Below, in pieces: positions 1 through 64,000 of a stretch of 64,000 nt of DNA. The notes beneath the pieces are model-generated. The model searched no databases. It was not told the origin of the DNA and saw only the letters and a program-made list of their open reading frames with translations. The stretch covers positions 1 to 64,000 of the IMG/VR virus record IMGVR_UViG_3300020370_000002; one strand, written 5' to 3'. Every line of letters starts with the position of its first letter. Positions within the stretch are counted from its first letter, which is position 1. A program made the position numbers and the translations under genes. This DNA is from a virus.

Positions 1-45
1 GGTAAAATGAGCGCGGCCTACTGGGCCAACAAAGTGAAATGGTAA
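1..45 (+). CDS. 3' end of an ORF cut by the window edge
   Basis: Frame 1 is open from the first base and ends at a TAA at 43-45, giving a tail that reads GKMSAAYWANKVKW. Nothing more can be said about its function. The partial ORF at the right edge of the window (63944-64000) would continue in frame into this one if the molecule were circular and the window complete. That is an inference only. Confidence 0.3.
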   Translation, partial: GKMSAAYWANKVKW

Positions 46-111
46 TCTCGTTCATCCTTTAAGGACGGAAGTAAGGAGCACTTAGCCTGAAGGAACGCCA
101 GACACGGCTAA
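46..111 (+). promoter_or_regulatory. Glutamine riboswitch, Downstream-peptide class
   Basis: The segment matches the glnA/Downstream-peptide glutamine aptamer by eye. P1 pairs CGTTC (49-53) with GAACG (93-97). A short hairpin TCCT/AGGA is followed at once by ACGGAAGTA, the conserved core, and GAAGGAACGC closes P1. AGG at 74-76 can pair with CCT at 86-88 as the pseudoknot. TTAGCC (82-87) can instead pair with GGCTAA (106-111), right before the Shine-Dalgarno AGGAGA, so ligand binding could expose or hide that site. A very short peptide gene follows, which is the arrangement that named this class. The aptamer identity is from memory of the consensus; the switching mechanism is inference. Confidence 0.85.
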
Positions 112-124
112 AAGGAGAGATACT

Positions 125-178
125 ATGAAAGAAGTAACTTTAGTCTATCGTGGTGTTACATACACTAAAAAGGTATAG
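125..178 (+). CDS. 17-residue peptide under the glutamine riboswitch
   Basis: ATG at 125 follows AGGAGAG with good spacing, and the frame ends at TAG 176-178, giving MKEVTLVYRGVTYTKKV. The YRGVTY core resembles the start of DUF4278 proteins, short cyanobacterial and phage proteins beginning with a LxYRGVxY motif. It is the first gene after the riboswitch, so it is the most likely regulated product. Small size makes homology weak evidence; the ribosome binding site and the riboswitch are the main support. Role unknown; a regulatory micro-peptide acting on host nitrogen metabolism is speculation. Confidence 0.7.
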   Translation: MKEVTLVYRGVTYTKKV

Positions 179-191
179 GGAGAGGTAAAAT

Positions 192-782
192 ATGGATATA
201 CTTTTAGAACTTGCAACAACTTTTTGGCAATGGAGCGTAGTAATCGTTCTAATTTTAATTGGTTTTATAATCAGTTGGTTTGACGGCCAAGGAGAAGAAC
301 GTGTAGGTTTTAAAATGCCCTTTGGTATGCCCGTATTACAACCTATACCAATAGAAACAAAAGACAAAGGGTTTTGGAAAGGGATTCTTCTGTGGCTTCT
401 TGGTAAAAGACAGTGGGAGGTCGCAGAAGACTTCTGGTTTAAACTAGACGGAGAAACCTACATGATTCCCGCAGGATTTCAGTTTGACGGGGCTTCTGTA
501 CCAAAGTTTCTTGCTACCTTTCTTTCGCCTGTAGGAGTTTTACTTATGGGTGGTTTAGTACATGATTATGGGTACAAGTACGCAACTTTAATGAGAGATG
601 ACGGTACTAATATTGGTTATAGAGACCAAGCGTACATGGACAGACTTTTTCGAGATATATGCATCGAAGTAAACGGGTTTAAATTTTTAAACTATCTTGC
701 CTACTGGTCACTTCGCCTTGTTGGCTTTGTGGCTTGGAACGGGCACAAAAAGAGAGGTACGCATACTGAGGAGAGCGCATGA
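192..782 (+). CDS. DUF1353-family membrane-anchored phage protein
   Basis: This 196-residue protein starts with a hydrophobic membrane segment (about residues 10-30). The rest fits DUF1353, a phage family of unknown function: the IPAGFQFDGASVPKF stretch near residue 92 and the following HDYGYKY stretch are its usual signatures. The gene follows the peptide gene by 13 bp with a GGGAGAGG ribosome binding site, and overlaps the next gene by 4 bp (ATGA). DUF1353 genes often lie near lysis or packaging genes, as here, but no activity is established. Confidence 0.8.
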   Translation: MDILLELATTFWQWSVVIVLILIGFIISWFDGQGEERVGFKMPFGMPVLQPIPIETKDKGFWKGILLWLLGKRQWEVAEDFWFKLDGETYMIPAGFQFDGASVPKFLATFLSPVGVLLMGGLVHDYGYKYATLMRDDGTNIGYRDQAYMDRLFRDICIEVNGFKFLNYLAYWSLRLVGFVAWNGHKKRGTHTEESA

Positions 783-1012
783 GTGAAGAAGGTAAGAATA
801 AATACCAGAAGTGGATTGATTTAGCAGAAGCTGTAGATAGCTGGAGAATATTTCCACGAGCATTTTTAAGCGTGTATATCTTTCTTCTCTACTACAGCAC
901 AATGTGGTTTATGGCCTTAGAAGCACCAAGCCTTGAACAGTCGGGCCTTATATCAATTATCGTGGGTGCGGGTGCTGCATGGTTCGGATTATATACAGGA
1001 AGTAAAAAGTAA
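779..1012 (+). CDS. Small two-helix membrane protein, candidate holin
   Basis: The 77-residue protein has a charged N-terminus, a hydrophobic segment around residues 28-46 and a second around 57-74 that is rich in Gly and Ala, ending in SKK. Size, two predicted helices and a basic tail fit a holin, and it sits just before the terminase gene, a common place for holins. The lysozyme is encoded far away (61.0 kb, minus strand), so the assignment is tentative. It is translationally coupled to the upstream DUF1353 gene by an ATGA overlap. Confidence 0.55.
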   Translation: MSEEGKNKYQKWIDLAEAVDSWRIFPRAFLSVYIFLLYYSTMWFMALEAPSLEQSGLISIIVGAGAAWFGLYTGSKK

Positions 1013-1021
1013 GAGGCCACT

Positions 1022-2326
1022 ATGGCAATAGAGATTAGTCGAGCGGATATTATTTCGCAAGAGCTATTAGAGTTACAATCTGAGACAAGGTTTCTCAAAT
1101 TACCAGTAGATCCCTACTTGGAGCTACTCGGCATAACGCCCCTTGCTAGTCAAGTGGCGATCATAAATGCGATTAATAATCCGAAATACCGTTTTGTATG
1201 TGCGGCTGTTTCGAGAAGGCAGGGTAAAACCTACATCGCAAACATAATCGGGCAGCTAGTTTCGCTAGTTCCCAACTCAAACATACTCATAATGTCCCCC
1301 AACTATGCCTTGTCTCAGATTTCTTTTGATCTTCAAAGAAATCTGATAAAGCACTTTGATTTAGAAGTTGCGAAAGACAATGCAAAAGATAAGGTAATAG
1401 AACTAACAAATGGATCCACAATTCGAATGGGAAGTGTTAATCAGGTTGATAGCTGTGTTGGTCGTAGCTACGACCTTATCATCTTCGATGAGGCTGCTTT
1501 GGCCGATGGCAGGGATGCTTTTAACGTAGCCCTACGCCCCACGCTGGATAAAGACAATTCAAAAGCAATCTTTATAAGTACCCCCAGAGGAAAAAACAAC
1601 TGGTTTTCAGACTTTTTCTACAGAGGCTTTTCAGATGAATTTAAAGAATGGGCGTCTATTCGAGCTACTTATAAGGATAATCCTCGCATGTCTGAGACGG
1701 ATATTGCGGAAGCTCGAAAATCTATGTCCGAGGCTGAGTTTCGACAAGAGTATGAAGCAGATTTCAACACATACGAAGGACAAATTTGGAACTTTAATCA
1801 CGAAGAATGTATTGGAAACTTCGACGAGATTGACACCTCAAAGATGGATGTCTTTGCGGGCTTGGATGTCGGTTACCGAGACCCTACGGCCTTTTGTGTA
1901 ATTGGCTATGACTGGGATGAAGAAAAGTTTTACTTACTGGATGAGTACTTAGATGCCGAACAAACAACAGAAACTCACGCAAAAGAAATTCAAGCACGAA
2001 TTGATAAATGGGGTATTGACTATATTTATATCGATTCTGCTGCGCAGCAAACACGATTTGACTTCGCACAAAACTATGACATATCTACTATTAACGCAAA
2101 GAAGTCCGTTCTCGATGGAATCGCGCAGGTAGCTGGAATAGTAGATAATGATAAATTACTTGTTGAACAGACTTGTAAAGAATCCCTCTCTGCGTTAGAT
2201 CAGTACCAGTGGGACCCCAATCCCAACCTAATGAAAGAGAAACCGAAACACAACTATGCATCGCACATGGCGGACGCGTTAAGGTATGCATTATACTCAT
2301 TTGAGACTTCGGCAATAAGTTTTTAG
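1022..2326 (+). CDS. terL: Terminase large subunit
   Basis: This is the ATP-driven DNA packaging motor and headful or cos nuclease. Residues 64-70 read SRRQGKT (Walker A-like) and 152-158 LIIFDEA (Walker B with catalytic Glu). The C-terminal nuclease half carries the acidic residues expected of the RNase H fold: GLDVGYRDP near 281, YIYIDSA near 338 and HMADALRYA near 418. The 434-residue length is normal for a HK97/lambda-type siphovirus. No small terminase was recognised next to it; that gene may be upstream of the window or the small DNA-binding ORF at 3976. Confidence 0.96.
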   Translation: MAIEISRADIISQELLELQSETRFLKLPVDPYLELLGITPLASQVAIINAINNPKYRFVCAAVSRRQGKTYIANIIGQLVSLVPNSNILIMSPNYALSQISFDLQRNLIKHFDLEVAKDNAKDKVIELTNGSTIRMGSVNQVDSCVGRSYDLIIFDEAALADGRDAFNVALRPTLDKDNSKAIFISTPRGKNNWFSDFFYRGFSDEFKEWASIRATYKDNPRMSETDIAEARKSMSEAEFRQEYEADFNTYEGQIWNFNHEECIGNFDEIDTSKMDVFAGLDVGYRDPTAFCVIGYDWDEEKFYLLDEYLDAEQTTETHAKEIQARIDKWGIDYIYIDSAAQQTRFDFAQNYDISTINAKKSVLDGIAQVAGIVDNDKLLVEQTCKESLSALDQYQWDPNPNLMKEKPKHNYASHMADALRYALYSFETSAISF

Positions 2327-2348
2327 GATACCTGGTCAAAAATAATAT

Positions 2349-2377
2349 TTGACATGATACCCCAAACTAGGTATAAT
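2349..2377 (+). promoter_or_regulatory. Consensus sigma-70-type promoter
   Basis: TTGACA at 2349-2354 and TATAAT at 2372-2377 are separated by exactly 17 bp, a perfect consensus. The upstream bases are A/T-rich. It lies in the 85-bp gap after the terminase gene and would drive the HNH-portal-capsid genes. It is one of ten promoters of the same design in the window. Confidence 0.85.
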
Positions 2378-2411
2378 TCTATCATTGAAAAATTAGAAAT
2401 CCAAGAACCTA

Positions 2412-2777
2412 ATGGTCACACTTAAACGAGATATAGTAAAATATATTCGAGACAAAGCGAAGAATAAGTACGATAAAGGTTCGGAGTGCTACATTTGTGG
2501 AGCAACAGAGAAACTTGACTTTCACCACTATTACACGTTAGCGCCCCTAGTACATAAATGGGTTCGGGAAAATGACTTAAATCCTATGTACGTTCTTGCT
2601 TTCAGAGAAGACTTTATAGAGGACCACCACGACGAATTATACGTACATGCGGTTACTCTATGTCATACGCACCATAGACAATTACATAAAGTATACGGAC
2701 GAGACCCAGGCCTTGGAACAGCAAACAAGCAGAAGCGCTGGGTAGAGATACAAAGAGAAAAACATGGCATGGTATGA
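2412..2777 (+). CDS. HNH-type nuclease next to terminase
   Basis: The 121-residue protein has a zinc-binding CYICG pair near residue 27, FHHYY near 40 and a second cluster LCHTHHRQLH near 95-104. This is the layout of a small HNH endonuclease with structural zinc. HNH proteins beside terminase and portal genes assist DNA cutting during packaging in HK97-like phages, which is the likely role here. A free-standing homing nuclease is the alternative. The gene follows the 2349 promoter and overlaps the portal gene by 14 bp, suggesting coupled translation. Confidence 0.75.
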   Translation: MVTLKRDIVKYIRDKAKNKYDKGSECYICGATEKLDFHHYYTLAPLVHKWVRENDLNPMYVLAFREDFIEDHHDELYVHAVTLCHTHHRQLHKVYGRDPGLGTANKQKRWVEIQREKHGMV

Positions 2778-3975
2778 CAGATTCTTAGGCAGGGAAGACG
2801 AGGAAAAAGCTAATCCCGCACAGTCGCTATTAGGAGGGACTTCCGAGAGTACTCGAGAGCCTACTATAAGCTATGAGCGACAATACGAAGAATTAGAAAT
2901 TGTCAACCGTGCAGTTAATATGATTGTTGATGACGCTGCAGAAATTCCTTCTACAATATTAGGCTCTAGGCGTCAAACAGGAATTATAAAAAACATAAAA
3001 AGAGCAAAAGTTAATCAGCTCTTAAATGTAGAACCAAACTTATTTCAAGATATAAATACATTTAAGCGTAACTTAATAACGGACTTTATACTAGATGGAA
3101 ATATTTTTATATACTACGATGGAGCACATTTGTACCATCTTCCTTCAAGTAAAATGTCTATTGAAGCAAGCGAAAGCACCTATGTAGAAAAATATACTTT
3201 CTCTCAGTCTATAGACTATAGCCCAAAAGAAATCATTCATATAAAAGAAAATTCTTTTTATTCTATTTACAGAGGAGTACCTAGACTTAGTCCAGCCTTG
3301 AGAACTATGCAGTTAATTGGCTCAATGAGAAAGTTTCAAGATAATTTCTTTAAAAACGGTGCAGTTCCAGGATTAGTTTTAAAAAGCCCTAATACTCTTT
3401 CTGAAAAGATCAAAGAGAGAATGATACAATCATGGAGTGTAAGGTATAGGCCCGAAGGCGGAGGAAGGCGCCCTTTAATTTTAGATGGCGGCATTGAAGT
3501 TGATTCTCTTTCTAATACTAACTTCAAGGATTTGGACTTTCAGAATTCAATATCAGAAAATGAAAAAATTATACTTAAAGCTCTTGGCGTACCACCCATA
3601 TTACTTGATTCAGGTAATAATGCAAATATAAGACCAAACTTAAGATTGTACTATTTAGAGACGATACTCCCAATAGTGCGAAAAATAAACTTTGGGTTTG
3701 AAAGATTTTTTGGGTTTGAAATTAAAGAAGATATTACAGATATCCCCGCTTTACAGCCAGAGTTAAGAGACCAATCAGCGTATTATACCTCCCTAGTAAA
3801 CGGTGGTATAATAACTATAAACGAAGCAAGAGAGCAGCTAGGTTTTGAACCTATTGCTGGTCAAGACGAAGTAAGAGTTCCTGCAAATATAGCAGGGAGT
3901 GCAGCAAACCCAGACGAAGGGGGAAGGCCTGCCGAATCAGAAGAAACTATAACCGAAGATGGAGAGGAAGAATAA
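2764..3975 (+). CDS. Portal protein, HK97 gp3-like
   Basis: The 403-residue protein forms the ring through which DNA enters and leaves the head. Features of the HK97 portal family include the MAWYDRFLG start, the region FILDGNIFIYYDG near 105-120, GVPRLSPAL near 167 and the conserved ILKALGVPPILL segment near 270. The C-terminal tail is acidic and rich in Glu, as is common. It lies between the nuclease and the small ORF before the protease-capsid gene, which is the standard order. Confidence 0.95.
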   Translation: MAWYDRFLGREDEEKANPAQSLLGGTSESTREPTISYERQYEELEIVNRAVNMIVDDAAEIPSTILGSRRQTGIIKNIKRAKVNQLLNVEPNLFQDINTFKRNLITDFILDGNIFIYYDGAHLYHLPSSKMSIEASESTYVEKYTFSQSIDYSPKEIIHIKENSFYSIYRGVPRLSPALRTMQLIGSMRKFQDNFFKNGAVPGLVLKSPNTLSEKIKERMIQSWSVRYRPEGGGRRPLILDGGIEVDSLSNTNFKDLDFQNSISENEKIILKALGVPPILLDSGNNANIRPNLRLYYLETILPIVRKINFGFERFFGFEIKEDITDIPALQPELRDQSAYYTSLVNGGIITINEAREQLGFEPIAGQDEVRVPANIAGSAANPDEGGRPAESEETITEDGEEE

Positions 3976-4287
3976 ATGGCGGGATCGTCAGTACAAAAGA
4001 AAAAAATGGCAGTTACAATGGCCATGTATTTCGCAGAGAATGGTTATCTTCCAACTCCAAAAGAATTCTCGAACGACCCCATTAGACCACCAGAAATAAA
4101 AATATCAACTATACGAAAAATATTTGGTTCTTGGTCGATAATGGAGAAATATACGAGATCATTTTGTCCCGACATTATGCGTGGACTTACTAATGTAAAG
4201 CCTAAAATAATCGATCCTTTAAAGGAGCTAAACAAGGCACAGACCGCAGAAGCGGAAAAAGAGGGGGCAAATGGAAAAAGTATTTAA
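3976..4287 (+). CDS. Small possible DNA-binding protein in the head operon
   Basis: The 103-residue basic protein has no certain family. The stretch GYLPTPKEF followed about 30 residues later by FGSW resembles the helix-turn-helix module seen next to some phage HNH nucleases and terminase small subunits. It starts immediately after the portal stop codon and overlaps the protease-capsid gene by 17 bp. Because no small terminase is recognised nearby, this gene is one candidate for that role, but its place after the portal would be unusual. Confidence 0.5.
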   Translation: MAGSSVQKKKMAVTMAMYFAENGYLPTPKEFSNDPIRPPEIKISTIRKIFGSWSIMEKYTRSFCPDIMRGLTNVKPKIIDPLKELNKAQTAEAEKEGANGKSI

Positions 4288-6241
4288 TCTCACCTCTACT
4301 TTTAAGTCTCATACTGAAGAAGATGGTAGTGTTATGATTCGAGGTATGGCTAGTACCAATGACTTTGATCGCGCGGGCGATTCAATTTCAACTGATGCTT
4401 GGACTAAAGGTGGATTAAACAATTTTGAAAAGAACCCTATTATTCTTTTCAATCATGATTACAACAGACCTATTGGTAGAGCTACTGGTTTAAAAACTAC
4501 TGCCAATGGACTGGAGCTGACTGCTAAGATAAGCAAAGCAGCAAAAGATGTTGTAGATTTAGTTAAAGACGGTGTTCTTGGGGCCTTTTCTGTTGGTTTC
4601 CGAGTCAAGGACGCTGATTATATCGAGGAAACCGACGGTTTAAAGATAAAGGACGCTGAGTTGTTTGAGGTATCGGTAGTATCTGTACCATGTAATCAAT
4701 CAGCTACTTTTTCACTGGCGAAGTCTTTTGACTCCATGGCGGAGTACGAAGAGTTCAAAAAAACTTTCACTAATAGTGACGGGGCGCAAGTCCAAAAGGA
4801 GATAACAATGTCTGAAGAGACAACTCAACCCGTTGACTTGGAAGCTTTTGCTAAAAAAGTAGCTGAGGAAACTGCTGCTAAGATAGCCATGAAGCAAGCC
4901 GAGCAAAAAGCAGCCGATGAGGCTGTACAAAAAGAGGCTGAAGAAAAAGCTACTGCGGAAGCAGAAGCTAAAGCTCAGCAAGAAACAGAAGTTAAGCAAG
5001 CTATAGTTACAGGCGTTGAGTCTGGAACTGAGCGTTTGCTTTCTGATGTTGAGGCTAAGTTGGCAGAAAAAGATGCTAAGATGGATGAAGTCATCAAGCA
5101 GCATGAAGCCGACCTCAAAGAAAAAGCCGAAGAAATTGAAAAGATGCGTGATTCTAAGCGTGTTTTTTCCGATCGTGATCGCGGCGACCTAACCAAGTTT
5201 GGCAAGGATTTCCTCCAAGCTCATATTCTTGGTAAAATTACTCGTAAAGGGTGGGATACTGGCTTTGGTAAAGAAGTATTACAAAAAGCCGGCGTAACTT
5301 ACGATGCTACTAGCGCAGCTGGTATCGACGTAAATGTTTCTGCAGCTTTTGAAGAGGAAGTAAGACTTGAGCAGAAGGTTGCTCCTCTCTTCCGCGAAAT
5401 CGCTGTAGCATCTGGTGCAACTGTACTACCCATCGCACCCGATACTGAGAACGCAAACTGGAACAACACTGGTTTGGAAACTGCGGGTAACCTGTTAGAA
5501 GAAGCTGGTGCTACTGATAACAACTACAACGTTAACCGCGTGTTGTTACAGGCTTACAGACTTGTATCAGGTACGTTTATTGCTAACGATACTGATGAGC
5601 AGGTTGTAATTAGCGTTCTTCCTATCATTACTTCCGCTCTTGCAAGAGCACATGCGAAAGCAATTGATTCAGCCATTATGGTTGGAAACTCTTCTTTCGT
5701 AGGTCTTGTTGGTGGAGCTGGTACTGACGGTTCTGGATCTTTCCTCGCAGCAGATTCTGCTCTTGTAACTGATCCTGATGCATCTGGTACTTCCGATGCA
5801 ATCACAGGCGCAAACTTGCTTTCCATCCGATCTGAGATGGGCAAGTATGGTATGAGCCCTACTGATGTTGCATACATCGTTGGTATTGACCAGTACTACA
5901 ACCTTATTGCCGATGCCGCATTCCAGGATGTGTCAGAAGTTGGTTCCGACACAGCAATGAAGCTGGTTGGTCAAGTTGGAAGCATTTACGGATCACCTGT
6001 AATTGCTACTGATGCACTTGCTCAAGGTACGAAGGAAGGTGGAGCCTTTGCAGGAACCGCTGCTGTTGCCGTAAACGTACGCAACTATGTTGTACCTCGA
6101 CTGAAGGGTGTTAGCATTGAGACCGACTACGAAGTAGCGGGTCAGCGCACAGCCATTGTTGCCGCACAATCTCTCGGATTTAACGAGTTGGTTGCTGGCA
6201 CAACTAACAATGAGCCTGCAGTACGAATCGAGTATCAGTAA
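4271..6241 (+). CDS. Prohead protease fused to major capsid protein
   Basis: One 656-residue frame covers two head functions. Residues 1-170 are a HK97-type prohead serine protease, with His62 in FNHDYNRPIGRA, Ser107 in GAFSVGF and Glu133 in LFEVSVV as the probable catalytic set. Residues 180-300 are Ala/Glu/Lys-rich coiled coil, like the HK97 delta (scaffold) domain. Residues 310-656 are a HK97-fold major capsid protein. An internal ATG at 4808 (Met180) is preceded by a strong AAGGAG site, so a separate 477-residue scaffold-capsid precursor is probably also made in the same frame. A terminator follows the gene. Confidence 0.93.
   Translation: MEKVFNLTSTFKSHTEEDGSVMIRGMASTNDFDRAGDSISTDAWTKGGLNNFEKNPIILFNHDYNRPIGRATGLKTTANGLELTAKISKAAKDVVDLVKDGVLGAFSVGFRVKDADYIEETDGLKIKDAELFEVSVVSVPCNQSATFSLAKSFDSMAEYEEFKKTFTNSDGAQVQKEITMSEETTQPVDLEAFAKKVAEETAAKIAMKQAEQKAADEAVQKEAEEKATAEAEAKAQQETEVKQAIVTGVESGTERLLSDVEAKLAEKDAKMDEVIKQHEADLKEKAEEIEKMRDSKRVFSDRDRGDLTKFGKDFLQAHILGKITRKGWDTGFGKEVLQKAGVTYDATSAAGIDVNVSAAFEEEVRLEQKVAPLFREIAVASGATVLPIAPDTENANWNNTGLETAGNLLEEAGATDNNYNVNRVLLQAYRLVSGTFIANDTDEQVVISVLPIITSALARAHAKAIDSAIMVGNSSFVGLVGGAGTDGSGSFLAADSALVTDPDASGTSDAITGANLLSIRSEMGKYGMSPTDVAYIVGIDQYYNLIADAAFQDVSEVGSDTAMKLVGQVGSIYGSPVIATDALAQGTKEGGAFAGTAAVAVNVRNYVVPRLKGVSIETDYEVAGQRTAIVAAQSLGFNELVAGTTNNEPAVRIEYQ
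4795..4810 (+). promoter_or_regulatory. Internal ribosome binding site and start codon for a capsid-only product
   Basis: AAGGAGATAACAATG lies inside the protease-capsid gene exactly between the protease and the coiled-coil scaffold domain. The spacing is near ideal and the ATG is in frame. It would allow excess capsid over protease, which is what assembly requires. The site is directly visible; its use is inferred. Confidence 0.7.
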
Positions 6242-6251
6242 TTGATACGAC

Positions 6252-6305
6252 TGATTACCTTGGTAATCATGGAAACTGGGGGAGGATTTCCTCCCCTAAG
6301 TTTTT
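6252..6305 (+). terminator. Tandem hairpins and terminator after the capsid gene
   Basis: GATTAC/GTAATC forms a first hairpin at 6252-6267. A second, stronger stem GGGGAGG/CCTCCCC (6279-6285 with 6290-6296) has a four-base loop and is followed after four bases by five T residues (6301-6305). This would reduce transcription past the highly expressed capsid gene. Confidence 0.75.
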
Positions 6306-6317
6306 ACTAATTTACTT

Positions 6318-6905
6318 ATGGCTGACTTAATAACATTACAGCAGTATAAAACAGCAGAGGGCATATCTCAACCAAAAGATGATGCTCGTCTGAATGTATT
6401 AATACCTTCAGTAAGTCAATTAGTAAAAACTTATTGCGGAAACAGTTTTGTAGATTTTTATTCTTCAAATAAAACAGAGACTTTTACTATTGATTGGGGT
6501 ACTTATATAGTTCAATTAACAGAAAGTCCCGTAAATAATATTGTAAGTGTACAAGAGGCTACAACATATGGGGGAACTCTTAAAACTCTTACTACAGGGT
6601 CTCAAGAGTATGCCTTAAATAAGGCAACAGACTGTGTATACAGAACTACAAGTGCAGGCTACAGAAATTGGCCTGTAGGAGTAGAAACAGTAAAGGTAGT
6701 GTATACCGCAGGATATGATGTAATACCTACAGATTTAAAGCTCGCAGTTATTGATTTAGTTACTTACTACTTAAAGGACGAGCACAAGCAAAGACAGTCT
6801 ATAGCGGGTGCAAGTTTACAAAATCCTTCAAGTAGTACCCAAAACAATAATGTCTCTTTTCCAGATCACATTAAGAGAGTCTTAGACTTATATAAAAACT
6901 TTTAA
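6318..6905 (+). CDS. Head-tail connector, HK97 gp6-like
   Basis: The 195-residue protein starts with the helical LITLQQYKTAEGIS motif and ends with a helical segment, around a beta-rich middle with VKVVYTAGYD near residue 127. This is the pattern of gp6-type adaptors that sit under the portal. Position directly after the capsid gene supports it. Its TAA overlaps the next ATG by one base (TAATG), a coupling used repeatedly in this structural block. Confidence 0.8.
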   Translation: MADLITLQQYKTAEGISQPKDDARLNVLIPSVSQLVKTYCGNSFVDFYSSNKTETFTIDWGTYIVQLTESPVNNIVSVQEATTYGGTLKTLTTGSQEYALNKATDCVYRTTSAGYRNWPVGVETVKVVYTAGYDVIPTDLKLAVIDLVTYYLKDEHKQRQSIAGASLQNPSSSTQNNNVSFPDHIKRVLDLYKNF

Positions 6906-8248
6906 TGGCAAAAGCAGACTTATCAAAATTACAAGCGCTTTTAGAAAAAAGACTGAAGGATACTTCTCCTTCGTACCGAAAAGAAATTTCGGACAAGCTA
7001 GACCACCATATACATATTAGCGAACAAAGAATTAAAACTCAAGTAAAGAGAGAGCTAATAGCTAGAGGAGCAGGCGATAAAAAAGGAAAGCTAGCAAAAA
7101 GTTTAAATACTATAATTGAAACAGAAGTTCCTTTAATGTGTCAAGGACTCTACAACGAGTTTAAAAATTATAAAGCCACCAAAACAGAAGTAACAGGTAT
7201 TGAGGGAGGCCCAAGAAGGTTTAGTTTTGTTCTTGCAAACCAAGGCACAAATACTACGAGTGTATTTGCAACTTTTAGACGAATAAAAGCAAAACACCAA
7301 AAAAACTTAATAGATCAAATAAAAGCTCAAATAAAAGTACTTAATTCGGGCAGAACAAAAAGTCAGATAGCTGCTCCTACGAGTAACTTTTTAGATATTG
7401 GTCATGATGCGGGCTCTGCTGTTTCGGAGCAAAGACAACAAGCAGTAGAGGATGCCTTATTTCAGTTTGGTACAGGACTAAACTCTGACAGTAAAAAGGT
7501 ATTAAAAAGTTTATTAGGCGATTTAAAAATTAAACTTGTAAAAAATGCAAGAGATCCTATTGATACTTTATCCGTCTCTTTGGAAAGTAGTAGACTGAAC
7601 AAAGCAAAGGGTGGAGGATCAGAAAAAGATATTATTCTACAACTAACAAAAGATCTACAAACATTATTAGATAGATTAGGCGCAGAAACATTTTATGACC
7701 AAAAAGGTTCAGACTCTAAGAAAGAACGGGTTAGAAAAACTGTTTTAAACCCTTTTGGAAAAGCAGCAGCAAAAAATAAGAAGATAAGAGCAACCTTTAA
7801 AGCTAAAAAAGTAAAGACTGGTACTACAAAAACAGAGGGAAAGAAAAAGAAGGCAAAGACAACAAGAGCAAAGCCTTTTAAAGATACGGAAAAAGTTAAA
7901 CTTCCTATGTTTGATACTAAAAGCTCGGGGAGTATGTTTTCTCTTTTAGCTATACTTAATAAAAGGTTGCCAGATGTAGTAAAAAAGAATATGCGATCTC
8001 CTGCATTGGAAAGTAGAAGCGGTAGATTTGCAGAAAGTGTAGAGATAATGAATGTTATTAGCACAAAAAGAGGGTTTCCTAGTTTTGGCTATAAATATCA
8101 AAAAGACCCGTATCAAGTTTTTGAACAGGGCGAAGGTAGCGCTCCTTGGGCCAGCCGCGAAAGGGATCCAAGAAGATTGATAGATACTTCTATAAGAGAA
8201 GTCGCTGCAAATATGGCATTAGGAAGATTTTATACTAGGAGATTATAA
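6905..8248 (+). CDS. Head-tail joining or neck protein, unassigned family
   Basis: The 447-residue, Lys-rich protein has a long helical N-terminal half and a basic, low-complexity Lys/Thr/Ala stretch at about residues 300-325. The C-terminal 60 residues (FGYKYQKDPYQVFEQ then DPRRLIDTSIREVAA) resemble the end of gp10-type tail-completion proteins. Between connector and tail terminator, one expects a head-closure or tail-completion protein. The length is larger than those families, so extra domains are present. Function is inferred from position. Confidence 0.6.
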   Translation: MAKADLSKLQALLEKRLKDTSPSYRKEISDKLDHHIHISEQRIKTQVKRELIARGAGDKKGKLAKSLNTIIETEVPLMCQGLYNEFKNYKATKTEVTGIEGGPRRFSFVLANQGTNTTSVFATFRRIKAKHQKNLIDQIKAQIKVLNSGRTKSQIAAPTSNFLDIGHDAGSAVSEQRQQAVEDALFQFGTGLNSDSKKVLKSLLGDLKIKLVKNARDPIDTLSVSLESSRLNKAKGGGSEKDIILQLTKDLQTLLDRLGAETFYDQKGSDSKKERVRKTVLNPFGKAAAKNKKIRATFKAKKVKTGTTKTEGKKKKAKTTRAKPFKDTEKVKLPMFDTKSSGSMFSLLAILNKRLPDVVKKNMRSPALESRSGRFAESVEIMNVISTKRGFPSFGYKYQKDPYQVFEQGEGSAPWASRERDPRRLIDTSIREVAANMALGRFYTRRL

Positions 8249-8700
8249 TGGCAAATGAAAGGCAGTATACCTCTCGAAGAGCAGGAATCACAACCGCATT
8301 AGCCAAAAAAATCGGTGAAATTGATGGGAGAGGATTATACCATCAATCAATTGCTGAAACAAGTCCTCGGTTAAAGTTTTGGGACGAAGTTGAAGAGTTT
8401 CCCGCAGTACATTTAAATGCAGGAGGTGAAACAAGGGAATACCAAACAGGAGGCTATAAAGATAGATTTTTGAATGTAACAGTTCGCTGTTATGTAAATC
8501 AAGAAGATTCAGTTACTGCTTTAGACGAGCTGCTAGAAGATGTAGAAACCGTAATAGAAGAAAATGGTAGGTTACAATACTTTGATAGAAATGGGCTAGA
8601 GCAGCATACTCAACAAATCACTATAGTTAGTATAGATACTGATGAAGGTGTACTAGATCCTCTAGGGGTAGGAGAAATACTTATAGAGGTTCGTTATTAG
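8248..8700 (+). CDS. Tail terminator or tail completion protein
   Basis: The 150-residue protein has the features of gpU-type tail terminators: a helical start, FPAVHLNAGGE near residue 50, a beta strand RFLNVTVRCYV and the C-terminal pattern DEGVLDPLGVGEILIEVRY. Such proteins cap the tail tube and join it to the head. It starts on a TAATG overlap and is directly followed by the tail tube gene. Confidence 0.75.
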   Translation: MANERQYTSRRAGITTALAKKIGEIDGRGLYHQSIAETSPRLKFWDEVEEFPAVHLNAGGETREYQTGGYKDRFLNVTVRCYVNQEDSVTALDELLEDVETVIEENGRLQYFDRNGLEQHTQQITIVSIDTDEGVLDPLGVGEILIEVRY

Positions 8701-8761
8701 AAAATACGGGCACGAACAAACGTTCACGACCCTGTCTTTTCAAGTTCATAGGAGATAATCC

Positions 8762-10429
8762 ATGGCACAACAACTATATTTTAGCCGTGATACGAGAATG
8801 TTCATACAATTTCGTAACGTTGCTGATAATACAGAGGCAGCTGCGAATTTAGGTAAGGGTGAACTGTGGGAAGTTCCCGTACTTGATGGATACAGCTTCT
8901 CGCAAACTACAAATACTTCTGAGATAACTCTCGCGGAAATGGAAAGTACAGCAGGTATCAGTAGACGAGGTCGTCGTATGTTTACAGACTCATTGGCACC
9001 TGCCGAATGGTCTTTTTCAACATATATTCGTCCTTTTGTATCTAAAGCTGGCTCTGCTACTCCTGCGGGAACGCGAGCAGCCTCTGATGCTACCGAAACC
9101 CATGCGGTAGAAGAGTGTTTGTGGGCAGCTATGTTTGGCGCAGATACTTATACAACAGGAAGTGGCTTTACCCGAGCTACAAACCCTGCGGTTTCGGGCG
9201 GTGAAGTTATTACACCAGCAGCCGCAACCTCGGTAATTAGTATTGCTGAATCTAACAGAGCGGCATTGACAGGTTTCACCATCTTTTTCGTAATTGATAC
9301 AGCTACTTCCAACCCTCTTGTATATCGTATGCCAGAAGCGGTTGTAAACGAAGTTTCTGTAGACTTTGATGTTGATGGTATTGCTACTCTTAACTGGAGC
9401 GGGTTTGCTAAAGAAATTCAAGATCATTCAGGCTCAGTTATTATTAATAGTGTTCGACCTACTGTAGGTAATGCAACTAAAGATGGTTCTACAATGGTTG
9501 TTGGTGACATCTTTATTGATACCGCCAATGCAGCAGGTAGAGCAATTCACTTAATTAAATCTTTGCCAGGAAGCGGCCAGCTTGGAACAGCAAATGTCAC
9601 CCAAGCAATCGATGAAGGTACTACTAGTACTAAGAACTTTATTCGAAACCGACTAACTTCTGTAGATATTGAAGCAGCAGACAACAGTGATAAAACTCCG
9701 ACAATTTTTCCAGGAAACTCTGTGTCAATTACAGGACTTACTAAAGCTAATCCTGCGGTTGCTACTGCAGCAGCACACGGATTTAAAGTGGGCGATGTAG
9801 TATTTATAACAGGTACTTGTGCAATAACGTCTGGAGGAACTGATGTTCTTCAAAATATTGCTCATACTATTACAGCAGTTGCTACTAATACATTTACTAT
9901 TGGTGCATTGAATACGTCCGCGGCTTCGGGGTCGTTTAGTGCAAGTAATCTAGTAGCATGTAATGGTAAGTACAGCCTTGTACTGACAGGTGGAAGTTTT
10001 ACACTTGGAAACAATGTAACATACTTAGTACCGGAAGAATTAGGTGCAATTAACAAGCCGCTCGAACACGTAACTGGAAACCGAGCTGCTACTGGTAACG
10101 CTACTTGTTACTTAACTCTGGAGGACGCAGATATTACGTCAGGTACTTCACGACAGTTCTTTAATGACTTAGTAGGTACTGGTGCAATGTCCAAAGTTGT
10201 GAACAAATTTAAAGTAACAATGGATATTGGTGGCGCAACTGCAGCAACTTCAGGTAGTAATGAACCTGCACTAAAGATTGCGTTCCCGACAGCACACATT
10301 GAAGTACCAACTCACTCGATAGAGGACGTTCTATCGCTAGAAACAAACTTTACCGCACTTCCGACAGACTTCGGAACAGCCGACGAAGTTAGTGCAATCA
10401 CCTACTTCCCAGTAGACGATTACGCATAA
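8762..10429 (+). CDS. Major tail tube protein with inserted domain
   Basis: The 555-residue protein begins like siphovirus tube proteins (SRDTRMFIQF, then VPVLDGYSFSQTTNTSEI). Tube proteins of this kind are usually about half as long. The extra length includes a segment near residues 315-385 (VSITGLTKANPAVATAAAHGF, GDVVFITGT, then TFTIGALNTS) that matches a small beta domain common in phage tail proteins, related to the E1 FCCH fold. Such domains probably decorate the tube surface. A strong terminator follows. Confidence 0.85.
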   Translation: MAQQLYFSRDTRMFIQFRNVADNTEAAANLGKGELWEVPVLDGYSFSQTTNTSEITLAEMESTAGISRRGRRMFTDSLAPAEWSFSTYIRPFVSKAGSATPAGTRAASDATETHAVEECLWAAMFGADTYTTGSGFTRATNPAVSGGEVITPAAATSVISIAESNRAALTGFTIFFVIDTATSNPLVYRMPEAVVNEVSVDFDVDGIATLNWSGFAKEIQDHSGSVIINSVRPTVGNATKDGSTMVVGDIFIDTANAAGRAIHLIKSLPGSGQLGTANVTQAIDEGTTSTKNFIRNRLTSVDIEAADNSDKTPTIFPGNSVSITGLTKANPAVATAAAHGFKVGDVVFITGTCAITSGGTDVLQNIAHTITAVATNTFTIGALNTSAASGSFSASNLVACNGKYSLVLTGGSFTLGNNVTYLVPEELGAINKPLEHVTGNRAATGNATCYLTLEDADITSGTSRQFFNDLVGTGAMSKVVNKFKVTMDIGGATAATSGSNEPALKIAFPTAHIEVPTHSIEDVLSLETNFTALPTDFGTADEVSAITYFPVDDYA

Positions 10430-10434
10430 AGGGG

Positions 10435-10457
10435 AAAGGGGCTTCGGCCCCTTTTTT
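10435..10457 (+). terminator. Intrinsic terminator after the tail tube gene
   Basis: Stem GGGGC (10438-10442), TTCG tetraloop and GCCCC (10447-10451) are followed by six T residues (10452-10457). It stops transcription from the tube gene just before a new promoter. Confidence 0.95.
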
Positions 10458-10480
10458 CACTCACCCTACAAAAATAATTC

Positions 10481-10509
10481 TTGACATTTATTGTCTTTTC
10501 CCGTATAAT
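10481..10509 (+). promoter_or_regulatory. Consensus promoter for the tape-measure operon
   Basis: TTGACA (10481-10486) and TATAAT (10504-10509) are 17 bp apart. The preceding AAAAATAATTC is shared with several other promoters in the window. It lies directly after the tube terminator, 29 bp before the ATG of the tail chaperone, which has an AAGGA site. Confidence 0.92.
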
Positions 10510-10538
10510 TTACTTTTATAAATAAGGATTTATCTAAA

Positions 10539-10982
10539 ATGACCGATACAAAAACAGCACCTAAGAAAGAGCCAGTTCCATTAAAGAGTCTAATGACTCC
10601 AAGCAAAACAATTACCTTTGATTATCCAGGGTATGAAGGTTTTACAGTAGATTTATGTTTTCTGGCAAGGGAAGGTCTTTTAAAACTTAGGAAAAAATGT
10701 TTATCAACACGGTGGGATAAAAAAACACGTCAACCCGTAGAAGAGTTAGATGATGATAAATTTTTAGTAGAATACTCAGCAGCAGTTATTAAAGGATGGA
10801 AAGGATTAAAATATTCATACTTAGAAGAGCTTCTTTTGGTGGATGTTTCTCAGTTTGATCCTGATGATGAACTGCCATATACACAAGACAATGCAGAAAC
10901 GTTAATGCAAAACGGGTCTGATTTTGATTCTTGGGTTACGGAAATGGTCGGTGACCTTGAAAATTTTACGAGGAACAAGTAG
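10539..10982 (+). CDS. Tail assembly chaperone, G-like product
   Basis: The 147-residue acidic protein lies just before the tape measure gene, as lambda gpG does. The stretch TFDYPGYEGFTVDLCFLAREG near 28-48 is typical of tail assembly chaperones, which hold the tape measure during tail assembly. It ends in NFTRNK at TAG 10980-10982. A slippery A AAT TTT site near its end lets some ribosomes continue into the downstream frame. Confidence 0.85.
   Translation: MTDTKTAPKKEPVPLKSLMTPSKTITFDYPGYEGFTVDLCFLAREGLLKLRKKCLSTRWDKKTRQPVEELDDDKFLVEYSAAVIKGWKGLKYSYLEELLLVDVSQFDPDDELPYTQDNAETLMQNGSDFDSWVTEMVGDLENFTRNK
10961..10967 (+). other. Programmed -1 frameshift site, A AAT TTT
   Basis: AAATTTT has the X XXY YYZ form in the frame of the G-like gene. 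The -1 frame is closed by TGA at 10958-10960 but open from 10961 to 11389, so slippage here makes one continuous GT-like protein. Both tRNAs can re-pair after the slip (AAT to AAA, TTT to TTT). The position, the shift direction and the gene order match the conserved lambda G/GT mechanism. Confidence 0.88.
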
Positions 10983-11389
10983 CAGAAATAATTAAGCTAC
11001 TTGAGCGTTATGTAAATGAGGCATCAACTATTGATGTAGAAAAGTACCTACGTATATGTGAACAGCTAGGTGAAGAACCTGACCCAAAAAGAATGCCACT
11101 TGAAGCCTCTGCTTTTCCAGAGGAAGTTCAAATGGCATTTTTTATGTCTGATTTAGTTTCAGAAAGATGGGAGGGAATGTCTGGTACTTACATGGGGAAA
11201 AACTGGATAGAAACAGACCAACTGTTTAGTCTATATGAAATTGACAATCCTCAAGAAATTTTATACTTCATGAAGATATATGATAGTTTTATTCAAAAGA
11301 AACGAATGGAAGAGCAAGAGAGAAGACGTAAAAAAGACGAACGAAAAAGCGGTGGAGGTAAAACTTACACCCATAATGTGCAGGGATAA
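10967..11389 (+). CDS. T domain of the tail assembly chaperone (made by -1 frameshift)
   Basis: The frame is open from the slip site and reads YEEQVAEIIKLLERY and onward, with no start codon or ribosome binding site of its own needed; the first internal ATG is at 11093. The fused GT-like product would be 283 residues (143 from the 0 frame plus 140). The tail end is charged and coiled-coil-like with QKKRMEEQERRRKKDE, suitable for binding the tape measure. Its stop overlaps the tape measure ATG (TAATG). Confidence 0.85.
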   Translation, partial: YEEQVAEIIKLLERYVNEASTIDVEKYLRICEQLGEEPDPKRMPLEASAFPEEVQMAFFMSDLVSERWEGMSGTYMGKNWIETDQLFSLYEIDNPQEILYFMKIYDSFIQKKRMEEQERRRKKDERKSGGGKTYTHNVQG

Positions 11390-14300
11390 TGGCAAAAGAT
11401 AAGGTCACAGTAGACGTAAAGGTAGATGATAAGGGCACTACCAAAAAAGTTGGTTTAGGTGCTCAAGGTGCTGCAGACGGCTTAGAAAGAATGGGCAGAG
11501 CTGCTCAAACTTCAGACCGAAGATTAAAAGGTGCTGCACAAACTTCTGCAAACTCTACGAAAAACAATGCAAAAATGATGCAAGGCATATCGGGAGGTCT
11601 TGTTCCCGCCTATGCAACTCTTGCAGCTAATGTCTTTGCCCTGACTGCGGCATTTAATTTCTTTAAACGAGCGGCAGATGTCGCAAACTTAGAGAAGAGT
11701 CAAAAATCTTTTGCAGCCAGTACAGGTACTGCAATGGGTACTCTAACAAAAAGATTACAAGAAGCATCAGGAGGAATGCTGGGCTTTAGAGAAGCAGCTG
11801 CAGCAACTGCTATTGGAGTTGCAAAAGGTTTCTCAGGCAAGCAAATGGAAGATTTAGCTGTTGGAGCACAAAAAGCTTCTGCAGCATTAGGCGTTGGTTT
11901 CGAGGATGCTTTTGATAGACTTGTTCGAGGTGCATCAAAAGCAGAACCAGAACTTTTAGACGAATTAGGTATAACATTAAGACTTGAAGAAGCAACGCAA
12001 CGATATGGAGAAGCCATAGGAAAAAATGCAAAAGATTTAACAACTTTTGAGAGAAGCCAAGCAGTATTACTCGAAACTCAACGACAGTTAAATGAACAGT
12101 TTGGAGAGGCAGATGCAATTCAAAATCCCTATGTTAGACTTCAAAAAACCTTCGAAGAAATAGTAAAGCAAGTTACTGAATTTTTTCTTCCTGCATTTAA
12201 TACTCTTGCAAATTTCTTAGCTGAAAACGCAAAATTAGCTGCTGTAATTTTTGGCCTATTAGCGGCTTCAATAATTAAAAGCATTCCCGGTGTACAAGAA
12301 CTAACCGATAAAGTATTAGATTTTGGAAAGGGTTCTAGCGCAGGCGTAATGGATGCTATAGATGACTGGTCCGCCTATAATGCGAAGCTAAAGGAAACGA
12401 AAAGAACTCTAGCGGATATTAAAGACAAAGCTTTAAAGAAAACCACTGGAATTGCAAAGCAGCTTGTTGAAGGAGGAAGCAAAAGTAAAATAGTAGGAAA
12501 AGTAGCAAGAGGCGAAACGCTAGGAAGAGGAGACGCAAAAAAACTACAAGCAGCCTTGGACAGAGCAGAGGCACAATATAAAAAGCACGGTAAAATTGTA
12601 AGTGGAATTTTTAAAGGAGAAGATATAAAAAGATTTAAGCATTTTAAATCTTCTTTTGAGCAAAGTCAAAGAACCTCAAGAACCTTTTTTCAAGTTTTAC
12701 AGTCGGGTTACGGAAAGGCAACACGAGGAACAAAAATACTCGGAAAAAGTATTAAAACAGCAATTATTGCTCCTTATCGTCTAGCGACCAAAGTAGCAAG
12801 AGGAGCTGCGAAAGCTTTTAGTATGGCTGGAAAAGCTACTGTAGTTCTTGCTGTAGTTGGTACAGTTTTAACTGGCTTAAAACAAATGGCTGAAGCACCT
12901 GCAACTGTGCTTAAGAATTTTATAAGCTTTATAGCTGGTATAGCAAAGGGCGTACAGTTTGGTGTTAATCTTGTTATCGACGGTATAAATGCTTTACTTA
13001 ATAAACTCCCTGATAGAGTTAAAAAGTTAATTGGTTTAGAAGAAGGCGAAGTTTTTATAGGACAAGTTACTTTTGCAGACGGTTTAGAGCAGCGATTACT
13101 TGAAATGGATATGGTTGCGGGTAAACTAAAAGAGTTTGAAAAAATTGAAGAAGCAAATGATGCTATAAAAGCAGTTGATAAAAACTTAGAAAATCTTAAG
13201 GAAACAGCAGAGACGGCAGGAGAAGACTTAAAAAATGCTCTTAAAGGTATAGCTAAGCTGCCTGCGGGTGCAAAAAGAGATCTGGTAAAAGCAACCACTA
13301 TAAGTACTCTTCAAATAGCGGAGCAAGTAAAAGAAGCGCAAGATAAATCCTTTAGTCCTCAGCAACGAAAAGAAGCCTTAGAGAATGTAGTAAAAGGACT
13401 TAAAGAGGAGCAGCTAAAAGCACTTGGTCTCGACATTGTACAAGCAATCAGAGATGGAAACTCAGCCCTAATAGAAGGTATCGAAATTGAAAATAGAGAT
13501 TTTGCAGCAAAAACTAATGCTTTTAGTGATGCTTTAAACAACTTAAGTCAACTGTCTGGGAAGACAAAAAGCCAACAATTAGAGTTCTTGGAGGTTTTAA
13601 GAGACCAAGGTATAGAGCTGATAGAAACAGCAGAGAGAACTGGTAAATTAACCGATGCTCAGAAAGACTTAGATAAGGTTTTCGGTAACACTGGGGGATT
13701 AGAAGCTTACATTGATCGTTTAAGAGCAGCCAGAGATGAGCTTGAAAGAATAGACAACAAACTGCAAGAAATAGCACTGAGGGCGCTTCGACGAGAAGGA
13801 ACGTTTCTTCCTAAAGGCTATAACGACTTCTTGTCACAGCAGGATACGATAGATAAAGCTCAAGCCGAGGCCGACAGGGCCATGCAGAACCTTAGAGACG
13901 CACAAGCCGACGAAAGAATGTTTCAAGAAGATCCCGGATCTCGAACTAAATTATTTGGGGGTAAAACTCTGGACGACATGTCGGACGCCACCAAGAAAGC
14001 AGAACAAGAGGCAGACACTTTAAATGCGAAACTAGTAAAAACTCAAAAAGAAATGAGTACTATTGGTCAAATTGGACAAGTAGTTACTGATGGTCTCTAT
14101 AAAGGTTTTGAGGATGCTTTTGCCGGTCTAATTGATGGAACTAGAAGCGCAAAAGACGCTTTTAAAGACATGGCAAAAAGTATGTTAACCATGATAGCAC
14201 AACTTATTAGTAGGATGCTAGTAGCTCAAGCTTTGACAGCGTTATTAGGCGGCTTCATGGGTGCTTCGGCAAGTCCTTCTTTAGGGATGACTGATATGCC

Positions 14301-14679
14301 GCAACTAGACCCTGGTTTGATGTACGCAAGGGGTGGAGGTATTTTTGAGCCAGACCACGGCAGAGGTTATCGTAGAGGTGGAATTGCACGGGGACGAGAT
14401 GCAGGCTACCCCGCAATGTTACACGGTACAGAAGCAGTAATACCTTTAGGACAAAATAAACATATTCCTGTTGAAATGAAAGGCGGAGGGGGAATGGGAA
14501 CACAAAATAATGTCTCTATTAATGTAAATATTGATAAGAATGGAAATAGTGACGAAACCAGCACTTCCGACAGCACTCAAGGCGAAACTTTAGGTAAAGC
14601 AGTATCAAGAGCTGTACAAGAAGAATTACAGTATCAAAAACGTTCAGGGGGCATTCTTAACCCTTATGGAGTATCATAA
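11389..14679 (+). CDS. Tape measure protein
   Basis: The 1096-residue protein sets tail length. It has an N-terminal segment rich in Ala, long helical regions, hydrophobic stretches near residues 70-90, 280-300 and 480-530, and a Gly-rich C-terminal region near 975-1030 with AMLHGTEAVIPL, a motif found at the end of many tape measures. With the usual 0.15 nm per residue, tail length would be about 160 nm. It directly follows the chaperone pair and is coupled to gpM by TAATG. Confidence 0.95.
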   Translation: MAKDKVTVDVKVDDKGTTKKVGLGAQGAADGLERMGRAAQTSDRRLKGAAQTSANSTKNNAKMMQGISGGLVPAYATLAANVFALTAAFNFFKRAADVANLEKSQKSFAASTGTAMGTLTKRLQEASGGMLGFREAAAATAIGVAKGFSGKQMEDLAVGAQKASAALGVGFEDAFDRLVRGASKAEPELLDELGITLRLEEATQRYGEAIGKNAKDLTTFERSQAVLLETQRQLNEQFGEADAIQNPYVRLQKTFEEIVKQVTEFFLPAFNTLANFLAENAKLAAVIFGLLAASIIKSIPGVQELTDKVLDFGKGSSAGVMDAIDDWSAYNAKLKETKRTLADIKDKALKKTTGIAKQLVEGGSKSKIVGKVARGETLGRGDAKKLQAALDRAEAQYKKHGKIVSGIFKGEDIKRFKHFKSSFEQSQRTSRTFFQVLQSGYGKATRGTKILGKSIKTAIIAPYRLATKVARGAAKAFSMAGKATVVLAVVGTVLTGLKQMAEAPATVLKNFISFIAGIAKGVQFGVNLVIDGINALLNKLPDRVKKLIGLEEGEVFIGQVTFADGLEQRLLEMDMVAGKLKEFEKIEEANDAIKAVDKNLENLKETAETAGEDLKNALKGIAKLPAGAKRDLVKATTISTLQIAEQVKEAQDKSFSPQQRKEALENVVKGLKEEQLKALGLDIVQAIRDGNSALIEGIEIENRDFAAKTNAFSDALNNLSQLSGKTKSQQLEFLEVLRDQGIELIETAERTGKLTDAQKDLDKVFGNTGGLEAYIDRLRAARDELERIDNKLQEIALRALRREGTFLPKGYNDFLSQQDTIDKAQAEADRAMQNLRDAQADERMFQEDPGSRTKLFGGKTLDDMSDATKKAEQEADTLNAKLVKTQKEMSTIGQIGQVVTDGLYKGFEDAFAGLIDGTRSAKDAFKDMAKSMLTMIAQLISRMLVAQALTALLGGFMGASASPSLGMTDMPQLDPGLMYARGGGIFEPDHGRGYRRGGIARGRDAGYPAMLHGTEAVIPLGQNKHIPVEMKGGGGMGTQNNVSINVNIDKNGNSDETSTSDSTQGETLGKAVSRAVQEELQYQKRSGGILNPYGVS

Positions 14680-15281
14680 TGGCTATAGGATTTATAGCAA
14701 CAAATATTACTGCAACAAAAGTAGTCCCAGATAAGTCATTAACTCAATCAAGTTCTCCTAAAATATTGAGGTCTGATTTTGGTGATGGGTATTCACAAAG
14801 AGTCGTAGATGGAATAAATTCAATTACGGAAACTTATAGTTTATCTTTTACAAATAGAACAAAAGCAGAAGCAGATGATATAATAGCATTTTTTAATTCA
14901 ACTAAAGGGGTTACCTCTTTTGAGTTCACTTATCCTGATACTAATTCAACTAGTACAGCAACAGCTGTAACAGCATCTAGTGTAAGCAGCAGCACATCAA
15001 TTGTACTTACTAATGTTCCTGGTAATAATCTAAATATAAGTCCTAATGCATCGATTACAGGAACAGGAGTTACAACAGGTCCTGCACCCACTGTGGAGAG
15101 CATATCCGGAACAGCTTTAGTTGTAAATACAGCACAGAATATCAATAGCGGGGTAACTTTAACTTTTACAAATCCAAATGAAAGAACAATAAAAGTGATT
15201 GCATCAAATTGGAATCTTCTTTTTAATAATGCTAATCATTACTCTGTAACTACTTCACTTGAGAGAGTATACGAACCATGA
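14679..15281 (+). CDS. Minor tail protein, lambda gpM-like
   Basis: The 200-residue protein has the gpM signature: SSPKILRSDFGDGYSQRV at about residues 26-43, then TETYSLSFTNRT and the C-terminal NWNLLFNNANHYSVTTSLERV. Lambda gpM is about 110 residues. The excess is an inserted Ser/Thr-rich beta segment (about 85-165) that splits the family in two. It acts in the tail tip between tape measure and gpL. Confidence 0.85.
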   Translation: MAIGFIATNITATKVVPDKSLTQSSSPKILRSDFGDGYSQRVVDGINSITETYSLSFTNRTKAEADDIIAFFNSTKGVTSFEFTYPDTNSTSTATAVTASSVSSSTSIVLTNVPGNNLNISPNASITGTGVTTGPAPTVESISGTALVVNTAQNINSGVTLTFTNPNERTIKVIASNWNLLFNNANHYSVTTSLERVYEP

Positions 15282-16567
15282 GCGATACAATAGCAACAGA
15301 TGCCCAGTCTTTAGAAGTAACAACTGGACTCATAGATCTTTATGAAATAGAGATAGGCACAGGTACTAATAATACTTTATATTTTTATGGTGGAAAAGAC
15401 TTAGAGAATGGGGACGCAAATAAAGACGTAATTTTTGACGGTAATACTTATATCGGACTTCCTATAGTGGTGGAGGGTATCGAGAAAAAAGCCGACGGAG
15501 CCATGGCTCGTCCTACAATGGTTGTTGCAAATATAGAAAGTATTGTAAAAACCGGAGCAGACTTTAAAACTGAAATGGAAGACGGTACTTGGGACTCTAT
15601 TTGGAATGGAGAGATAGTTAACGCAGCCAATTTTAAAATGGAAACTTTAATTGGGCAGAGAGTAACAAGAAGAAGAACCTTTGAAAAATATACAGGAAGT
15701 GGAGTGAGCCCTTACGAGTTTCCAAAAGAAACATTCATTATTGATAGAATAAGTAACAAGACTTTGTTATTTGTAGAGCTAGAACTATCTTCTCCGATGG
15801 ACTTAGCAGGTACTCGTATCCCAAGAAGAGCCGTTATAGGTAAATACTGTCCTTGGGTTTATCAAGCATATGATAAAACAAATAAAAAAAGTGGGTGTTT
15901 TTGGAAAGTAAACGGGCAGATAAGAGACGCAAATAACACGTATACTTATTATTTTACCGGCGATGATGAGCCTATAGTAAATGCTGCTCTTCTAACAGGA
16001 AGCACGAATGATTTTTGGAAGGGGGCTTACAGCAGCTCTACTTCTTATGCTAAGGGTGACTATGTGTCTCAGACTGTTGCTCAAACAGACAGAAATACAG
16101 GTAGTTCTTATAATGAAACACTTTTTTGGAGATCCGAAGCAGCAAGCAATCAAGGAAACACACCTAGTACAGCAAGCGCAACTTGGCAGCAAGTAAGAAC
16201 TTTTACTGCTTGGAGTAATTCAACCTCTTATACTATAAATAATGAATCTCCTTTTCCTGATTTTAAGAAAAATCCTTACGTTTCTTATGGGGATGGTACG
16301 GGAAATCATAGTGAAACAGACCCTACTGTTACTATTTGGAGGGCTATTGCTCCAAGTACTAATGTTGCACCAGGAACAGACCCGTCTGTTTGGGTAAGAG
16401 GTGATGTTTGTGGAAAGTTGTTAAAGTCTTGCAAAATACGATATCAAGCAGTTCCTAGAATGACTGGAAACAGCTATGATTTGGGTAGCTCAATTATACA
16501 CGCAGAGCTAAATAGCTCTTCTGCGTTACCTTTTGGAGGTTTTCCAGGGAGCAGGAAGTTTAGATAA
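15278..16567 (+). CDS. Minor tail protein, lambda gpL-like, with Fe-S cysteines
   Basis: The 429-residue protein matches gpL in order and in its C-terminal motif. Four cysteines are kept: Cys191 (GKYCPW), Cys207 (SGCFW), Cys378 and Cys385 (CGKLLKSCKIRY). Lambda gpL binds a [4Fe-4S] cluster with four cysteines ending in the same C-x6-C spacing. Here about 170 residues are inserted between the second and third cysteine. The phage's own IscU and IscA genes make cluster loading of this protein an attractive idea. Cluster binding is inferred from the motif. Confidence 0.88.
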   Translation: MSDTIATDAQSLEVTTGLIDLYEIEIGTGTNNTLYFYGGKDLENGDANKDVIFDGNTYIGLPIVVEGIEKKADGAMARPTMVVANIESIVKTGADFKTEMEDGTWDSIWNGEIVNAANFKMETLIGQRVTRRRTFEKYTGSGVSPYEFPKETFIIDRISNKTLLFVELELSSPMDLAGTRIPRRAVIGKYCPWVYQAYDKTNKKSGCFWKVNGQIRDANNTYTYYFTGDDEPIVNAALLTGSTNDFWKGAYSSSTSYAKGDYVSQTVAQTDRNTGSSYNETLFWRSEAASNQGNTPSTASATWQQVRTFTAWSNSTSYTINNESPFPDFKKNPYVSYGDGTGNHSETDPTVTIWRAIAPSTNVAPGTDPSVWVRGDVCGKLLKSCKIRYQAVPRMTGNSYDLGSSIIHAELNSSSALPFGGFPGSRKFR

Positions 16568-17268
16568 TGAATTTAGAAGAAATTGAAGAACATTTTAAAA
16601 AAGAATATCCAAGAGAAGGCTGTGGAGTTTTATCTGTTGTAAAAGGAAAGAAAAAGTTTTTTCCTTGCACAAACGTCGCAGAAGAAGATAAAGATTTTAT
16701 AATTGATTCAAATGAATATATAAAACTTCTTCGTACCACAGATATTATTGGAATAGTACATAGTCATCCTGATGCTTCATCAGAGCCATCAGAGTCAGAT
16801 AAAAAACAGTGCAATGCTTTAGGGATACCTTATTATATATTTAGCTATCCTGAAATGGACCTTACAGTGGTTGAGCCAGAAAAAAATCTTACAGATCTGT
16901 ATGGAAGAGAATATGAATTTGGTGTACTAGATTGTTTTGAGGCTATGAGAGACTATTTAAAGTCTAAAGGAATAGAAATACCTCCAAGAGCCTTATTTGA
17001 AGATGATTGGTGGGAAAAAGGAGAACTTGATTACTTCTCCGCAGAAGTAATAAAAGATTGGGGCGGACAGCCCATTGACATAAACTCAGATCTACAAGAA
17101 AATGATGTTCTTATATTTAAAGTAGAAGCAGAGAGAAACAACCATTGTGGAGTTTATTTAGGAAACGATATATTTTATCATCATGCAGTAAATAGGTTAT
17201 CTTGTAGAGAAAATATATATCCTTTTTGGCATAAGTATTTAATAGGAGCGTATAGATATGTTGCGTAA
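16567..17268 (+). CDS. Tail tip protease/peptidase, lambda gpK-like (JAB + NlpC/P60)
   Basis: The 233-residue protein has two catalytic domains. Residues 1-105 are a JAB/MPN metalloprotease with Glu17 and the JAMM motif HSHP (65-68), Ser75 and Asp78. Residues 110-233 are an NlpC/P60 peptidase with Cys123 in LDCFEAM and a His in NHCGVYLGND near 196. gpK-type proteins take part in tail tip assembly and may cut peptidoglycan during DNA entry. It overlaps the gpI-like gene by 11 bp. Confidence 0.93.
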   Translation: MNLEEIEEHFKKEYPREGCGVLSVVKGKKKFFPCTNVAEEDKDFIIDSNEYIKLLRTTDIIGIVHSHPDASSEPSESDKKQCNALGIPYYIFSYPEMDLTVVEPEKNLTDLYGREYEFGVLDCFEAMRDYLKSKGIEIPPRALFEDDWWEKGELDYFSAEVIKDWGGQPIDINSDLQENDVLIFKVEAERNNHCGVYLGNDIFYHHAVNRLSCRENIYPFWHKYLIGAYRYVA

Positions 17269-17953
17269 TGTTTATTTAGAGGGAGAAATGGGAGAAAAGT
17301 TTGGAACAAACTTTCAAGTCCATGCTGAAACTGTGCAAGATGTTTTAAAATGTATGGAAGCAAATCATCCCTCATTTAAAAAGTATCTTATCGACTGTCA
17401 TGAAGAAGATGTAGGTTTTATTATTGATGTTGCAGATAATAATTTAGAGTATGCAGAAGAGTGCTTAATGGAAGTAGGAGAGGGAGATATTACTATTACT
17501 CCTGCAGCTATGGGATCAAAGTCTGCACTAGGAAAAATTCTTGCAGCGATACTAATAGTTGTTGTTACAGTATGGGCAGTTAGTACATTTGGTGCGGGCA
17601 CTACATTGTTCGCAAAATTTGCTGGATTAACTGGTGTCGCTAAATTCGCAGCTTTTATGGCTTTAGGGGTTGCCACAAACTTAGCTATGGCAGGTATTAT
17701 GCAAATGATGGCACCTGATCCTTCAACAGACTCAGACCAAGAAGAAAGTTATTTATTCAATGGGGCCGCTTCTAATGTAATCGAAGGAGATCCTGTACCT
17801 GTTCTATACGGGCAACTTAGAGTTCCTGGGCAGCCTATAAGTTTCGAAGTATCAGGAGTTTCTTCTTATAGTAATACATATGCAACCAGTCGTGGTGGGG
17901 GCTCCGCTGGTGCTTCTGTAACTTCTAACTCGACTGTTGTAGGGAGAGCGTAA
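17258..17953 (+). CDS. Tail assembly protein, lambda gpI-like
   Basis: The 231-residue protein has a ubiquitin-like N-terminal half, a hydrophobic middle (about residues 93-150, with a clear membrane-like segment ILAAILIVVVTVWAV) and a C-terminal YLFNGAASNVIEGDPVPVLYG motif typical of gpI. gpI helps assemble the tail tip with gpJ. The gene lies between gpK and gpJ homologues and couples to gpJ through TAATG. Confidence 0.9.
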   Translation: MLRNVYLEGEMGEKFGTNFQVHAETVQDVLKCMEANHPSFKKYLIDCHEEDVGFIIDVADNNLEYAEECLMEVGEGDITITPAAMGSKSALGKILAAILIVVVTVWAVSTFGAGTTLFAKFAGLTGVAKFAAFMALGVATNLAMAGIMQMMAPDPSTDSDQEESYLFNGAASNVIEGDPVPVLYGQLRVPGQPISFEVSGVSSYSNTYATSRGGGSAGASVTSNSTVVGRA

Positions 17954-20900
17954 TGTCCGAATCCTCTATAAATGCTACTGACAGACGTAGGTATGCTCCT
18001 CAAAATGATTCTTTAAACTACTCTTCTCGTGGTTTTACAGAGCAAACTATTGCAATCTCAGATGTTATTTCAGAGGGACCTATCGCTGGTTTAGTAAACG
18101 GTGGAAGTAGTATATTTTTAAATAATGATTCTTTAGAAGCGGAGGCTCAAACAGTTTATAGTGCCCCAGCGGGTGCAACAGTTGCATTAACATCTGGTAG
18201 CACAACTGCTACTGTTGATTCACAAGGAAATTCTTTTAATGTGCAGTCTGCTGTAGATGGTAAAAAATATCTACAAATATTCGATGCTTATACAATGTCT
18301 GTTACTGCAGCAGGTGTAGAATATCATGGAGGCCAAGGAAGCGGGGGTGGTTTTGTTCCTGACATGCCTAGAGGGGGATCAACAGTTATAACCAGAACTG
18401 CAGGAGCCAGCTTTACCTCTGCAATGAATACTACAGCAGGAAGTAGCCCATATGTTGCAACGCAAGAAACTATAACAAATGGCGGTGTTCGTGGAAATCT
18501 TACTATAAAATCTAGAAATTATGAACTTTCAGGAAATTTTAGTAATGTAAATACTAGCAATCAAACTGCCACATTTACTTTTGTGAATACTGCAGGATGG
18601 GCTCTTATGGGTGCAGTTGGTGATAACGAAGGGTTTGGGGGTACTACAGTTCATACACTGACCATTGATTTATACTTAGAAATTTCTGCAATAAATGGGA
18701 CTACTATAACTCTTGCAAGCGCCCCTCCTTCAGATTTATTTTCAGGATCTCCTAGAACTTTTAGCTTTGGAATTACCAGACCTATAACAACCCACAGTGC
18801 TGCGCCTGATTATGGTTCTAATACACAAGCTGATACAGAAAAATATGAGGGGGCAGGGTTTACTTTTAATCCTGGAGATGTTTTTCAGCCTGCACTTCCT
18901 GGCTTGGGTGGAGTAGGGGTTTCTTCAGTGCCTATTAGTTTTCCTTCGGGCGCACTAGAAAAAAATAATGCAAAAGTTATAACAGCAAGCGGGTCACAAG
19001 CAGCTCTAATAGATGAAGTAAAAATTCTAGTTACATACCCGAACGGCTTATATACTCAAGACGGTGGAAAGGATAAAAAATGGCCTTCAGGTGCAGCATA
19101 CCATATTGAACTAGCTATAAATAGAGGGTCGGGTGATGTGTATGAAACCGTTAGAGGAAACGGTTCAAAAGGCGGTTTATCCTGTTTCACACATGGAGGA
19201 ACTTATACTTCCGCTACAACTTTTGAATTTAGAATAAACTTAGAACAGTATCAACCTTTTCAAGCGTTCAAAATACGAATTACTAGAAAGACAATGCATG
19301 CTTTTAATGATGGGCATGTTCAATGGCCTAGTCTTAATGAAGTGTTTGGAGGAAAACATAAAATTGTAGGAACTAGTCAAATTGCGGGAGTACAAGGATT
19401 AATCAAAGAAAAATTAAATTATCCATACACCGCAATGGCAAATGTTTCTTTTAGCTCAAAATCTTTTCAATCCGTACCGTCCAGAACTTACGAGTGTCAA
19501 GGATTAAAAATTAAAGTTCCCTCAAATTATGTGACTCGGCAAGAGAATGACGGTCTCAACGCACAGTATAACAGAAATGTAAGCACGGGTGCTCTTGTAG
19601 TAGATGGAAGTAACAATCCGCTGCCTCAATTTTGGGACGGCAATTTTAGAGATATAGATGTCTTTACAGATAATCCTGCTTGGATTTTTTATGATATACT
19701 TACGAATAATCGCTATGGTTTAGGAGAGTTTTTACGTTCTACTGATATTGATAAGTTTTCTCTATATAAAATTGCAAGATATTGTGATGAGCTAGTTCCC
19801 GATGGAAAAGGAGGGCAAGAACCTAGATTTACTGCAAACTTATATCTAACAAAAGCTACTGATGCTTTCAAAGTTATGAAAGATATAGCAACTATTTTTA
19901 GAGGTATTCTTTACTGGTCTGATTCTAAATTTTTTGCAGTTATTGATGAGAAGAGAGAACCTATTTATACTTTTTCTAAGGCTAATGTTATTGATGGTCA
20001 GTTTAAATATGAGTCAACAGGAGACAAAACTCGAGCAAATCAAATAATTGTTACTTGGAATAACCCAGAGTCAGACTATAAGCTTGAACCTCTTCTAGTA
20101 GAAGACAGAGAAAATCAAATAAAAACAGGAAAAATAGTTAGTAGTAAAGCTATGGCTTATGGTTGTACTTCCCAAGGCCAAGCAGTAAGATATGGTAGAT
20201 GGAAATTATGGACGGCTATAAATCAAACAGAAGTTTTATCCTTTGAAACCTCAATAAATGCAGGATTTCTTAGTCCGGGCGACATAGTAAATATTCATGA
20301 TGAAGCAGATTTTAGGATGCCTTTTAGTGGTAGAATAAGAAGTTGTACTAATTCTGAGATTACCATAGATCGTTCTGTTGCATCAGATTTTGCAAACGGA
20401 TTTAATTATACTATTGCTGTGATAATTCCTAAAAGAACGATACTCTTGAACCAAGATAGAGCAGTTGTTAAAACATCGTCAGGAGATGTTACTCTAACAA
20501 GAGGAGACGAAGTTACAGAAGCACAAACAGAGAAAAGTGGAAGTGCGGTTACATTATTAAATGCTAGTCAAGATACCACCGATAAGAATATAGTAAGTGC
20601 GTTAGATACTTCTGGAAACTCTATAGAATTGCAGTATGCAGAGTCTCAAATAGTTGAAGAAAGAACTTTAACAACAGGAAGTGCGACTACAAACGATGGA
20701 GTAGATACAATTCCTATTTCTTCAGCTTTTTCTGAGACTCCTGCGGTGGGGGCCATTTGGGCAATAAAAGAAACCTCTACTTCTACGGCGGTAATAACAG
20801 AATCATCCTATAAGCAATTCAAAATAATGACTATAGATGAAACTAGTAAAGGAAAGTATGGAATAGTAGCAGTTCAGTATGAGCCAGGAAAATTTGATGT

Positions 20901-23781
20901 TCTTGAAAATGATTTTACTTTAGATACTCCCGATCCTTTATATTCACCTGAAGGTGTTTCTGACGTACCTGCCCCCAAAAATATACGAATACTTAGAATG
21001 TCTTCGGCAGGAAAAGACGGAGAAGAGCTAGCTCTTGCTTGGGATCCCCCCGATCCTGTGGGTAGCTCTGGTGTATCTTCTAATTATGAACATTTATCCT
21101 ATTTTGAAGTAACTCATAACTGTACTTCAAGTACTGGAAGACCTCCCACTTTTACTGTACCCGCAGAAAGAACTTCGGTAGGTTTTAATAATGTTCCTGA
21201 CGGTCTATTTGCTGTTTTTCAAATTAGAACAGTCAGCGCTAAAGGAAGAAAATCAGAAGCAGCAGTAGCAAAAATACAAGTTGAAGATATATTTAGTGGC
21301 AACTTTCCTCGAACAGGCGGAATTATAAGAGGAGGATTTTCCTCAAATGATGTAATGATGATTGATTCTGGCTCTGAGAAAGGAACTGTAAAATTTACAA
21401 ATACCTCTTTTGTGGCAGCGCCCTTCACAGATATAGAACTAGGAAAAAGAAATACAGAAGCAGATGCAAATACTTATTCTATATCTACAGCTCCTTTAGC
21501 AAACGCACAATGGCCTCAACAAAATTCTACGGGCGGTTCAGACTTGGGCTGGATATTCATGGATTTTAGTAAACTTGATGCTTCTAATCCAAACGCTGAT
21601 GCACTTAAGCTAATACAATTAAAACAAGCGGGGGACTCAGAATATGGAGTAGAGTATTGGTATGATGGAACTAAATTTATAGCGGATTCGGATAGTATAT
21701 GGACAGGTGTAGGAAATGTTGCAGTAACTCAAGGAGAGAGAAAAGTAACGGGTTCAGGATTTAACTCTAGCTTAAAAATACCTGATACTGTAAGAATTGG
21801 TACTTTTGGGGCAAAAGTTGCTTATGTAGAAAGCGATACCGTTGCATACCTAACACATGCGTATACAGGAAGTACAAGCGCAAGTATAGCTATGCATACA
21901 CAGGAACTTGATATAGATTATGATACAGATTTCTTAGTTTGTGCAGTTCACTACACCGCATCTGAGAATGATAGTGCAGGCCAGTCTGGAAAATATCGAA
22001 TAAGTGGTAATGGTATGACTTTCTTAGAAATTACTCCAGACCTAAATGCAATAGGAAGATCTGTAGTTGTTAATTCTCCTGTCCCTTTCTTACAATACCA
22101 AGCAGATAATACTCAAGTTACAACTTATGCTAATATTCAACTTACTATGGCTGCCGTTAATTTTGATGAGGCAGAGTTTAAAGTAACAGGTAGTGGTTTT
22201 AGTCAAGTAAACCAAAGTCAAGAAGGTGTTTTCACTACAGGTACAAATAATTCTCGTACAGTTACTGTCCATAACAGTAGTAGTGCTATAACTTACTCTG
22301 CAACTCCCATAGATTTTACAGTAACTGCAAGAGAAAAGTCTGATCCAGATAATACAAGCAAGCAAGTAACTTCTACTTTCTCTATAGGAAAAATAAGGGA
22401 GGGTATACAAGGTAACTCGACAGCTCTGGTATATTTATATAAAAATAGTGAGGACGATCCTGGCTCAGTAGGAAACTCTTTTCCTACCGTTACAGTAGCA
22501 CTCTCAGGTACGGGAGCAGGGACAATTACAGGAGTCTCTTCTGGCGTTATATCAGGGGCGGGACAAATTGGAAGCACGGGATGGTTTAAAACTCCACAAA
22601 CTCCTAATACAAACGAAAAAATATGGGTAGTTGCAGCAACTGCAAACGGCTTAGGAACTACAGATACAATTCTTAATACTGAATGGACCTCTCCAGTACA
22701 ATTCTCAGGAGCAGACGGAAACCCAGGACCTGGGGGTTTCAGTAGCGCAACAGTAGAAATATTTAAACTAAGCACTGTTGGCACTGGGTCAACAACTACA
22801 CCAAACCAAGCTTTAACTTATAAGTTTTCTGATGGAACTTTAAAAAATAGTTCAGGAGTTGCTCAGAATACTGCTGGCAATGTTACAGGTTTTAATGGCT
22901 GGAGAACAGTTGCTCCAAATCCTGATAGCACTAATAAATATTTATATAAAAGAACTGCAGCAGCGATAGCAACAACTTTAGCTACTCCTGCTAATACTAC
23001 CGCCAGTATAGCTACAAATGACTGGTCTGACGCTATTTTAATAGCTCAACTTGTAGAAGGAGGTCCAGGAGCTCCTGGTAAATTATCAATAACTGGTACT
23101 TTGTACTATCAAACTGGAGTTGTGGCTGTGGGAGGAAGTTTTACTCCTCCTAGTGTCCCTAGTGGCAGTATAAATTTTAGATTTAGTGACAATAAGTTCC
23201 AAGAGGGAGGCTCCTTCTTAGACACTGTAGATGGTTGGGCACTTAAAACTCCAACTTTTGCACCTTTTAATGCTAGTGATGTTGCGCAAAAATGGTATGC
23301 TTGTACTTTCTCAGCAGAAGAAAACGAATCTGAAGGAGACATAGCAAGTGGCAGTAATCTTACCTTTGTTAATGTTACAGAGGTACATTCGTTTGATGGT
23401 GTTGTTGCCTTTACAGATTTAGAAAATGCGGGAGGAAGTACAGTAATACAAGGAGAGTATATAAACACGGGACAAATCAAAAGAGGTAGCCCTGAAGCAT
23501 CAGAGATAGACGGTACTAATTTTGTAGGTAATGGTGAATTTGTTATTAACTTGTTAGATGGAACAATTAATACTCCTAAATTTAAAGTTAAAGGAAGTAC
23601 GGGAGACGCAGAGTTTAAGGGCTCCGTAAAAGGAGGCTCTTTTGAGGGTACAAACTCCTTGCTTACAAATGCAGGAGATAAAATTACGGTAGGAAATAAT
23701 GTCACCATAGACGGACAAAATCAACAGATTAAGATAACAGATGCATCTGGTAATACGCGCGTAGTATTAGGAAAATTATAG
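17953..23781 (+). CDS. Central tail fibre / host specificity protein, lambda gpJ-like
   Basis: The 1942-residue protein starts with a gpJ-type hub region (TIAISDVISEGPIAGLVNG near 30-50, then NRYGLGEFL near 590). A fibronectin type III-like segment lies near residue 1015-1080 (PAPKNIRILRM and later FQIRTVSAKGR). The last 130 residues, ending in DASGNTRVVLGKL, look like the J-type shaft with beta-repeat GSVKGGSFEGTN. It is longer than lambda gpJ (1132 residues), with much added beta-rich sequence. It should contact the receptor and trigger DNA release. Confidence 0.92.
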   Translation: MSESSINATDRRRYAPQNDSLNYSSRGFTEQTIAISDVISEGPIAGLVNGGSSIFLNNDSLEAEAQTVYSAPAGATVALTSGSTTATVDSQGNSFNVQSAVDGKKYLQIFDAYTMSVTAAGVEYHGGQGSGGGFVPDMPRGGSTVITRTAGASFTSAMNTTAGSSPYVATQETITNGGVRGNLTIKSRNYELSGNFSNVNTSNQTATFTFVNTAGWALMGAVGDNEGFGGTTVHTLTIDLYLEISAINGTTITLASAPPSDLFSGSPRTFSFGITRPITTHSAAPDYGSNTQADTEKYEGAGFTFNPGDVFQPALPGLGGVGVSSVPISFPSGALEKNNAKVITASGSQAALIDEVKILVTYPNGLYTQDGGKDKKWPSGAAYHIELAINRGSGDVYETVRGNGSKGGLSCFTHGGTYTSATTFEFRINLEQYQPFQAFKIRITRKTMHAFNDGHVQWPSLNEVFGGKHKIVGTSQIAGVQGLIKEKLNYPYTAMANVSFSSKSFQSVPSRTYECQGLKIKVPSNYVTRQENDGLNAQYNRNVSTGALVVDGSNNPLPQFWDGNFRDIDVFTDNPAWIFYDILTNNRYGLGEFLRSTDIDKFSLYKIARYCDELVPDGKGGQEPRFTANLYLTKATDAFKVMKDIATIFRGILYWSDSKFFAVIDEKREPIYTFSKANVIDGQFKYESTGDKTRANQIIVTWNNPESDYKLEPLLVEDRENQIKTGKIVSSKAMAYGCTSQGQAVRYGRWKLWTAINQTEVLSFETSINAGFLSPGDIVNIHDEADFRMPFSGRIRSCTNSEITIDRSVASDFANGFNYTIAVIIPKRTILLNQDRAVVKTSSGDVTLTRGDEVTEAQTEKSGSAVTLLNASQDTTDKNIVSALDTSGNSIELQYAESQIVEERTLTTGSATTNDGVDTIPISSAFSETPAVGAIWAIKETSTSTAVITESSYKQFKIMTIDETSKGKYGIVAVQYEPGKFDVLENDFTLDTPDPLYSPEGVSDVPAPKNIRILRMSSAGKDGEELALAWDPPDPVGSSGVSSNYEHLSYFEVTHNCTSSTGRPPTFTVPAERTSVGFNNVPDGLFAVFQIRTVSAKGRKSEAAVAKIQVEDIFSGNFPRTGGIIRGGFSSNDVMMIDSGSEKGTVKFTNTSFVAAPFTDIELGKRNTEADANTYSISTAPLANAQWPQQNSTGGSDLGWIFMDFSKLDASNPNADALKLIQLKQAGDSEYGVEYWYDGTKFIADSDSIWTGVGNVAVTQGERKVTGSGFNSSLKIPDTVRIGTFGAKVAYVESDTVAYLTHAYTGSTSASIAMHTQELDIDYDTDFLVCAVHYTASENDSAGQSGKYRISGNGMTFLEITPDLNAIGRSVVVNSPVPFLQYQADNTQVTTYANIQLTMAAVNFDEAEFKVTGSGFSQVNQSQEGVFTTGTNNSRTVTVHNSSSAITYSATPIDFTVTAREKSDPDNTSKQVTSTFSIGKIREGIQGNSTALVYLYKNSEDDPGSVGNSFPTVTVALSGTGAGTITGVSSGVISGAGQIGSTGWFKTPQTPNTNEKIWVVAATANGLGTTDTILNTEWTSPVQFSGADGNPGPGGFSSATVEIFKLSTVGTGSTTTPNQALTYKFSDGTLKNSSGVAQNTAGNVTGFNGWRTVAPNPDSTNKYLYKRTAAAIATTLATPANTTASIATNDWSDAILIAQLVEGGPGAPGKLSITGTLYYQTGVVAVGGSFTPPSVPSGSINFRFSDNKFQEGGSFLDTVDGWALKTPTFAPFNASDVAQKWYACTFSAEENESEGDIASGSNLTFVNVTEVHSFDGVVAFTDLENAGGSTVIQGEYINTGQIKRGSPEASEIDGTNFVGNGEFVINLLDGTINTPKFKVKGSTGDAEFKGSVKGGSFEGTNSLLTNAGDKITVGNNVTIDGQNQQIKITDASGNTRVVLGKL

Positions 23782-23804
23782 CTCTTACCCTCAAAAAATA
23801 AACC

Positions 23805-23833
23805 TTGACTAAGGAGGTGGATTGTATTATAAT
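23805..23833 (+). promoter_or_regulatory. Promoter for the tail fibre region
   Basis: TTGACT (23805-23810) and TATAAT (23828-23833) are 17 bp apart, preceded by an A-rich run like that of the other promoters. It lies between the gpJ-like gene and the first fibre gene. An AAGGAGGTGG stretch inside the spacer is probably not a ribosome site for any visible ORF. Confidence 0.8.
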
Positions 23834-23853
23834 TACACCATGGAGAAAAACTT

Positions 23854-24192
23854 ATGAGTGCAGGAACATATAACTTAGTAGTCGACCAAGGCTCTAGCTT
23901 TGCTCTTGACTTGGCAATTAAGCAAGCAGGATCAGCTTTAAACTTGACTAATTATACTGGTCGAGCACAGCTGCGTACGGCTCACTCTGCTTCTTCTGTT
24001 TCTGCTACTTTTACAGTTACTAAAACTAATGCAGCTCAAGGTACTTTAAAATTGGAGCTGTCAGCAACTCAAACTGCTAACTTACCTGCAGGACAATATG
24101 TATATGATTTAGAAATTTTCACTTCAGGCGATGCTATTGTTAAAAGAATTTTGCAGGGAGACGTAACTATAACACCGGAAGTCACACGATGA
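23854..24192 (+). CDS. Small beta-sandwich tail protein
   Basis: This 112-residue protein begins MSAGTYNLVVDQGSSFALDL and continues with TGRAQLRT, LSATQTANLPAGQYVYDLEI and ends near TITPEVTR. These are marks of a small phage virion domain that recurs in baseplates and fibres of marine phages. It probably links fibres to the tip. GGAG precedes the ATG at a fair distance, and the gene overlaps the next by 4 bp (ATGA). Confidence 0.65.
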   Translation: MSAGTYNLVVDQGSSFALDLAIKQAGSALNLTNYTGRAQLRTAHSASSVSATFTVTKTNAAQGTLKLELSATQTANLPAGQYVYDLEIFTSGDAIVKRILQGDVTITPEVTR

Positions 24193-24599
24193 GTACTCAA
24201 ACTACCTTGGAGCTTACAGAAGAAGTTACAGAAGTTGCTGTAACTGGAGATACTATTAGTGTTACTATAACTGACGATATTACAGAAGTTCAAGCATATA
24301 CATTAGCAATACCCATAGATACTCCGGGTCAGCTTGCTGCAGCAAACGTAACAGTAGTACCTTATAATACTATTACATCTAATACACTACAAAGTGCTTT
24401 AGAAGAGCTAGCGGATCAGAATTTTAGAGGCACAAGTACTCCTTCTTCGAATATACAAGAAGGGGATACGTGGTATGACACAGATGACGATCAATTTAAA
24501 GTCTATAGAGAGACAAGTTCTGGGAACTTTGCATGGGTTCCTATAATGGTAGGAAACATCTCACCCGACTCAGACACAATAGACGCAGGATCCTACTAG
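24189..24599 (+). CDS. Fibre-associated structural protein
   Basis: The 136-residue acidic, Thr-rich protein alternates beta-strand-like segments (EVTEVAVTGDTISVTITDD) and ends with a TWYDTDDDQFKVYRETSSG stretch found in phage fibre connectors. The middle NTLQSALEELADQNFRG is a fibre-type trimerisation pattern. It is coupled to the previous gene and followed by a large fibre gene. Exact role unknown. Confidence 0.6.
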   Translation: MSTQTTLELTEEVTEVAVTGDTISVTITDDITEVQAYTLAIPIDTPGQLAAANVTVVPYNTITSNTLQSALEELADQNFRGTSTPSSNIQEGDTWYDTDDDQFKVYRETSSGNFAWVPIMVGNISPDSDTIDAGSY

Positions 24600-24617
24600 G
24601 ATATTTCGGAGTTTTAA

Positions 24618-25730
24618 ATGGCTCAAACAATGAAAATCAAAAGAAGTACCGGGACTGGCAAACCCACTTCGGTAGCACAGGGTGAGCTATTTTATGCGTA
24701 CGGTACAGGGGGTACTTACGGTAAACGACTCGCTATAGGCCATGTCAACGGCGGGGGCGATACTCCAGAGATTATCGGTGGTAAGTTCTTTACTGATTTA
24801 CTCGATGTTACAGCAGGAAATATAACTGCTAGTAAAGCCCTACTTCTAGATGCCAATTCTACTGTAGATGAATGGAAGATTAGAGCACAAGGACAGTTAA
24901 AACTTTTTGAAGCAACTGCAAATGGAAGCAATTATTTAGGTATAAAAGCTCCTGCAACAGTTAATAGTGATCTTACTTATACTCTTCCTGCAGAAGCAGT
25001 AAATGGTAGATTTTTACAAACAGACGGTTCGGGAGTTTTATCTTGGACTGCTGTTGCAACAACTATTCTTATAGGGGCAGATTCGGGTAGTAATGATACT
25101 GTAAATCTTGGCGAAACTATTAACTTTACAGGAACAACCAATGAAATTGAAACCACGGTATCTAATAATGAAATAACAATAGGATTACCTGATAATGTTG
25201 TTATAGCGGGTAATCTAACAGTTAATGGTACAACTACTACTATTAATACAGCTACTCTTGATGTTGAAGACTCCTTAATTCAGTTAGCAAAAGCAAATAC
25301 TTCTTCAGATAGTATAGATATTGGTCTTTATGGTATCTATGACACAGGAGGCACTGATAAATATTCAGGATTATTCAGAGATGCTTCTGATTCAGGAAAA
25401 TGGAAACTATTTAAAGACAATCAAGCCGCTCCTGCTGCAACAGTTAACCCTTCTGGAACAGGATATGCAGTAGCTACTCTTGTTGCCCACCTTGAAGACT
25501 CAAATATTACTGTTACAGGTGGATCAATTACAGGCATTACTGATCTTGCAGTAGCAGATGGAGGTACAGGACTTTCAGCAATTGCAAAAGGATCTATACT
25601 TGCAGCAAATTCAGCAAACGTACTCACAGCAGTAGATGGTGGAGGATCAACAGATAAAATGTTGTTATATACAGCATCTTCTGACACGATTTCATGGTCA
25701 AATACTATAGACGGCGGAACTTATTCATAA
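24618..25730 (+). CDS. Tail fibre protein 1
   Basis: The 370-residue protein starts KIKRSTGTGKPTSVAQGEL, the N-terminal attachment pattern of many phage fibres. The centre has VVIAGNLTVNGTTTTINTAT and IDIGLYGIYDTGG, a beta-helical shaft module common in marine phage fibres. The end is a Gly/Thr/Ser-rich repeat. GGAG precedes the ATG. It starts the first of three apparent fibre cassettes. Confidence 0.75.
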   Translation: MAQTMKIKRSTGTGKPTSVAQGELFYAYGTGGTYGKRLAIGHVNGGGDTPEIIGGKFFTDLLDVTAGNITASKALLLDANSTVDEWKIRAQGQLKLFEATANGSNYLGIKAPATVNSDLTYTLPAEAVNGRFLQTDGSGVLSWTAVATTILIGADSGSNDTVNLGETINFTGTTNEIETTVSNNEITIGLPDNVVIAGNLTVNGTTTTINTATLDVEDSLIQLAKANTSSDSIDIGLYGIYDTGGTDKYSGLFRDASDSGKWKLFKDNQAAPAATVNPSGTGYAVATLVAHLEDSNITVTGGSITGITDLAVADGGTGLSAIAKGSILAANSANVLTAVDGGGSTDKMLLYTASSDTISWSNTIDGGTYS

Positions 25731-25742
25731 TAGGAGATAGCA

Positions 25743-26861
25743 ATGGCAATGGTAATTAAGCCAAAGCGGAAGTTTACTGCTGGTGCTCCTACAACGTCAG
25801 ACATTGTAGAGGGTGAAATTGCAATTAACACCGCCGATAAGAAGTTATACGTTAGAGATAACTCTAATGCTATAATTGAAATCGGGGGTGCTGCTGGTAC
25901 AACGGCAGAAATTACACAAAATAGTCATGGTTTTGTAGTTAAAGATGCTATCTATCATAATGGAAGTGCTTGGGCAAAGGCACAAGCAAACTCGGTAAAT
26001 AGTTTAGCGCTTGGAATTGTTACTGAAAAAACTACTAATACATTTGTAGTTGCACAGTCGGGAAGGTTTACAATAAGCTCTCACAGTCTTATAGTTGGAC
26101 AGTGGTACTACTTAAGCGCGTCTTCAGCAGGAGGGCTTGTTACTACAGAGCCAGTTATTTCTCAACCGATAGTGTATGTAGAAGATGCAAATACTATACA
26201 AATTTTTCAGTATCGTCCTACAAATTTACTGGTAAACGGTAGTTCAAGTATAATACCGGGCAATAACACAGTAACATCAGCAAAGATAGTAGATGGCACA
26301 ATCGTAGCGGCAGATTTAGCAACAAATGCGATTACAACAGCAAAGATAACAGACTTAAATGTTACAACAGGCAAAATAGCGAATGATGCTATTACAGCTG
26401 CAAAAATAGATAATGACGCAGTAGGAGCTGCAGCAATAGCTGATGACGCAGTAGGAGCTGACGCAATAGCTGATAACTCCGTAGATATTGCACGTTTAAA
26501 TGTAACTGATGGTTCGAATGGTCAGTTTTTAAAAACGAATGGTTCAGGTACTCTATCTTTCGCCTCAATAACTCCTGATAGTGGAAGACCCTACACAGAC
26601 TGGGCAATAAAAACAGGCACGTATACGGCAGTTGACAAGGATCAACTTATAGCAAATAGCGGAAGTGCTTTTACTATTACACTTCCAGCAGGTTCGGCAG
26701 GAAACACAGTAATTATCTGTAATGCGGGAGCAGGAACTGTAACAATCGGAAGAAACGGGAGTCAAAAAATAAATAGTGCAGCAGAGGATGGTACTTTACC
26801 TCAGGGCAATAGCGTTCAACTTGTGTATGTAAGTGATCCTATTGGTTGGTTCGAGATTTAA
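25743..26861 (+). CDS. Tail fibre protein 2 with Ala-Ile-Asp repeats
   Basis: The 372-residue protein starts with a fibre attachment motif (KPKRKFTAGAPTTSDIVEGEI). Residues about 180-245 form short repeats of the type IANDAITAAKI / ADDAVGADAI, then RLNVTDGSNGQFLKTNGSG. The last about 95 residues (from DWAIKTGTYTA) are closely related to the end of the gene at 34176-34637. So the C-terminal knob has been duplicated between cassettes. AGGAGATA precedes the start. Confidence 0.75.
   Translation: MAMVIKPKRKFTAGAPTTSDIVEGEIAINTADKKLYVRDNSNAIIEIGGAAGTTAEITQNSHGFVVKDAIYHNGSAWAKAQANSVNSLALGIVTEKTTNTFVVAQSGRFTISSHSLIVGQWYYLSASSAGGLVTTEPVISQPIVYVEDANTIQIFQYRPTNLLVNGSSSIIPGNNTVTSAKIVDGTIVAADLATNAITTAKITDLNVTTGKIANDAITAAKIDNDAVGAAAIADDAVGADAIADNSVDIARLNVTDGSNGQFLKTNGSGTLSFASITPDSGRPYTDWAIKTGTYTAVDKDQLIANSGSAFTITLPAGSAGNTVIICNAGAGTVTIGRNGSQKINSAAEDGTLPQGNSVQLVYVSDPIGWFEI
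26411..26470 (+). repeat. Two tandem 30-bp repeats inside fibre gene 2
   Basis: Units 26411-26440 and 26441-26470 share the core GACGCAGTAGGAGCTG and the ending GCAATAGC, differing at a few bases. They code for the DDAVGAxAIA-type peptide repeat. Such repeats can change copy number and so alter fibre length. Confidence 0.8.
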
Positions 26862-26863
26862 TT

Positions 26864-27886
26864 ATGGCAGTATTAGGAGGAGCAGCAGCAGGGGGTGGTG
26901 GTCAACTACCTACTATAAGTTTTATGACGTCTCAGGCCTGGACTCCTTCATATGACTTAACAGCTTATGTATATGTAATTGGTGGAGGAGGCGCTGGAGG
27001 CTCCACTAATAATTCTGTAGGAGGCGCTTGTGGTGGAGGTGCAGGCGGATGCGCTGTAAGCAAGTTAGATCTTAAATCTGGTACAACTTATACGATTACA
27101 ATCGGAGCAGGAGGAGCTGCTCAGTCTGCTTCAAACACTAATACAAATGGTAATAACGGAAACAATACCACTTTTGTGGATGGCTCTAGCGTTATATCCA
27201 CAATGACTGGAGGCTTAGGATATGGAGGAGTTACGAGACCCAGTAATGATAGTACACAGGCTGCTGGAGCTAATGGAGGAACTGCAAGTGGTGGTACTTT
27301 AGGTAATTTTACAGGTGGAAAGGGCGCAGCAATAACAGCATCAGTAAATAGTGTGGCTTATATCATGGGTGGGGGAGGAGCTGTTGGACTTTGGGCAAAT
27401 GGAAATGATGCTCCTGATGCACTTAGCCATTATGGGTATACCGTACCAGGTGCTATGTTAAATGTAGAGAAAGGAGATCTTCCCGCAAATAAATATTATA
27501 ATCGTATGAACGAGGGAGGTGCAGACGATCACGAACTTAGTGGATACCCAACAATCGAAGCTTTTACGGGAATTCTTACTACGGAAGTTAGCTATGCCGA
27601 CTACATTTCGACGGCTGGCTCATATGCCGATTATGATCATACTTTTGAAAAAAGAACAGGAGCTCTGGATGCTAAAGGCCGAGGATTTACTCATAGCAGC
27701 AAAGTTTGGATGGGTATGTCTCCCCCTTTTCAAGGTGCTAATGGCTGGAGTGGTGCAAATGGTTATGGTCAAAGAGGTTGTGCAGGTTCTGGGGGAGGGG
27801 GCTCTTATGCTTACTCGAGCGCTACCTATGGTGGAGCAGGCGGAAACGGGCTTGTACTTATCTTTCCAATAAGTTTAGGAGCATAA
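26864..27886 (+). CDS. Glycine-rich tail fibre tip or adhesin
   Basis: ATG at 26864 (two bases after the previous stop) gives about 340 residues. It contains GGGGAGGST, GGACGGGAGG and later GGGGAV and GGGGSY motifs around the pattern GTTYTITIGAGGAA. This is the Gly-rich fibre domain seen in receptor-binding tips, where polyglycine helices can pack in layers as in T4-like gp38 adhesins. It precedes the first chaperone gene, so it is the likely tip of cassette 1. The distant loops differ and may bind the receptor. Confidence 0.72.
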   Translation: MAVLGGAAAGGGGQLPTISFMTSQAWTPSYDLTAYVYVIGGGGAGGSTNNSVGGACGGGAGGCAVSKLDLKSGTTYTITIGAGGAAQSASNTNTNGNNGNNTTFVDGSSVISTMTGGLGYGGVTRPSNDSTQAAGANGGTASGGTLGNFTGGKGAAITASVNSVAYIMGGGGAVGLWANGNDAPDALSHYGYTVPGAMLNVEKGDLPANKYYNRMNEGGADDHELSGYPTIEAFTGILTTEVSYADYISTAGSYADYDHTFEKRTGALDAKGRGFTHSSKVWMGMSPPFQGANGWSGANGYGQRGCAGSGGGGSYAYSSATYGGAGGNGLVLIFPISLGA

Positions 27887-27887
27887 T

Positions 27888-28202
27888 ATGCCAAACATTA
27901 AGATAATAAAAGATGGAGTAAGTAATATTATAGTAGCTTCTATGTCTTTTGCGCAAAAAGCATACCCTACAAGTGCAGGATACTCCCATGAGAATCTTAC
28001 ACTAGAGCCGACAGAAGAAGAATTACTAAACGTTAGAAAAATTCATGCACGAGAGTGGAGAGATAATGAACTTTTAAAGACAGATTCTCTTTCGCTTCTT
28101 ACAGACCACCCAAAGAAAACAGAAATAGCTGCGTATCGAGTAAAATTAAGAGACTGGCCGAGTACATCAGACTTTCCTAATACTCGACCAGTAATGGAGT
28201 AA
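27888..28202 (+). CDS. Fibre assembly chaperone, copy 1
   Basis: The 104-residue protein ends with HAREWRDNELLKTD, then VKLRDWPSTSDFPNTRPVME. The pattern (R)xWRDxELxxxD ... YRxxLRDWPxxxxFPxxxP marks the tail fibre assembly family related to XkdW and T4-type chaperones. Two relatives are at 33690 and 36750. It follows the Gly-rich tip gene, matching the usual fibre-then-chaperone order. Confidence 0.75.
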   Translation: MPNIKIIKDGVSNIIVASMSFAQKAYPTSAGYSHENLTLEPTEEELLNVRKIHAREWRDNELLKTDSLSLLTDHPKKTEIAAYRVKLRDWPSTSDFPNTRPVME

Positions 28203-28205
28203 CCT

Positions 28206-28535
28206 ATGTCATCATCGCCAGTAGCAGCAAGTATATCATCAATAACATTAAATGCAAGCACGAGTAATATTACAGAGTTTGTGTCTACCTCTAACCAGAC
28301 TACCTACTCAATTACTTATACTCCAAATGCAATACTTGTGTTTTTAAACGGAATACTACTAGATAATGGAGTGGATTATACAGCAACAAACGGTACTTCG
28401 ATAGTTTTAACAAACGGAGCAGCAGCAGATGACGTTCTCACAGTAGATAAAGGAAACTATACTTTTACTGCTACATCAGTGGGGGCTCCCGCATCAGTAG
28501 ACGATGCCACAGCTCTGGCAATCGCATTGGGATAA
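28206..28535 (+). CDS. Small fibre-region structural protein
   Basis: The 109-residue protein is Ser/Thr-rich and beta-like, with the segment YTPNAILVFLNGILLDNGVDYTATNGTS found in short phage fibre or tail-spike head-binding modules. It starts 3 bp after the first chaperone gene and opens the second fibre cassette. Function is inferred from context. Confidence 0.6.
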   Translation: MSSSPVAASISSITLNASTSNITEFVSTSNQTTYSITYTPNAILVFLNGILLDNGVDYTATNGTSIVLTNGAAADDVLTVDKGNYTFTATSVGAPASVDDATALAIALG

Positions 28536-28538
28536 ATT

Positions 28539-28874
28539 ATGGCAAATACATTTAAAAACGCTTTTAAAGCAAATGTAAATCACTCAGGCTATGTTGATTT
28601 ATATACTGCTGGAAGCGGAGTAACTACGGTGGTTCTTGGTTTAGCACTTTGTAATAAAACAGCAAATGCTGTAGATGCTACTGTGCAGATACAAGATACA
28701 GCACCTTCAACTGCTAACTTTCAAGTTTTGGATACTGTAAGTATACCTCCAAGAACAACCCTTGAAGTGTTGGCGGGGCAGAAGTACATACTTGAAGCTA
28801 CAGATGTTTTACGAGTAAAATCGGGAACTGCATCCGCACTTGATGCAACACTCGGAATTATGGAGATAACCTAA
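28539..28874 (+). CDS. Small virion protein, unknown
   Basis: The 111-residue beta-rich protein (VNHSGYVDLYTAGSG near the start, then LGLALCNKTANAVDATVQI) resembles small decoration or fibre-adaptor proteins by composition only. It is coupled to the next gene through TAATG. No family recognised. Confidence 0.5.
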   Translation: MANTFKNAFKANVNHSGYVDLYTAGSGVTTVVLGLALCNKTANAVDATVQIQDTAPSTANFQVLDTVSIPPRTTLEVLAGQKYILEATDVLRVKSGTASALDATLGIMEIT

Positions 28875-29155
28875 TGCCATTTATTGGAAGAACCCCTGAC
28901 ATAGGAGCAGTATCTGATAATAGTGTTACTTCGGCAAAGATTGTAAATGCTACTATTGTAGAAGCAGACTTAGCAGATGATGCAGTTACAGCCGCAAAAA
29001 TAGCAAACAACGCAGTAGACATAGCAAGATTGAACGTATCTGATGGAACAAATGGACAGCTACTTAAAACAAACGGAAGTGGAACTTTATCTTTTACAGA
29101 CCCTCCTTCTGGTGGAGCAAGCGCGGGTAAAGCCTTCTTTATGGGACAATTATAA
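28874..29155 (+). CDS. Short fibre protein with Ala-Ile-Asp repeats
   Basis: The 93-residue protein starts MPFIGRTPD and then repeats the module of fibre gene 2: TSAKIVNATIVEADLADDAV and RLNVSDGTNGQLLKTNGSG. It looks like a shortened fibre shaft. TAATG overlaps join it to both neighbours, so it is probably co-assembled with the following proteins. Confidence 0.6.
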   Translation: MPFIGRTPDIGAVSDNSVTSAKIVNATIVEADLADDAVTAAKIANNAVDIARLNVSDGTNGQLLKTNGSGTLSFTDPPSGGASAGKAFFMGQL

Positions 29156-29463
29156 TGGCAGTTAAAATATCAGGTGTAAACCTATCAGCAAATACAACAG
29201 CAAACGTAGGACAGGCGGGTTCAAGTGGCGGTACATACACCGTCCATATTCTGAATCGAGGAACTACCTCTGCTCAAATACAACTAGGCGTGGGAGACTC
29301 TTCTGCGACTTTTGATACAAGTCAGAAGTTATTAGAATCCACACTAATAGGTATTAATGAAAGTATGAGTTTCTCTCCAGTTGTCTGTGGAGCATCGGAT
29401 TATATAATTGGCAGATCAACCGTGGCAAATGTGAACATGGTGATGATGGGGCATGACGAGTAA
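29155..29463 (+). CDS. Small virion protein, unknown
   Basis: The 102-residue protein has beta-strand-like segments (VKISGVNLSANTTANVG, YTVHILNRGTTSAQIQLG) and resembles in style the protein at 28539. Such small sandwich proteins often cap or decorate fibres. TAATG overlaps on both sides. Function not recognised. Confidence 0.5.
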   Translation: MAVKISGVNLSANTTANVGQAGSSGGTYTVHILNRGTTSAQIQLGVGDSSATFDTSQKLLESTLIGINESMSFSPVVCGASDYIIGRSTVANVNMVMMGHDE

Positions 29464-30464
29464 TGGCTGGTTTAGTTTCAAATTCAACAGGTAAGAGTCG
29501 TACAAGAACGGAACTACCTATGTTTCCTCTTGCCGATACAACTCTATGGCCTTATTTTGGCTGCGACCAACCCGAGGGTGCTTATGCAAATTTACCAGGT
29601 TTTGCAGGCGGAACAGCAGGAAGATGTATTAGAATTCTTATGAACTCTAACACTTCTTTTGGAGCAACTCTGTATAACATAGACGGAACTGCCGCTACAG
29701 ATGGTGTTTGGAACGGAGGCATGACAATAGCAGAAGCGGCTGGAAGTGCAAACGCTGACCATTTTGTTGGCGCATGTATGGATGCTACAGACCAAGTTTT
29801 GTATATGCTATTTAATGATACAGGAACAAGTCCTGACACATTGTATTTTTCCAAGGTAAATGAAGCGGGAACTGTAACCGCCATTGGAAATGCTCAAGTT
29901 GCAAACACATCATTTGATGGCTTTCGCCTGAACAATTCTTATATGGGTGCTTTGCATCGTAAAGGCGGAGACGGTTCTGGAGACTTTGCCGTATATTGGA
30001 TGCATACCGCAGGAGGAAATGCTGCATATGGACTACCTTACCGTGGATCGGAAGTTACCATTGCAACAAGTAATGGGGCTCTAAGCTACGCAAATTTTAT
30101 GCCGACTACTTTTGGAAGTACAACTCCGACAGGCTACTATCCAAGGGTTGGGCCTACATCCAATAATATTGTAGGAAGCTTTGCTTCATCTTGGGGTGCT
30201 ACAGGAAATGGTTCAGCGATTGGTGGAAATTATGGCAATATCTGGAACAGAGACAATGGAAAAGCAATAACTCATGCTCATATGGGACATCCGTATCACA
30301 ATGGTGTACCGTGGGGCACTGGGTACGGTGTTATAACATTTAGGTGTAGAGGATACTATGTTTTCTCACAATATTATGCCACACAGTATGGACAAAAAAT
30401 TTATAAAGAAGAAGACGTTCATACTTGGTTAGACGAAATGGCGGTGTATTATGGAATTTTATAA
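29463..30464 (+). CDS. Fibre or receptor-binding protein, beta-propeller-like
   Basis: The 333-residue protein contains repeated Gly/Trp/Tyr-rich segments (ATLYNIDGTAATDGVWNGG, DQVLYMLFNDTG, NSYMGALHRKGGDG). This spacing suggests WD/NHL-like blades or another beta-rich recognition fold, similar in style to the 702-residue protein at 34639. The ending is aromatic (YYVFSQYYATQYGQKIY). It probably binds a surface ligand. The fold assignment is a guess from the repeats. Confidence 0.5.
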   Translation: MAGLVSNSTGKSRTRTELPMFPLADTTLWPYFGCDQPEGAYANLPGFAGGTAGRCIRILMNSNTSFGATLYNIDGTAATDGVWNGGMTIAEAAGSANADHFVGACMDATDQVLYMLFNDTGTSPDTLYFSKVNEAGTVTAIGNAQVANTSFDGFRLNNSYMGALHRKGGDGSGDFAVYWMHTAGGNAAYGLPYRGSEVTIATSNGALSYANFMPTTFGSTTPTGYYPRVGPTSNNIVGSFASSWGATGNGSAIGGNYGNIWNRDNGKAITHAHMGHPYHNGVPWGTGYGVITFRCRGYYVFSQYYATQYGQKIYKEEDVHTWLDEMAVYYGIL

Positions 30465-30753
30465 ATTTGTAGAAGTCGAAAAAGCAGGAATGTTACATTT
30501 TCCTGCATCTGTTTGGTTGAATCTTTTAACAGAAACAGAAATGTGCGCCTTCTTTCGTAGCTCTACACAGATCATAGCTGATACAGCACTACTAATGAGT
30601 AACAGAAATTGGATTGTTAATACTGAAAGCTCAAGATTTGATGATGTGATGACTGCTTGTGTAGCAGAAAGTATTTTTACTGCTGAAAGAGTAGCAGAGT
30701 TTAAGCGTGGTGTGATACCAATAAGCCCAATGGAATATTTAGACGGAGTATAA
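30451..30753 (+). CDS. Unknown 100-residue protein
   Basis: The protein is mostly helical by composition (MLHFPASVWLNLLTETEMCAFFRSS) and unlike its beta-rich neighbours. It overlaps the end of the upstream gene by 14 bp. Helical character within a fibre cluster suggests an accessory or chaperone role rather than a structural part. No family recognised. Confidence 0.5.
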   Translation: MEFYKFVEVEKAGMLHFPASVWLNLLTETEMCAFFRSSTQIIADTALLMSNRNWIVNTESSRFDDVMTACVAESIFTAERVAEFKRGVIPISPMEYLDGV

Positions 30754-30756
30754 AAT

Positions 30757-30900
30757 ATGCCTTTTATAGGAGAACAACCAGCAGAAAGAGCAACATTAGG
30801 AGTTGTGGCAAGATCGGGCACAGTGACGATTGATTTATCTGTGCCTGGCACTATAACGGTCACGACCCGTTCAGGCACAGTAAGTGTAGGAGTAACATAA
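30757..30900 (+). CDS. Small 47-residue beta-rich protein
   Basis: ATG at 30757 follows the previous TAA by three bases; the frame ends with TAA at 30898-30900, which overlaps the next ATG (TAATG). The protein starts MPFIGEQPAERATLG, like the start of the protein at 28874, and continues with RSGTVTIDLSVPGTITVTTRSG. The tight fit between two genes and the shared N-terminus support that it is real. It may be a fibre N-terminal adapter. Confidence 0.6.
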   Translation: MPFIGEQPAERATLGVVARSGTVTIDLSVPGTITVTTRSGTVSVGVT

Positions 30901-31616
30901 TGGCAGATAGATTTCCACTTGTAGTGGATTCATCAAATAACAACATAAAAGAAATTCCTTCTGGGGATAATCTTGATATCACTGGTTGTGGACTTATAAC
31001 ATCCTCAGGAAACAGTAATATAGGACTTACTCCCCATGGCACTGGAGTTGTTCGTATTGATGGCACAAGTGGCATTGATATGCAATCAGGCGAAATCTCA
31101 ATTAAAAACAGCGGAACTGTATCAAACATCAAACTGTATTGTGAGCAAAGCAATGCTCACTACGTACAGTTACAGTCGCCTGCACACAGTGCGTATAGTG
31201 GAAATGTTACTCTTACTTTGCCTTCTAAGACGGGTACTATAATAGGAGCAGATGCGAATAATGTTACAACTTTTTTAGGAGGAACTGCGGGCAAGACTAC
31301 GGCAGTTTCTTCCTCTGGTGGTACTGCTACTTTTAATTTACAACTTGGGGATAGTTTTACAACTACTCTTACTGAGAATACTACATTTGCTTTTTCAAAT
31401 CCTCCAGCTGGTACAGGGTTAGGAGCTTTTATAATAAAAGTAAAACAAGACGGCACTGGTGGTAGAACACTTGCATTTCCTGGAACAGTCGATTGGGCAG
31501 GTGGTTCAGCTCCTGATGTTTCAACAGGAGCAAATGATGTAGATATTTTCGTATTTGTAACTGTAGATGCAGGAACAATTTATTATGGAATTACAGCAGG
31601 ACAGGACTTAGGATAA
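30900..31616 (+). CDS. Tail fibre protein 3
   Basis: The 238-residue protein has typical shaft features: LTPHGTGVVRIDGTSGIDM and VTLTLPSKTGTIIGADANN, then GDSFTTTLTENTTFAFSNPPAG and a C-terminal segment DVDIFVFVTVDAGTIYYG. Related fibre modules are common in marine phages. TAATG overlaps on both sides show it is translated with the lectin-like protein that follows. Confidence 0.65.
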   Translation: MADRFPLVVDSSNNNIKEIPSGDNLDITGCGLITSSGNSNIGLTPHGTGVVRIDGTSGIDMQSGEISIKNSGTVSNIKLYCEQSNAHYVQLQSPAHSAYSGNVTLTLPSKTGTIIGADANNVTTFLGGTAGKTTAVSSSGGTATFNLQLGDSFTTTLTENTTFAFSNPPAGTGLGAFIIKVKQDGTGGRTLAFPGTVDWAGGSAPDVSTGANDVDIFVFVTVDAGTIYYGITAGQDLG

Positions 31617-33679
31617 TGACCTTACGAATACTAGCAGGAGGCGGAGGCGCGGCTGACCCAAGGGACGACGATTTTAACCTTGTAACTACGCTTCTTCAAG
31701 GAAACGGGCCTAATGCAGGAACGAACGGTTTTTTTACAAATAGCTCTGGAGATAGCTATAGTATAAGTACATCAGGATCTATAAATCAGGGAAGAAGGAG
31801 CCCTTTTAGTGCACCTGCAGGATACTGGTCTACATTTTTTGATGGTGCGAGTGAATACTTTAAAGTAAATGCAACTAATGATTTTGCTTTTGGTACAGGT
31901 GCTTATACTATTGAAATGTGGGTTTGGAAAACTAGCACAGGCTCGCAGTTTTTTTACGAAGGCAGAGATGGAGGAGATACAGGCAGAATTTTGTTATATG
32001 TCAATAGCAATAATAAACTTGCTGCTCATATAGACGGTGGGACTGTAGGAACTATAGAGTCCTCAAGTGGTACTTTTCCTTTAAATCAATGGGTTCATAT
32101 AGCTCTTACTAGAAACTCAACTTATGGTTATATGTATCAAAATGGAGCACAAGTTGCTACTTGGTCAGATTCTGTGAATGTTGTAAAACCAAGCTCTGAT
32201 TTATATGTAGGTAGGTACTATTCTGGGGGCAGTTATGACTTTAAAGGCTATATATCAAATCTTCGAGTTATAAAAGGAACTGCTTTATACACTTCTGCTT
32301 TTACTGCTCCAACAGCGCCTTTGACTGCGGTTACAAATACTAAACTACTTATGTGTACTAGTAATAGTATGTTGGAAGATAGAAGTGGAACAAATAAAGT
32401 AATTAGATCATATGGCGGACAAGAAGGTTATTCTTTTTCTCCTTTTGCTCGACCAGCAGCTACCGCTGCTTATGATGCTGCGGTACATGGAGGCTCCTAT
32501 AGTTTTGATAGGAGTGTTCCTAACTACGCGCAGATGAACCACGCTAATTTTGCTATGGGCACAGGTAATTTTACGATTGAAGGCTGGGTTAGATTTACAA
32601 AACTTACAGACCATGGTATATTTCATACCACACCGTCAGGTATTGGTAGCGTCAATACATCAAACCCCTCACTTGGAATATCTTCTAGTGGAAATTATTG
32701 GACTATATACTCAGGGGTAGGACAAAAAATTTTTAGTGGTATTGATGCACCCATTATGTATACTTGGTATCATTTTGCACTCGTTAGAGGCACGTCAGAT
32801 GGGGTGGATAATGCCTTAAGGCTTTATATAAATGGAGTAAGAGCAACTGATGGAAGCGGTGCTGATGGCTATGTTGATACAACAAACTATACAGCACAAT
32901 ATCTTACGATAGGTGCATACTACTCGAGTACTTATGCACTTCATGGAGACTTAAGTAACTTCAGGGTTATAAAAGGGGACCAAATCTATGCTGCTAACTT
33001 TACTCCCCCGACCGCTCCTGTGACTAATACTGGAACAAACACAAGACTTTTACTACAGGGAACAAATGCAAAAATAGTCGATGGCTCAAGAAATTTCAAT
33101 ATTTTCCTGAATCAAAATACGCATTTAGATACTAGCATTAAAAAATTCGGTACTGCAAGTATTGAGATTAATGGTCATGCTGCGAACGAATTTTTAAAAG
33201 CTCCTCCACAAATGTTTTACGGAAATAACTACCTGCACAGAATTTTAGATATAGGTGTATTTACGGTTGAGTTTTGGGTATATGTAGACAGCTATCATGC
33301 TGCATATATGGATATTGTTGGAGTGTTTAATGGGTCGTCCTCAGGTTGGTTAATTTACCAAAATGGAAACAATCTTGAGGTTTATATGAATGGAAGCACA
33401 ATGATTACTGGAACCAGACCATCCGTTGATGCGTGGCATCATATTGCGATGACAAGGGACGGAACAACTCTAAGACTATTTGTAGATGGTAGTCTGCATG
33501 GAAGTGCTACCAACAATAGCACAGGTGTGTCGCAAACCAACAACCCTCTTCGAATTGGAGACACTGGAGGGGGTAGAAACTCTTTAGATGGATATATAGA
33601 CGATTTTAGAATAACATATGGTAAAGCTAGGTACACTTCCAACTTTACAGCACCAACCGAAGAATTTTTAGCTATATAG
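31616..33679 (+). CDS. Fibre protein with three LamG/ConA-like lectin domains
   Basis: The 687-residue protein has three copies of a jelly-roll lectin domain: residues about 85-235, 300-475 and 530-680. Each shows the pattern (F/Y)T(I/V)E(M/G/F)WV ... W(V/Y/H)H(I/F)A(L/M)(T/V)R ... G(Y/D)(I/L)xxxRxxxGxxxY. These laminin-G-like domains usually bind sugars, so this is the best candidate for recognition of surface polysaccharide. The three copies differ clearly in sequence and may bind different sugars. It lies directly before chaperone copy 2. Confidence 0.8.
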   Translation: MTLRILAGGGGAADPRDDDFNLVTTLLQGNGPNAGTNGFFTNSSGDSYSISTSGSINQGRRSPFSAPAGYWSTFFDGASEYFKVNATNDFAFGTGAYTIEMWVWKTSTGSQFFYEGRDGGDTGRILLYVNSNNKLAAHIDGGTVGTIESSSGTFPLNQWVHIALTRNSTYGYMYQNGAQVATWSDSVNVVKPSSDLYVGRYYSGGSYDFKGYISNLRVIKGTALYTSAFTAPTAPLTAVTNTKLLMCTSNSMLEDRSGTNKVIRSYGGQEGYSFSPFARPAATAAYDAAVHGGSYSFDRSVPNYAQMNHANFAMGTGNFTIEGWVRFTKLTDHGIFHTTPSGIGSVNTSNPSLGISSSGNYWTIYSGVGQKIFSGIDAPIMYTWYHFALVRGTSDGVDNALRLYINGVRATDGSGADGYVDTTNYTAQYLTIGAYYSSTYALHGDLSNFRVIKGDQIYAANFTPPTAPVTNTGTNTRLLLQGTNAKIVDGSRNFNIFLNQNTHLDTSIKKFGTASIEINGHAANEFLKAPPQMFYGNNYLHRILDIGVFTVEFWVYVDSYHAAYMDIVGVFNGSSSGWLIYQNGNNLEVYMNGSTMITGTRPSVDAWHHIAMTRDGTTLRLFVDGSLHGSATNNSTGVSQTNNPLRIGDTGGGRNSLDGYIDDFRITYGKARYTSNFTAPTEEFLAI

Positions 33680-33689
33680 GAGATAAAAA

Positions 33690-34166
33690 ATGCAAATAGC
33701 AATAATAAAAGATAATGCCGTAGAAACTATGGGGGAGCATAAAGAATTGTTTCCAAATGTTGGGTTTCCTGGTGGAGTACCTACAGAGTCTTGGATGGCA
33801 GAAAACTCTGTTATGCCCGTTACTGAGTTTCGACCGTATAACGGACTTACTGAAAAAAGCACGCCTGTAGACCCTTACATAGAAAGTGGTGTGGTTTATT
33901 TACACAAAATAGAGACGTTAGATGATAGCGAAAAAACTGCTGCACAGACAGCAAGAAACAATCGAATTGCAGAAGACAACAGAGCGTTTAGAGACCGATT
34001 ACTTGCAGAGAGCGACTGGATGGCAAACAGTGATGTAACGATGACAGATGAGTGGAAAACATACAGGCAAGCACTTCGAGATATTACAAAGCATAGCAGT
34101 TGGCCTAATTTAAAACTAGGGGGCCCAGGAACAGAAGAGACTGACTGGCCCGTTCAACCTTCGTAG
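33690..34166 (+). CDS. Fibre assembly chaperone, copy 2
   Basis: This 158-residue version has a longer N-terminal half (with FPNVGFPGGVPTESW) and the family pattern AEDNRAFRDRLLAESDWMAN, then WKTYRQALRDIT and WP. The helix with RLLAESDWMxxxD is typical of fibre chaperones with a DUF4376/XkdW-like C-terminus. It has GGAGAT before the ATG and closes the second fibre cassette. Confidence 0.75.
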   Translation: MQIAIIKDNAVETMGEHKELFPNVGFPGGVPTESWMAENSVMPVTEFRPYNGLTEKSTPVDPYIESGVVYLHKIETLDDSEKTAAQTARNNRIAEDNRAFRDRLLAESDWMANSDVTMTDEWKTYRQALRDITKHSSWPNLKLGGPGTEETDWPVQPS

Positions 34167-34175
34167 GAGAGATAA

Positions 34176-34637
34176 ATGGCATTTTCAAAAGCACGTAGAC
34201 TTGCAGACTTAATGTCAGCGGCATCTGCCTCAGTTCCTGCTTCAAAAAGAACGCTTGCAGATGATGCAGTTACGTCTGCAAAAATAGCAGACAATGCAAT
34301 CATTACAGCTTTGATAGCAGATGGTGCGATTACTGGTGCAAAACTTGCAGCAGGCGTTGGAGGCGGATATAATAGTTGGTCTGTAAAAACAGGAACTTAT
34401 ACAGCAGCGAGCAGAGACCAACTTATTGCCAATAGCGGTAGTGCTTTTACTATAACCTTGCCATCTTCTCCAAGTGCAGGAAACTCTGTAACTATACATA
34501 ATGCAGGTGCGGGAACAGTTACAATAGGAAGAAATAGTTCAAACATAGAATCAACAGCAGATGATGGAGAACTGGAAACAGGAAAATCAACTCAATTAGT
34601 TTATATTGACAGCACCATAGGTTGGAAGGAGGTATAA
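34176..34637 (+). CDS. Short fibre protein related to the end of fibre protein 2
   Basis: The 153-residue protein has a helical start, then repeats LADDAVTSAKIADNAIITALI and a C-terminal part (WSVKTGTYTAASRDQLIANS) matching residues about 280-372 of the protein at 25743. It therefore looks like a duplicated and trimmed copy of that fibre. GGAGAGAT precedes the ATG. It opens the third cassette. Confidence 0.7.
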   Translation: MAFSKARRLADLMSAASASVPASKRTLADDAVTSAKIADNAIITALIADGAITGAKLAAGVGGGYNSWSVKTGTYTAASRDQLIANSGSAFTITLPSSPSAGNSVTIHNAGAGTVTIGRNSSNIESTADDGELETGKSTQLVYIDSTIGWKEV

Positions 34638-34638
34638 A

Positions 34639-36747
34639 ATGCCAGTTAAATTAGGTGGTTCAGGAGGCGGTGGCGGACAAGTCACAGAAATTTCTGCTAC
34701 AGCAGATGGCGCAATAGCTAATGGAGCACCCTGTATTCAAAGTGGAGATGGAAAGATTGCGACTCCCGTAGGAAATATTGCTGCTAACGCAATAGATGTT
34801 GGTTCAAATACATCTTCAAATAATAACTCCGCTTATTATGCGTTTTATAACGGAATTACTTTTGTTGATAGAGCCGCTGGTAGAGGGATTCTGTTAGGCA
34901 ATCAAGGCGTGGGGTATAACTACCGTGCTACATGCAAATTATTCACGGTAAATACAAGCACAGGAGGAGGGACAGCAAGTGGCATGACTTCTACAAATTT
35001 TAGTTACCCACAAGGCACTGGTGTAAACTATACGCAGTATCCAGTAGGAGCAATTTGGGATGCAGATACTGATTCATGGTTTGGTTGTTACCGTTTTAAT
35101 TCCTCAGCTAGCTATGGACTAAATATGTTTAAACATAGAACTACAAATGGTACAACAAGTACAGCGGGTTACGGGCATACCTTTGGCACTACTAATTATT
35201 GGAATCCGTATTCAAGTCAAAGCGTTGGATCAACTAGATTTATAGAAGCAAGAGGATTCAAATATGTAATCACTACTGGAAGCACTCAGGCTTATGGCAG
35301 AGACTCTTGTATGGTGCATGGGCCGTTTACGTGGACTTCAAATGCGCATGACGGAGGTGCGTTCGGTGCTCATGTTGTAGCAACAGATTACGTTGCGAAT
35401 GGGTATAACTATACCGCAGATGCAAGTTATGATTCCGCTAATGAACAAATCGTAGTAGTAACCGCGAATTATAACGCTGGTGCTCACAATCAAACTCTTT
35501 ATGCTTTTGACGTAGCCGCTAATGGGACAGTAACGTATTCTCACTATCTTGCGAACGCTGGTGGAGCTGATGTTATAGGCCAAATTCGAGCAGTTGAGTG
35601 TGATACAGCAGGCAATATAGTTTGGTCTGAATTAACTGCGAAAAAATTTTATGCTGCTTCAAACAACGGAAGTGCTTTTACAAAAGGCGGCTCTTTAGCA
35701 TGGCCTGCTGGGGTTCATTCTCAGATAAGTATGCGATATAGTTCTACTTATAAAAATTTTGTTGCGAGTTTTTGTCCAGCCAATTTTTCGGCCCTCCCCC
35801 CTCCTAAACATATTATCTTTGCAGTAGGAGCTGGCAATTTTTCAGATAAGACTTTTACGTCAGCAGGCACTGGTTCTACTTATGGCACATACGGAAACTA
35901 TGCAGGCTACCAGGACTATCCGACTAGCTCAGCAAAAATAGGCGGTAACTTCGCGGATACTACAGATACCTTTATTCAGTACAACTTCGGAAACGCAGAT
36001 GGTAACACCGTGTCGGAAGTAAATAGTAATAAAATTGCCACTAGCAATTTATTTACAGGTAATTATATAGGTTTAGCAAAAGCCGCTATATCTAATGGAG
36101 CATCTGGAACTTTAACAACAAAGGGTGCGATAAATGAATCTCAATCTGGACTTACTGCGGGTGCGAGATATGCGGTAACACCAACAGGCACGGTAAAAAC
36201 AGAGTCTTCTTTAACTGACGCAGAGCAGCTATCAAGTGTTTTTCTTGGAACCGCTACTGCTACGAACGCTATTATCGTAGGGGATAGTTTAGTTGCAGTA
36301 GATTCGTCTGCTATTCATAACGATGTACCTAAGGGAGTAGCCACTAGCGGGAGTAGCACTCCTGCTGCTTATTCAACCGACGGTTGGACGAGTGTATTAA
36401 ATAGGTTCGGTATAAATACTTCAAGCGTAACCGCAACAGGAACAAATACCATACTCAAAGTTACAGGTAGTGGTACAGTTTTATATTTTATCCTAGGTGG
36501 GCAAAGTCAACAATCAACAAGCGTAACAGTACATATTGATGGTGTACAGATTATAGAGTCAGGCACGATTACTACTGGAAATAGCTATCCTTATTGTCCT
36601 ATTGGTGAATTTGGTGGAGTAAACAGCAATAAACACGGAAACTTCTCGCCTTCAACGGCTTTTAGTTTTAATAAAAGTTTTGAAGTAAAAAACAATGGTG
36701 GAACAGCTACAGCCTTTTATATAGGCTATAGAATAGTAGAGAACTAG
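34639..36747 (+). CDS. Large fibre or receptor-binding protein, third cassette
   Basis: The 702-residue protein has a Gly-rich start (KLGGSGGGGGQVTEI), a large Tyr/Gly/Asn-rich body whose repeating pattern (ANGYNYTADASYDSANEQIVVV, ETLYAF-like strands) suggests a beta-propeller, and a C-terminal beta domain from about residue 575. Such an order fits a fibre tip. It ends just before chaperone copy 3. The propeller idea rests only on the repeat look. Confidence 0.6.
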   Translation: MPVKLGGSGGGGGQVTEISATADGAIANGAPCIQSGDGKIATPVGNIAANAIDVGSNTSSNNNSAYYAFYNGITFVDRAAGRGILLGNQGVGYNYRATCKLFTVNTSTGGGTASGMTSTNFSYPQGTGVNYTQYPVGAIWDADTDSWFGCYRFNSSASYGLNMFKHRTTNGTTSTAGYGHTFGTTNYWNPYSSQSVGSTRFIEARGFKYVITTGSTQAYGRDSCMVHGPFTWTSNAHDGGAFGAHVVATDYVANGYNYTADASYDSANEQIVVVTANYNAGAHNQTLYAFDVAANGTVTYSHYLANAGGADVIGQIRAVECDTAGNIVWSELTAKKFYAASNNGSAFTKGGSLAWPAGVHSQISMRYSSTYKNFVASFCPANFSALPPPKHIIFAVGAGNFSDKTFTSAGTGSTYGTYGNYAGYQDYPTSSAKIGGNFADTTDTFIQYNFGNADGNTVSEVNSNKIATSNLFTGNYIGLAKAAISNGASGTLTTKGAINESQSGLTAGARYAVTPTGTVKTESSLTDAEQLSSVFLGTATATNAIIVGDSLVAVDSSAIHNDVPKGVATSGSSTPAAYSTDGWTSVLNRFGINTSSVTATGTNTILKVTGSGTVLYFILGGQSQQSTSVTVHIDGVQIIESGTITTGNSYPYCPIGEFGGVNSNKHGNFSPSTAFSFNKSFEVKNNGGTATAFYIGYRIVEN

Positions 36748-36749
36748 AA

Positions 36750-37031
36750 ATGACAAAAATAAACTTAACAAATCCAGATAAAGACCCTGTTCATGGAGAT
36801 GAGATTTTAGAAACTCAAGGCGGTTTGAAGATATACTATACTCACGCTGAAGACTCACGTTCAAAAGAAGAGCAAGCGCGAGAGTGGCGAAATCAAGAGT
36901 TAGTAGATAGTGATTGGATCATGTCAGTTCCTGACCATCCACAGTTTGAAGCATATAAAACCTATCGTACTAAGTTAAGAGACTGGCCCGCTAGCGAGTC
37001 AGATTTTCCTGATACGAAACCAACATTATAG
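36750..37031 (+). CDS. Fibre assembly chaperone, copy 3
   Basis: The 93-residue protein has EQAREWRNQELVDSDWIM, then YKTYRTKLRDWPASESDFPDTKP. It is most similar to copy 1. It starts two bases after the stop of the large fibre gene. It closes the third fibre cassette. Confidence 0.78.
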   Translation: MTKINLTNPDKDPVHGDEILETQGGLKIYYTHAEDSRSKEEQAREWRNQELVDSDWIMSVPDHPQFEAYKTYRTKLRDWPASESDFPDTKPTL

Positions 37032-37065
37032 GGCTGAGCCCAAGATTCCAAGGAGGGAATATAAT

Positions 37066-37746
37066 ATGAGAAAACTAGTGGCTATGGGGTTAATTGCCCT
37101 CAGCCTTGGGGCCTGTGCGAGTACGTCTACAGAGTATTACAATGCAGTAGAAAGAGCAGCTCTAGCGCAGGCAAAGGTACAAGAAGCAAGATATAACGCT
37201 CTAAGCAAAATTGCAGGACAAGGAGACGGGGCAGCAACTGCCGCGGTTATGGCTCTCGCTATGACAAATCAAACTCCTATAGTTCCTAAAGCCCAACAAT
37301 CTGCAGCCCTACAATGGGCATCAGTCCTCTCGGGCCCAGTTTCGTCATTAGGAGCAATGTGGCTTTCAAATGATGCAACTAAATCAATGGCAAGATTCAA
37401 TAGAGACACTCAAATAGCAAACATAAGAGCAGACCAAACAAATACTACTCAACTATATGGTTTATTAGGTTCTAATTCTGATAATCTAACAAGTATGGGT
37501 TTGGGAGGCTTTAATGCGTTGAATACTTCTATGGAATATATGGATAATACCGATATTGTAATACCAGACTATTCTACTAACTTTGGTGATATTGACGATT
37601 ACTTACTAAAAATAATAGATAATTTAAATACTACTAATGGAGAAGATAATCAAATTTGGGTTCCAGGTGTTAACTGTGTAAGTGCTGGAAACGGTATAAT
37701 TGGTGTCGGATCATCAGGAAGTGCGGTTCCTATTTGCCCACAATAA
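37066..37746 (+). CDS. Phage lipoprotein of 226 residues
   Basis: A type II signal peptide is clear: basic MRK, hydrophobic core and lipobox LGAC with Cys17 as the acylated residue. The rest is Ala-rich and helical (AAVMALAMTNQ), with an Asn/Asp-rich end. AAGGAGGG lies before the ATG. It is last in the fibre block, just before the terminator. A lipoprotein here could block the receptor and stop superinfection, as T5 Llp does, or be a virion part. Both are inference. Confidence 0.7.
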   Translation: MRKLVAMGLIALSLGACASTSTEYYNAVERAALAQAKVQEARYNALSKIAGQGDGAATAAVMALAMTNQTPIVPKAQQSAALQWASVLSGPVSSLGAMWLSNDATKSMARFNRDTQIANIRADQTNTTQLYGLLGSNSDNLTSMGLGGFNALNTSMEYMDNTDIVIPDYSTNFGDIDDYLLKIIDNLNTTNGEDNQIWVPGVNCVSAGNGIIGVGSSGSAVPICPQ

Positions 37747-37766
37747 AAAAGGGGCTATTCAGCCCC
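37745..37766. terminator. Bidirectional terminator between the two genome halves
   Basis: GGGGCT (37751-37756) and AGCCCC (37761-37766) form a stem with an ATTC loop. Six A residues before it become a T run for minus-strand transcripts, so it is a strong terminator for the nrd genes. In the plus direction the tail CCTCTTC is weaker. It overlaps the ends of both convergent genes. Confidence 0.88.
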
Positions 37767-37910
37767 CTCTTCACTTACCATTTCAGGTTGCATTTGAGGT
37801 GCAGCCTGTTGTTGTATCTTTTGGATAAGTCCCATACTATGTTTAGCAGGTAGTTCCCCTAAACCTTGTAAGAGTACATTTACTTCTTCTACTTCTAATT
37901 CAAATTTCAT
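37755..37910 (-). CDS. Small 51-residue protein coupled to NrdB
   Basis: The ATG (37908-37910) overlaps the nrdB stop codon (TGA 37907-37909) as ATGA, so translation is coupled. The protein reads MKFELEVEEVNVLLQGLGEL, then PAKHSMGLIQKIQQQAAPQM and an acidic end. The VNVLLxGLGELPAK pattern seems familiar from other phage small proteins, but no function is known to me. Its stop codon lies inside the terminator stem. It is too short for most gene finders. Confidence 0.75.
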   Translation of the reverse strand: MKFELEVEEVNVLLQGLGELPAKHSMGLIQKIQQQAAPQMQPEMVSEEGAE

Positions 37911-38866
37911 TTAAAAATGTCCTGCCAGTTTCCTGTTGTGCTTGCCCGAGAATACTCAGTTGCACGGTTCTCAAAGAAATTAGTGTGTTCAACACCGTTT
38001 AACATATAGTCTAACCATGGTAACGGGTTGTCTTCACTCCCAAATATTTTTTTCATTCCAAGACCTAAAAGTCTACGATCTGCAATATAACGAATATAAT
38101 CTTTTATTTCTGCTGCGGTAAGATTTGGCACTTCTGCGTTTTCAAAACACAAGTCAATAAAAGCATCTTCAAGCTCTACTGTACGCTCTGCAGCACAATA
38201 AATCTCATACTTTAGATCGTCTGTCCATAAGTCTGGGTTCTCCTTTATAAAAGTGCGAAAGAGCTGTGACATTCCTTCAACGTGCAATGTCTCATCTCGC
38301 ACAGACCATGTAACAATTTGACCCATGCCTTTCATAAGGTTATGTCGAGGAAAGTTCAACAAGATAGCAAAACTACTAAATAGCTGTACCCCCTCGGTGA
38401 AAGCTGAGTATATAGCCATCGTTTTTGCGATATCCATCTCAGTTTTCATACCAAAATTATTCAAGTGCTCATGTTTTGCTAACATTTCCTTGTGTTGGAA
38501 GAATTTTTGATATTCTTCATCACCAAATCCTAACGTTTCCAAGAGCAAAGAATATGCTTCCTGATGTACTGCCTCCATAGCTGCAAAAGCCGAAAGCATC
38601 ATTCGTACTTCAGGTTGTTTGAATGTGGGCAAATAGTGTTTTGCGTACCCACAACAAACGTCTACATCTGCTTGAGTAAAAAACCTAAAGATTTGACTTA
38701 TAAGTTTCTTACTTTCAGGTGTTAGTTTCTCTCTATAGTCACGCAAATCATCTGCAAGATTGACTTCATCTGGAAGCCAGTGCATATGTTGTTGTGTCTT
38801 ATAATGTTCAAAAGCCCAAGGGTAATTAAAGGGCTTGTAATAATTTCTTTCTGCCAATAAACTCAT
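37907..38866 (-). CDS. nrdB: Ribonucleotide reductase small subunit, class I
   Basis: The 319-residue ferritin-like protein holds the metal-radical cofactor. Likely ligands are Asp67 (or 69), Glu98, His101, Glu158, Glu192 and His195. The radical Tyr is Tyr105, four residues after His101 as in E. coli NrdB (H118/Y122). So the enzyme should use a tyrosyl radical. With NrdA it makes deoxynucleotides from host ribonucleotides. It is downstream of nrdA with one small gene between them. Confidence 0.96.
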   Translation of the reverse strand: MSLLAERNYYKPFNYPWAFEHYKTQQHMHWLPDEVNLADDLRDYREKLTPESKKLISQIFRFFTQADVDVCCGYAKHYLPTFKQPEVRMMLSAFAAMEAVHQEAYSLLLETLGFGDEEYQKFFQHKEMLAKHEHLNNFGMKTEMDIAKTMAIYSAFTEGVQLFSSFAILLNFPRHNLMKGMGQIVTWSVRDETLHVEGMSQLFRTFIKENPDLWTDDLKYEIYCAAERTVELEDAFIDLCFENAEVPNLTAAEIKDYIRYIADRRLLGLGMKKIFGSEDNPLPWLDYMLNGVEHTNFFENRATEYSRASTTGNWQDIFK

Positions 38867-38875
38867 TTTATTTCT

Positions 38876-39007
38876 CTACCAGTGGTGTATCACTCCTGAA
38901 ATTATAAAGAAGCAAGTTATAAAATTTACTAATACAACTATACTTCTTATAATAGCCACTAAATCTGCTTCGTGGGAGTCCTCGGATGCTTTTTCTCCAA
39001 GAGACAT
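38876..39007 (-). CDS. Small membrane protein between nrdA and nrdB
   Basis: The most plausible start (39007) gives 43 residues: an acidic N-terminus (SLGEKASEDSHEAD) and one hydrophobic segment (VAIIRSIVVLVNFITCFFII). The longer frame from 39094 would run into the nrdA coding end. The ribosome site is weak. It may be a minor membrane protein; its place between the two reductase genes is constant neither in family nor function as far as I know. Confidence 0.45.
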   Translation of the reverse strand: MSLGEKASEDSHEADLVAIIRSIVVLVNFITCFFIISGVIHHW

Positions 39008-39026
39008 TGCCCATAACTTCCATAGT

Positions 39027-40796
39027 CTAGCCCTCACAGGCCAAACAGCCTTCGTCGTCCATACTCTCAAAGATATACTGTCGGAGAGCTTCATCAGATA
39101 CTGTTTCGGCTCTCTTTATTGCTTCACTTCTTAAATAGTACAGAGTTTTTACTTTTTTCTTCCATGCCATCATATGAATAGCATGAAGTTCTTGTTTTGA
39201 AACATTTGCAGGAAAGAAGATATTTAAAGACTGACTTTGACAAATTTCTTTTTGTCTGTCTGATGCCATTTCTATTATCCATCTCTGGTCTATTTCTACA
39301 GCGGTCTTAAAGACATCTCTAGTCCAATCATCCAAAAAATCAAGATGCTGAACAGAACCATTGTTTGTAATAATACTTTTCCATACTTCATCAGTATCTT
39401 CTCCTATTTCTTGTAGTATGTGTTCAAGGTATTCATTCTTTAAAAGAGATGATCCCGATTTTGTTTTCTGCGTAAATGCATTAGCGCGGTATGGCTCGAT
39501 ACTAGGAGAAGTATTCCCACAGATAATAGAACTGCTAGCATTGGGAGCCACAGCCAAAAGATGAACATTTCGAACACCCTCGCCAATAGCATCAGGGGCT
39601 TCACCACGCTCCACAGCCAAAGTTGTTGTAGCATTTACTGCCTCCGATTTTATATGTCTAAACATTCTTGCATTATGGCTTTTTGCGATTGCACTCTCAA
39701 AAGGCACATTATGTCTTTGTAAGTAGGCATGGAAGCCCATTGCTCCCAGTCCAAGACTTCTTTCCATTTCAGCACTATATTTTGCTTTTGATAACGTGTC
39801 GGGTGCATTTTCCACAAAGTAAGAGATTACATTGTCTAGCATCCGTATAAGGTCTGGAATAAAGTTCTCATCATTCTTCCACTCGTCATACTCTTCAAGA
39901 TTTACACTTGATAGACAGCATACTGCTGTTCTCTCTTCGTTTGTTGCAAGCGTAATCTCTGAGCACAAATTAGAGTGGTGAACCCGTAACCCCTGCTCTA
40001 ACTGGTATAAGGGGAGAGCTTCTTGTACTGTATTCTTAAATACAATATACGGCTCACCAGTTTCTACTCTATTTTGTATTAGCTTTACCCATAATGTCTT
40101 TGCAGACACGGTTTTAACAACTTTTTTTGTATGTGGGTCTATAAGATCCCATGAATCGTTAAAACCAGGCTCTCTTGTAGCCTGCTCAATTAGCCCCATA
40201 AACCTATCGCTAAGGAGAACACCATGATGCAAATTAACAGACTTTCTATTAACATCGCCTCCTGTGGGCTTACGTACGTCCAAGAACTCTTCGATCTCAG
40301 GGTGAGATATATCCAAATACGCCGCATAACTTCCTCTCCTAGTTACTCCTTGTGAAAACGCCAACATTTCTGCGTCAACAACTTTCATGAATGGTATGAC
40401 TCCTGTGCTCTCAGAGCCGTTAGATGTTTTTGAGCCTACAGAGCGAATAGCTGACCAAGAGCCACCAACGCCACCACCAACACTGGAAAGAAAAGCATTT
40501 TCTGTGTAGTGGCTCGTGATTCCCTCTCTGCTGTCCTCAACATAATTAAGAAAACAACTAATAGGCAAGCCGCGAGTTGTTCCGCCATTAGAGAGTATAG
40601 GAGTAGAAAACATAAACCAAAGTTTACTAGCATAATCATAGAGCCTCTGTGCATGCGCTTCATTATCTGAAAAAGCTTTTGCAGCTCGCGCAAAAGCATC
40701 CTGAGGAGATGTTTCTCCTTCGATTAAATATCTATCTTGTAGAGTTTTGTGACTAAACTCTGACAGATAGTTGTCTCTCTTGTAATCAATTAACAC
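39027..40796 (-). CDS. nrdA: Ribonucleotide reductase large subunit, class I
   Basis: The 589-residue protein is shorter than E. coli NrdA (761) because the N-terminal ATP-cone is missing, so dATP inhibition through that domain is absent. Cys81 (LPISCFLN) and the SNLCSEI motif near residue 280 carry the active-site cysteines, Asn and Glu. YYLRS near 553 has the radical-transfer tyrosines. Cys584 and Cys587 (CLAC) form the C-terminal redox pair. The start is GTG at 40796 after GAGGAG, overlapping the exonuclease stop. Confidence 0.95.
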   Translation of the reverse strand: MLIDYKRDNYLSEFSHKTLQDRYLIEGETSPQDAFARAAKAFSDNEAHAQRLYDYASKLWFMFSTPILSNGGTTRGLPISCFLNYVEDSREGITSHYTENAFLSSVGGGVGGSWSAIRSVGSKTSNGSESTGVIPFMKVVDAEMLAFSQGVTRRGSYAAYLDISHPEIEEFLDVRKPTGGDVNRKSVNLHHGVLLSDRFMGLIEQATREPGFNDSWDLIDPHTKKVVKTVSAKTLWVKLIQNRVETGEPYIVFKNTVQEALPLYQLEQGLRVHHSNLCSEITLATNEERTAVCCLSSVNLEEYDEWKNDENFIPDLIRMLDNVISYFVENAPDTLSKAKYSAEMERSLGLGAMGFHAYLQRHNVPFESAIAKSHNARMFRHIKSEAVNATTTLAVERGEAPDAIGEGVRNVHLLAVAPNASSSIICGNTSPSIEPYRANAFTQKTKSGSSLLKNEYLEHILQEIGEDTDEVWKSIITNNGSVQHLDFLDDWTRDVFKTAVEIDQRWIIEMASDRQKEICQSQSLNIFFPANVSKQELHAIHMMAWKKKVKTLYYLRSEAIKRAETVSDEALRQYIFESMDDEGCLACEG

Positions 40797-41614
40797 GCAA
40801 TTTTCTCCTCAATCTCTGCAATGTTTTTATTTCCGATTGCATCGTCACAATATGACATTAAATCCATTAGCTCATAGTTTTGCAGTATTCGTTCCCCGCT
40901 TGCATTAAGTTCTTGGATGTGCTTATATTTACTAGGTATAGGCATAGAGTCATAGATATTCATTGCATCACCATATGCAACAATTAAGTCTTTAGCTCTC
41001 TTTGGACCAATACCTGTAATTCCTGGAACATTGTCTCCTTTATCTCCTGTGAGGCATTTTAGCGAGATATATTGCTCAGGACTTACTTCATAGTGGTCAT
41101 ACCAGTTTTGAATTCGTACCTCTTTTCGATTTACATATGAAAATCTGCTTACGCCTTCTTGTATTAGTAAGTCCCAGTCTCGGTCGCTTGATATAAGCCA
41201 GACTTCTCCAAAACCATACTTATCTTTGTTTTTTACTAAGTGTGCGGCAATATCATCTGCTTCTACTCCGTCAAAGCGTAGTAAAGGCAAAAATGCACCA
41301 AGCATATCAAGAGTGGCTTGGTACTCTTCGAAAAACTCTTCAAACGCAATTTTTTCTTCTTCCGTCTGAGTCGCATACTTGTCTTTTCTATTCTGTTTAT
41401 AATCAGGAAGTATAGCTTTACGGTATGCTGAAGCGCCTCCGTCTGCTGTAAGTATTACGTCCTTACACTTATATGAATCTGCAAGACTATGTATGGTCTT
41501 TTCGTACTCATATCTAAAATCTGTTCTGCCCTGATGTTTCCATCGGAACGCTAAGTTGAGGGCATCAACTATCATTGTTCCTTCTTTTTTCTGAGAATTA
41601 AAACTAAGTGCCAT
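40790..41614 (-). CDS. 5'-3' exonuclease / flap endonuclease
   Basis: The 274-residue protein fits the T5 D15 / T4 RNase H family, which removes RNA primers and flaps. Acidic metal-binding sites appear as GVEADDIAAHL near 117, SSDRDWDLL near 142 and LTGDKGDNVPGITGIGPKRAKDL near 188, the last with the helix-hairpin-helix DNA grip. The arch region has YRKAILPDYKQNRKDK. It supports the family A polymerase, whose own 5' nuclease domain is absent. Confidence 0.93.
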   Translation of the reverse strand: MALSFNSQKKEGTMIVDALNLAFRWKHQGRTDFRYEYEKTIHSLADSYKCKDVILTADGGASAYRKAILPDYKQNRKDKYATQTEEEKIAFEEFFEEYQATLDMLGAFLPLLRFDGVEADDIAAHLVKNKDKYGFGEVWLISSDRDWDLLIQEGVSRFSYVNRKEVRIQNWYDHYEVSPEQYISLKCLTGDKGDNVPGITGIGPKRAKDLIVAYGDAMNIYDSMPIPSKYKHIQELNASGERILQNYELMDLMSYCDDAIGNKNIAEIEEKIAC

Positions 41615-42047
41615 TTATAAATTCTACCTTTTCTTTTTGCAACCATTGTTCTGCAATACAGATATAGCAGTTTAAGTCGCTAATATAAATATAATTTGTA
41701 TACTCTGGTTTATCTTCTGTGCCTACATATATCTTTGATCTATTATATTTGAAAAAGAGCAAAGGACGCTGTTTTCCTGCGATTGCCTGTACAGTTACTT
41801 TTTTCCACCATCGTATTAAATTATTTGTTTTTAACTGAGAAAGTATTTTATCTGTCAAAGGAGTTTCTGCATAGTTTTTTACTTCGATACAGAAATGATT
41901 CTTTTCATTTGGAACATATAAATCTCCTTTTAAATATTCCAAAGCTCCTGACATGGGTACTCGTTCAAACTGAAGATTTGTATATTCTCTTAGTAAGTCT
42001 CTTACTAAATACTCTCCGCGAGCACCTTTTGCTCTGCTATCTACCAT
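41604..42047 (-). CDS. Hjc-like PD-(D/E)XK nuclease, probable Holliday junction resolvase
   Basis: The 147-residue protein starts SRAKGARGEYLVRDLL, with the RxxKGxxxE pattern of archaeal Hjc-type resolvases. The catalytic set is Glu12, Asp42 in KGDLYVP and Glu55-x-Lys57 in IEVKNY. Resolution of recombination intermediates before packaging is the likely role. It lies between small genes and overlaps the exonuclease gene by 11 bp. Confidence 0.8.
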   Translation of the reverse strand: MVDSRAKGARGEYLVRDLLREYTNLQFERVPMSGALEYLKGDLYVPNEKNHFCIEVKNYAETPLTDKILSQLKTNNLIRWWKKVTVQAIAGKQRPLLFFKYNRSKIYVGTEDKPEYTNYIYISDLNCYICIAEQWLQKEKVEFINGT

Positions 42048-42295
42048 TCAGTTTTCTGCCATCTATCCTTGTATAGCTCGTCCTCAGGGTAGGCATAGCC
42101 TATCCCATTTAAGGCAGCTAGTTTATCTTTGTACTCGGCAATCTTTCCAAGTTCTTCTTCTATTGTTGCCATCGTATCAGGGTGTTCTGCCACACCTACT
42201 GGGTTTTTCATAAAAACCTGTGCATTGATTGTGTGTTTTGCAATCTGCCCTTCCAGATACTTTTCCATGTGTTCTTTTATAACATTATATGCCAT
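42041..42295 (-). CDS. Conserved small phage protein, unknown
   Basis: ATG at 42295, after GGAAGG, gives 84 residues beginning MAYNVIKEHMEKYLEGQIAK. It is helical, with a coiled-coil-like EEELGKIAEYKDKLAAL. Upstream in-frame codons exist but lie in the lipoprotein gene, whose TAA overlaps this ATG (TAATG). The family appears in other marine phages to my memory, without known function. Confidence 0.6.
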   Translation of the reverse strand: MAYNVIKEHMEKYLEGQIAKHTINAQVFMKNPVGVAEHPDTMATIEEELGKIAEYKDKLAALNGIGYAYPEDELYKDRWQKTEW

Positions 42296-42510
42296 TAAAA
42301 CCTTCCCATTCTGTTTAGCATTCTTTGATACTCTAGCCTTATCTTTGCTTCGGCTTCGCTTCGTTCCATCAAGTAACATTCTCTTCTACCTCCGAAAGTT
42401 TCGCATATCTCTATGTACTCTGTCGAGTTGAAGCTTGATGTTCCTTTTGTAGGAATTAATTTACCGCTAGTACAACCTGTTAATAATAATAAAATTAATA
42501 AGTGTCTCAT
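42295..42510 (-). CDS. Small lipoprotein
   Basis: The 71-residue protein has a clear lipobox: MRHLLILLLLTGC with the acylated Cys13. The mature part is charged, with a Cys pair (EICETFGGRREC) and a helical tail. The gene overlaps the SbcC-like gene by 4 bp upstream and the next gene by 1 bp. A role in envelope protection or exclusion is possible. It is unusual inside a replication-recombination operon. Confidence 0.6.
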   Translation of the reverse strand: MRHLLILLLLTGCTSGKLIPTKGTSSFNSTEYIEICETFGGRRECYLMERSEAEAKIRLEYQRMLNRMGRF

Positions 42511-44300
42511 TCGAGTCTACTAATGTTCTCCCTTTTAACTACTTCTTTCTTTTCAAGAAGTGGGTGAGTCCAACCGTGTGAAACTATGTAAGTATTTAAA
42601 TCTTCGCTAAGAAGAACCTCTACTAGCTTCTCACGCCCTGTATCATCTAATACTGCGATGACTTCATCTAAGAAAAGTATGTTAAGTCGAGACTTCGAGA
42701 TGCTACTCATTAGCTTTCGAATAGCAATCAACGTGGCAGTATTCACTCTTGCTAACTCTCCTGAAGAAAGTGCGAGAATATCTACTATTTTGCCATCATC
42801 TTCAACCTGTACATTTAACTTATCATTAGATACTACAAATTCAAGAGTAAACCTTCCATCAGAAAGCTCTGCTAGATAGGTGTTCGCCAATTCTTCTAAC
42901 TCTTTTACAAGATTTTCGATCTTATAGGCAAGAAGTCCGTTTGTACTAAAGGACTTTTTTAATATTTCAAGATTCGACAGCAGGGCTTCCTGTTTTATGA
43001 GAACGTCCTGAAATTCTGCCAGTTCTAAAAGAAAAGCATTTGTTTGTTCTTGAATTACTTGGATTCGAGTGTTGTGCTTTGTTCTTCTTTCATTTTCCTT
43101 TGCTGTGTTCTCCAGTTCGCTCTTTCGTTCAAGTAACTGCGCACGAACGCTTTGTAACCGACTATCGAGCTCTTCTTTATCCAAAAGAGCCGTAGGAAGA
43201 TCCCGATCAATACTCTGCCAAAGTTCCTTCCAATCGTTTTCCAACTTTTTTGTTTCGTCAAATCTTTTGTTGTCATTCTTAATTCGTCTAATTTCTTCTG
43301 TAATCCGTTCAATTTCTTTCTCCGCATCTATTGCTTTTCGTGTTTCCGCCGCTACAAGTGACTGTTTGAAGGTCGGATCTACCTCCTGTTCGCACGTAGG
43401 ACATATATCCCCTAATTTATTCAACTTTTCTACAAGTCGTTGAGACCCCGCTGCGACTTGAGAGTGCTCTCCCATTTTTGTCTGTAAAGAGTCATACGAC
43501 TTTCTTTCAGTTACAGACGGGTTTTGTACTTCTTGTAAATTAATTTGACCTAATAAGGTTCTCAACTGATTATTTTTTGAGATTTTTTTATTTTTTTCCG
43601 AAATATTTTCAATTTCTTTCGTAAGATATCGGAATTGCTTCTCATCTTCATCCGAAGAAATTGGTAAATCTAACATGGGAAGTATGTTAGTATCCCCTAA
43701 TTTGTTATCTACTAACCATTTTTCTATCGTATCGAGCTTTGCTTGTACTCCGTTAATTTCCAAAGAAGCAACTCTAGCAGCCTCTTTAAAAATATCAAAT
43801 AGCTGGACATAGTTTTCAAGGTGTAGCAAATCGATCAAAAACTTTTTTCTGTTTGTATCTGTAGCGGTTAGAAACTGTAAACTCGCATTTGTATTTTGAT
43901 ACACTAACTGAGAAAAAGTTTTGAAATCTACACCGATAGTATCTTGTATGGTTTTGTATGTGTTTGTAGCTGTATGACTGGAGATATCCTCTCCGTTCTT
44001 TTCAAGCTTTACTTTTACACTTGTCTTTCTATCAATACTAACTACATAAGTATCTTCGTCTTTAGTAAAAACTAATCGTATATTATAGCCTTTACCTATA
44101 TATCTATTTGGTATATCTGCTTTTTTGATTCCTTTGGAATTTTTGTTGTACAGCGCCTCCTCTATAATTAGAGGTATAGAGGATTTGCCAGTACCATTTG
44201 TTCCAATGATTTGAGTTACAGTATTGTTATCAAGAAGTAACTCGTTGTTAGAACCATAGCTAAAGCAGTTATTCCACTGTAGCTGTTTTAGAGTAATCAT
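42507..44300 (-). CDS. SbcC/Rad50-like ATPase, T4 gp46-type
   Basis: The 597-residue protein has Walker A GTNGTGKS (33-40), long coiled coils with a central zinc hook CPTC near residue 300, the ABC signature LSSGELARVN near 513 and Walker B NILFLDEV near 544. It partners with the nuclease encoded just upstream (44269), overlapping by 32 bp. Together they process DNA ends for recombination-dependent replication. Confidence 0.95.
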   Translation of the reverse strand: MITLKQLQWNNCFSYGSNNELLLDNNTVTQIIGTNGTGKSSIPLIIEEALYNKNSKGIKKADIPNRYIGKGYNIRLVFTKDEDTYVVSIDRKTSVKVKLEKNGEDISSHTATNTYKTIQDTIGVDFKTFSQLVYQNTNASLQFLTATDTNRKKFLIDLLHLENYVQLFDIFKEAARVASLEINGVQAKLDTIEKWLVDNKLGDTNILPMLDLPISSDEDEKQFRYLTKEIENISEKNKKISKNNQLRTLLGQINLQEVQNPSVTERKSYDSLQTKMGEHSQVAAGSQRLVEKLNKLGDICPTCEQEVDPTFKQSLVAAETRKAIDAEKEIERITEEIRRIKNDNKRFDETKKLENDWKELWQSIDRDLPTALLDKEELDSRLQSVRAQLLERKSELENTAKENERRTKHNTRIQVIQEQTNAFLLELAEFQDVLIKQEALLSNLEILKKSFSTNGLLAYKIENLVKELEELANTYLAELSDGRFTLEFVVSNDKLNVQVEDDGKIVDILALSSGELARVNTATLIAIRKLMSSISKSRLNILFLDEVIAVLDDTGREKLVEVLLSEDLNTYIVSHGWTHPLLEKKEVVKRENISRLE

Positions 44301-45228
44301 TAAATGTTCCTATTATACTAGATATTTTATCTTTAGGAAGCTCTAGTATGTATTCCAGATACTCTGCTAGTTCTTCTCCTACACTCATTTCTTTATCGAG
44401 AACAAGGGTTGCTTCCGTACTTCGTTTCACAACTTTCTTATCTAAAAGTTCTGAGTTTTTTACTTTCGAGAGGTCTTGTATATCGCCTTCCAACTCATAA
44501 ATTGTGTGATGATAGTCGCTTGGAATCATCTCTTCAGCACTACTTACAGTCTTTCTCAGAAGCTGTGGTAAATAGAACTTATCCCACATCCAAGACCAAT
44601 CTTTATCATTTATAAGTAAATACCCTGTTTCTACCTCATTTCTATGAAATGAAGTAGTCATAGGACTTCCTGGGTATACAATATTTCTCTGAGTATTACT
44701 ATGCGCATGTAAGTCTCCTGCAAAAACTACAGGAAACTCAGCTAAGCGATCTAAATCTACTTCTGGTTTTACATGGGGAGGAATCTCTCCCCGCACATGA
44801 GTAAATAAAGGCATAGAAGTTTTAAATGTTTCTATACTGTCTTCTCGGTGTAAGTCCGCATAAGGAAGCACACTAAACCCTTTATCTGTATCCACATAAG
44901 AAAAATCGACAACATGAATCAAAGGATTTATGTCTCTACTTACTTGCTTTAATTGAGTAAAGAAAGTTCTATTTTTCTTTGTGGCTTCGTGGTTTCCATC
45001 GTAGATAAGAGTGGGGATGGTGACTCTTCGTATAAACGAAAAGTACAATTCTAACTCTTCCATAGTCGGAAGACGATCAAAGAGATCGCCTCCGATTATG
45101 TGCATATTGCATTGTTTTTCCTGTTCGCTGATTTGCTCGAAAAAAGACTCGTATCTTTTTTTCGCCCAAGCAACTGGGACATTCTTCTGCCCCAGTTTTA
45201 TGTGCCAATCGGCTGTAAACAGTATCAC
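44269..45228 (-). CDS. SbcD/Mre11-like nuclease, T4 gp47-type
   Basis: The 319-residue metallophosphoesterase has the ordered motifs FTADWHIK (Asp7, His9), GGDLFDR near 46, YDGNHEA near 78 and FAGDLHAHS near 170. These bind two metal ions for DNA cleavage. It is coupled to the SbcC-like gene and starts inside the end of the ssDNA-binding protein gene. Confidence 0.94.
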   Translation of the reverse strand: MILFTADWHIKLGQKNVPVAWAKKRYESFFEQISEQEKQCNMHIIGGDLFDRLPTMEELELYFSFIRRVTIPTLIYDGNHEATKKNRTFFTQLKQVSRDINPLIHVVDFSYVDTDKGFSVLPYADLHREDSIETFKTSMPLFTHVRGEIPPHVKPEVDLDRLAEFPVVFAGDLHAHSNTQRNIVYPGSPMTTSFHRNEVETGYLLINDKDWSWMWDKFYLPQLLRKTVSSAEEMIPSDYHHTIYELEGDIQDLSKVKNSELLDKKVVKRSTEATLVLDKEMSVGEELAEYLEYILELPKDKISSIIGTFNDYSKTATVE

Positions 45229-45851
45229 GCTACGTTAAACTCTGCTTCAAGGGTTTCGTCAATCTCAGAGACAGTCTCTTGGCGTATGCGGTCAAGAAGC
45301 TCTTTCTGAGCGTCAGGAGTAGGACGAGGCATCACGTCATCCATGGACTTTACATCCGCAGCAAGAGCCGCGTCAGAGTCCGAAAGTGCACTAGGCTTGC
45401 ACTTTAGAGGTTGTAACTGGTATTCCACATTATAGGGAAGAGGACCAGTTTTAACTCTCTTAAATTTGATTTCCCATCCAGTCTCAGGATCGGTAGGATC
45501 GCCTAAATCCTCTGCGGCAGTTATGATTTGCTCCCACAGCTTCTTTTTTAGATTAACAACTTTTACTTCACCGTTGTCAATGCACTGAGTTGCATAGCTC
45601 CAACCACACTTGAGGTCGGGGTAGTATTCACGAACCCAATCCTTCTCTTTGTTGTTGAACGCTTCTGCATTGCGATCAAAAGACAGACACTCCAAAGGAA
45701 TGTTCTTGTCGTTTTCGCCTTTGACCCAGTACACATAGCGAGCAAGAATGTCGCCTACGAGACGAAAAGAGTTGTCACCGTCTTTGTACTGAAATGTGCT
45801 GATAGAGGTTTTTTGAGCAGATCCCTTCTGCTGATTAAATGATATTGCCAT
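45225..45851 (-). CDS. Single-stranded DNA-binding protein, gp32-like role
   Basis: ATG at 45851 (MAISFNQQKGSAQK) after GGAG gives about 208 residues; a longer frame overlaps the upstream gene. The core has DGDNSFRLVGDILARYVYWVKG and CGWSYATQCIDNGEVKVVNL, the pattern of phage SSBs with conserved aromatic residues. The C-terminal part is acidic (SEIDETLEAEF), as in proteins that recruit replication partners. It lies directly before the SbcD/SbcC pair. Confidence 0.75.
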   Translation of the reverse strand: MAISFNQQKGSAQKTSISTFQYKDGDNSFRLVGDILARYVYWVKGENDKNIPLECLSFDRNAEAFNNKEKDWVREYYPDLKCGWSYATQCIDNGEVKVVNLKKKLWEQIITAAEDLGDPTDPETGWEIKFKRVKTGPLPYNVEYQLQPLKCKPSALSDSDAALAADVKSMDDVMPRPTPDAQKELLDRIRQETVSEIDETLEAEFNVA

Positions 45852-45852
45852 T

Positions 45853-46254
45853 TTAATGTATCTCCATTGGGGCTTCTTCGTATAGAAAGTGAAGTTGATC
45901 ACTATCTACATAAAGTAGTCTAGGGTTGTCTAAAAATATAAAAGGATCTATTGTTAAATGCAATAAATCCAATGAAAGTTTGCCGTGTGCAGCATACTCG
46001 GCGTATGAACGTGCACTGGCCATTGCTACGTAAATACAGATGTCTTTGTATGAATACTGATACGCATTATACAATAAAACATCTGGGTGTAGTAGAAAGG
46101 AGTCACCACGGAAATCAATATGAGAATATTTATATATTTTATCATACTGGTTTACTGGTAGTTCTTTTTCTACTAACATTTTTAAAACTCGCAAGACCTC
46201 GGAAGTATTTCCTCTGCAAGTTTCATAAATCTTTTTCCAATCGTAGAATAACAT
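45853..46254 (-). CDS. Conserved phage protein of unknown function
   Basis: The 133-residue protein begins MLFYDWKKIYETCRGN and contains DFRGDSFLLHPDVLLYN and VAMASARSYAEYAAHGK. I have seen proteins of this style in other marine phages but know no function. The promoter -10 element touches its ATG, so the expected transcription start lies just inside the frame; the real start may differ. It precedes the ssDNA-binding protein gene. Confidence 0.6.
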   Translation of the reverse strand: MLFYDWKKIYETCRGNTSEVLRVLKMLVEKELPVNQYDKIYKYSHIDFRGDSFLLHPDVLLYNAYQYSYKDICIYVAMASARSYAEYAAHGKLSLDLLHLTIDPFIFLDNPRLLYVDSDQLHFLYEEAPMEIH

Positions 46255-46283
46255 ATTATATCAAAAATTATAACTCATGTCAA
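46255..46283 (-). promoter_or_regulatory. Promoter for the SSB-to-nrd operon
   Basis: On the minus strand TTGACA (46283-46278) and TATAAT (46260-46255) are 17 bp apart, after an A/T-rich run ending TAC. It would drive the operon that ends at the terminator near 37.75 kb. The ATG of the next gene begins immediately after TATAAT, which is unusual. Confidence 0.85.
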
Positions 46284-46294
46284 GTATTATTTTT

Positions 46295-47578
46295 TTAAAG
46301 TTCCTGTATCTGGTAACCCTGTTTCATATAGTATCCCATCCTGTTGGAAGCCTGCCTGCGTGCAGTATTCCCTTTCAAGTGTACGTCTATAACGAGAGGG
46401 TCTTTCTTATCTTTCTTCTGTCTTATCACTCTGCCGATTAACTGAGTGAGTAGAGGCTCGTTATTCACTGGCGTACCTAAAATGAGGCAACTCAAGTCGT
46501 CTAGTGAGATGCCTTCTGAGAAAATAGCTTGTGTACCGAATAAAATATCTGCTTTTCCGTTTGAAATCTTAGACATGAGTGTTTTTCTCTCCTCATGCGG
46601 CACCTCACCCGTAACACAAACAGCTCTATCACCTGCCAGTTCGGCGCAGACCTGCAAAAAATGCACACGATCACTTACTACGAGCACTTTGTGCCCTTTC
46701 TTTGCGTAAAATGCGGCTAAAAGTGCAATGCTGTGCAGATATTCTTCATTGTAGGCTAAGTTTGTTACTTTATTTGCCCAAGGAATGTTACTTCCGTCCA
46801 TAAATCGTACTTCCGAGCGGTATACAAGTATGCTCGGAGTCATATAGTTTTCTTTTGGAGGTTTGATTACTTTTTGTCCAAAGTAATCACGAAATACTAC
46901 GTGTTTGCCATCTTTTCTTTCTATAGTGCCCGATAGGCCGATCTTATATCTTGCATAATTTGAGTCTATGACTTTAGAAAACGTTGGAGACGAGACATGA
47001 TGCATTTCGTCCAAGATGACGGTTCCAAATTCTCGACGTATATCTGGAATGCGACGGTACAGACTTTGAGTGTTCCCAATAACCACAGGACTGTCAATGT
47101 CCATTTTACCACTTCCAATAATACCTGCTGTAATTCCATATACTTTTTCTACCTCTGCCGCCCACTGGTTTCTTAGTGGAACTGTGTGTACAACTATAAG
47201 TGTTTTCTGCCCTAGTTTGCCAGCTATTGCAAGACCTGTAAAAGTCTTTCCCCAACTGACCCAAGCGTTTATTATACAGTTGTCATCAACTTCGTCAAAA
47301 GCATCCTTTTGGCTTGGTCGTAACTCAAACTTAAAGTCAGGAAAGTCGACTGGCTTTGTTATACGCTTATTGACTATTTCGTAGTCATCTGGGATTAGAT
47401 CCATTCGTCCAATCGGAATACTAACTAAGTTACTCTTAATACGTGCCATATTCTTAATAACTATAGGCGGATCTTTCCGATTGAACGAAGGAATCGTATA
47501 TGTCAGTTCTTTGCTTAAAATGTCTTTATATTTATCTGTTACTTCAAGATAAATACGGTTACTGACTACTGCTTTCAT
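46295..47578 (-). CDS. SF2 helicase, UvsW-like
   Basis: The 427-residue protein has WGKTFTGLAIAGKLG (Walker A variant near 112), VILDEMHH (DExH box near 193), GLSGTIERKD (motif III near 217) and QLIGRVIRQKKDKKDP (motif VI near 390). It resembles T4 UvsW and other DNA branch-migrating helicases that control recombination-dependent replication. The N-terminal about 90 residues are a separate DNA-binding-like part. Start overlaps the PhoH stop by 4 bp (ATGA). Confidence 0.9.
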   Translation of the reverse strand: MKAVVSNRIYLEVTDKYKDILSKELTYTIPSFNRKDPPIVIKNMARIKSNLVSIPIGRMDLIPDDYEIVNKRITKPVDFPDFKFELRPSQKDAFDEVDDNCIINAWVSWGKTFTGLAIAGKLGQKTLIVVHTVPLRNQWAAEVEKVYGITAGIIGSGKMDIDSPVVIGNTQSLYRRIPDIRREFGTVILDEMHHVSSPTFSKVIDSNYARYKIGLSGTIERKDGKHVVFRDYFGQKVIKPPKENYMTPSILVYRSEVRFMDGSNIPWANKVTNLAYNEEYLHSIALLAAFYAKKGHKVLVVSDRVHFLQVCAELAGDRAVCVTGEVPHEERKTLMSKISNGKADILFGTQAIFSEGISLDDLSCLILGTPVNNEPLLTQLIGRVIRQKKDKKDPLVIDVHLKGNTARRQASNRMGYYMKQGYQIQEL

Positions 47579-48228
47579 GCGTACTCTTTTGCTATAATAT
47601 ACTCTTTTACAAAACCGCTTCGTACAATATCCTCTACCCCAAACTCTATAAAATCAAATCGATTCATAGAAGCTAGAATCTCAAAAAACTCCTTCATTCC
47701 GTTCTGTTTTAGATCGGATTGTGAGAAGTCTCCGCAGAATATCACTCTACAGTTTTCCCCGACTCTTGTTATGATAGAGTCTAATTCATGAAAACTCATA
47801 TTTTGACACTCATCTATAAGTATAACTGCATCTCTGAGTGTGATACCTCTTATGTAAGAAGTAGTCATAAAATGCACTAATCTTTTAGTTTTAAGTATCT
47901 GGTATGCGTCTCCTCTTGCAAACAAATCAATAGATATGTCATAGTAAGGCTCTTCATACACTGAGCTTTTTTCTTTTTCAGTTCCTGGTAGAAAACCAAT
48001 ATCCCTAGTAGGAACTGCACTTCGTATGATTACTAACTTTTCATACTGATTTTTTGTCATATCGTCAAATGCAAGATAACATGATATGAAAGTCTTTCCC
48101 GTGCCTGCACACCCATGCAGAACTAAATTTTTATCACTTTCAAAAGCAACTAATTGATTACGGGTCAAAGGTTCTATCTCTGCTAGTTCTAAACCAGAAC
48201 CATTCAGAGTTTTACTACGTTTAGCCAT
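47575..48228 (-). CDS. PhoH-like ATPase
   Basis: The 217-residue protein has HGCAGTGKT (Walker A, 38-46) and ILIDECQNMS (Walker B near 137), the PhoH pattern. PhoH is widespread in marine phages and is used as a marker gene; its role is uncertain, with RNA or DNA helicase activity proposed. AGGAAAA precedes the ATG. It overlaps the helicase gene by 4 bp. Confidence 0.92.
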   Translation of the reverse strand: MAKRSKTLNGSGLELAEIEPLTRNQLVAFESDKNLVLHGCAGTGKTFISCYLAFDDMTKNQYEKLVIIRSAVPTRDIGFLPGTEKEKSSVYEEPYYDISIDLFARGDAYQILKTKRLVHFMTTSYIRGITLRDAVILIDECQNMSFHELDSIITRVGENCRVIFCGDFSQSDLKQNGMKEFFEILASMNRFDFIEFGVEDIVRSGFVKEYIIAKEYA

Positions 48229-48231
48229 AGT

Positions 48232-48726
48232 TTATATTTTCCTGCGAGTATCCTTGAGTTTTTCTTCAGAATACTCATATAGCAGCCAAGGTATATCGTT
48301 TAGATGTAAAATACCTGCCCAAGTTCTTCCGTCCTCTGGAGGTCTCGGAATCGTAAACGGAAAGTTTATTCCTTTGACCCATAAAATTGAGGCGACCTCT
48401 TTTCTCTCAACCTTTCTGATTTTGTAATACTTAAGTTTACACATCAAGGTCTTGTCATAGATAAAAGGATCGCCTTTTGAGTCAATAAAATTTTTTCCCG
48501 CTTGTTTTATTATGCCGATATGGCTGATAAGAGCGTTTCGCAGAGGAAACAGATTCTTAAAAGGAGTCTGTAGTCTGCGAATACCCAAAGTTTGCCCAGG
48601 CATATTCTTATCGTCTAGTAACTGATCGTCTAAGAATAGCAGTCCGTCAGAATAACTCCAGTTGCTTCCAGTAATCTTGAAAACTGGGAAAGTTACGCTT
48701 TGAACGTCCCTGTATGTAACTATCAA
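48232..48726 (-). CDS. Unknown 164-residue protein
   Basis: The proposed TTG start (48726) follows GGAG by six bases and lies 80 bp inside the previous gene. The protein is beta-rich with aromatic residues (WSYSDGLLFLDDQLL, ILWVKGINFPFTIPRPP). No family recognised. It sits between the Fe-S genes and phoH. Confidence 0.55.
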   Translation of the reverse strand: MIVTYRDVQSVTFPVFKITGSNWSYSDGLLFLDDQLLDDKNMPGQTLGIRRLQTPFKNLFPLRNALISHIGIIKQAGKNFIDSKGDPFIYDKTLMCKLKYYKIRKVERKEVASILWVKGINFPFTIPRPPEDGRTWAGILHLNDIPWLLYEYSEEKLKDTRRKI

Positions 48727-48874
48727 CTACTTCTCCATATGGGGCATAGTATTTTATTTTTATATCTGTTGCTCCCTCTCTTTCTAGCATCTGGCAGTAT
48801 TCGTACCTGCCGAGGGGAGATTTAACTTTGGCTTTGTACTTCTTGCCGTCGTAGTTCCATGCTGCTTTGTACAA
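48647..48874 (-). CDS. Small unknown protein
   Basis: A TTG start at 48874 follows AAAAGGAG with good spacing, giving 75 residues that begin MYKAAWNYDGKKYKAKVKS. It is basic with many Tyr. It overlaps the next gene by 80 bp in another frame. The strong ribosome site supports that it is translated. Function unknown. Confidence 0.6.
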   Translation of the reverse strand: MYKAAWNYDGKKYKAKVKSPLGRYEYCQMLEREGATDIKIKYYAPYGEVVDSYIQGRSKRNFPSFQDYWKQLELF

Positions 48875-48886
48875 CTTTTTCTCCTT

Positions 48887-49195
48887 TTAAATGGTGAAGC
48901 TAACGCCACACCCGCACGCATCCTGTACATTAGGATTGTTTATTGTAAGCGAAGAACCTATGAGTTCTTCATGATAGTCTACTGTGCTTCCATGTACTGC
49001 CGTTAGGGCAGCTTCACCAACAACCACTAGATCATCTACTAATGTAAAGGTTAGTGGGAGTTCATCACAGTAGTCCCAAGTATATTCAAAACCCGCACAG
49101 CCACTAGGCTTCAGGTCTAAGAGTATATACTTCTTATTCTTCTCAATACGTTTACTGTTAAGATACTTCTTGGCACTCGCAGTTATGGTTAACAT
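48887..49195 (-). CDS. iscA: A-type Fe-S carrier, IscA/ErpA family
   Basis: The 102-residue protein has the three conserved cysteines: Cys33 in SGCAGFEY, and Cys94 and Cys96 in DACGCGVSF, following NNPNV. These bind and pass on Fe-S clusters. Length and motifs match IscA/ErpA. An extra Cys43 is present. It overlaps the iscU gene by 38 bp, so the two are translated together. Whether it acts like IscA or ErpA cannot be decided here. A host-derived auxiliary gene is likely. Confidence 0.95.
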   Translation of the reverse strand: MLTITASAKKYLNSKRIEKNKKYILLDLKPSGCAGFEYTWDYCDELPLTFTLVDDLVVVGEAALTAVHGSTVDYHEELIGSSLTINNPNVQDACGCGVSFTI

Positions 49196-49568
49196 TTTTA
49201 CCCTTGTAATCCTCTATTGCAGCTTTTATTGCGTCTTCAGCTAAGACACTACAGTGGATCTTGACTGGGGGCAAGGAAAGTTCGTCCGCAATTTCGGTGT
49301 TCTTGATTTGAAGAGCTGTATCAAGGCTTCGTCCCTTAACCCACTCGGTAAGGAGAGAGCTTGAAGCAATGGCGGATCCACATCCGTAAGTTTTAAACTT
49401 AGCATCTTCAATGATGTTTTCATTATTGACTCGTATTTGTAGTCGCATAACATCCCCGCAAGCAGGTGCACCAACCATCCCCGTACCCACGGAGTCGTCT
49501 CCTTCGTCAAGTCGCCCAACGTTTCTTGGTCGTTCATAGTGTTCTAATACCTTATCAGAGTATGCCAT
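49158..49568 (-). CDS. iscU: Fe-S cluster scaffold, IscU
   Basis: The start is ATG 49568, which lies inside the end of the polymerase gene, giving 136 residues. Cys37, Asp39, Cys63, His105 and Cys106 and the LPPVK motif (99-103) that host HscA recognises sit at the same positions as in E. coli IscU. The first 120 residues align closely with that protein. The C-terminus adds an NCEC tail. It should build [2Fe-2S] clusters from host IscS sulfur. The 14-bp overlap with polA implies coupled translation. Confidence 0.96.
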   Translation of the reverse strand: MAYSDKVLEHYERPRNVGRLDEGDDSVGTGMVGAPACGDVMRLQIRVNNENIIEDAKFKTYGCGSAIASSSLLTEWVKGRSLDTALQIKNTEIADELSLPPVKIHCSVLAEDAIKAAIEDYKGKNVNHNCECQEVS

Positions 49569-51834
49569 ATTGCTTCTCAAATTTGCCCATTGAATAGTCG
49601 TCTCCGATTTCGAAGTCGCACCCAACTGGAGCGCCAGGAATAATAATTCCTCTGTCTTTCTGTATACAATACTTAAGTTTTTCTGAGTACACTTCTATCT
49701 CGTCGTCTGGAACTTCTGCAAGAATAGAATCGTGTACAAGTGCAAAGATACGGGCTTTCATCTTGCTTGCCTGTATATCATCATGCATATCTATAGCCCC
49801 AAGCAGGTTAATATCAGAAGCAGTAGACTGGACCAAAAAGTTAAGACCAGAACGAATGCTGTGACTTTTGATACCTGCGTCCGAAGATTTGACATTTGGT
49901 AATCTCCTTTTTCTACCAAAGAAACTGTATACAAACCCATTTTGTTCAATGAATCTGTGGTTGTCGTTTATCCACTTCTTAAGCGCATGAAACGATTCAA
50001 AGTAGTCATCAATAACTTCTTTTGCTTCTTGCTGACTAAAGTATTTGCCAGAGTCTTTGGTAACTTGCTCACTAATCTTCTTTGGGCCTGCACCATACAT
50101 GATGCCGAATGTAACTGCTTTTGCAGCCTGTCTTTGTGTTGTGTATAGTTCTGCTACTTCTTCTACTTCACACGGTAGACGAAATACTGTCTTCGCAATA
50201 CTACTGTGAAAGTTTCCGCCTGAACGAAATACTTCCATAAGTGCTTTGTCTTTGGCAAGAACTGCGGCAACATAAACCTCTGCCGTAGTCAAGTCCATTG
50301 CAACAATCTTATGTCCTTCCGCCGCTTTGATACATCCTTTTACAGCAGGGTTATCCCGAGGAAGCTGTTGCATATTAAGCTTACCACTAGAACTGAGCCT
50401 ACCGCTAGTAGTACCATGAAGGTTGAACGATGTGCGCAATCTGCTATCTCTATCCAGTTGCGGTATGATTTTGTCCAGATAAGTATTTTTAATTTTGGAT
50501 CGTTGACGTATGTCAAGGATAAGTCGTGGAATTTCCGACTGGGATCCAAGTTCTTGCAATACCTCTGCATCCGTAGAGTGAGCTCCTGTTCCTGTCTTTT
50601 TGCCAGTTGGTTGCAGATCAAGATAGTCAAAAAGAAGGGAACGTAGCTGGACAGTAGAATTAGGATTAAAATCTTTTCCATTGTACTTTTCCCACTTGTT
50701 TATTATAGGGTTCTTGTATAGCCCAGTAACGGCAGTATCAATATCGTCCTGCATAAGCTCCTGAGCTGCGTATAATCTTTTCTTGTCGAAAGGAACACCG
50801 TTGTCCTGTGCATCAATCAGAAAGCGTGTGCCAGGAATGAGTATGTTATCGTATACCCACTTGAGTTTGGGGTTCTCTTTAATCTTCTTAAACTTGTCGT
50901 AAAGAAGATAAGTACATAGAGCATCCATTGCTGCATATGTTTTCATTATATCAAAGGGAATAGACCCCCACTGGAAGTCTCCTTTCAGGATGCCGTTTTC
51001 TTTTCTGTAGTTATCCATCCACTCATACATTGGCTTCTCATAGTCGCCATATGGAGTAAATCGAATAGATAACTGCTTCAGGCCATGCCCTCCGGGATTC
51101 TCGTCTATGAGATAGTGGAGCAGCATGGTGTCTTCTATTCTTGGGAACTCAAAGTTGAAGTGGTACTCAAAGAATGCAACGTCAAACTTTGCGTTATGAA
51201 ATACTACTCGCTTTTTGCTGAAGAGCGTTTGAAGAAGCTCTTCAGTCTCTTCATCAAAGCAGTCTGTTGAGATATATGCTCCGCGTTTGCCGTCGTAAGA
51301 AAGTGATATCCCCAGAATGTGCCCGTCCCTAGGATAGAGCCCAGTCGTCTCGGAATCCAGAGCAATAAATGTACCAGAATCTGCGATTGCTTCTCGTAAA
51401 AACGTGTTACACTCTTTTGTATCTTGTATGCCAAATGCGATTGACTCATCTATTATCACCTCTTCTATCTCACCATTTATATACTTAATGATGCTTTCTT
51501 TTGAATCTTCCCATGTCTTACGTGCTTCTGGCTTGAAGGTAAGCATGGCTGGGTTTATTACTGGCAAGAATTTATCTTCTACTTTCTTACCAGAATATTC
51601 TGTTACTGAATTTATCTTTGTGAAGTATTTCAACGCATCACTCCCAACTAGAACAATCCAGTCATATAAGTCTGCGTTAAAGGTTATATCACAATCTCTC
51701 TTCAATACTTTCTTTATAGTAGGATCAGAACAAAGCTGATACTGGTCGAACTCGAAAGCTCCACCAAACGCTTTGTTAAAGTCTGTTCTACTAGGTTTAG
51801 TTTCTACTAGAGCAACTTTAGCTGGTAACTTCAT
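49555..51834 (-). CDS. DNA polymerase, family A
   Basis: The 759-residue replicative polymerase has a 3'-5' exonuclease (Asp160-x-Glu162 in ALDSETTGLY) and polymerase motifs: A, DLTTAEVY near 515; B, RQAAKAVTFGIMYG near 573 with Phe at the position called 762; C, VHDS near 700. Motif C normally reads HDE. Residues 1-130 (WIVLVGSDALKYF, PVINPAMLTF) resemble a degenerate uracil-DNA-glycosylase-like domain known from some phage polymerases. The 5' nuclease is a separate gene. It overlaps the primase gene by 17 bp and iscU by 14 bp. Confidence 0.95.
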   Translation of the reverse strand: MKLPAKVALVETKPSRTDFNKAFGGAFEFDQYQLCSDPTIKKVLKRDCDITFNADLYDWIVLVGSDALKYFTKINSVTEYSGKKVEDKFLPVINPAMLTFKPEARKTWEDSKESIIKYINGEIEEVIIDESIAFGIQDTKECNTFLREAIADSGTFIALDSETTGLYPRDGHILGISLSYDGKRGAYISTDCFDEETEELLQTLFSKKRVVFHNAKFDVAFFEYHFNFEFPRIEDTMLLHYLIDENPGGHGLKQLSIRFTPYGDYEKPMYEWMDNYRKENGILKGDFQWGSIPFDIMKTYAAMDALCTYLLYDKFKKIKENPKLKWVYDNILIPGTRFLIDAQDNGVPFDKKRLYAAQELMQDDIDTAVTGLYKNPIINKWEKYNGKDFNPNSTVQLRSLLFDYLDLQPTGKKTGTGAHSTDAEVLQELGSQSEIPRLILDIRQRSKIKNTYLDKIIPQLDRDSRLRTSFNLHGTTSGRLSSSGKLNMQQLPRDNPAVKGCIKAAEGHKIVAMDLTTAEVYVAAVLAKDKALMEVFRSGGNFHSSIAKTVFRLPCEVEEVAELYTTQRQAAKAVTFGIMYGAGPKKISEQVTKDSGKYFSQQEAKEVIDDYFESFHALKKWINDNHRFIEQNGFVYSFFGRKRRLPNVKSSDAGIKSHSIRSGLNFLVQSTASDINLLGAIDMHDDIQASKMKARIFALVHDSILAEVPDDEIEVYSEKLKYCIQKDRGIIIPGAPVGCDFEIGDDYSMGKFEKQYGIL

Positions 51835-52654
51835 ATAATTTTTCCTTTAACTTATCTACTTGAAGTTGACTGAGAGCACCAGGGTCTGTGTTTTTGATAT
51901 GCACATTCCTAGCTACGAGACCAACTTTCTCACACTCAGTCTTTAGTTTTTCTGCGGCACTTTGTCCCGCATCGTCTCCATCAAAAAAGATGTCCACGTA
52001 CTCTGCTCCTTGTACTCGGAGCATTGATAATTTTGCTTCATTGTAATTATTAGTTCCAAAGCAGCACACAGCATTTGTCAATCCCTTATCATGAAGGTTT
52101 ATCATGTCAAAAATGCCCTCAACTAGGATAGCGGAACCCTGTATAAAATCCACTATCGGGAAGAACGGAAGTTTTGCGCCTGGAGGAGTAAATTTATATT
52201 TTGGCCTCCCGTCTGCTGTGTGCCGCCCTTGGAACGCAACTATACGCCCTGCAATGTCTCGTATAGGAAATACTATTCTTCCTACATAGTCAGAGTCAGA
52301 GTGCTGAAACGCCTCAAACTTTCTATAGGTTTCTGGACGAATATCTCTCCAGTTTCCTACATATGGTAAACTATTTTGGGGAAAGGACAAGCCAACACTT
52401 TCAGACCTCTTTTGTATAAGTTTCTTCTTGAAAAGTTCGCGCTGCTGTTGTAATTGATTTGCCCTTTCTCCAAAATGATTAAATAAACTTCCCTTGTAAC
52501 CACAAGAAAAGCAGTTGAATATCCCAGTAATCTGGTCAATTCTCATGCTTGGGTTTCTATCTTCATGCTCAGGATTTAGACAACGAACAAGAAAGTCGCT
52601 ACCTTTCGGCATGAAGTATATATTTTTACTTGTTAGTAATGTTTCTACATTCAC
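51818..52654 (-). CDS. DnaG-type primase
   Basis: The 278-residue protein has a CHC2-type zinc finger (RCLNPEH ... FNCFSCGYKG, residues 23-55) and a TOPRIM catalytic core (ILVEGIFDM near 180 and IFFDGDDAGQ near 228). It lacks a helicase-binding C-terminal domain of full length, and the helicase is separate. It makes RNA primers at the fork together with the DnaB-type helicase at 53545. Confidence 0.92.
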   Translation of the reverse strand: MNVETLLTSKNIYFMPKGSDFLVRCLNPEHEDRNPSMRIDQITGIFNCFSCGYKGSLFNHFGERANQLQQQRELFKKKLIQKRSESVGLSFPQNSLPYVGNWRDIRPETYRKFEAFQHSDSDYVGRIVFPIRDIAGRIVAFQGRHTADGRPKYKFTPPGAKLPFFPIVDFIQGSAILVEGIFDMINLHDKGLTNAVCCFGTNNYNEAKLSMLRVQGAEYVDIFFDGDDAGQSAAEKLKTECEKVGLVARNVHIKNTDPGALSQLQVDKLKEKLYEVTS

Positions 52655-52914
52655 TAAGGTCTGTTATCCCATCTGTAAAATTTCTTTTCTGGGTAGCTCC
52701 AAAACCACCCTTTGTACTTTTGCTCCTCTTGAGGAGTAGTGCTTTCTACATATCGTTCCGCTTCTGCAGCAAACTCAGGACTCTGAGTAAGAGGAGGTTT
52801 AGGTTTCGGGTACTTACTTTCATCCTCCCCGTTACGGCCTCTCTCACGGTTTCCATCTGCATTAAGTTCTGTTAAGTCTTGTTGTGTAAATTTAAAATCA
52901 GGTGCTAATCCCAA
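52654..52914 (-). CDS. Small Pro/Glu-rich protein before primase
   Basis: A TTG start at 52914 follows AGGAG by eight bases, giving about 86 residues; a longer frame from 52950 also begins with TTG but inside the previous gene. The protein has PKPKPPLTQSPEF and ends in GWFWSYPEKKFYRWDN, an aromatic motif. Probably disordered. No family recognised. Confidence 0.5.
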   Translation of the reverse strand: MGLAPDFKFTQQDLTELNADGNRERGRNGEDESKYPKPKPPLTQSPEFAAEAERYVESTTPQEEQKYKGWFWSYPEKKFYRWDNRP

Positions 52915-53108
52915 AACGCTGTCTCCTGTGGTACCATCCTTGGTGTACAATATGCTGTTATTTTAGCTTGAAACCCTCGATACGATTTTCCGTACCTACC
53001 TCGTTCTATTCTCTCCGAAAAATAATTACATCTATTGATATTACGAAAGTACATATTTGCAGTAGGCTCAGGTTCTCCATCTACAATTACTACTAATAAA
53101 AAAGCCAT
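52905..53108 (-). CDS. Small conserved-looking phage protein
   Basis: ATG at 53108 gives MAFLLVVIVDGEPEPTANMY, then FRNINRCNYFSERIERGRYG, 67 residues. It starts just downstream of the tRNA. The strand-like start and basic end suggest a small fold. It overlaps the next gene by 10 bp. Function unknown. Confidence 0.55.
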   Translation of the reverse strand: MAFLLVVIVDGEPEPTANMYFRNINRCNYFSERIERGRYGKSYRGFQAKITAYCTPRMVPQETAFWD

Positions 53109-53116
53109 TAACAAGT

Positions 53117-53190
53117 TGGCATACCCCCAGGGACTCGAACCCCGACTAACAGTTTTGGAGACTGTCGTGCTACCATTACACTAGGGATAT
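53117..53190 (-). tRNA. tRNA-Trp (CCA anticodon)
   Basis: The minus strand folds into a cloverleaf: acceptor ATATCCC/GGGGTAT, U8-A9, D stem GTGT/GCAC, anticodon stem ACAGT/ACTGT with loop CTCCAAA (anticodon CCA at 53158-53156), variable loop, T stem CGGGG/CCCTG with TTCGAGT. The discriminator is G, as tRNA-Trp needs, and the 3' CCA is encoded (53119-53117). It lies inside the replication operon, between two small genes. Confidence 0.95.
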
Positions 53191-53195
53191 TCATA

Positions 53196-53483
53196 TTACT
53201 TTCCAATATCCTCAATGCTATCTTTACTAATTACTTGGTATGCGCCTTTGTTGTAAGCAGGTGCAATCGTGTACCCCTCAGAAGCCTGCACCTTCCAATC
53301 GTCACGAGGACGAGGTTTGTAAGGTGTAAGCGGAGCGGAAGGGTAGTCGGGTGTCTCACGACGAACAGGCTCATTATTTGCATGAAGCTGCATATATTGT
53401 ACCCTACGCTTGTTTGTATATAATGATTTGTTTGGTCTCTTTCTACCACTAGGTGAATATCTCATACTGCCTCTTACAATCAT
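53196..53483 (-). CDS. Basic protein of 95 residues, unknown
   Basis: The protein starts MIVRGSMRYSPSGRKRPNKS, is rich in Arg, Lys, Tyr and Pro, and is probably nucleic-acid binding. It follows its own promoter by 24 bp with a GGAGG site. The tRNA-Trp follows, so its transcript carries the tRNA. No family recognised. Confidence 0.65.
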   Translation of the reverse strand: MIVRGSMRYSPSGRKRPNKSLYTNKRRVQYMQLHANNEPVRRETPDYPSAPLTPYKPRPRDDWKVQASEGYTIAPAYNKGAYQVISKDSIEDIGK

Positions 53484-53507
53484 AAAGCCTCCACATTTTG
53501 AATATAT

Positions 53508-53536
53508 ATTATACTAAAAATAGATGCAAATGTCAA
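53508..53536 (-). promoter_or_regulatory. Promoter for the tRNA-primase-polymerase operon
   Basis: TTGACA (53536-53531) and TATAAT (53513-53508) on the minus strand are 17 bp apart. The upstream bases AGTTC match the other copies. It lies directly after the helicase gene end. Confidence 0.88.
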
Positions 53537-53544
53537 GAACTATT

Positions 53545-54897
53545 TTAGATGTCGTCTATATCTTCACCAGTTTTTTGGTCATTATCCTCTCTTTCTGTCG
53601 GAGTCAGAGCGGTATCTGGACCAATCTTGAGTGTCTCCCAATCCATGTAAGAAGAAAAATCACGCATAGCGGCAGCTCGCATTTTTACACACTTGAAGGT
53701 AATACAATTATCTTCCTGTGACCAAGTTTCAAGACTATACGCAGCATCTGCTGCATCTAGTATTCCCTTGGCAAAACGAGCCTCACCGCTAGCGTCAGTT
53801 TGGTATGGTGAGAACACGGGGGTTTCGAATTCTTGTGCCATACTCTTGAGTGCTTTACTAACTTCGATCTGCTCTGTCCAGTCATACTGTCCTCCACGAG
53901 AAGGCATACTGGATCTTTTTACTTGATTGATGTAGTCAACGATAATCACGCCAACGTCCATCTTACTTTTTATTTTCTTATCAAGTTCAGATCGTATCTT
54001 AGAAATAGTCAAGCTAGGGTCATAAATTACATCTAACTGTTGAGTCGGGAGAAGCTCACAGCTAGTCTTTAACTTATCATGAAACTTCTCAAAGTCTCGA
54101 TGTTCTCGATACTCTGCTAGTCTCTCTTGACTATCACTGTATCTTGCAGCCCACCAACCAGCTACTTGCTCCCACTCAGGAATACTAAGATTCTTAGTTC
54201 GTAGGCGAGAGAAGGGTATGCCTGTTGCAATCGAACAACACCGTTGCAGTATTGCACGACTATCCATTTCAATGGTGAAATATAAGGCAGACTTGCCAGA
54301 AGCATAGACTGAGTTAGCTATGTTAGCACAAGTGATAGATTTCCCTGCCCCGCGACGGCCTCCGACAAGAATCAAGTCTCGGGGGGAGAACGTGATATCT
54401 TGGTCATACTCCGTATTTAGACCGAGGGGCAGGTACTTTCCAAGTTCTTCATCTGGTTCAAACAAGGGAATACGTTGCATACTCTCTTGGGGTTCTTGAA
54501 GCTCTACTTTTTCTTCGATATCAAGAACTATTTGATGTAGATGATTTACAGACTCTTCCGCATCCTCAAAGGATATGGAGTTGTCAACATAATCCTCAAG
54601 AGATTTGAGTATCTCTTTTTGAGTAAACTCATTCTTGAGGTACTGCAGAAGCATGAAAGGCTCAGCTTCTACATCAATGGCATCTATTGCAAAGAGCAAT
54701 TCTTTGGTAGATGTATCACGGATCTCGAACTTAAGATCCTCAAGGGTGGGGAGTCGATGAAACTTCTCACAGTGTTTATCTATCTCTGTAAAGAGACGAT
54801 GGTATGCTGTAGGCAAATATGCTTTGCGCGTAGAAGACCAAGACTCAAAATCTTGCAGGTCTAAAACTTGCTTCAAGTAAGCACTTGCTATGTTCAA
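53545..54897 (-). CDS. Replicative DNA helicase, DnaB-type
   Basis: The 450-residue protein has a helical N-terminal domain, Walker A GGRRGAGKS near 176, YFTIEMD near 205 and the Walker B VGVIIVDYINQV near 318. It unwinds DNA at the fork. Its C-terminus is acidic (ERENDQKT-type). The start reads TTG at 54897 after GGGGGAA; an alternative downstream start cannot be excluded. A hairpin lies in its leader. Confidence 0.92.
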   Translation of the reverse strand: MNIASAYLKQVLDLQDFESWSSTRKAYLPTAYHRLFTEIDKHCEKFHRLPTLEDLKFEIRDTSTKELLFAIDAIDVEAEPFMLLQYLKNEFTQKEILKSLEDYVDNSISFEDAEESVNHLHQIVLDIEEKVELQEPQESMQRIPLFEPDEELGKYLPLGLNTEYDQDITFSPRDLILVGGRRGAGKSITCANIANSVYASGKSALYFTIEMDSRAILQRCCSIATGIPFSRLRTKNLSIPEWEQVAGWWAARYSDSQERLAEYREHRDFEKFHDKLKTSCELLPTQQLDVIYDPSLTISKIRSELDKKIKSKMDVGVIIVDYINQVKRSSMPSRGGQYDWTEQIEVSKALKSMAQEFETPVFSPYQTDASGEARFAKGILDAADAAYSLETWSQEDNCITFKCVKMRAAAMRDFSSYMDWETLKIGPDTALTPTEREDNDQKTGEDIDDI

Positions 54898-54916
54898 CGA
54901 TTCCCCCGAAAAGAGT

Positions 54917-54946
54917 ACAGCCGCAACGACCCCTCATCACGGCTGT
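54917..54946 (-). other. Hairpin before the helicase gene
   Basis: ACAGCCG (54946-54940 on the minus strand) pairs with CGGCTGT (54923-54917) around a 16-base loop containing GAGGGG. CTCTTTT follows, so it might act as a weak terminator or attenuator in the gap between the repeat protein and the helicase. It could also hide or free the helicase ribosome site. Confidence 0.5.
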
Positions 54947-54963
54947 AGAATTAACACTAAAAT

Positions 54964-55695
54964 TTAGCTAGCGGCAGCTTTTTCTTTTTTAGCCGCACCA
55001 TCATAATCAGACGCTGTTAATCCTCTTCGGGTCAACATAGTCTTTACACCACGTGCAGTTTTACCAATCGACTCTGCGATTGCTTCAACTGTCATGTCAG
55101 ATACATCACCTAACTCTGCTAAAGGATCGCTTTTTGCAGAACCTTTGGTGTGTTCCTGACGGGGAATAGCGTCAATATCGCCAGAACGAAGTAGGCTGAG
55201 AGCCTTTCCTCGTACACTGTTTACACTACGATCAAGAGCTTCTGCAATCGCTTCTACGAAAGCACCATCATTTACCATAGAAATAAAGGTAGCCTCTTCA
55301 TCTGGTGAGTAGGTTCTAACAGTCTCCACTTTGGGAGCTGGCTTAACATGGGCAGTAAGTTCCATTGAAAGAATCTTACCTTGAATAGACTTAGCACTAA
55401 ATGCTCCGCCTTCAAAGTTCTCTGCAATCTGAGCATAGGTATACTCACCGCTATTGTCAGAAACAAAAGCTGCAAGAGTAGCTTCTTGACTTTCAGAAAA
55501 AGCACGAGTGCTCTTTGCAGAAGCAAGTTCTACTTCGTAACCCATTTTCCTCAGTTTGCTAGAAACTGACCGTGTAGTAGTCTCAAGCTGATCTGCTGCT
55601 TCTGCAACAGTATCTTGAGATACTGGGGATTCATCACCGACAAAATTAGTGAGCTCGTCGGTACGCTCGTCTGTCCACTTAGGCAATGTTGCCAT
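54964..55695 (-). CDS. DNA-binding protein with four HTH/Myb-like repeats
   Basis: The 243-residue protein has four related helical units: about residues 5-55 (WTDERTDELTNFVGDES ... RSVSSKLRKMGY), 62-115, 124-175 (SVNSVRGKALSLL) and 190-235 (KTARGVKTMLTRRG). Each ends with the recognition-helix-like R-V-x-x-K/T-L pattern. It is similar in style to proteins in other marine phages. A role as abundant DNA coat, regulator or origin binder is inferred. It follows ligase B by 3 bp. Confidence 0.7.
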   Translation of the reverse strand: MATLPKWTDERTDELTNFVGDESPVSQDTVAEAADQLETTTRSVSSKLRKMGYEVELASAKSTRAFSESQEATLAAFVSDNSGEYTYAQIAENFEGGAFSAKSIQGKILSMELTAHVKPAPKVETVRTYSPDEEATFISMVNDGAFVEAIAEALDRSVNSVRGKALSLLRSGDIDAIPRQEHTKGSAKSDPLAELGDVSDMTVEAIAESIGKTARGVKTMLTRRGLTASDYDGAAKKEKAAAS

Positions 55696-55698
55696 AGT

Positions 55699-56454
55699 TT
55701 AGTCTCCTATCAATTCTTTTAGACTTGTAATTATTGTTATGCCCCGTTCTTGGGCTTGTTTTGTTTTAGCAGACTCTATTCCTGACTCATTAATTAAGAA
55801 TATTACATCCTTAGCCATGGTTGTTTTCACCATATATCCTGCATAGGATAAGGCTTTTGTAGCTTCTGCTTTTGTTTTGAAACTTGAAAGTTTACCACTA
55901 ATACATACTGCACCTTTCGTTTCTTTTGCAATTCTAGGTCTTTCAAACTCCCAATCAAATGGGAGGAGCTGTTTTAGCCCATCTTGAAACTCACCATAGT
56001 ACCAGCTAAGTAAACTTTCTGTTGCTTTCGGCCCAAGACCTGCGGCTTTACATTTGTCCTCATCAAGGTCAAAGAGACTTTTGATTTTGCTGGACAATTT
56101 TGTTGCAGCAGTCTTTCCGATCAACGGAATACTAAATGCAGGTAATACATCATTCATACTAGCTTTTCTTGAATGATTTATTTCTCTTAAAAGTTTTATA
56201 GCTAGCTTTTCAGAGGAAAGACCATCTCTCATATCTACATATGACAAAGAATATATCTTTGGAAAAGAGGTAATACCTAGTCTCTCGATGCTCTTTGGGC
56301 CAAGCCCTTTAATCTTTAGTGCTCTTGCAAAATGCTCAATTCGTTTCTGAAGTTGAGCAGGACACAAGCTGTGTGTGCAATAAAGCAAATCGTTTTTCCA
56401 CTCAAGTGGTGATCCACAAGAGGGGCAAACTTCAGGAGCTACTATCGCTTGCAT
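55699..56454 (-). CDS. NAD-dependent DNA ligase, C-terminal half
   Basis: The 251-residue protein has a Cys4 zinc finger (CPSCGSPLEW ... CTHSLCPAQ, residues 11-33), helix-hairpin-helix repeats (LKIKGLGPKSIERLG and GLGPKATESLL) and a C-terminal BRCT domain (AVCISGKLSSF from about 185). These are the DNA-binding parts that normally follow the adenylation domain in LigA. The catalytic part is a separate gene at 56513. T5 has a similarly split ligase. It has its own promoter. Confidence 0.9.
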   Translation of the reverse strand: MQAIVAPEVCPSCGSPLEWKNDLLYCTHSLCPAQLQKRIEHFARALKIKGLGPKSIERLGITSFPKIYSLSYVDMRDGLSSEKLAIKLLREINHSRKASMNDVLPAFSIPLIGKTAATKLSSKIKSLFDLDEDKCKAAGLGPKATESLLSWYYGEFQDGLKQLLPFDWEFERPRIAKETKGAVCISGKLSSFKTKAEATKALSYAGYMVKTTMAKDVIFLINESGIESAKTKQAQERGITIITSLKELIGD

Positions 56455-56480
56455 AAAGATTCCTCTGAAAATGAAAGTAT

Positions 56481-56509
56481 ATTATACGAAAATTTAGGTT
56501 TCATGTCAA
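56481..56509 (-). promoter_or_regulatory. Promoter for ligase half B and downstream genes
   Basis: TTGACA (56509-56504) and TATAAT (56486-56481), 17 bp apart, with AAAAATAATTC upstream. The ATG at 56454 follows after 26 bp with an AGAGGAA site. It lies right at the end of the ligase A gene. Confidence 0.9.
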
Positions 56510-56512
56510 GAA

Positions 56513-57466
56513 TTATTTTTCCTCAACTCGTCGGACAATACGCGGGATGATTTCACCACTTCGTATGACCTCGACGTGACAACCAATTTCAAGACCTAAC
56601 TCCTCAATATGAGCCATATTATGTAAGGTTGCTCTTGATACAAGAGCATCCCCAATCATAACAGGGCCAAGTATTGCTACTGGTGTAACAACACCTGACT
56701 TACCTGTCTGCCACTCAACATCGCTTAGATAGGTTATTACCCCCTCTTTTTGCTCTTTGAAGGCAAGAGAGCCTCTTGGATGGTGGGAAGTAAATCCCTG
56801 ATCCATCCAATAAGTTGTATCGTCTAGTCGGAATACTCTTCCGTCTTGAGGATACAGGGATGCATCAATAGAGTAAACTGTGCCAATTCCAAAAGACTCA
56901 ACCATCTGTAGAACATCTACCCAAGAGTCTATAAAGTAAGGTCGCATATCATACGCTACAAACCTAAGCTCGTTTCTACGACTCATGAAATCTCTTTCTA
57001 GTTTTAGATTGAGAGACCCCGCAGCGTAATTACGAGCATTAGGAATACTAATAGGGGCGACAACTTCTCCATCAATCTGTACTTCTTTTTTGAAGTTGAT
57101 CTTGGCTGGTACAAGATATTTTATCTTGTTAGTAATATCAATACCTATCTTACCATTGCCTCGTGTTAAGGCACGGTAAAACTCGCCATCTCGATACATG
57201 ACAGATACTGCCGCCCCGTCTAGTTTAGGAGTGCAAGTTACTAACTGTCCTTCATGCTTTACTCTAAGCCAGTTTTCTAGCTCATCATTATCAAATGTTT
57301 TCTGTAGTGAGTACATTTGATACTTATGATGTACTCCAGACTCGGGGGTATATCCGATACCCTCAAGTCCGTCGTATAAAGCGTCCCACTCAGTGTCAGT
57401 CAAAGGACTGTTACCACCTTCGTAGTATTTCTTTGCTATTGAATTTTTGTTAGTATTATCACTCAT
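56513..57466 (-). CDS. NAD-dependent DNA ligase, catalytic half
   Basis: The 317-residue protein has a short domain Ia (SPLTDTEWDALYDGLEG, residues 20-36) that binds NAD, the adenylated Lys81 in KLDG, DGEVVAP near 135, and an OB-fold end with GHVEVIRSGEIIPRI-type motif. Zinc finger, HhH and BRCT are in the next gene. So one ligase works as two subunits. The ATG lies only eight bases after the promoter -10, which implies a leaderless message. Confidence 0.92.
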   Translation of the reverse strand: MSDNTNKNSIAKKYYEGGNSPLTDTEWDALYDGLEGIGYTPESGVHHKYQMYSLQKTFDNDELENWLRVKHEGQLVTCTPKLDGAAVSVMYRDGEFYRALTRGNGKIGIDITNKIKYLVPAKINFKKEVQIDGEVVAPISIPNARNYAAGSLNLKLERDFMSRRNELRFVAYDMRPYFIDSWVDVLQMVESFGIGTVYSIDASLYPQDGRVFRLDDTTYWMDQGFTSHHPRGSLAFKEQKEGVITYLSDVEWQTGKSGVVTPVAILGPVMIGDALVSRATLHNMAHIEELGLEIGCHVEVIRSGEIIPRIVRRVEEK

Positions 57467-57474
57467 ATGTATAT

Positions 57475-57503
57475 ATTATACTAGAAAATGAATAAAGTGT
57501 CAA
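57475..57503 (-). promoter_or_regulatory. Promoter next to the ligase A start
   Basis: TTGACA (57503-57498) and TATAAT (57480-57475), 17 bp apart, with AAAATAATTC upstream. Eight bases separate TATAAT from ATG 57466, so transcription should begin at or next to the start codon. Confidence 0.88.
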
Positions 57504-57506
57504 GAA

Positions 57507-57824
57507 TTATTTTGGGTTATCGTGCTTGTATAAATTATCTACGAGGTCTTGGAAGTTCTCCTCAATTATCTCGCGCGACTCTGCTAGAGACAGAATCTCT
57601 GTGAGGGCGCGAAATAACTCTCTGGAGTTATTGAAGTCAATAGGCATTGCTATACCTTCGGGTGTAGGTTTCCATTCTTCAAAAAAATCCATGTAATACT
57701 TACGCAAGTGAAGATATTCAACCCCTTTGAAAGTATTTACAGAAACTCGTACCTGTACTTGTTTTTCTTCATCATAGTGTATTATATGCTCGTATAAAGG
57801 AGCTGGCTCATGAATTTGTATCAT
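57507..57824 (-). CDS. PC4-like ssDNA-binding protein
   Basis: The 105-residue protein has the PC4/YdbC pattern: beta strands QVQVRVSVNTFKGVEYLHLRKYY, then GIAMPIDFNN and a C-terminal helix SRELFRALTEIL. PC4 domains bind single-stranded DNA as dimers and can affect transcription or replication. It overlaps the preceding gene by 4 bp. Whether it acts as a phage transcription factor or a second SSB is open. Confidence 0.72.
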   Translation of the reverse strand: MIQIHEPAPLYEHIIHYDEEKQVQVRVSVNTFKGVEYLHLRKYYMDFFEEWKPTPEGIAMPIDFNNSRELFRALTEILSLAESREIIEENFQDLVDNLYKHDNPK

Positions 57825-58087
57825 GAGTCGTTCTTCAATACAGAAGCAAGAGGGACTACACTCGTTACATTCTTAGGTTTTAATAAGCGATAAGAATCCG
57901 TGTCCCAACAAAACAATAGTAGGGTTTCAGTAGATTCTCTCGCTCGGTTTTTCTTGTCTCGAATGTACTTTGTACTAAAGTCCAACGTGCATACATTGTA
58001 CTTTAGTTTTTTTGAGTTCTCACTACGATATGTAATGATCGCATCACCATACTCATCAACAAGTTTGGCTAGTTCGTCCTTCTTCAC
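57821..58087 (-). CDS. Conserved small phage protein, unknown
   Basis: The 88-residue protein has YNVCTLDFSTKYIRDKKNR, then LLLFCWDTDSYRLLKPKNVTSVVPLASVL. The VTLDFxTxYIxxKK and FCWDTDSYRL pattern seems familiar from other phages, but no function is known. It is coupled to the PC4-like gene. A possible RNA-binding or regulatory role is only a guess from size. Confidence 0.6.
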   Translation of the reverse strand: MKKDELAKLVDEYGDAIITYRSENSKKLKYNVCTLDFSTKYIRDKKNRARESTETLLLFCWDTDSYRLLKPKNVTSVVPLASVLKNDS

Positions 58088-58138
58088 GGTGTTCCTTAGT
58101 TAGGTAGGTAAAATCTTTTACTGTCCTATACTGAAGAA

Positions 58139-58170
58139 ACAAAAAAGACCTCGGGGATCTCACCCGAGGG
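58139..58170 (-). terminator. Terminator after the HTH gene
   Basis: On the minus strand CCTCGGG (58169-58163) pairs with CCCGAGG (58155-58149) around a seven-base loop, followed by TC and six T residues. It ends the transcript of the gene at 58175. Confidence 0.9.
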
Positions 58171-58174
58171 AGTA

Positions 58175-58570
58175 CTAGTCGGCCAATAAGCCTGTGAAAT
58201 ACTGAGCTGCTTTGCCAGTTAACTTAGATATAATATCTTCGTCTACTGCTAAGCCTTTGTCTGTGATAGCTGCGGTGAGGGCATCTTGTGCTGCCTGCTT
58301 AGATACGCGTGTACCACCTGAGGAAGTCCCACCACCATTCCCCGTAGCGGGAGTCTTTTTTACATAGACACCTGCTTTGGTTAGAATCATACGAACCCCG
58401 TTAGGGCTTTCGTTTAATTCATCTGCAATTTCTTTTACAATTTCCATTGAAGTCTCAGGAGTTGGATCCTGTGCTTCATACATCTCTACGGCTTGCGCCT
58501 TCTTGTCGTCGTCCCACGCCATTCTGCGTTTTCCTCGTTGTTGTTGTTGAAAATAAAATCGGTCGCCCAT
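58175..58570 (-). CDS. HTH-like DNA-binding protein, single unit
   Basis: The 131-residue protein has WDDDKKAQAVEMYEAQ, then EIVKEIADELNESPNGVRMIL, a helix-turn-helix like the units of the repeat protein at 54964. The Gly/Ser/Thr-rich link (GNGGGTSSGG) precedes a helical end. GAGGAAA lies before both ATG 58570 and ATG 58522 (MAWDDD); either may be used. The gene forms its own transcript, with a promoter before it and a terminator behind. Confidence 0.7.
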   Translation of the reverse strand: MGDRFYFQQQQRGKRRMAWDDDKKAQAVEMYEAQDPTPETSMEIVKEIADELNESPNGVRMILTKAGVYVKKTPATGNGGGTSSGGTRVSKQAAQDALTAAITDKGLAVDEDIISKLTGKAAQYFTGLLAD

Positions 58571-58595
58571 TTGGTTTCCTCATTTTTGAAATACT

Positions 58596-58624
58596 ATTAT
58601 ATCTCGATTTAACATTTGTGTCAA
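58596..58624 (-). promoter_or_regulatory. Promoter for the single HTH gene
   Basis: TTGACA (58624-58619) and TATAAT (58601-58596), 17 bp apart, with AGTTC just upstream. A leader of about 25 bases with GAGG precedes ATG 58570. Confidence 0.88.
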
Positions 58625-58643
58625 GAACTTTTTTTGCTCTCCA

Positions 58644-59306
58644 CTAAATTTTTTCGATATCAATGCCATGCTCTTCCAAGTGAGTTAATTTACCTAGGTC
58701 ACAGGCTAGTGCTGCTCCATGAAAACCTCCCACCCTTAAAGTTTCAGTTTCTTCCAGTATGTATATCTCATAGCACTTACATCCATACTTGTCTATGTAA
58801 TACTGAGGGTTGGGGCTTTCTTTTTGTACTATGGCAGGAGCATGATAGAAAGCAGACCATACTTTTTCATTTGGAATGAACTCATCAGATACACATTGAT
58901 CTGGTAAGAATGCGTATCCTTTTCGTTCTTCTACAAGCGCTGGTCGCGTTGGTACTCCAACTCGATTAAGTATAGCTTTTACAAACCCCGTAGAGCGGTA
59001 CATACCTTGAGATATTTCGGATATAGACTGCCCATCGAGATAAGAAGTTATAGCTTCTTTTATCTCTAAAGCACTTGCTGGCTTACCTTTTAACTGAGCT
59101 TTTCTCTTCGCTCTAAAGTTTTGTTTGTCTTGAAAATCTTGTATTATATTATTAAGTCTTGTAGTATTGTACGAGATGTTGAGTATCTCACACGCCTCCT
59201 TTTTAGTTATCGGTTTATCCGAACTCAAAAGGGTTATCACGTGTTGTATATTTTCCTGAGTCAACTTCTCGTGTTCTTTCTTCTTCACCCTTGCCAAGTA
59301 ATTCAT
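58644..59306 (-). CDS. HTH-containing protein, unknown
   Basis: From ATG 59306 the protein has 220 residues; a TTG at 59297 has better spacing from GGAGG and may be the true start. A first HTH (ITKKEACEILNISYNTTRLN) and a second (SISEISQGMYRSTGFVKAILNRVG) lie in the first half. The second half has a compact fold with Cys residues (KYGCKCYEIYILEE). It overlaps the next gene upstream by 92 bp in another frame. Function unknown; a DNA-binding regulator is plausible. Confidence 0.6.
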   Translation of the reverse strand: MNYLARVKKKEHEKLTQENIQHVITLLSSDKPITKKEACEILNISYNTTRLNNIIQDFQDKQNFRAKRKAQLKGKPASALEIKEAITSYLDGQSISEISQGMYRSTGFVKAILNRVGVPTRPALVEERKGYAFLPDQCVSDEFIPNEKVWSAFYHAPAIVQKESPNPQYYIDKYGCKCYEIYILEETETLRVGGFHGAALACDLGKLTHLEEHGIDIEKI

Positions 59307-59583
59307 CCTCCAATTTAAATAATAAACAACACATCGCATGGGCTAGATGCGATAGTCCAGTTTCTTCGTCTAACTGCTCTCCGTCCATGTGGGCAAAGAT
59401 ATGTCTTAGTGCAGCGCTTGTATATCTATTTTGTAGATCATCTACTTTACGCCAGTTTTCGGCATCATACTTCTCTGCTCCGTATGTTAATACTTTTCCT
59501 ACTTCTAATATAGACTTTGGAGGAAGTAAGTATAGCTTTGGTTTTTCACTATCAAACTTTCTACCTTGTGATTCTTTGTTCAT
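59215..59583 (-). CDS. dGTP/dATP diphosphohydrolase-like protein (MazG superfamily)
   Basis: ATG 59583 after AGGAAG gives 122 residues. The sequence GRKFDSEKPKLYLLPP, VLTYGAEKYDAENWRK and ALRHIFAHMDGE fits the all-alpha NTP hydrolases with DUF5664-type domain. In phages with 2-aminoadenine DNA a related enzyme (MazZ) removes dGTP or dATP. No purine synthetase (PurZ) is seen in this window, so general nucleotide-pool cleaning is more likely. It overlaps genes on both sides. Confidence 0.72.
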   Translation of the reverse strand: MNKESQGRKFDSEKPKLYLLPPKSILEVGKVLTYGAEKYDAENWRKVDDLQNRYTSAALRHIFAHMDGEQLDEETGLSHLAHAMCCLLFKLEDELLGKGEEERTREVDSGKYTTRDNPFEFG

Positions 59584-60130
59584 AATCTGCTTCCTGTTCG
59601 TTCCACCAAGGAGGCTTCTCTCGATACTTCCAAGAAGCAAACGTTGCTTTGTCTTTGTGATAAAATCTACGGTATGCGTCTATGGCGTCTGATCCTTTAA
59701 GTTCATCTGGCATAGCTTGTGCAAATGGAGTAAGTCCCAGTGGTGGTGTTCGTATGCTGGGGAGCTTGAGTATAACATCATGCACTGATTTATGGCTTTT
59801 TCCGTATCTGTAAGTGTACTCTTCGTCCAATGCGAGGGCGTAGCAAAACAACCACTCATAGTTATCGAGGCTACTCCTAGCCCATATCGTGCAGGGGTGG
59901 TTATGCATTGTAGGAAGGTACGGGAAGTCTCTTGGTTCATTTGTTTTTTTCTCCCGTAAAAGGGCGAGTTCTTCTTTTGTAAGTTTTCGAGGAACAAAAC
60001 CCAAGTATTTATCTACCCAATGATTTGTGCACAGCATTTGAGCTGCCTCAAGAGGCATTTTGACTATATGCTTGTCAACGTGGTACTCTGCACACTTGTC
60101 ATGGTTTTCGTCAAGTATAAAAATATTCAT
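59561..60130 (-). CDS. Conserved marine phage protein, unknown
   Basis: The 189-residue protein begins MNIFILDENHDKCAEYHVDK, then IVKMPLEAAQMLCTNHW, HNHPCTIWARSSLDNYEWL and FASWKYREKPPWW. This pattern with conserved His, Cys and Trp is found in several marine phages as I remember, without known function. ATG 60130 is only six bases after the promoter -10, which suggests a leaderless message. Confidence 0.6.
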   Translation of the reverse strand: MNIFILDENHDKCAEYHVDKHIVKMPLEAAQMLCTNHWVDKYLGFVPRKLTKEELALLREKKTNEPRDFPYLPTMHNHPCTIWARSSLDNYEWLFCYALALDEEYTYRYGKSHKSVHDVILKLPSIRTPPLGLTPFAQAMPDELKGSDAIDAYRRFYHKDKATFASWKYREKPPWWNEQEADYEQRITR

Positions 60131-60136
60131 GCAACT

Positions 60137-60165
60137 ATTATACTAATAAATGTATATAATGTCAA
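60137..60165 (-). promoter_or_regulatory. Promoter next to an ATG (leaderless type)
   Basis: TTGACA (60165-60160) and TATAAT (60142-60137), 17 bp apart, with six bases from TATAAT to ATG 60130. The TGA of the upstream 48-residue gene overlaps the TTGACA. The expected start of transcription is at or near the A of ATG. Confidence 0.88.
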
Positions 60166-60308
60166 GATTTTTTTCGACTTTTGGCCCTCATTGCTTCTAC
60201 ATCAAATTCTTTTTGCCACGGCCAATATCCTGTTGCTTTTTTATCTCCATACGCTGCTCCCAATAGTAATACTACTGGTAGACTAAGTATTAATAGAATG
60301 AAGGTCAT
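60162..60308 (-). CDS. 48-residue membrane protein
   Basis: ATG 60308 lies in the end of the thyX gene (26-bp overlap) and the frame stops at TGA 60164-60162. The protein has one membrane helix (MTFILLILSLPVVLLLGAAY) followed by GDKKATGYWPWQKEFDVEAM and a basic end. It fills the gap between thyX and the next promoter. Likely a small inner-membrane protein; function unknown. Confidence 0.65.
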   Translation of the reverse strand: MTFILLILSLPVVLLLGAAYGDKKATGYWPWQKEFDVEAMRAKSRKKS

Positions 60309-60966
60309 CTACTGCTTTCCTTACGCTTGGGAAGTGGTCACCAATTATACTCCAACATCGATCTGCTATGTCAGCGTGCTCTTGCTGAGTTCCATTAGCT
60401 CTACGAAGCTCACAATAGTGAATCCAACTACGAAGTGTTCCTGCCATATATAAAGTAGTACCGCTCATTCCTTCTGGAAGAAGTGCTCTTGCTTGTTCCT
60501 TTGCAATGCCGTCCTCTAAAGCTTCCTCATATGCTTTTCTTGTTAAGTGCAAGACGTTCTGCTGAGCCATAGAGAAACGTTCATTTATTCTACGGTGGCA
60601 TTGATTTTTATAGTCCATAGAAATACTATTTTGTCTATTTTTCTCATCCTGAAGTCTTGCTTCTCTTATTTCAAAAACATTAGTCACAGCGTATCTCTGG
60701 CTAAACTCTTGAAAAGAGAAGCTTCGATGACGTACTATCTGGTGGGAGATATCTCGTGTTGTCTGTATTTCCATGGTAATGGATACCATTTCAAACGGAC
60801 TCCAGTGACCATGTTTGATTAAGTACTTCAACAGTCCTGGAGCTGTTTTATTATTGTTTTGATTTTCAGGGTTACTTACTCTTGCACAGTAAGCTATAAA
60901 TTCATCCGCCGTATTACATCCTGTACTTGCACTCGGCTTGCTTAGAGCTACTAAAGCTACATTCAT
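60283..60966 (-). CDS. thyX: Flavin-dependent thymidylate synthase
   Basis: The 227-residue protein has the ThyX motif RHRSFSFQEFSQRY at 79-92 (RHRxxSxxxxSxRY) and the C-terminal region SWIHYCELRRAN typical of the family. It makes dTMP from dUMP with FAD and methylene-tetrahydrofolate. It is translated directly after the lysozyme gene (TAATG). Confidence 0.96.
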   Translation of the reverse strand: MNVALVALSKPSASTGCNTADEFIAYCARVSNPENQNNNKTAPGLLKYLIKHGHWSPFEMVSITMEIQTTRDISHQIVRHRSFSFQEFSQRYAVTNVFEIREARLQDEKNRQNSISMDYKNQCHRRINERFSMAQQNVLHLTRKAYEEALEDGIAKEQARALLPEGMSGTTLYMAGTLRSWIHYCELRRANGTQQEHADIADRCWSIIGDHFPSVRKAVDDLHSINT

Positions 60967-61412
60967 TAAACATTTTCCAATCTAGTCATTAATCTTTCTG
61001 CTCGTTGTGTTACTTGCTTGTACCAACGGGAGTCCCTCCCTTCAACAGCAGCCCTTTTCCAGTCTTCTGCCCATAAGGCTTTATTCATATTCTTAAATTT
61101 GGACAGTCTGGGTCTGCCCATGTTAAACATCATATTGACCAGGATCTGCTGGACTTCGTCGGGGAAGCTTCTAAAAGTCCCTTCTCCGTATAGAGTACAA
61201 CACTCTCTGATGGCAATGTTAAGGTCTCTAGCGAAACACGTCCTGACTCGTTCTTCAGTAACTGGTGTTCCAGTCGGCCTTCCGAATTCCTCGTCACTTT
61301 CGACGATAAGATGACCGACGCCAAAGGTTGGATAGCCGAGGTGGTCATTGTAGATTCCATATACTACTCCTTCATCAATCTTGAGTTGCTCGTAAACTGC
61401 TTCTCTATTCAC
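60966..61412 (-). CDS. Endolysin, T4 lysozyme-like (GH24)
   Basis: The 148-residue protein has the T4-type catalytic triad Glu14 (KIDEG), Asp23 (YND) and Thr29 (YPTFGVGH), spaced as in T4 (11/20/26). It cleaves the glycan chain of peptidoglycan at lysis. There is no signal peptide, so a holin is needed. The start is GTG 61412, overlapping the upstream TGA (GTGA). Confidence 0.95.
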   Translation of the reverse strand: MNREAVYEQLKIDEGVVYGIYNDHLGYPTFGVGHLIVESDEEFGRPTGTPVTEERVRTCFARDLNIAIRECCTLYGEGTFRSFPDEVQQILVNMMFNMGRPRLSKFKNMNKALWAEDWKRAAVEGRDSRWYKQVTQRAERLMTRLENV

Positions 61413-61585
61413 ATCATTTTCCCACTAGGATCAAGTAAGTGGCGTTTAATCCACCCTTCGATCTGCTTTTTTTGTTTCTCTACTTCTTCTGCTTGAGACA
61501 TTACTTTTGCCTCAAGGTCATCAATTCTTTTTTCTTGAAAGCGAAGTCTGTCGCTCTGCATCTCTATTTCGTACTGACCTTTCAT
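61409..61585 (-). CDS. Small coiled-coil protein next to lysozyme
   Basis: ATG 61585 follows AAGGG and overlaps the upstream stop (TAATG), giving 58 residues: KGQYEIEMQSDRLRFQEKRI and a coiled-coil stretch (DDLEAKVMSQAEEVEKQKKQ). It is immediately followed by the lysozyme gene. It may be a lysis-regulating or structural accessory; no family recognised. Confidence 0.55.
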   Translation of the reverse strand: MKGQYEIEMQSDRLRFQEKRIDDLEAKVMSQAEEVEKQKKQIEGWIKRHLLDPSGKMM

Positions 61586-61836
61586 TATGCTACCCTTACT
61601 AAATCCCAATTCATTGGTTCATGTGATTTAATTTCAACCACGTTCTTATCAATATCTATAAATTTTATAATGTTAGGTTTCAAACTAATTATCTCTCTAA
61701 CATTATAAAACTTTGGTGTACGCATATACATAGCTTTTCCATCTTCATCTATGCCTGTTACACTTCCAAAGTATATGGTTAACTTGTACTCTTGGTAAAA
61801 TAAACTTTTCCACCAAGCTATAATTTTATCAATCAT
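61585..61836 (-). CDS. Small protein in the lysis region, unknown
   Basis: ATG 61836 overlaps the end of the spanin-like gene by 8 bp and gives 83 residues, starting MIDKIIAWWKSLFYQEYKLT and then beta-like YFGSVTGIDEDGKAMYM. A longer frame would run through the upstream gene. No family recognised. Confidence 0.5.
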   Translation of the reverse strand: MIDKIIAWWKSLFYQEYKLTIYFGSVTGIDEDGKAMYMRTPKFYNVREIISLKPNIIKFIDIDKNVVEIKSHEPMNWDLVRVA

Positions 61837-62236
61837 TTTTCTCAAGCCATTCCTCTGCTTCATCGGCAGCATTTGTAGCTTTTCTATAGTACAATATAAT
61901 TTCTTTTTGTTGCCGTATATACCTACGAATCTCTTGTAAATTATATGCCATGTTCTCATAGCCTTTTGGAGTAAGAGCCATTACTACAAAATCTCCACCC
62001 AATAGACCCTCTACTTTTGCTACTGACTCTTCCCAGTTATCCTTTGTGATTACAAACCATGCTACATCCTCTAAGCCTATCTCATTAGGTAAAGGAGGTT
62101 GGTATATATCAACTTTAACTTCTTCCGTGATTACTTTTACAGGGGGAGGTGGTGTAAAGTCTACTTTCGGTAATACACTACATCCACTACTTAACGCTAT
62201 CGTAAACGCGCTCACTAGCACTATCGTCGGCTTCAT
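61829..62236 (-). CDS. Lipoprotein, candidate outer-membrane spanin
   Basis: A lipobox LSSGC (Cys19) follows a typical signal (MKPTIVLVSAFTIALSSG). The mature part begins with a Pro-rich stretch (FTPPPPVKVITEEVKVDIYQ, then PPLP) and has a helical tail (NMAYNLQEIRRYIRQQKEII). Pro-rich lipoproteins encoded partly inside a membrane-coiled-coil gene are Rz1-type o-spanins; here the overlap with the upstream gene is 50 bp. It is longer than usual Rz1, so caution applies. Confidence 0.6.
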   Translation of the reverse strand: MKPTIVLVSAFTIALSSGCSVLPKVDFTPPPPVKVITEEVKVDIYQPPLPNEIGLEDVAWFVITKDNWEESVAKVEGLLGGDFVVMALTPKGYENMAYNLQEIRRYIRQQKEIILYYRKATNAADEAEEWLEKND

Positions 62237-62639
62237 CTAATTCCCTACTATCTGCTTCCACTTGTCGGAACACATCTTTTGTGCCCTTATTTATCCGTGG
62301 TTCAATAAGTCCTGGCTTTCTACGAGCCAGATTTGTTAAATTGTGTTTTTTAAAAATACTTAAGTATTGCTGTTTTTCAGCTTCTAATTTACTATTCTTA
62401 TTTGTTAGGTCTGCAAACGCTTGAGCCTGCTGCTTCATTTGTTTCTCTAACTTACGAATAGTGCTTTCGTTAGTCTGTGCTGCGGTTTGAAGAGCCACAT
62501 TTTGTTGTGTTGCTGCTGCAATCTCCATTTGTTGTTCGGTGATGCGGTTATCCTTCGCATTGATTTGTATTTTGTGATAAGCAAAACCAGCACCACCTAC
62601 AACTAGGATGATTGGAAGCATTTTTATCATTCCAAACAT
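62187..62639 (-). CDS. Membrane-anchored coiled-coil protein, candidate inner-membrane spanin
   Basis: The 150-residue protein has an N-terminal membrane segment (MLPIILVVGGAGFAYHKIQI) then about 70 residues of coiled coil (QQMEIAAATQQNVALQTAAQ, ESTIRKLEKQMKQQAQAFAD). This is the layout of Rz-type i-spanins, which with the lipoprotein fuse the membranes at lysis. It overlaps the next gene by 50 bp. Confidence 0.65.
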   Translation of the reverse strand: MFGMIKMLPIILVVGGAGFAYHKIQINAKDNRITEQQMEIAAATQQNVALQTAAQTNESTIRKLEKQMKQQAQAFADLTNKNSKLEAEKQQYLSIFKKHNLTNLARRKPGLIEPRINKGTKDVFRQVEADSRELDEADDSASERVYDSVK

Positions 62640-62655
62640 ACTATTTACCTTTTAC

Positions 62656-62934
62656 TTACAATTCTGTAAGTGTTCTAACGCCTGATTGTCGATTCAGCTC
62701 GCAGAGTATTTTCTGGTTGCCTTCGGGAAAGTATACCATAAACTGCATCTGGAATCCCGCTCCTCGATCTTTTATTTTTTTCAAAAGATAACGCGAAGCT
62801 CCGACATATTCTGATTTTACTTCTTGTTTACACAGATTAAATGCTTTATTTTTATCTATTGCTTTGGCATTTACAGGTAGTGCGACTAGTAGGGCTAGGG
62901 TTCCTATTCCTATTAAGGATAGAACTCGTTTCAT
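62656..62934 (-). CDS. Small exported protein
   Basis: A clear signal peptide (KRVLSLIGIGTLALLVALPV, cleavage after VNA) precedes a basic mature part with two Cys (FNLCKQEVKSEYVG and KILCELNRQSG) that could form a disulfide in the periplasm. GGAG lies before the ATG. It may modify the envelope or inhibit other phages. No family recognised. Confidence 0.6.
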   Translation of the reverse strand: MKRVLSLIGIGTLALLVALPVNAKAIDKNKAFNLCKQEVKSEYVGASRYLLKKIKDRGAGFQMQFMVYFPEGNQKILCELNRQSGVRTLTEL

Positions 62935-63011
62935 ACTTCTTTTCTCCTTTTATCTTGGCATCGTTGCCAGTTTTGCTACTTTCATTTGCCCAATAAAAAT
63001 AGCGGTATGAG

Positions 63012-63173
63012 TCAGAGAGGTACCTCGTCTTCGTCAACGTCAAGATGACCGTTGTCAACGAGGTAGTCTACGGCATGTTGGATTCCGACTCTGCGTCCAA
63101 CATACCAGCAATGTGCTCCACACCCTATTAAACATAGGGAAAACACGACGAAAGCTGCTATCGTAGTTTCCAA
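63012..63173 (-). CDS. 53-residue membrane protein with TTG start
   Basis: AAAAGGAGAG precedes TTG 63173. The protein has one membrane helix (TTIAAFVVFSLCLIGCGAHC), then YVGRRVGIQHAVDYLVDNGH and the acidic end LDVDEDEVPL. The AVDYLVDNG...D pattern is common in small phage proteins. It is the first gene after the divergent promoter. Short and with a rare start, so moderate confidence. Confidence 0.65.
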   Translation of the reverse strand: METTIAAFVVFSLCLIGCGAHCWYVGRRVGIQHAVDYLVDNGHLDVDEDEVPL

Positions 63174-63213
63174 TTTACTCTCCTTTTGAATTTATAATTT
63201 TCAGAATGTAGAT

Positions 63214-63242
63214 ATTATACTTCATATGACATAAAATGTCAA
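63214..63242 (-). promoter_or_regulatory. Promoter for the lysis and thyX block
   Basis: TTGACA (63242-63237) and TATAAT (63219-63214), 17 bp apart on the minus strand. It points away from the plus promoter at 63278, so the two form a divergent pair. A leader of about 40 bases with a strong ribosome site follows. Confidence 0.9.
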
Positions 63243-63277
63243 GAAAAATTTTTAGAATGTACTTTAAAAAATAATTC

Positions 63278-63306
63278 TTGACATTCGTACTTGTTTTGTG
63301 TATAAT
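63278..63306 (+). promoter_or_regulatory. Promoter for the bS21 operon
   Basis: TTGACA (63278-63283) and TATAAT (63301-63306), 17 bp apart, after AAAAAATAATTC. Six bases (ATCACA) separate TATAAT from ATG 63313, so the transcript should start at or near the ATG. Confidence 0.92.
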
Positions 63307-63312
63307 ATCACA

Positions 63313-63498
63313 ATGAGAAAATATATAAAAAGACCTTGGAGCAAGGAAGAAAGGACAGTATTATCACAGTATTACTACTTAAAATCTATAGAAGAAATAC
63401 AACTACTACTTCCTGAACGCACTCCAAATGCAATAAGAAAGCAAGTTTTATACTTAAGAAAACGAGGATGGCGATTTAAGCGTGAAAGTAAAGGTTAG
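63313..63498 (+). CDS. Myb/SANT-like small DNA-binding protein
   Basis: ATG 63313 is immediately downstream of a strong promoter, giving 61 residues. Residues PWSKEERTVLSQYYYLKSIE, then TPNAIRKQVLYLRKRGW form a three-helix Myb-like unit with the two expected aromatic positions. It could regulate the divergent promoters it lies next to. It overlaps the bS21 gene by 17 bp. Confidence 0.7.
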   Translation: MRKYIKRPWSKEERTVLSQYYYLKSIEEIQLLLPERTPNAIRKQVLYLRKRGWRFKRESKG

Positions 63499-63691
63499 AA
63501 ACAATAACATAGAAAATGCAATACGTGTTTTCAAAAAGAAGTGTAGCGAGGTAATATTTGAATACCGAGAAAAAGAATACTACGAAAAGCCCAGTGCAAA
63601 ACGACACAGAGCTAAGCAGTCTGCTAAAGCAAGAGAACAACGAAGACAGCGAAAAGATGAGATTCTCACCAGAGGAAATAGAAAATTCTAA
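63482..63691 (+). CDS. rpsU: Ribosomal protein bS21
   Basis: From GTG 63482 the 69-residue protein follows the bS21 pattern: VKVRNNNIENAIRVFKKKC at the start, then EYYEKPSAKRHRAKQSAKAR and a basic tail. E. coli bS21 has [20 protein letters not shown] and FYEKPTTERKRAKASAVKR. bS21 sits on the platform of the small ribosomal subunit near the anti-Shine-Dalgarno region. Phage versions are known from marine viruses and may change which messages ribosomes prefer. It overlaps both neighbours. Confidence 0.93.
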   Translation: MKVKVRNNNIENAIRVFKKKCSEVIFEYREKEYYEKPSAKRHRAKQSAKAREQRRQRKDEILTRGNRKF

Positions 63692-63947
63692 AAGAATATT
63701 TAAGTCTGCTACTCCGAAATACACGGTTGATTGGTACGTTAAGTGGGCTTCTTCAATCATTCTTATTTGTGCAATATCTATCCGATCAGCGCAAATAAGC
63801 CCTTTTATTGACCTCGTACTGTCTTTTATAGGTATGATAGGTTGGACTTATGTGAGTTTAGTATGGAAGGACAGAGCGTTAATACTAGTGAACGGAATAG
63901 CAATGGTACTATTAGGAACAGGACTACTGCGTCATTTCGCGGGATGA
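63657..63947 (+). CDS. Membrane protein, unknown family
   Basis: The likely ATG is 63657 (MRFSPEEIENSKRIFKSATP), inside the end of bS21, giving 96 residues. Three hydrophobic segments follow: ASSIILICAISI, LVLSFIGMIGWTYVSLVW and LVNGIAMVLLGTGLL. A longer frame from 63558 would overlap bS21 further. It is coupled to bS21 and to the next gene (ATGA). Similar small proteins occur in other phages; function unknown. Confidence 0.6.
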   Translation: MRFSPEEIENSKRIFKSATPKYTVDWYVKWASSIILICAISIRSAQISPFIDLVLSFIGMIGWTYVSLVWKDRALILVNGIAMVLLGTGLLRHFAG

Positions 63948-64000
63948 AAAATTTATTTAAACGTCAGAAGAACTGGAAAGACCCAGACCCTGACGAGGTC
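63944..64000 (+). CDS. 5' end of a small gene cut by the window edge
   Basis: ATG 63944 overlaps the previous stop (ATGA) and the frame MKNLFKRQKNWKDPDPDEV is open to the window end. If the sequence were circular it would continue in frame into positions 1-45. No family recognised. Confidence 0.5.
   Translation, partial: MKNLFKRQKNWKDPDPDEV

Follow-up and report, generated by a model that had tools for sequence, protein, structure and literature searches.

A glutamine-I riboswitch preceding a minimal YRG peptide in a phage of probable gammaproteobacterial hosts

Glutamine-I and glutamine-II riboswitches are ON switches in cyanobacteria, where they mostly lie before DUF4278 genes (PMC6316151). 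According to that review, which cites Klaehn et al. 2018, glutamine-I precedes gifB/IF17 and other DUF4278 genes in these organisms. For inactivation of glutamine synthetase (GS), IF17 reportedly does not need its DUF4278 domain, and in 2018 the review regarded glutamine riboswitches as exclusively cyanobacterial (PMC6316151). In picocyanobacteria and cyanophages, the glutamine-II class (RF01704) accompanies short peptides (PMC2864571). Glutamine riboswitches have also been described in methylophage Melnitz and pelagiphage Mosig, whose hosts are not cyanobacteria, the one in Melnitz being published as located at the 3′ end of ssrA and controlling the tmRNA (PMC9004378). Both the placing of glutamine-I before DUF4278 in cyanobacteria and the presence of glutamine riboswitches in phages that infect heterotrophs are already known.

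Here we analysed a stretch of 64,000 nucleotides (the window) from the record of a marine phage (82,805 bases). Judging by its sequence, this phage carries a genuine glutamine riboswitch of the glnA class, RF01739, currently named 'Glutamine riboswitch aptamer (glnA leader)' in Rfam, where the name of RF01704 is now Glutamine-II. The features of the locus, all on the + strand, are:

1-45 (+): 3′ end of the upstream gene (98 aa, ending in ...MSAAYWANKVKW; phrog_7595)
49-53 with 93-97 (+): P1 helix, CGUUC/GAACG, enclosing P2 and P3 (sequence and Rfam alignment)
55-58 with 62-65 (+): P2 helix, UCCU/AGGA (sequence)
65-73 and 89-97 (+): conserved core, ACGGAAGUA and GAAGGAACG (sequence)
74-76 with 86-88 (+): P3 helix, AGG/CCU (Rfam alignment)
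82-87 with 106-111 (+), spanning 82-111: candidate switching helix, UUAGCC/GGCUAA, whose CC is shared with P3 (read from the sequence and relatives)
113-117 (+): Shine-Dalgarno AGGAG of the peptide (sequence)
125-178 (+): 17-residue peptide MKEVTLVYRGVTYTKKV, ATG at 125 and stop at 176-178, minimal YRG/DUF4278-type, PHROG 5049-like
192-782 (+): DUF1353 gene, next downstream, with its start codon 13 nt past the peptide stop

An Rfam cmscan of the whole window placed the RF01739 aptamer at 47-101 (+) with 50.8 bits (E 3.3e-8) against a gathering cut-off of 35 bits, and its alignment contains zero non-standard pairs. The three-way junction by which glutamine-I membership is recognized is present, with its core ACGGAAGUA/GAAGGAACG and P1. 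A preliminary description of this DNA had proposed a glutamine riboswitch at the window start, with a core closed by CGTTC/GAACG and a very short YRG peptide next to it; the riboswitch and its P1 pairing are both recovered by the RF01739 model, the peptide corresponds to a real ORF conserved in relatives, and the positions given for aptamer, Shine-Dalgarno and 17-codon ORF agree with direct reading of the sequence. Its choice of the Downstream-peptide class, on the other hand, had to be abandoned. When the covariance models of both classes were compared, as had been suggested, only glnA passed: RF01704 reached 11.9 bits (E 0.1) against a cut-off of 33 bits, was absent from the Rfam scan output for the window even at E up to 5, and at a loose limit also matched 10 of 14 unrelated control genomes. 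Given these scores, the window aptamer is glutamine-I. The RF01739 search of 14 control genomes returned Synechococcus elongatus as the sole match, and above-cut-off copies are found in six close relatives of the window phage. We infer that the window copy binds L-glutamine.

The peptide itself has a pN/pS of about 0.12, as calculated from only seven short related sequences. Differences among relatives are mostly synonymous, apart from the conservative replacements K/R and V/I, K/T changes and a single in-frame loss of 3 nt, and these comparisons indicate that MKEVTLVYRGVTYTKKV is under purifying selection. Pfam DUF4278 (PF14105) matches it below threshold (14.4 bits against a cut-off of 25.3, covering only positions 2-12 of 57), and in PHROG it matches phrog_5049 with an E of 1.9e-4; in both searches the query was padded with EEE (three added Glu) to attain the minimum length of 20 aa. 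Members of PHROG 5049, a family of YRG peptides without functional annotation that occurs for example in the cyanophages P-SSM2 and S-SRM01, are about 45 residues long and contain two YRG motifs, compared with the 17 residues found here. The peptide amounts to a DUF4278/YRG protein pared down to one motif.

With the cyanobacterial glutamine-I/gifB system, the locus shares the aptamer class, the YRG/DUF4278 cargo and, plausibly, a translational ON logic. It differs in being borne by a T5-like phage with a probable gammaproteobacterial host, and in that its cargo is a 17-residue single motif, whereas a protein of the IF17 type is full-length and includes a GS-inactivating part. Since DUF4278 is reportedly dispensable for GS inactivation by IF17, inhibition of glutamine synthetase by the 17-residue peptide through the IF17 route is unlikely. 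With the glutamine-II systems of cyanophages it is the cargo that is near-identical (17-18 residues with a YRGVTYTK core) and the aptamer that is of another class; the phages concerned, P-SSP10, NATL2A-133 and 9515-10a, infect Prochlorococcus. Melnitz, too, is a phage with a host outside the cyanobacteria and a glutamine riboswitch, in which we see a glnA-type core, but it is a T4-like myophage and the ORF downstream is not a YRG peptide. That ORF, unannotated in Melnitz (MZ577097, L282 46415-46590), encodes 32 residues (MTLYQQWCYLKAQKEYRRRQKILMYFRIRLKG) with a strong Shine-Dalgarno, 27 nt past the riboswitch. The riboswitch target in Melnitz may be this ORF rather than the tmRNA.

Regarding the mode of action, no intrinsic terminator was found in the stretch from aptamer to ATG, nor any forward promoter-like site near the cassette, and a translational switch fits the absence of both. 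The candidate switching helix keeps its AGCC/GGCU core in relatives. In folding predictions, which are indicative only for a ligand-binding aptamer, forcing P1 raised the mean unpaired probability of the Shine-Dalgarno from 0.14-0.56 to 0.73-0.89 in six of seven cassettes (from 0.41 to 0.75 in that of the window), while in the seventh it was open in both states. Shuffled-linker controls gave no comparable rise. Extending the prediction to 69 viral glutamine-I leaders, 11 opened, 5 closed and 53 were unchanged, a small mean effect that nonetheless differs from shuffles (Wilcoxon p 0.003). Modelling favours a translational ON switch as the predicted direction. A pairing of AUCUC 45-49 with GAGAU 117-121, seen in the minimum-energy fold as a possible anti-Shine-Dalgarno, was dropped, as relative L012 lacks AUCUC.

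The upstream gene ends with its stop codon 3 nt before P1, and the remainder of this gene lies at the far end of the record, which is redundant. Indeed, an exact 4,911-nt repeat joins both ends (window 1-4911 equals record 77895-82805): the genome has 77,894 bp, is circular or terminally redundant, and the riboswitch is therefore not at a true genome end. A second apparent riboswitch at record 77941-77995 was rejected as an assembly artefact of this repeat. Downstream of the peptide the order is DUF1353, a 77-residue protein, the terminase large subunit, an HNH-like protein and the portal. No near DNA-level match to the first 20 kb was found in the phage collection. Among close terminase relatives, L005, L006, L007, L009, L010 and L012 (6 of 50 terminase-matched records) have the riboswitch together with the peptide, and the remaining ones examined lack both; L095, which entered the set through its riboswitch, likewise has both. 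In L008 (terminase 96%) the flanking genes are the same and the ATG of DUF1353 abuts the upstream stop, which makes it a clean empty site and gives a cassette size of about 146 bp. In L009 and L010 a different gene follows, so that the cassette is not tied to DUF1353. Comparison of these genomes shows that riboswitch and peptide are inherited as a single cassette.

These data bear on what the riboswitch controls. It could mainly govern the late operon (DUF1353, terminase, portal), with the peptide being a leader ORF for translation coupling, as the 13 nt separating the DUF1353 start from the peptide stop and the continuation of the operon into terminase and portal would suggest. We find this unlikely: a Shine-Dalgarno-like sequence of its own precedes the DUF1353 start, DUF1353 is not the gene after the cassette in L009 and L010, the same operon exists in L008 without any riboswitch, and the peptide is conserved at the protein level, which is unnecessary for a leader. 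Besides, the other viral glutamine-I leaders lie in unrelated neighbourhoods, yet nearly always have a short ORF next. The patchy distribution, and a cassette gained or lost with its neighbours undisturbed, as in L008, would also be compatible with a decayed or passenger copy, recently gained from a cyanophage or host and functionless in the window phage; this is very improbable given that the core nucleotides are all intact, that scores are above cut-off in the cassette-bearing relatives and that the peptide is under purifying selection. Finally, a glutamine-II aptamer, towards which the short YRG cargo typical of that class and a reading of UUAGCC/GGCUAA as a pseudoknot-like pairing might point, deserves hardly any credence in view of the scores of both models, the controls matching RF01704, the glnA-type junction core and the short conserved peptides that also follow glutamine-I aptamers in many viral contigs.

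The explanation that we consider probable as a whole is that of a glutamine-I riboswitch working as a translational ON switch for a YRG peptide that acts in host nitrogen control. The riboswitch lies in a phage transcript, with one gene on either side. At high glutamine the aptamer would be folded with P1 closed, leaving the Shine-Dalgarno accessible and the peptide translated, and at low glutamine the ribosome site would be partly masked. The peptide, as a stripped-down YRG/DUF4278 motif, a cargo also found behind glutamine riboswitches in cyanobacteria, in marine gammaproteobacteria with small genomes and in other marine phages, is most likely a short binding motif that would mimic or compete with host YRG proteins in nitrogen control, a target and an effect that we infer.

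The terminase, capsid and polymerase of the window phage are closest (33-50% identity) to those of phages of 110-130 kb infecting Vibrio, Aeromonas, Pectobacterium and Serratia, which are T5-like. Five of six contigs of the window phage group were binned with gammaproteobacterial MAGs. The phage IscU, which had been thought to look proteobacterial, is indeed 82% identical to gammaproteobacterial IscU. The phage is T5-like and has a probable gammaproteobacterial host. At window 48887-49625 (-), the IscU gene adjoins a putative HesB/IscA-like ORF. G051 is a MAG titled Gammaproteobacteria, in which L210, a contig of a relative, was binned. We did not adopt its riboswitch-rich order as host, because the phage IscU matches that order poorly (E 1e-41 to 1e-46) and other gammaproteobacteria at 82%. 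In the order of G177, which is among the best IscU matches, no riboswitch was found in 11 genomes.

RF01739 scored above cut-off in 79 of 199 genomes from the order of G051 (small-genome marine gammaproteobacteria), in 9 of 20 from the order of G342, and in only 3 of 369 sampled genomes of the class of G051. Being common in the first of these orders and in part of the second, glutamine riboswitches range beyond cyanobacteria. The preliminary description had supposed such a wider host range, and the idea stands for host genomes, while for phages it had been published before (PMC9004378). With gene names read from the sequences and only partly tested, tandem glutamine-I aptamers precede glutamine synthetase in G051 and G086 in the same gene order, with a hydrolase before and gpmA and mutY after, and one aptamer is located ahead of an outer-membrane-type gene and an ammonium transporter gene; the contigs with these riboswitches are G051:C8, G086:C1 and G086:C4. 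In G342:C1, glutamine-I aptamers lie before the large and small glutamate synthase genes. Tandem aptamers are also seen at G086:C1:161855-161960, followed by a lone 43-residue ORF with no Pfam or PHROG match. DUF4278 genes lie directly downstream of glutamine-I aptamers in G568 and G578, and the longer relative of the YRG peptide in G568 passes the Pfam DUF4278 cut-off. In G231 a sub-threshold hit (34.2 bits) is found upstream of a DUF4278 gene, a locus that is chromosomal, since its neighbours on a contig of 1.19 Mb are rnc/era-type and acpS/adk-type genes.

Other viral loci were also compared. Contig L133, whose primase and DnaB are 62-70% identical to those of the window phage, has a glutamine-I aptamer preceding a DUF4278 protein of 54 residues with three motifs, which scores above the Pfam cut-off and has no match among isolate phages; by this gene content it is a second site of the glutamine-I/DUF4278 system in the window phage group. 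Most of the 80 viral loci listed with the glutamine-I core pattern have a short ORF about 20-35 nt downstream. Roughly one fifth to one quarter of these ORFs have YRG motifs, others being of a 'WCY' type, and a Pfam comparison of the other short viral ORFs gave no convincing match to families of known inhibitors. Viral contigs L109, L136, L145, L158 and L161 have tandem glutamine-I aptamers resembling gammaproteobacterial glnA leaders. In the Prochlorococcus podophages P-SSP10, NATL2A-133 and 9515-10a, a glutamine-II aptamer (51.5 bits) is followed by MTVKLKYRGVTYTKTLNN or a variant, with the eight-residue core YRGVTYTK identical to that of the window peptide in two of the three; cyanomyophages have longer, two-motif versions. 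In these podophages (L207, L208 and L209, around 1412-1560) both the glutamine-II aptamer and the 18-residue YRG peptide are unannotated and lie downstream of psbA. Our comparison shows the same peptide core behind two aptamer classes.

In a partial literature search we found no description of chromosomal glutamine-I with DUF4278 cargo in gammaproteobacteria, of a T5-like phage cassette with an empty site, or of one peptide core behind both aptamer classes, and we recognised no literature on glutamine riboswitches in SAR86. That one core should stand behind two aptamer classes argues strongly, on comparative grounds, that the job of the peptide is tied to glutamine. It is conceivable, and we propose it tentatively, that a glutamine-gated YRG circuit is common to cyanobacteria, to ocean gammaproteobacteria with small genomes and to the phages infecting either, and that the minimal phage peptides, behind either aptamer class, would interfere with a conserved putative partner in host nitrogen control. 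The DUF4278/YRG cargo occurs in its smallest form in a phage of probable gammaproteobacterial hosts, and a protein family with an uncharacterised role is there reduced to a motif of 17 residues, which can be made synthetically as bait for its partner.
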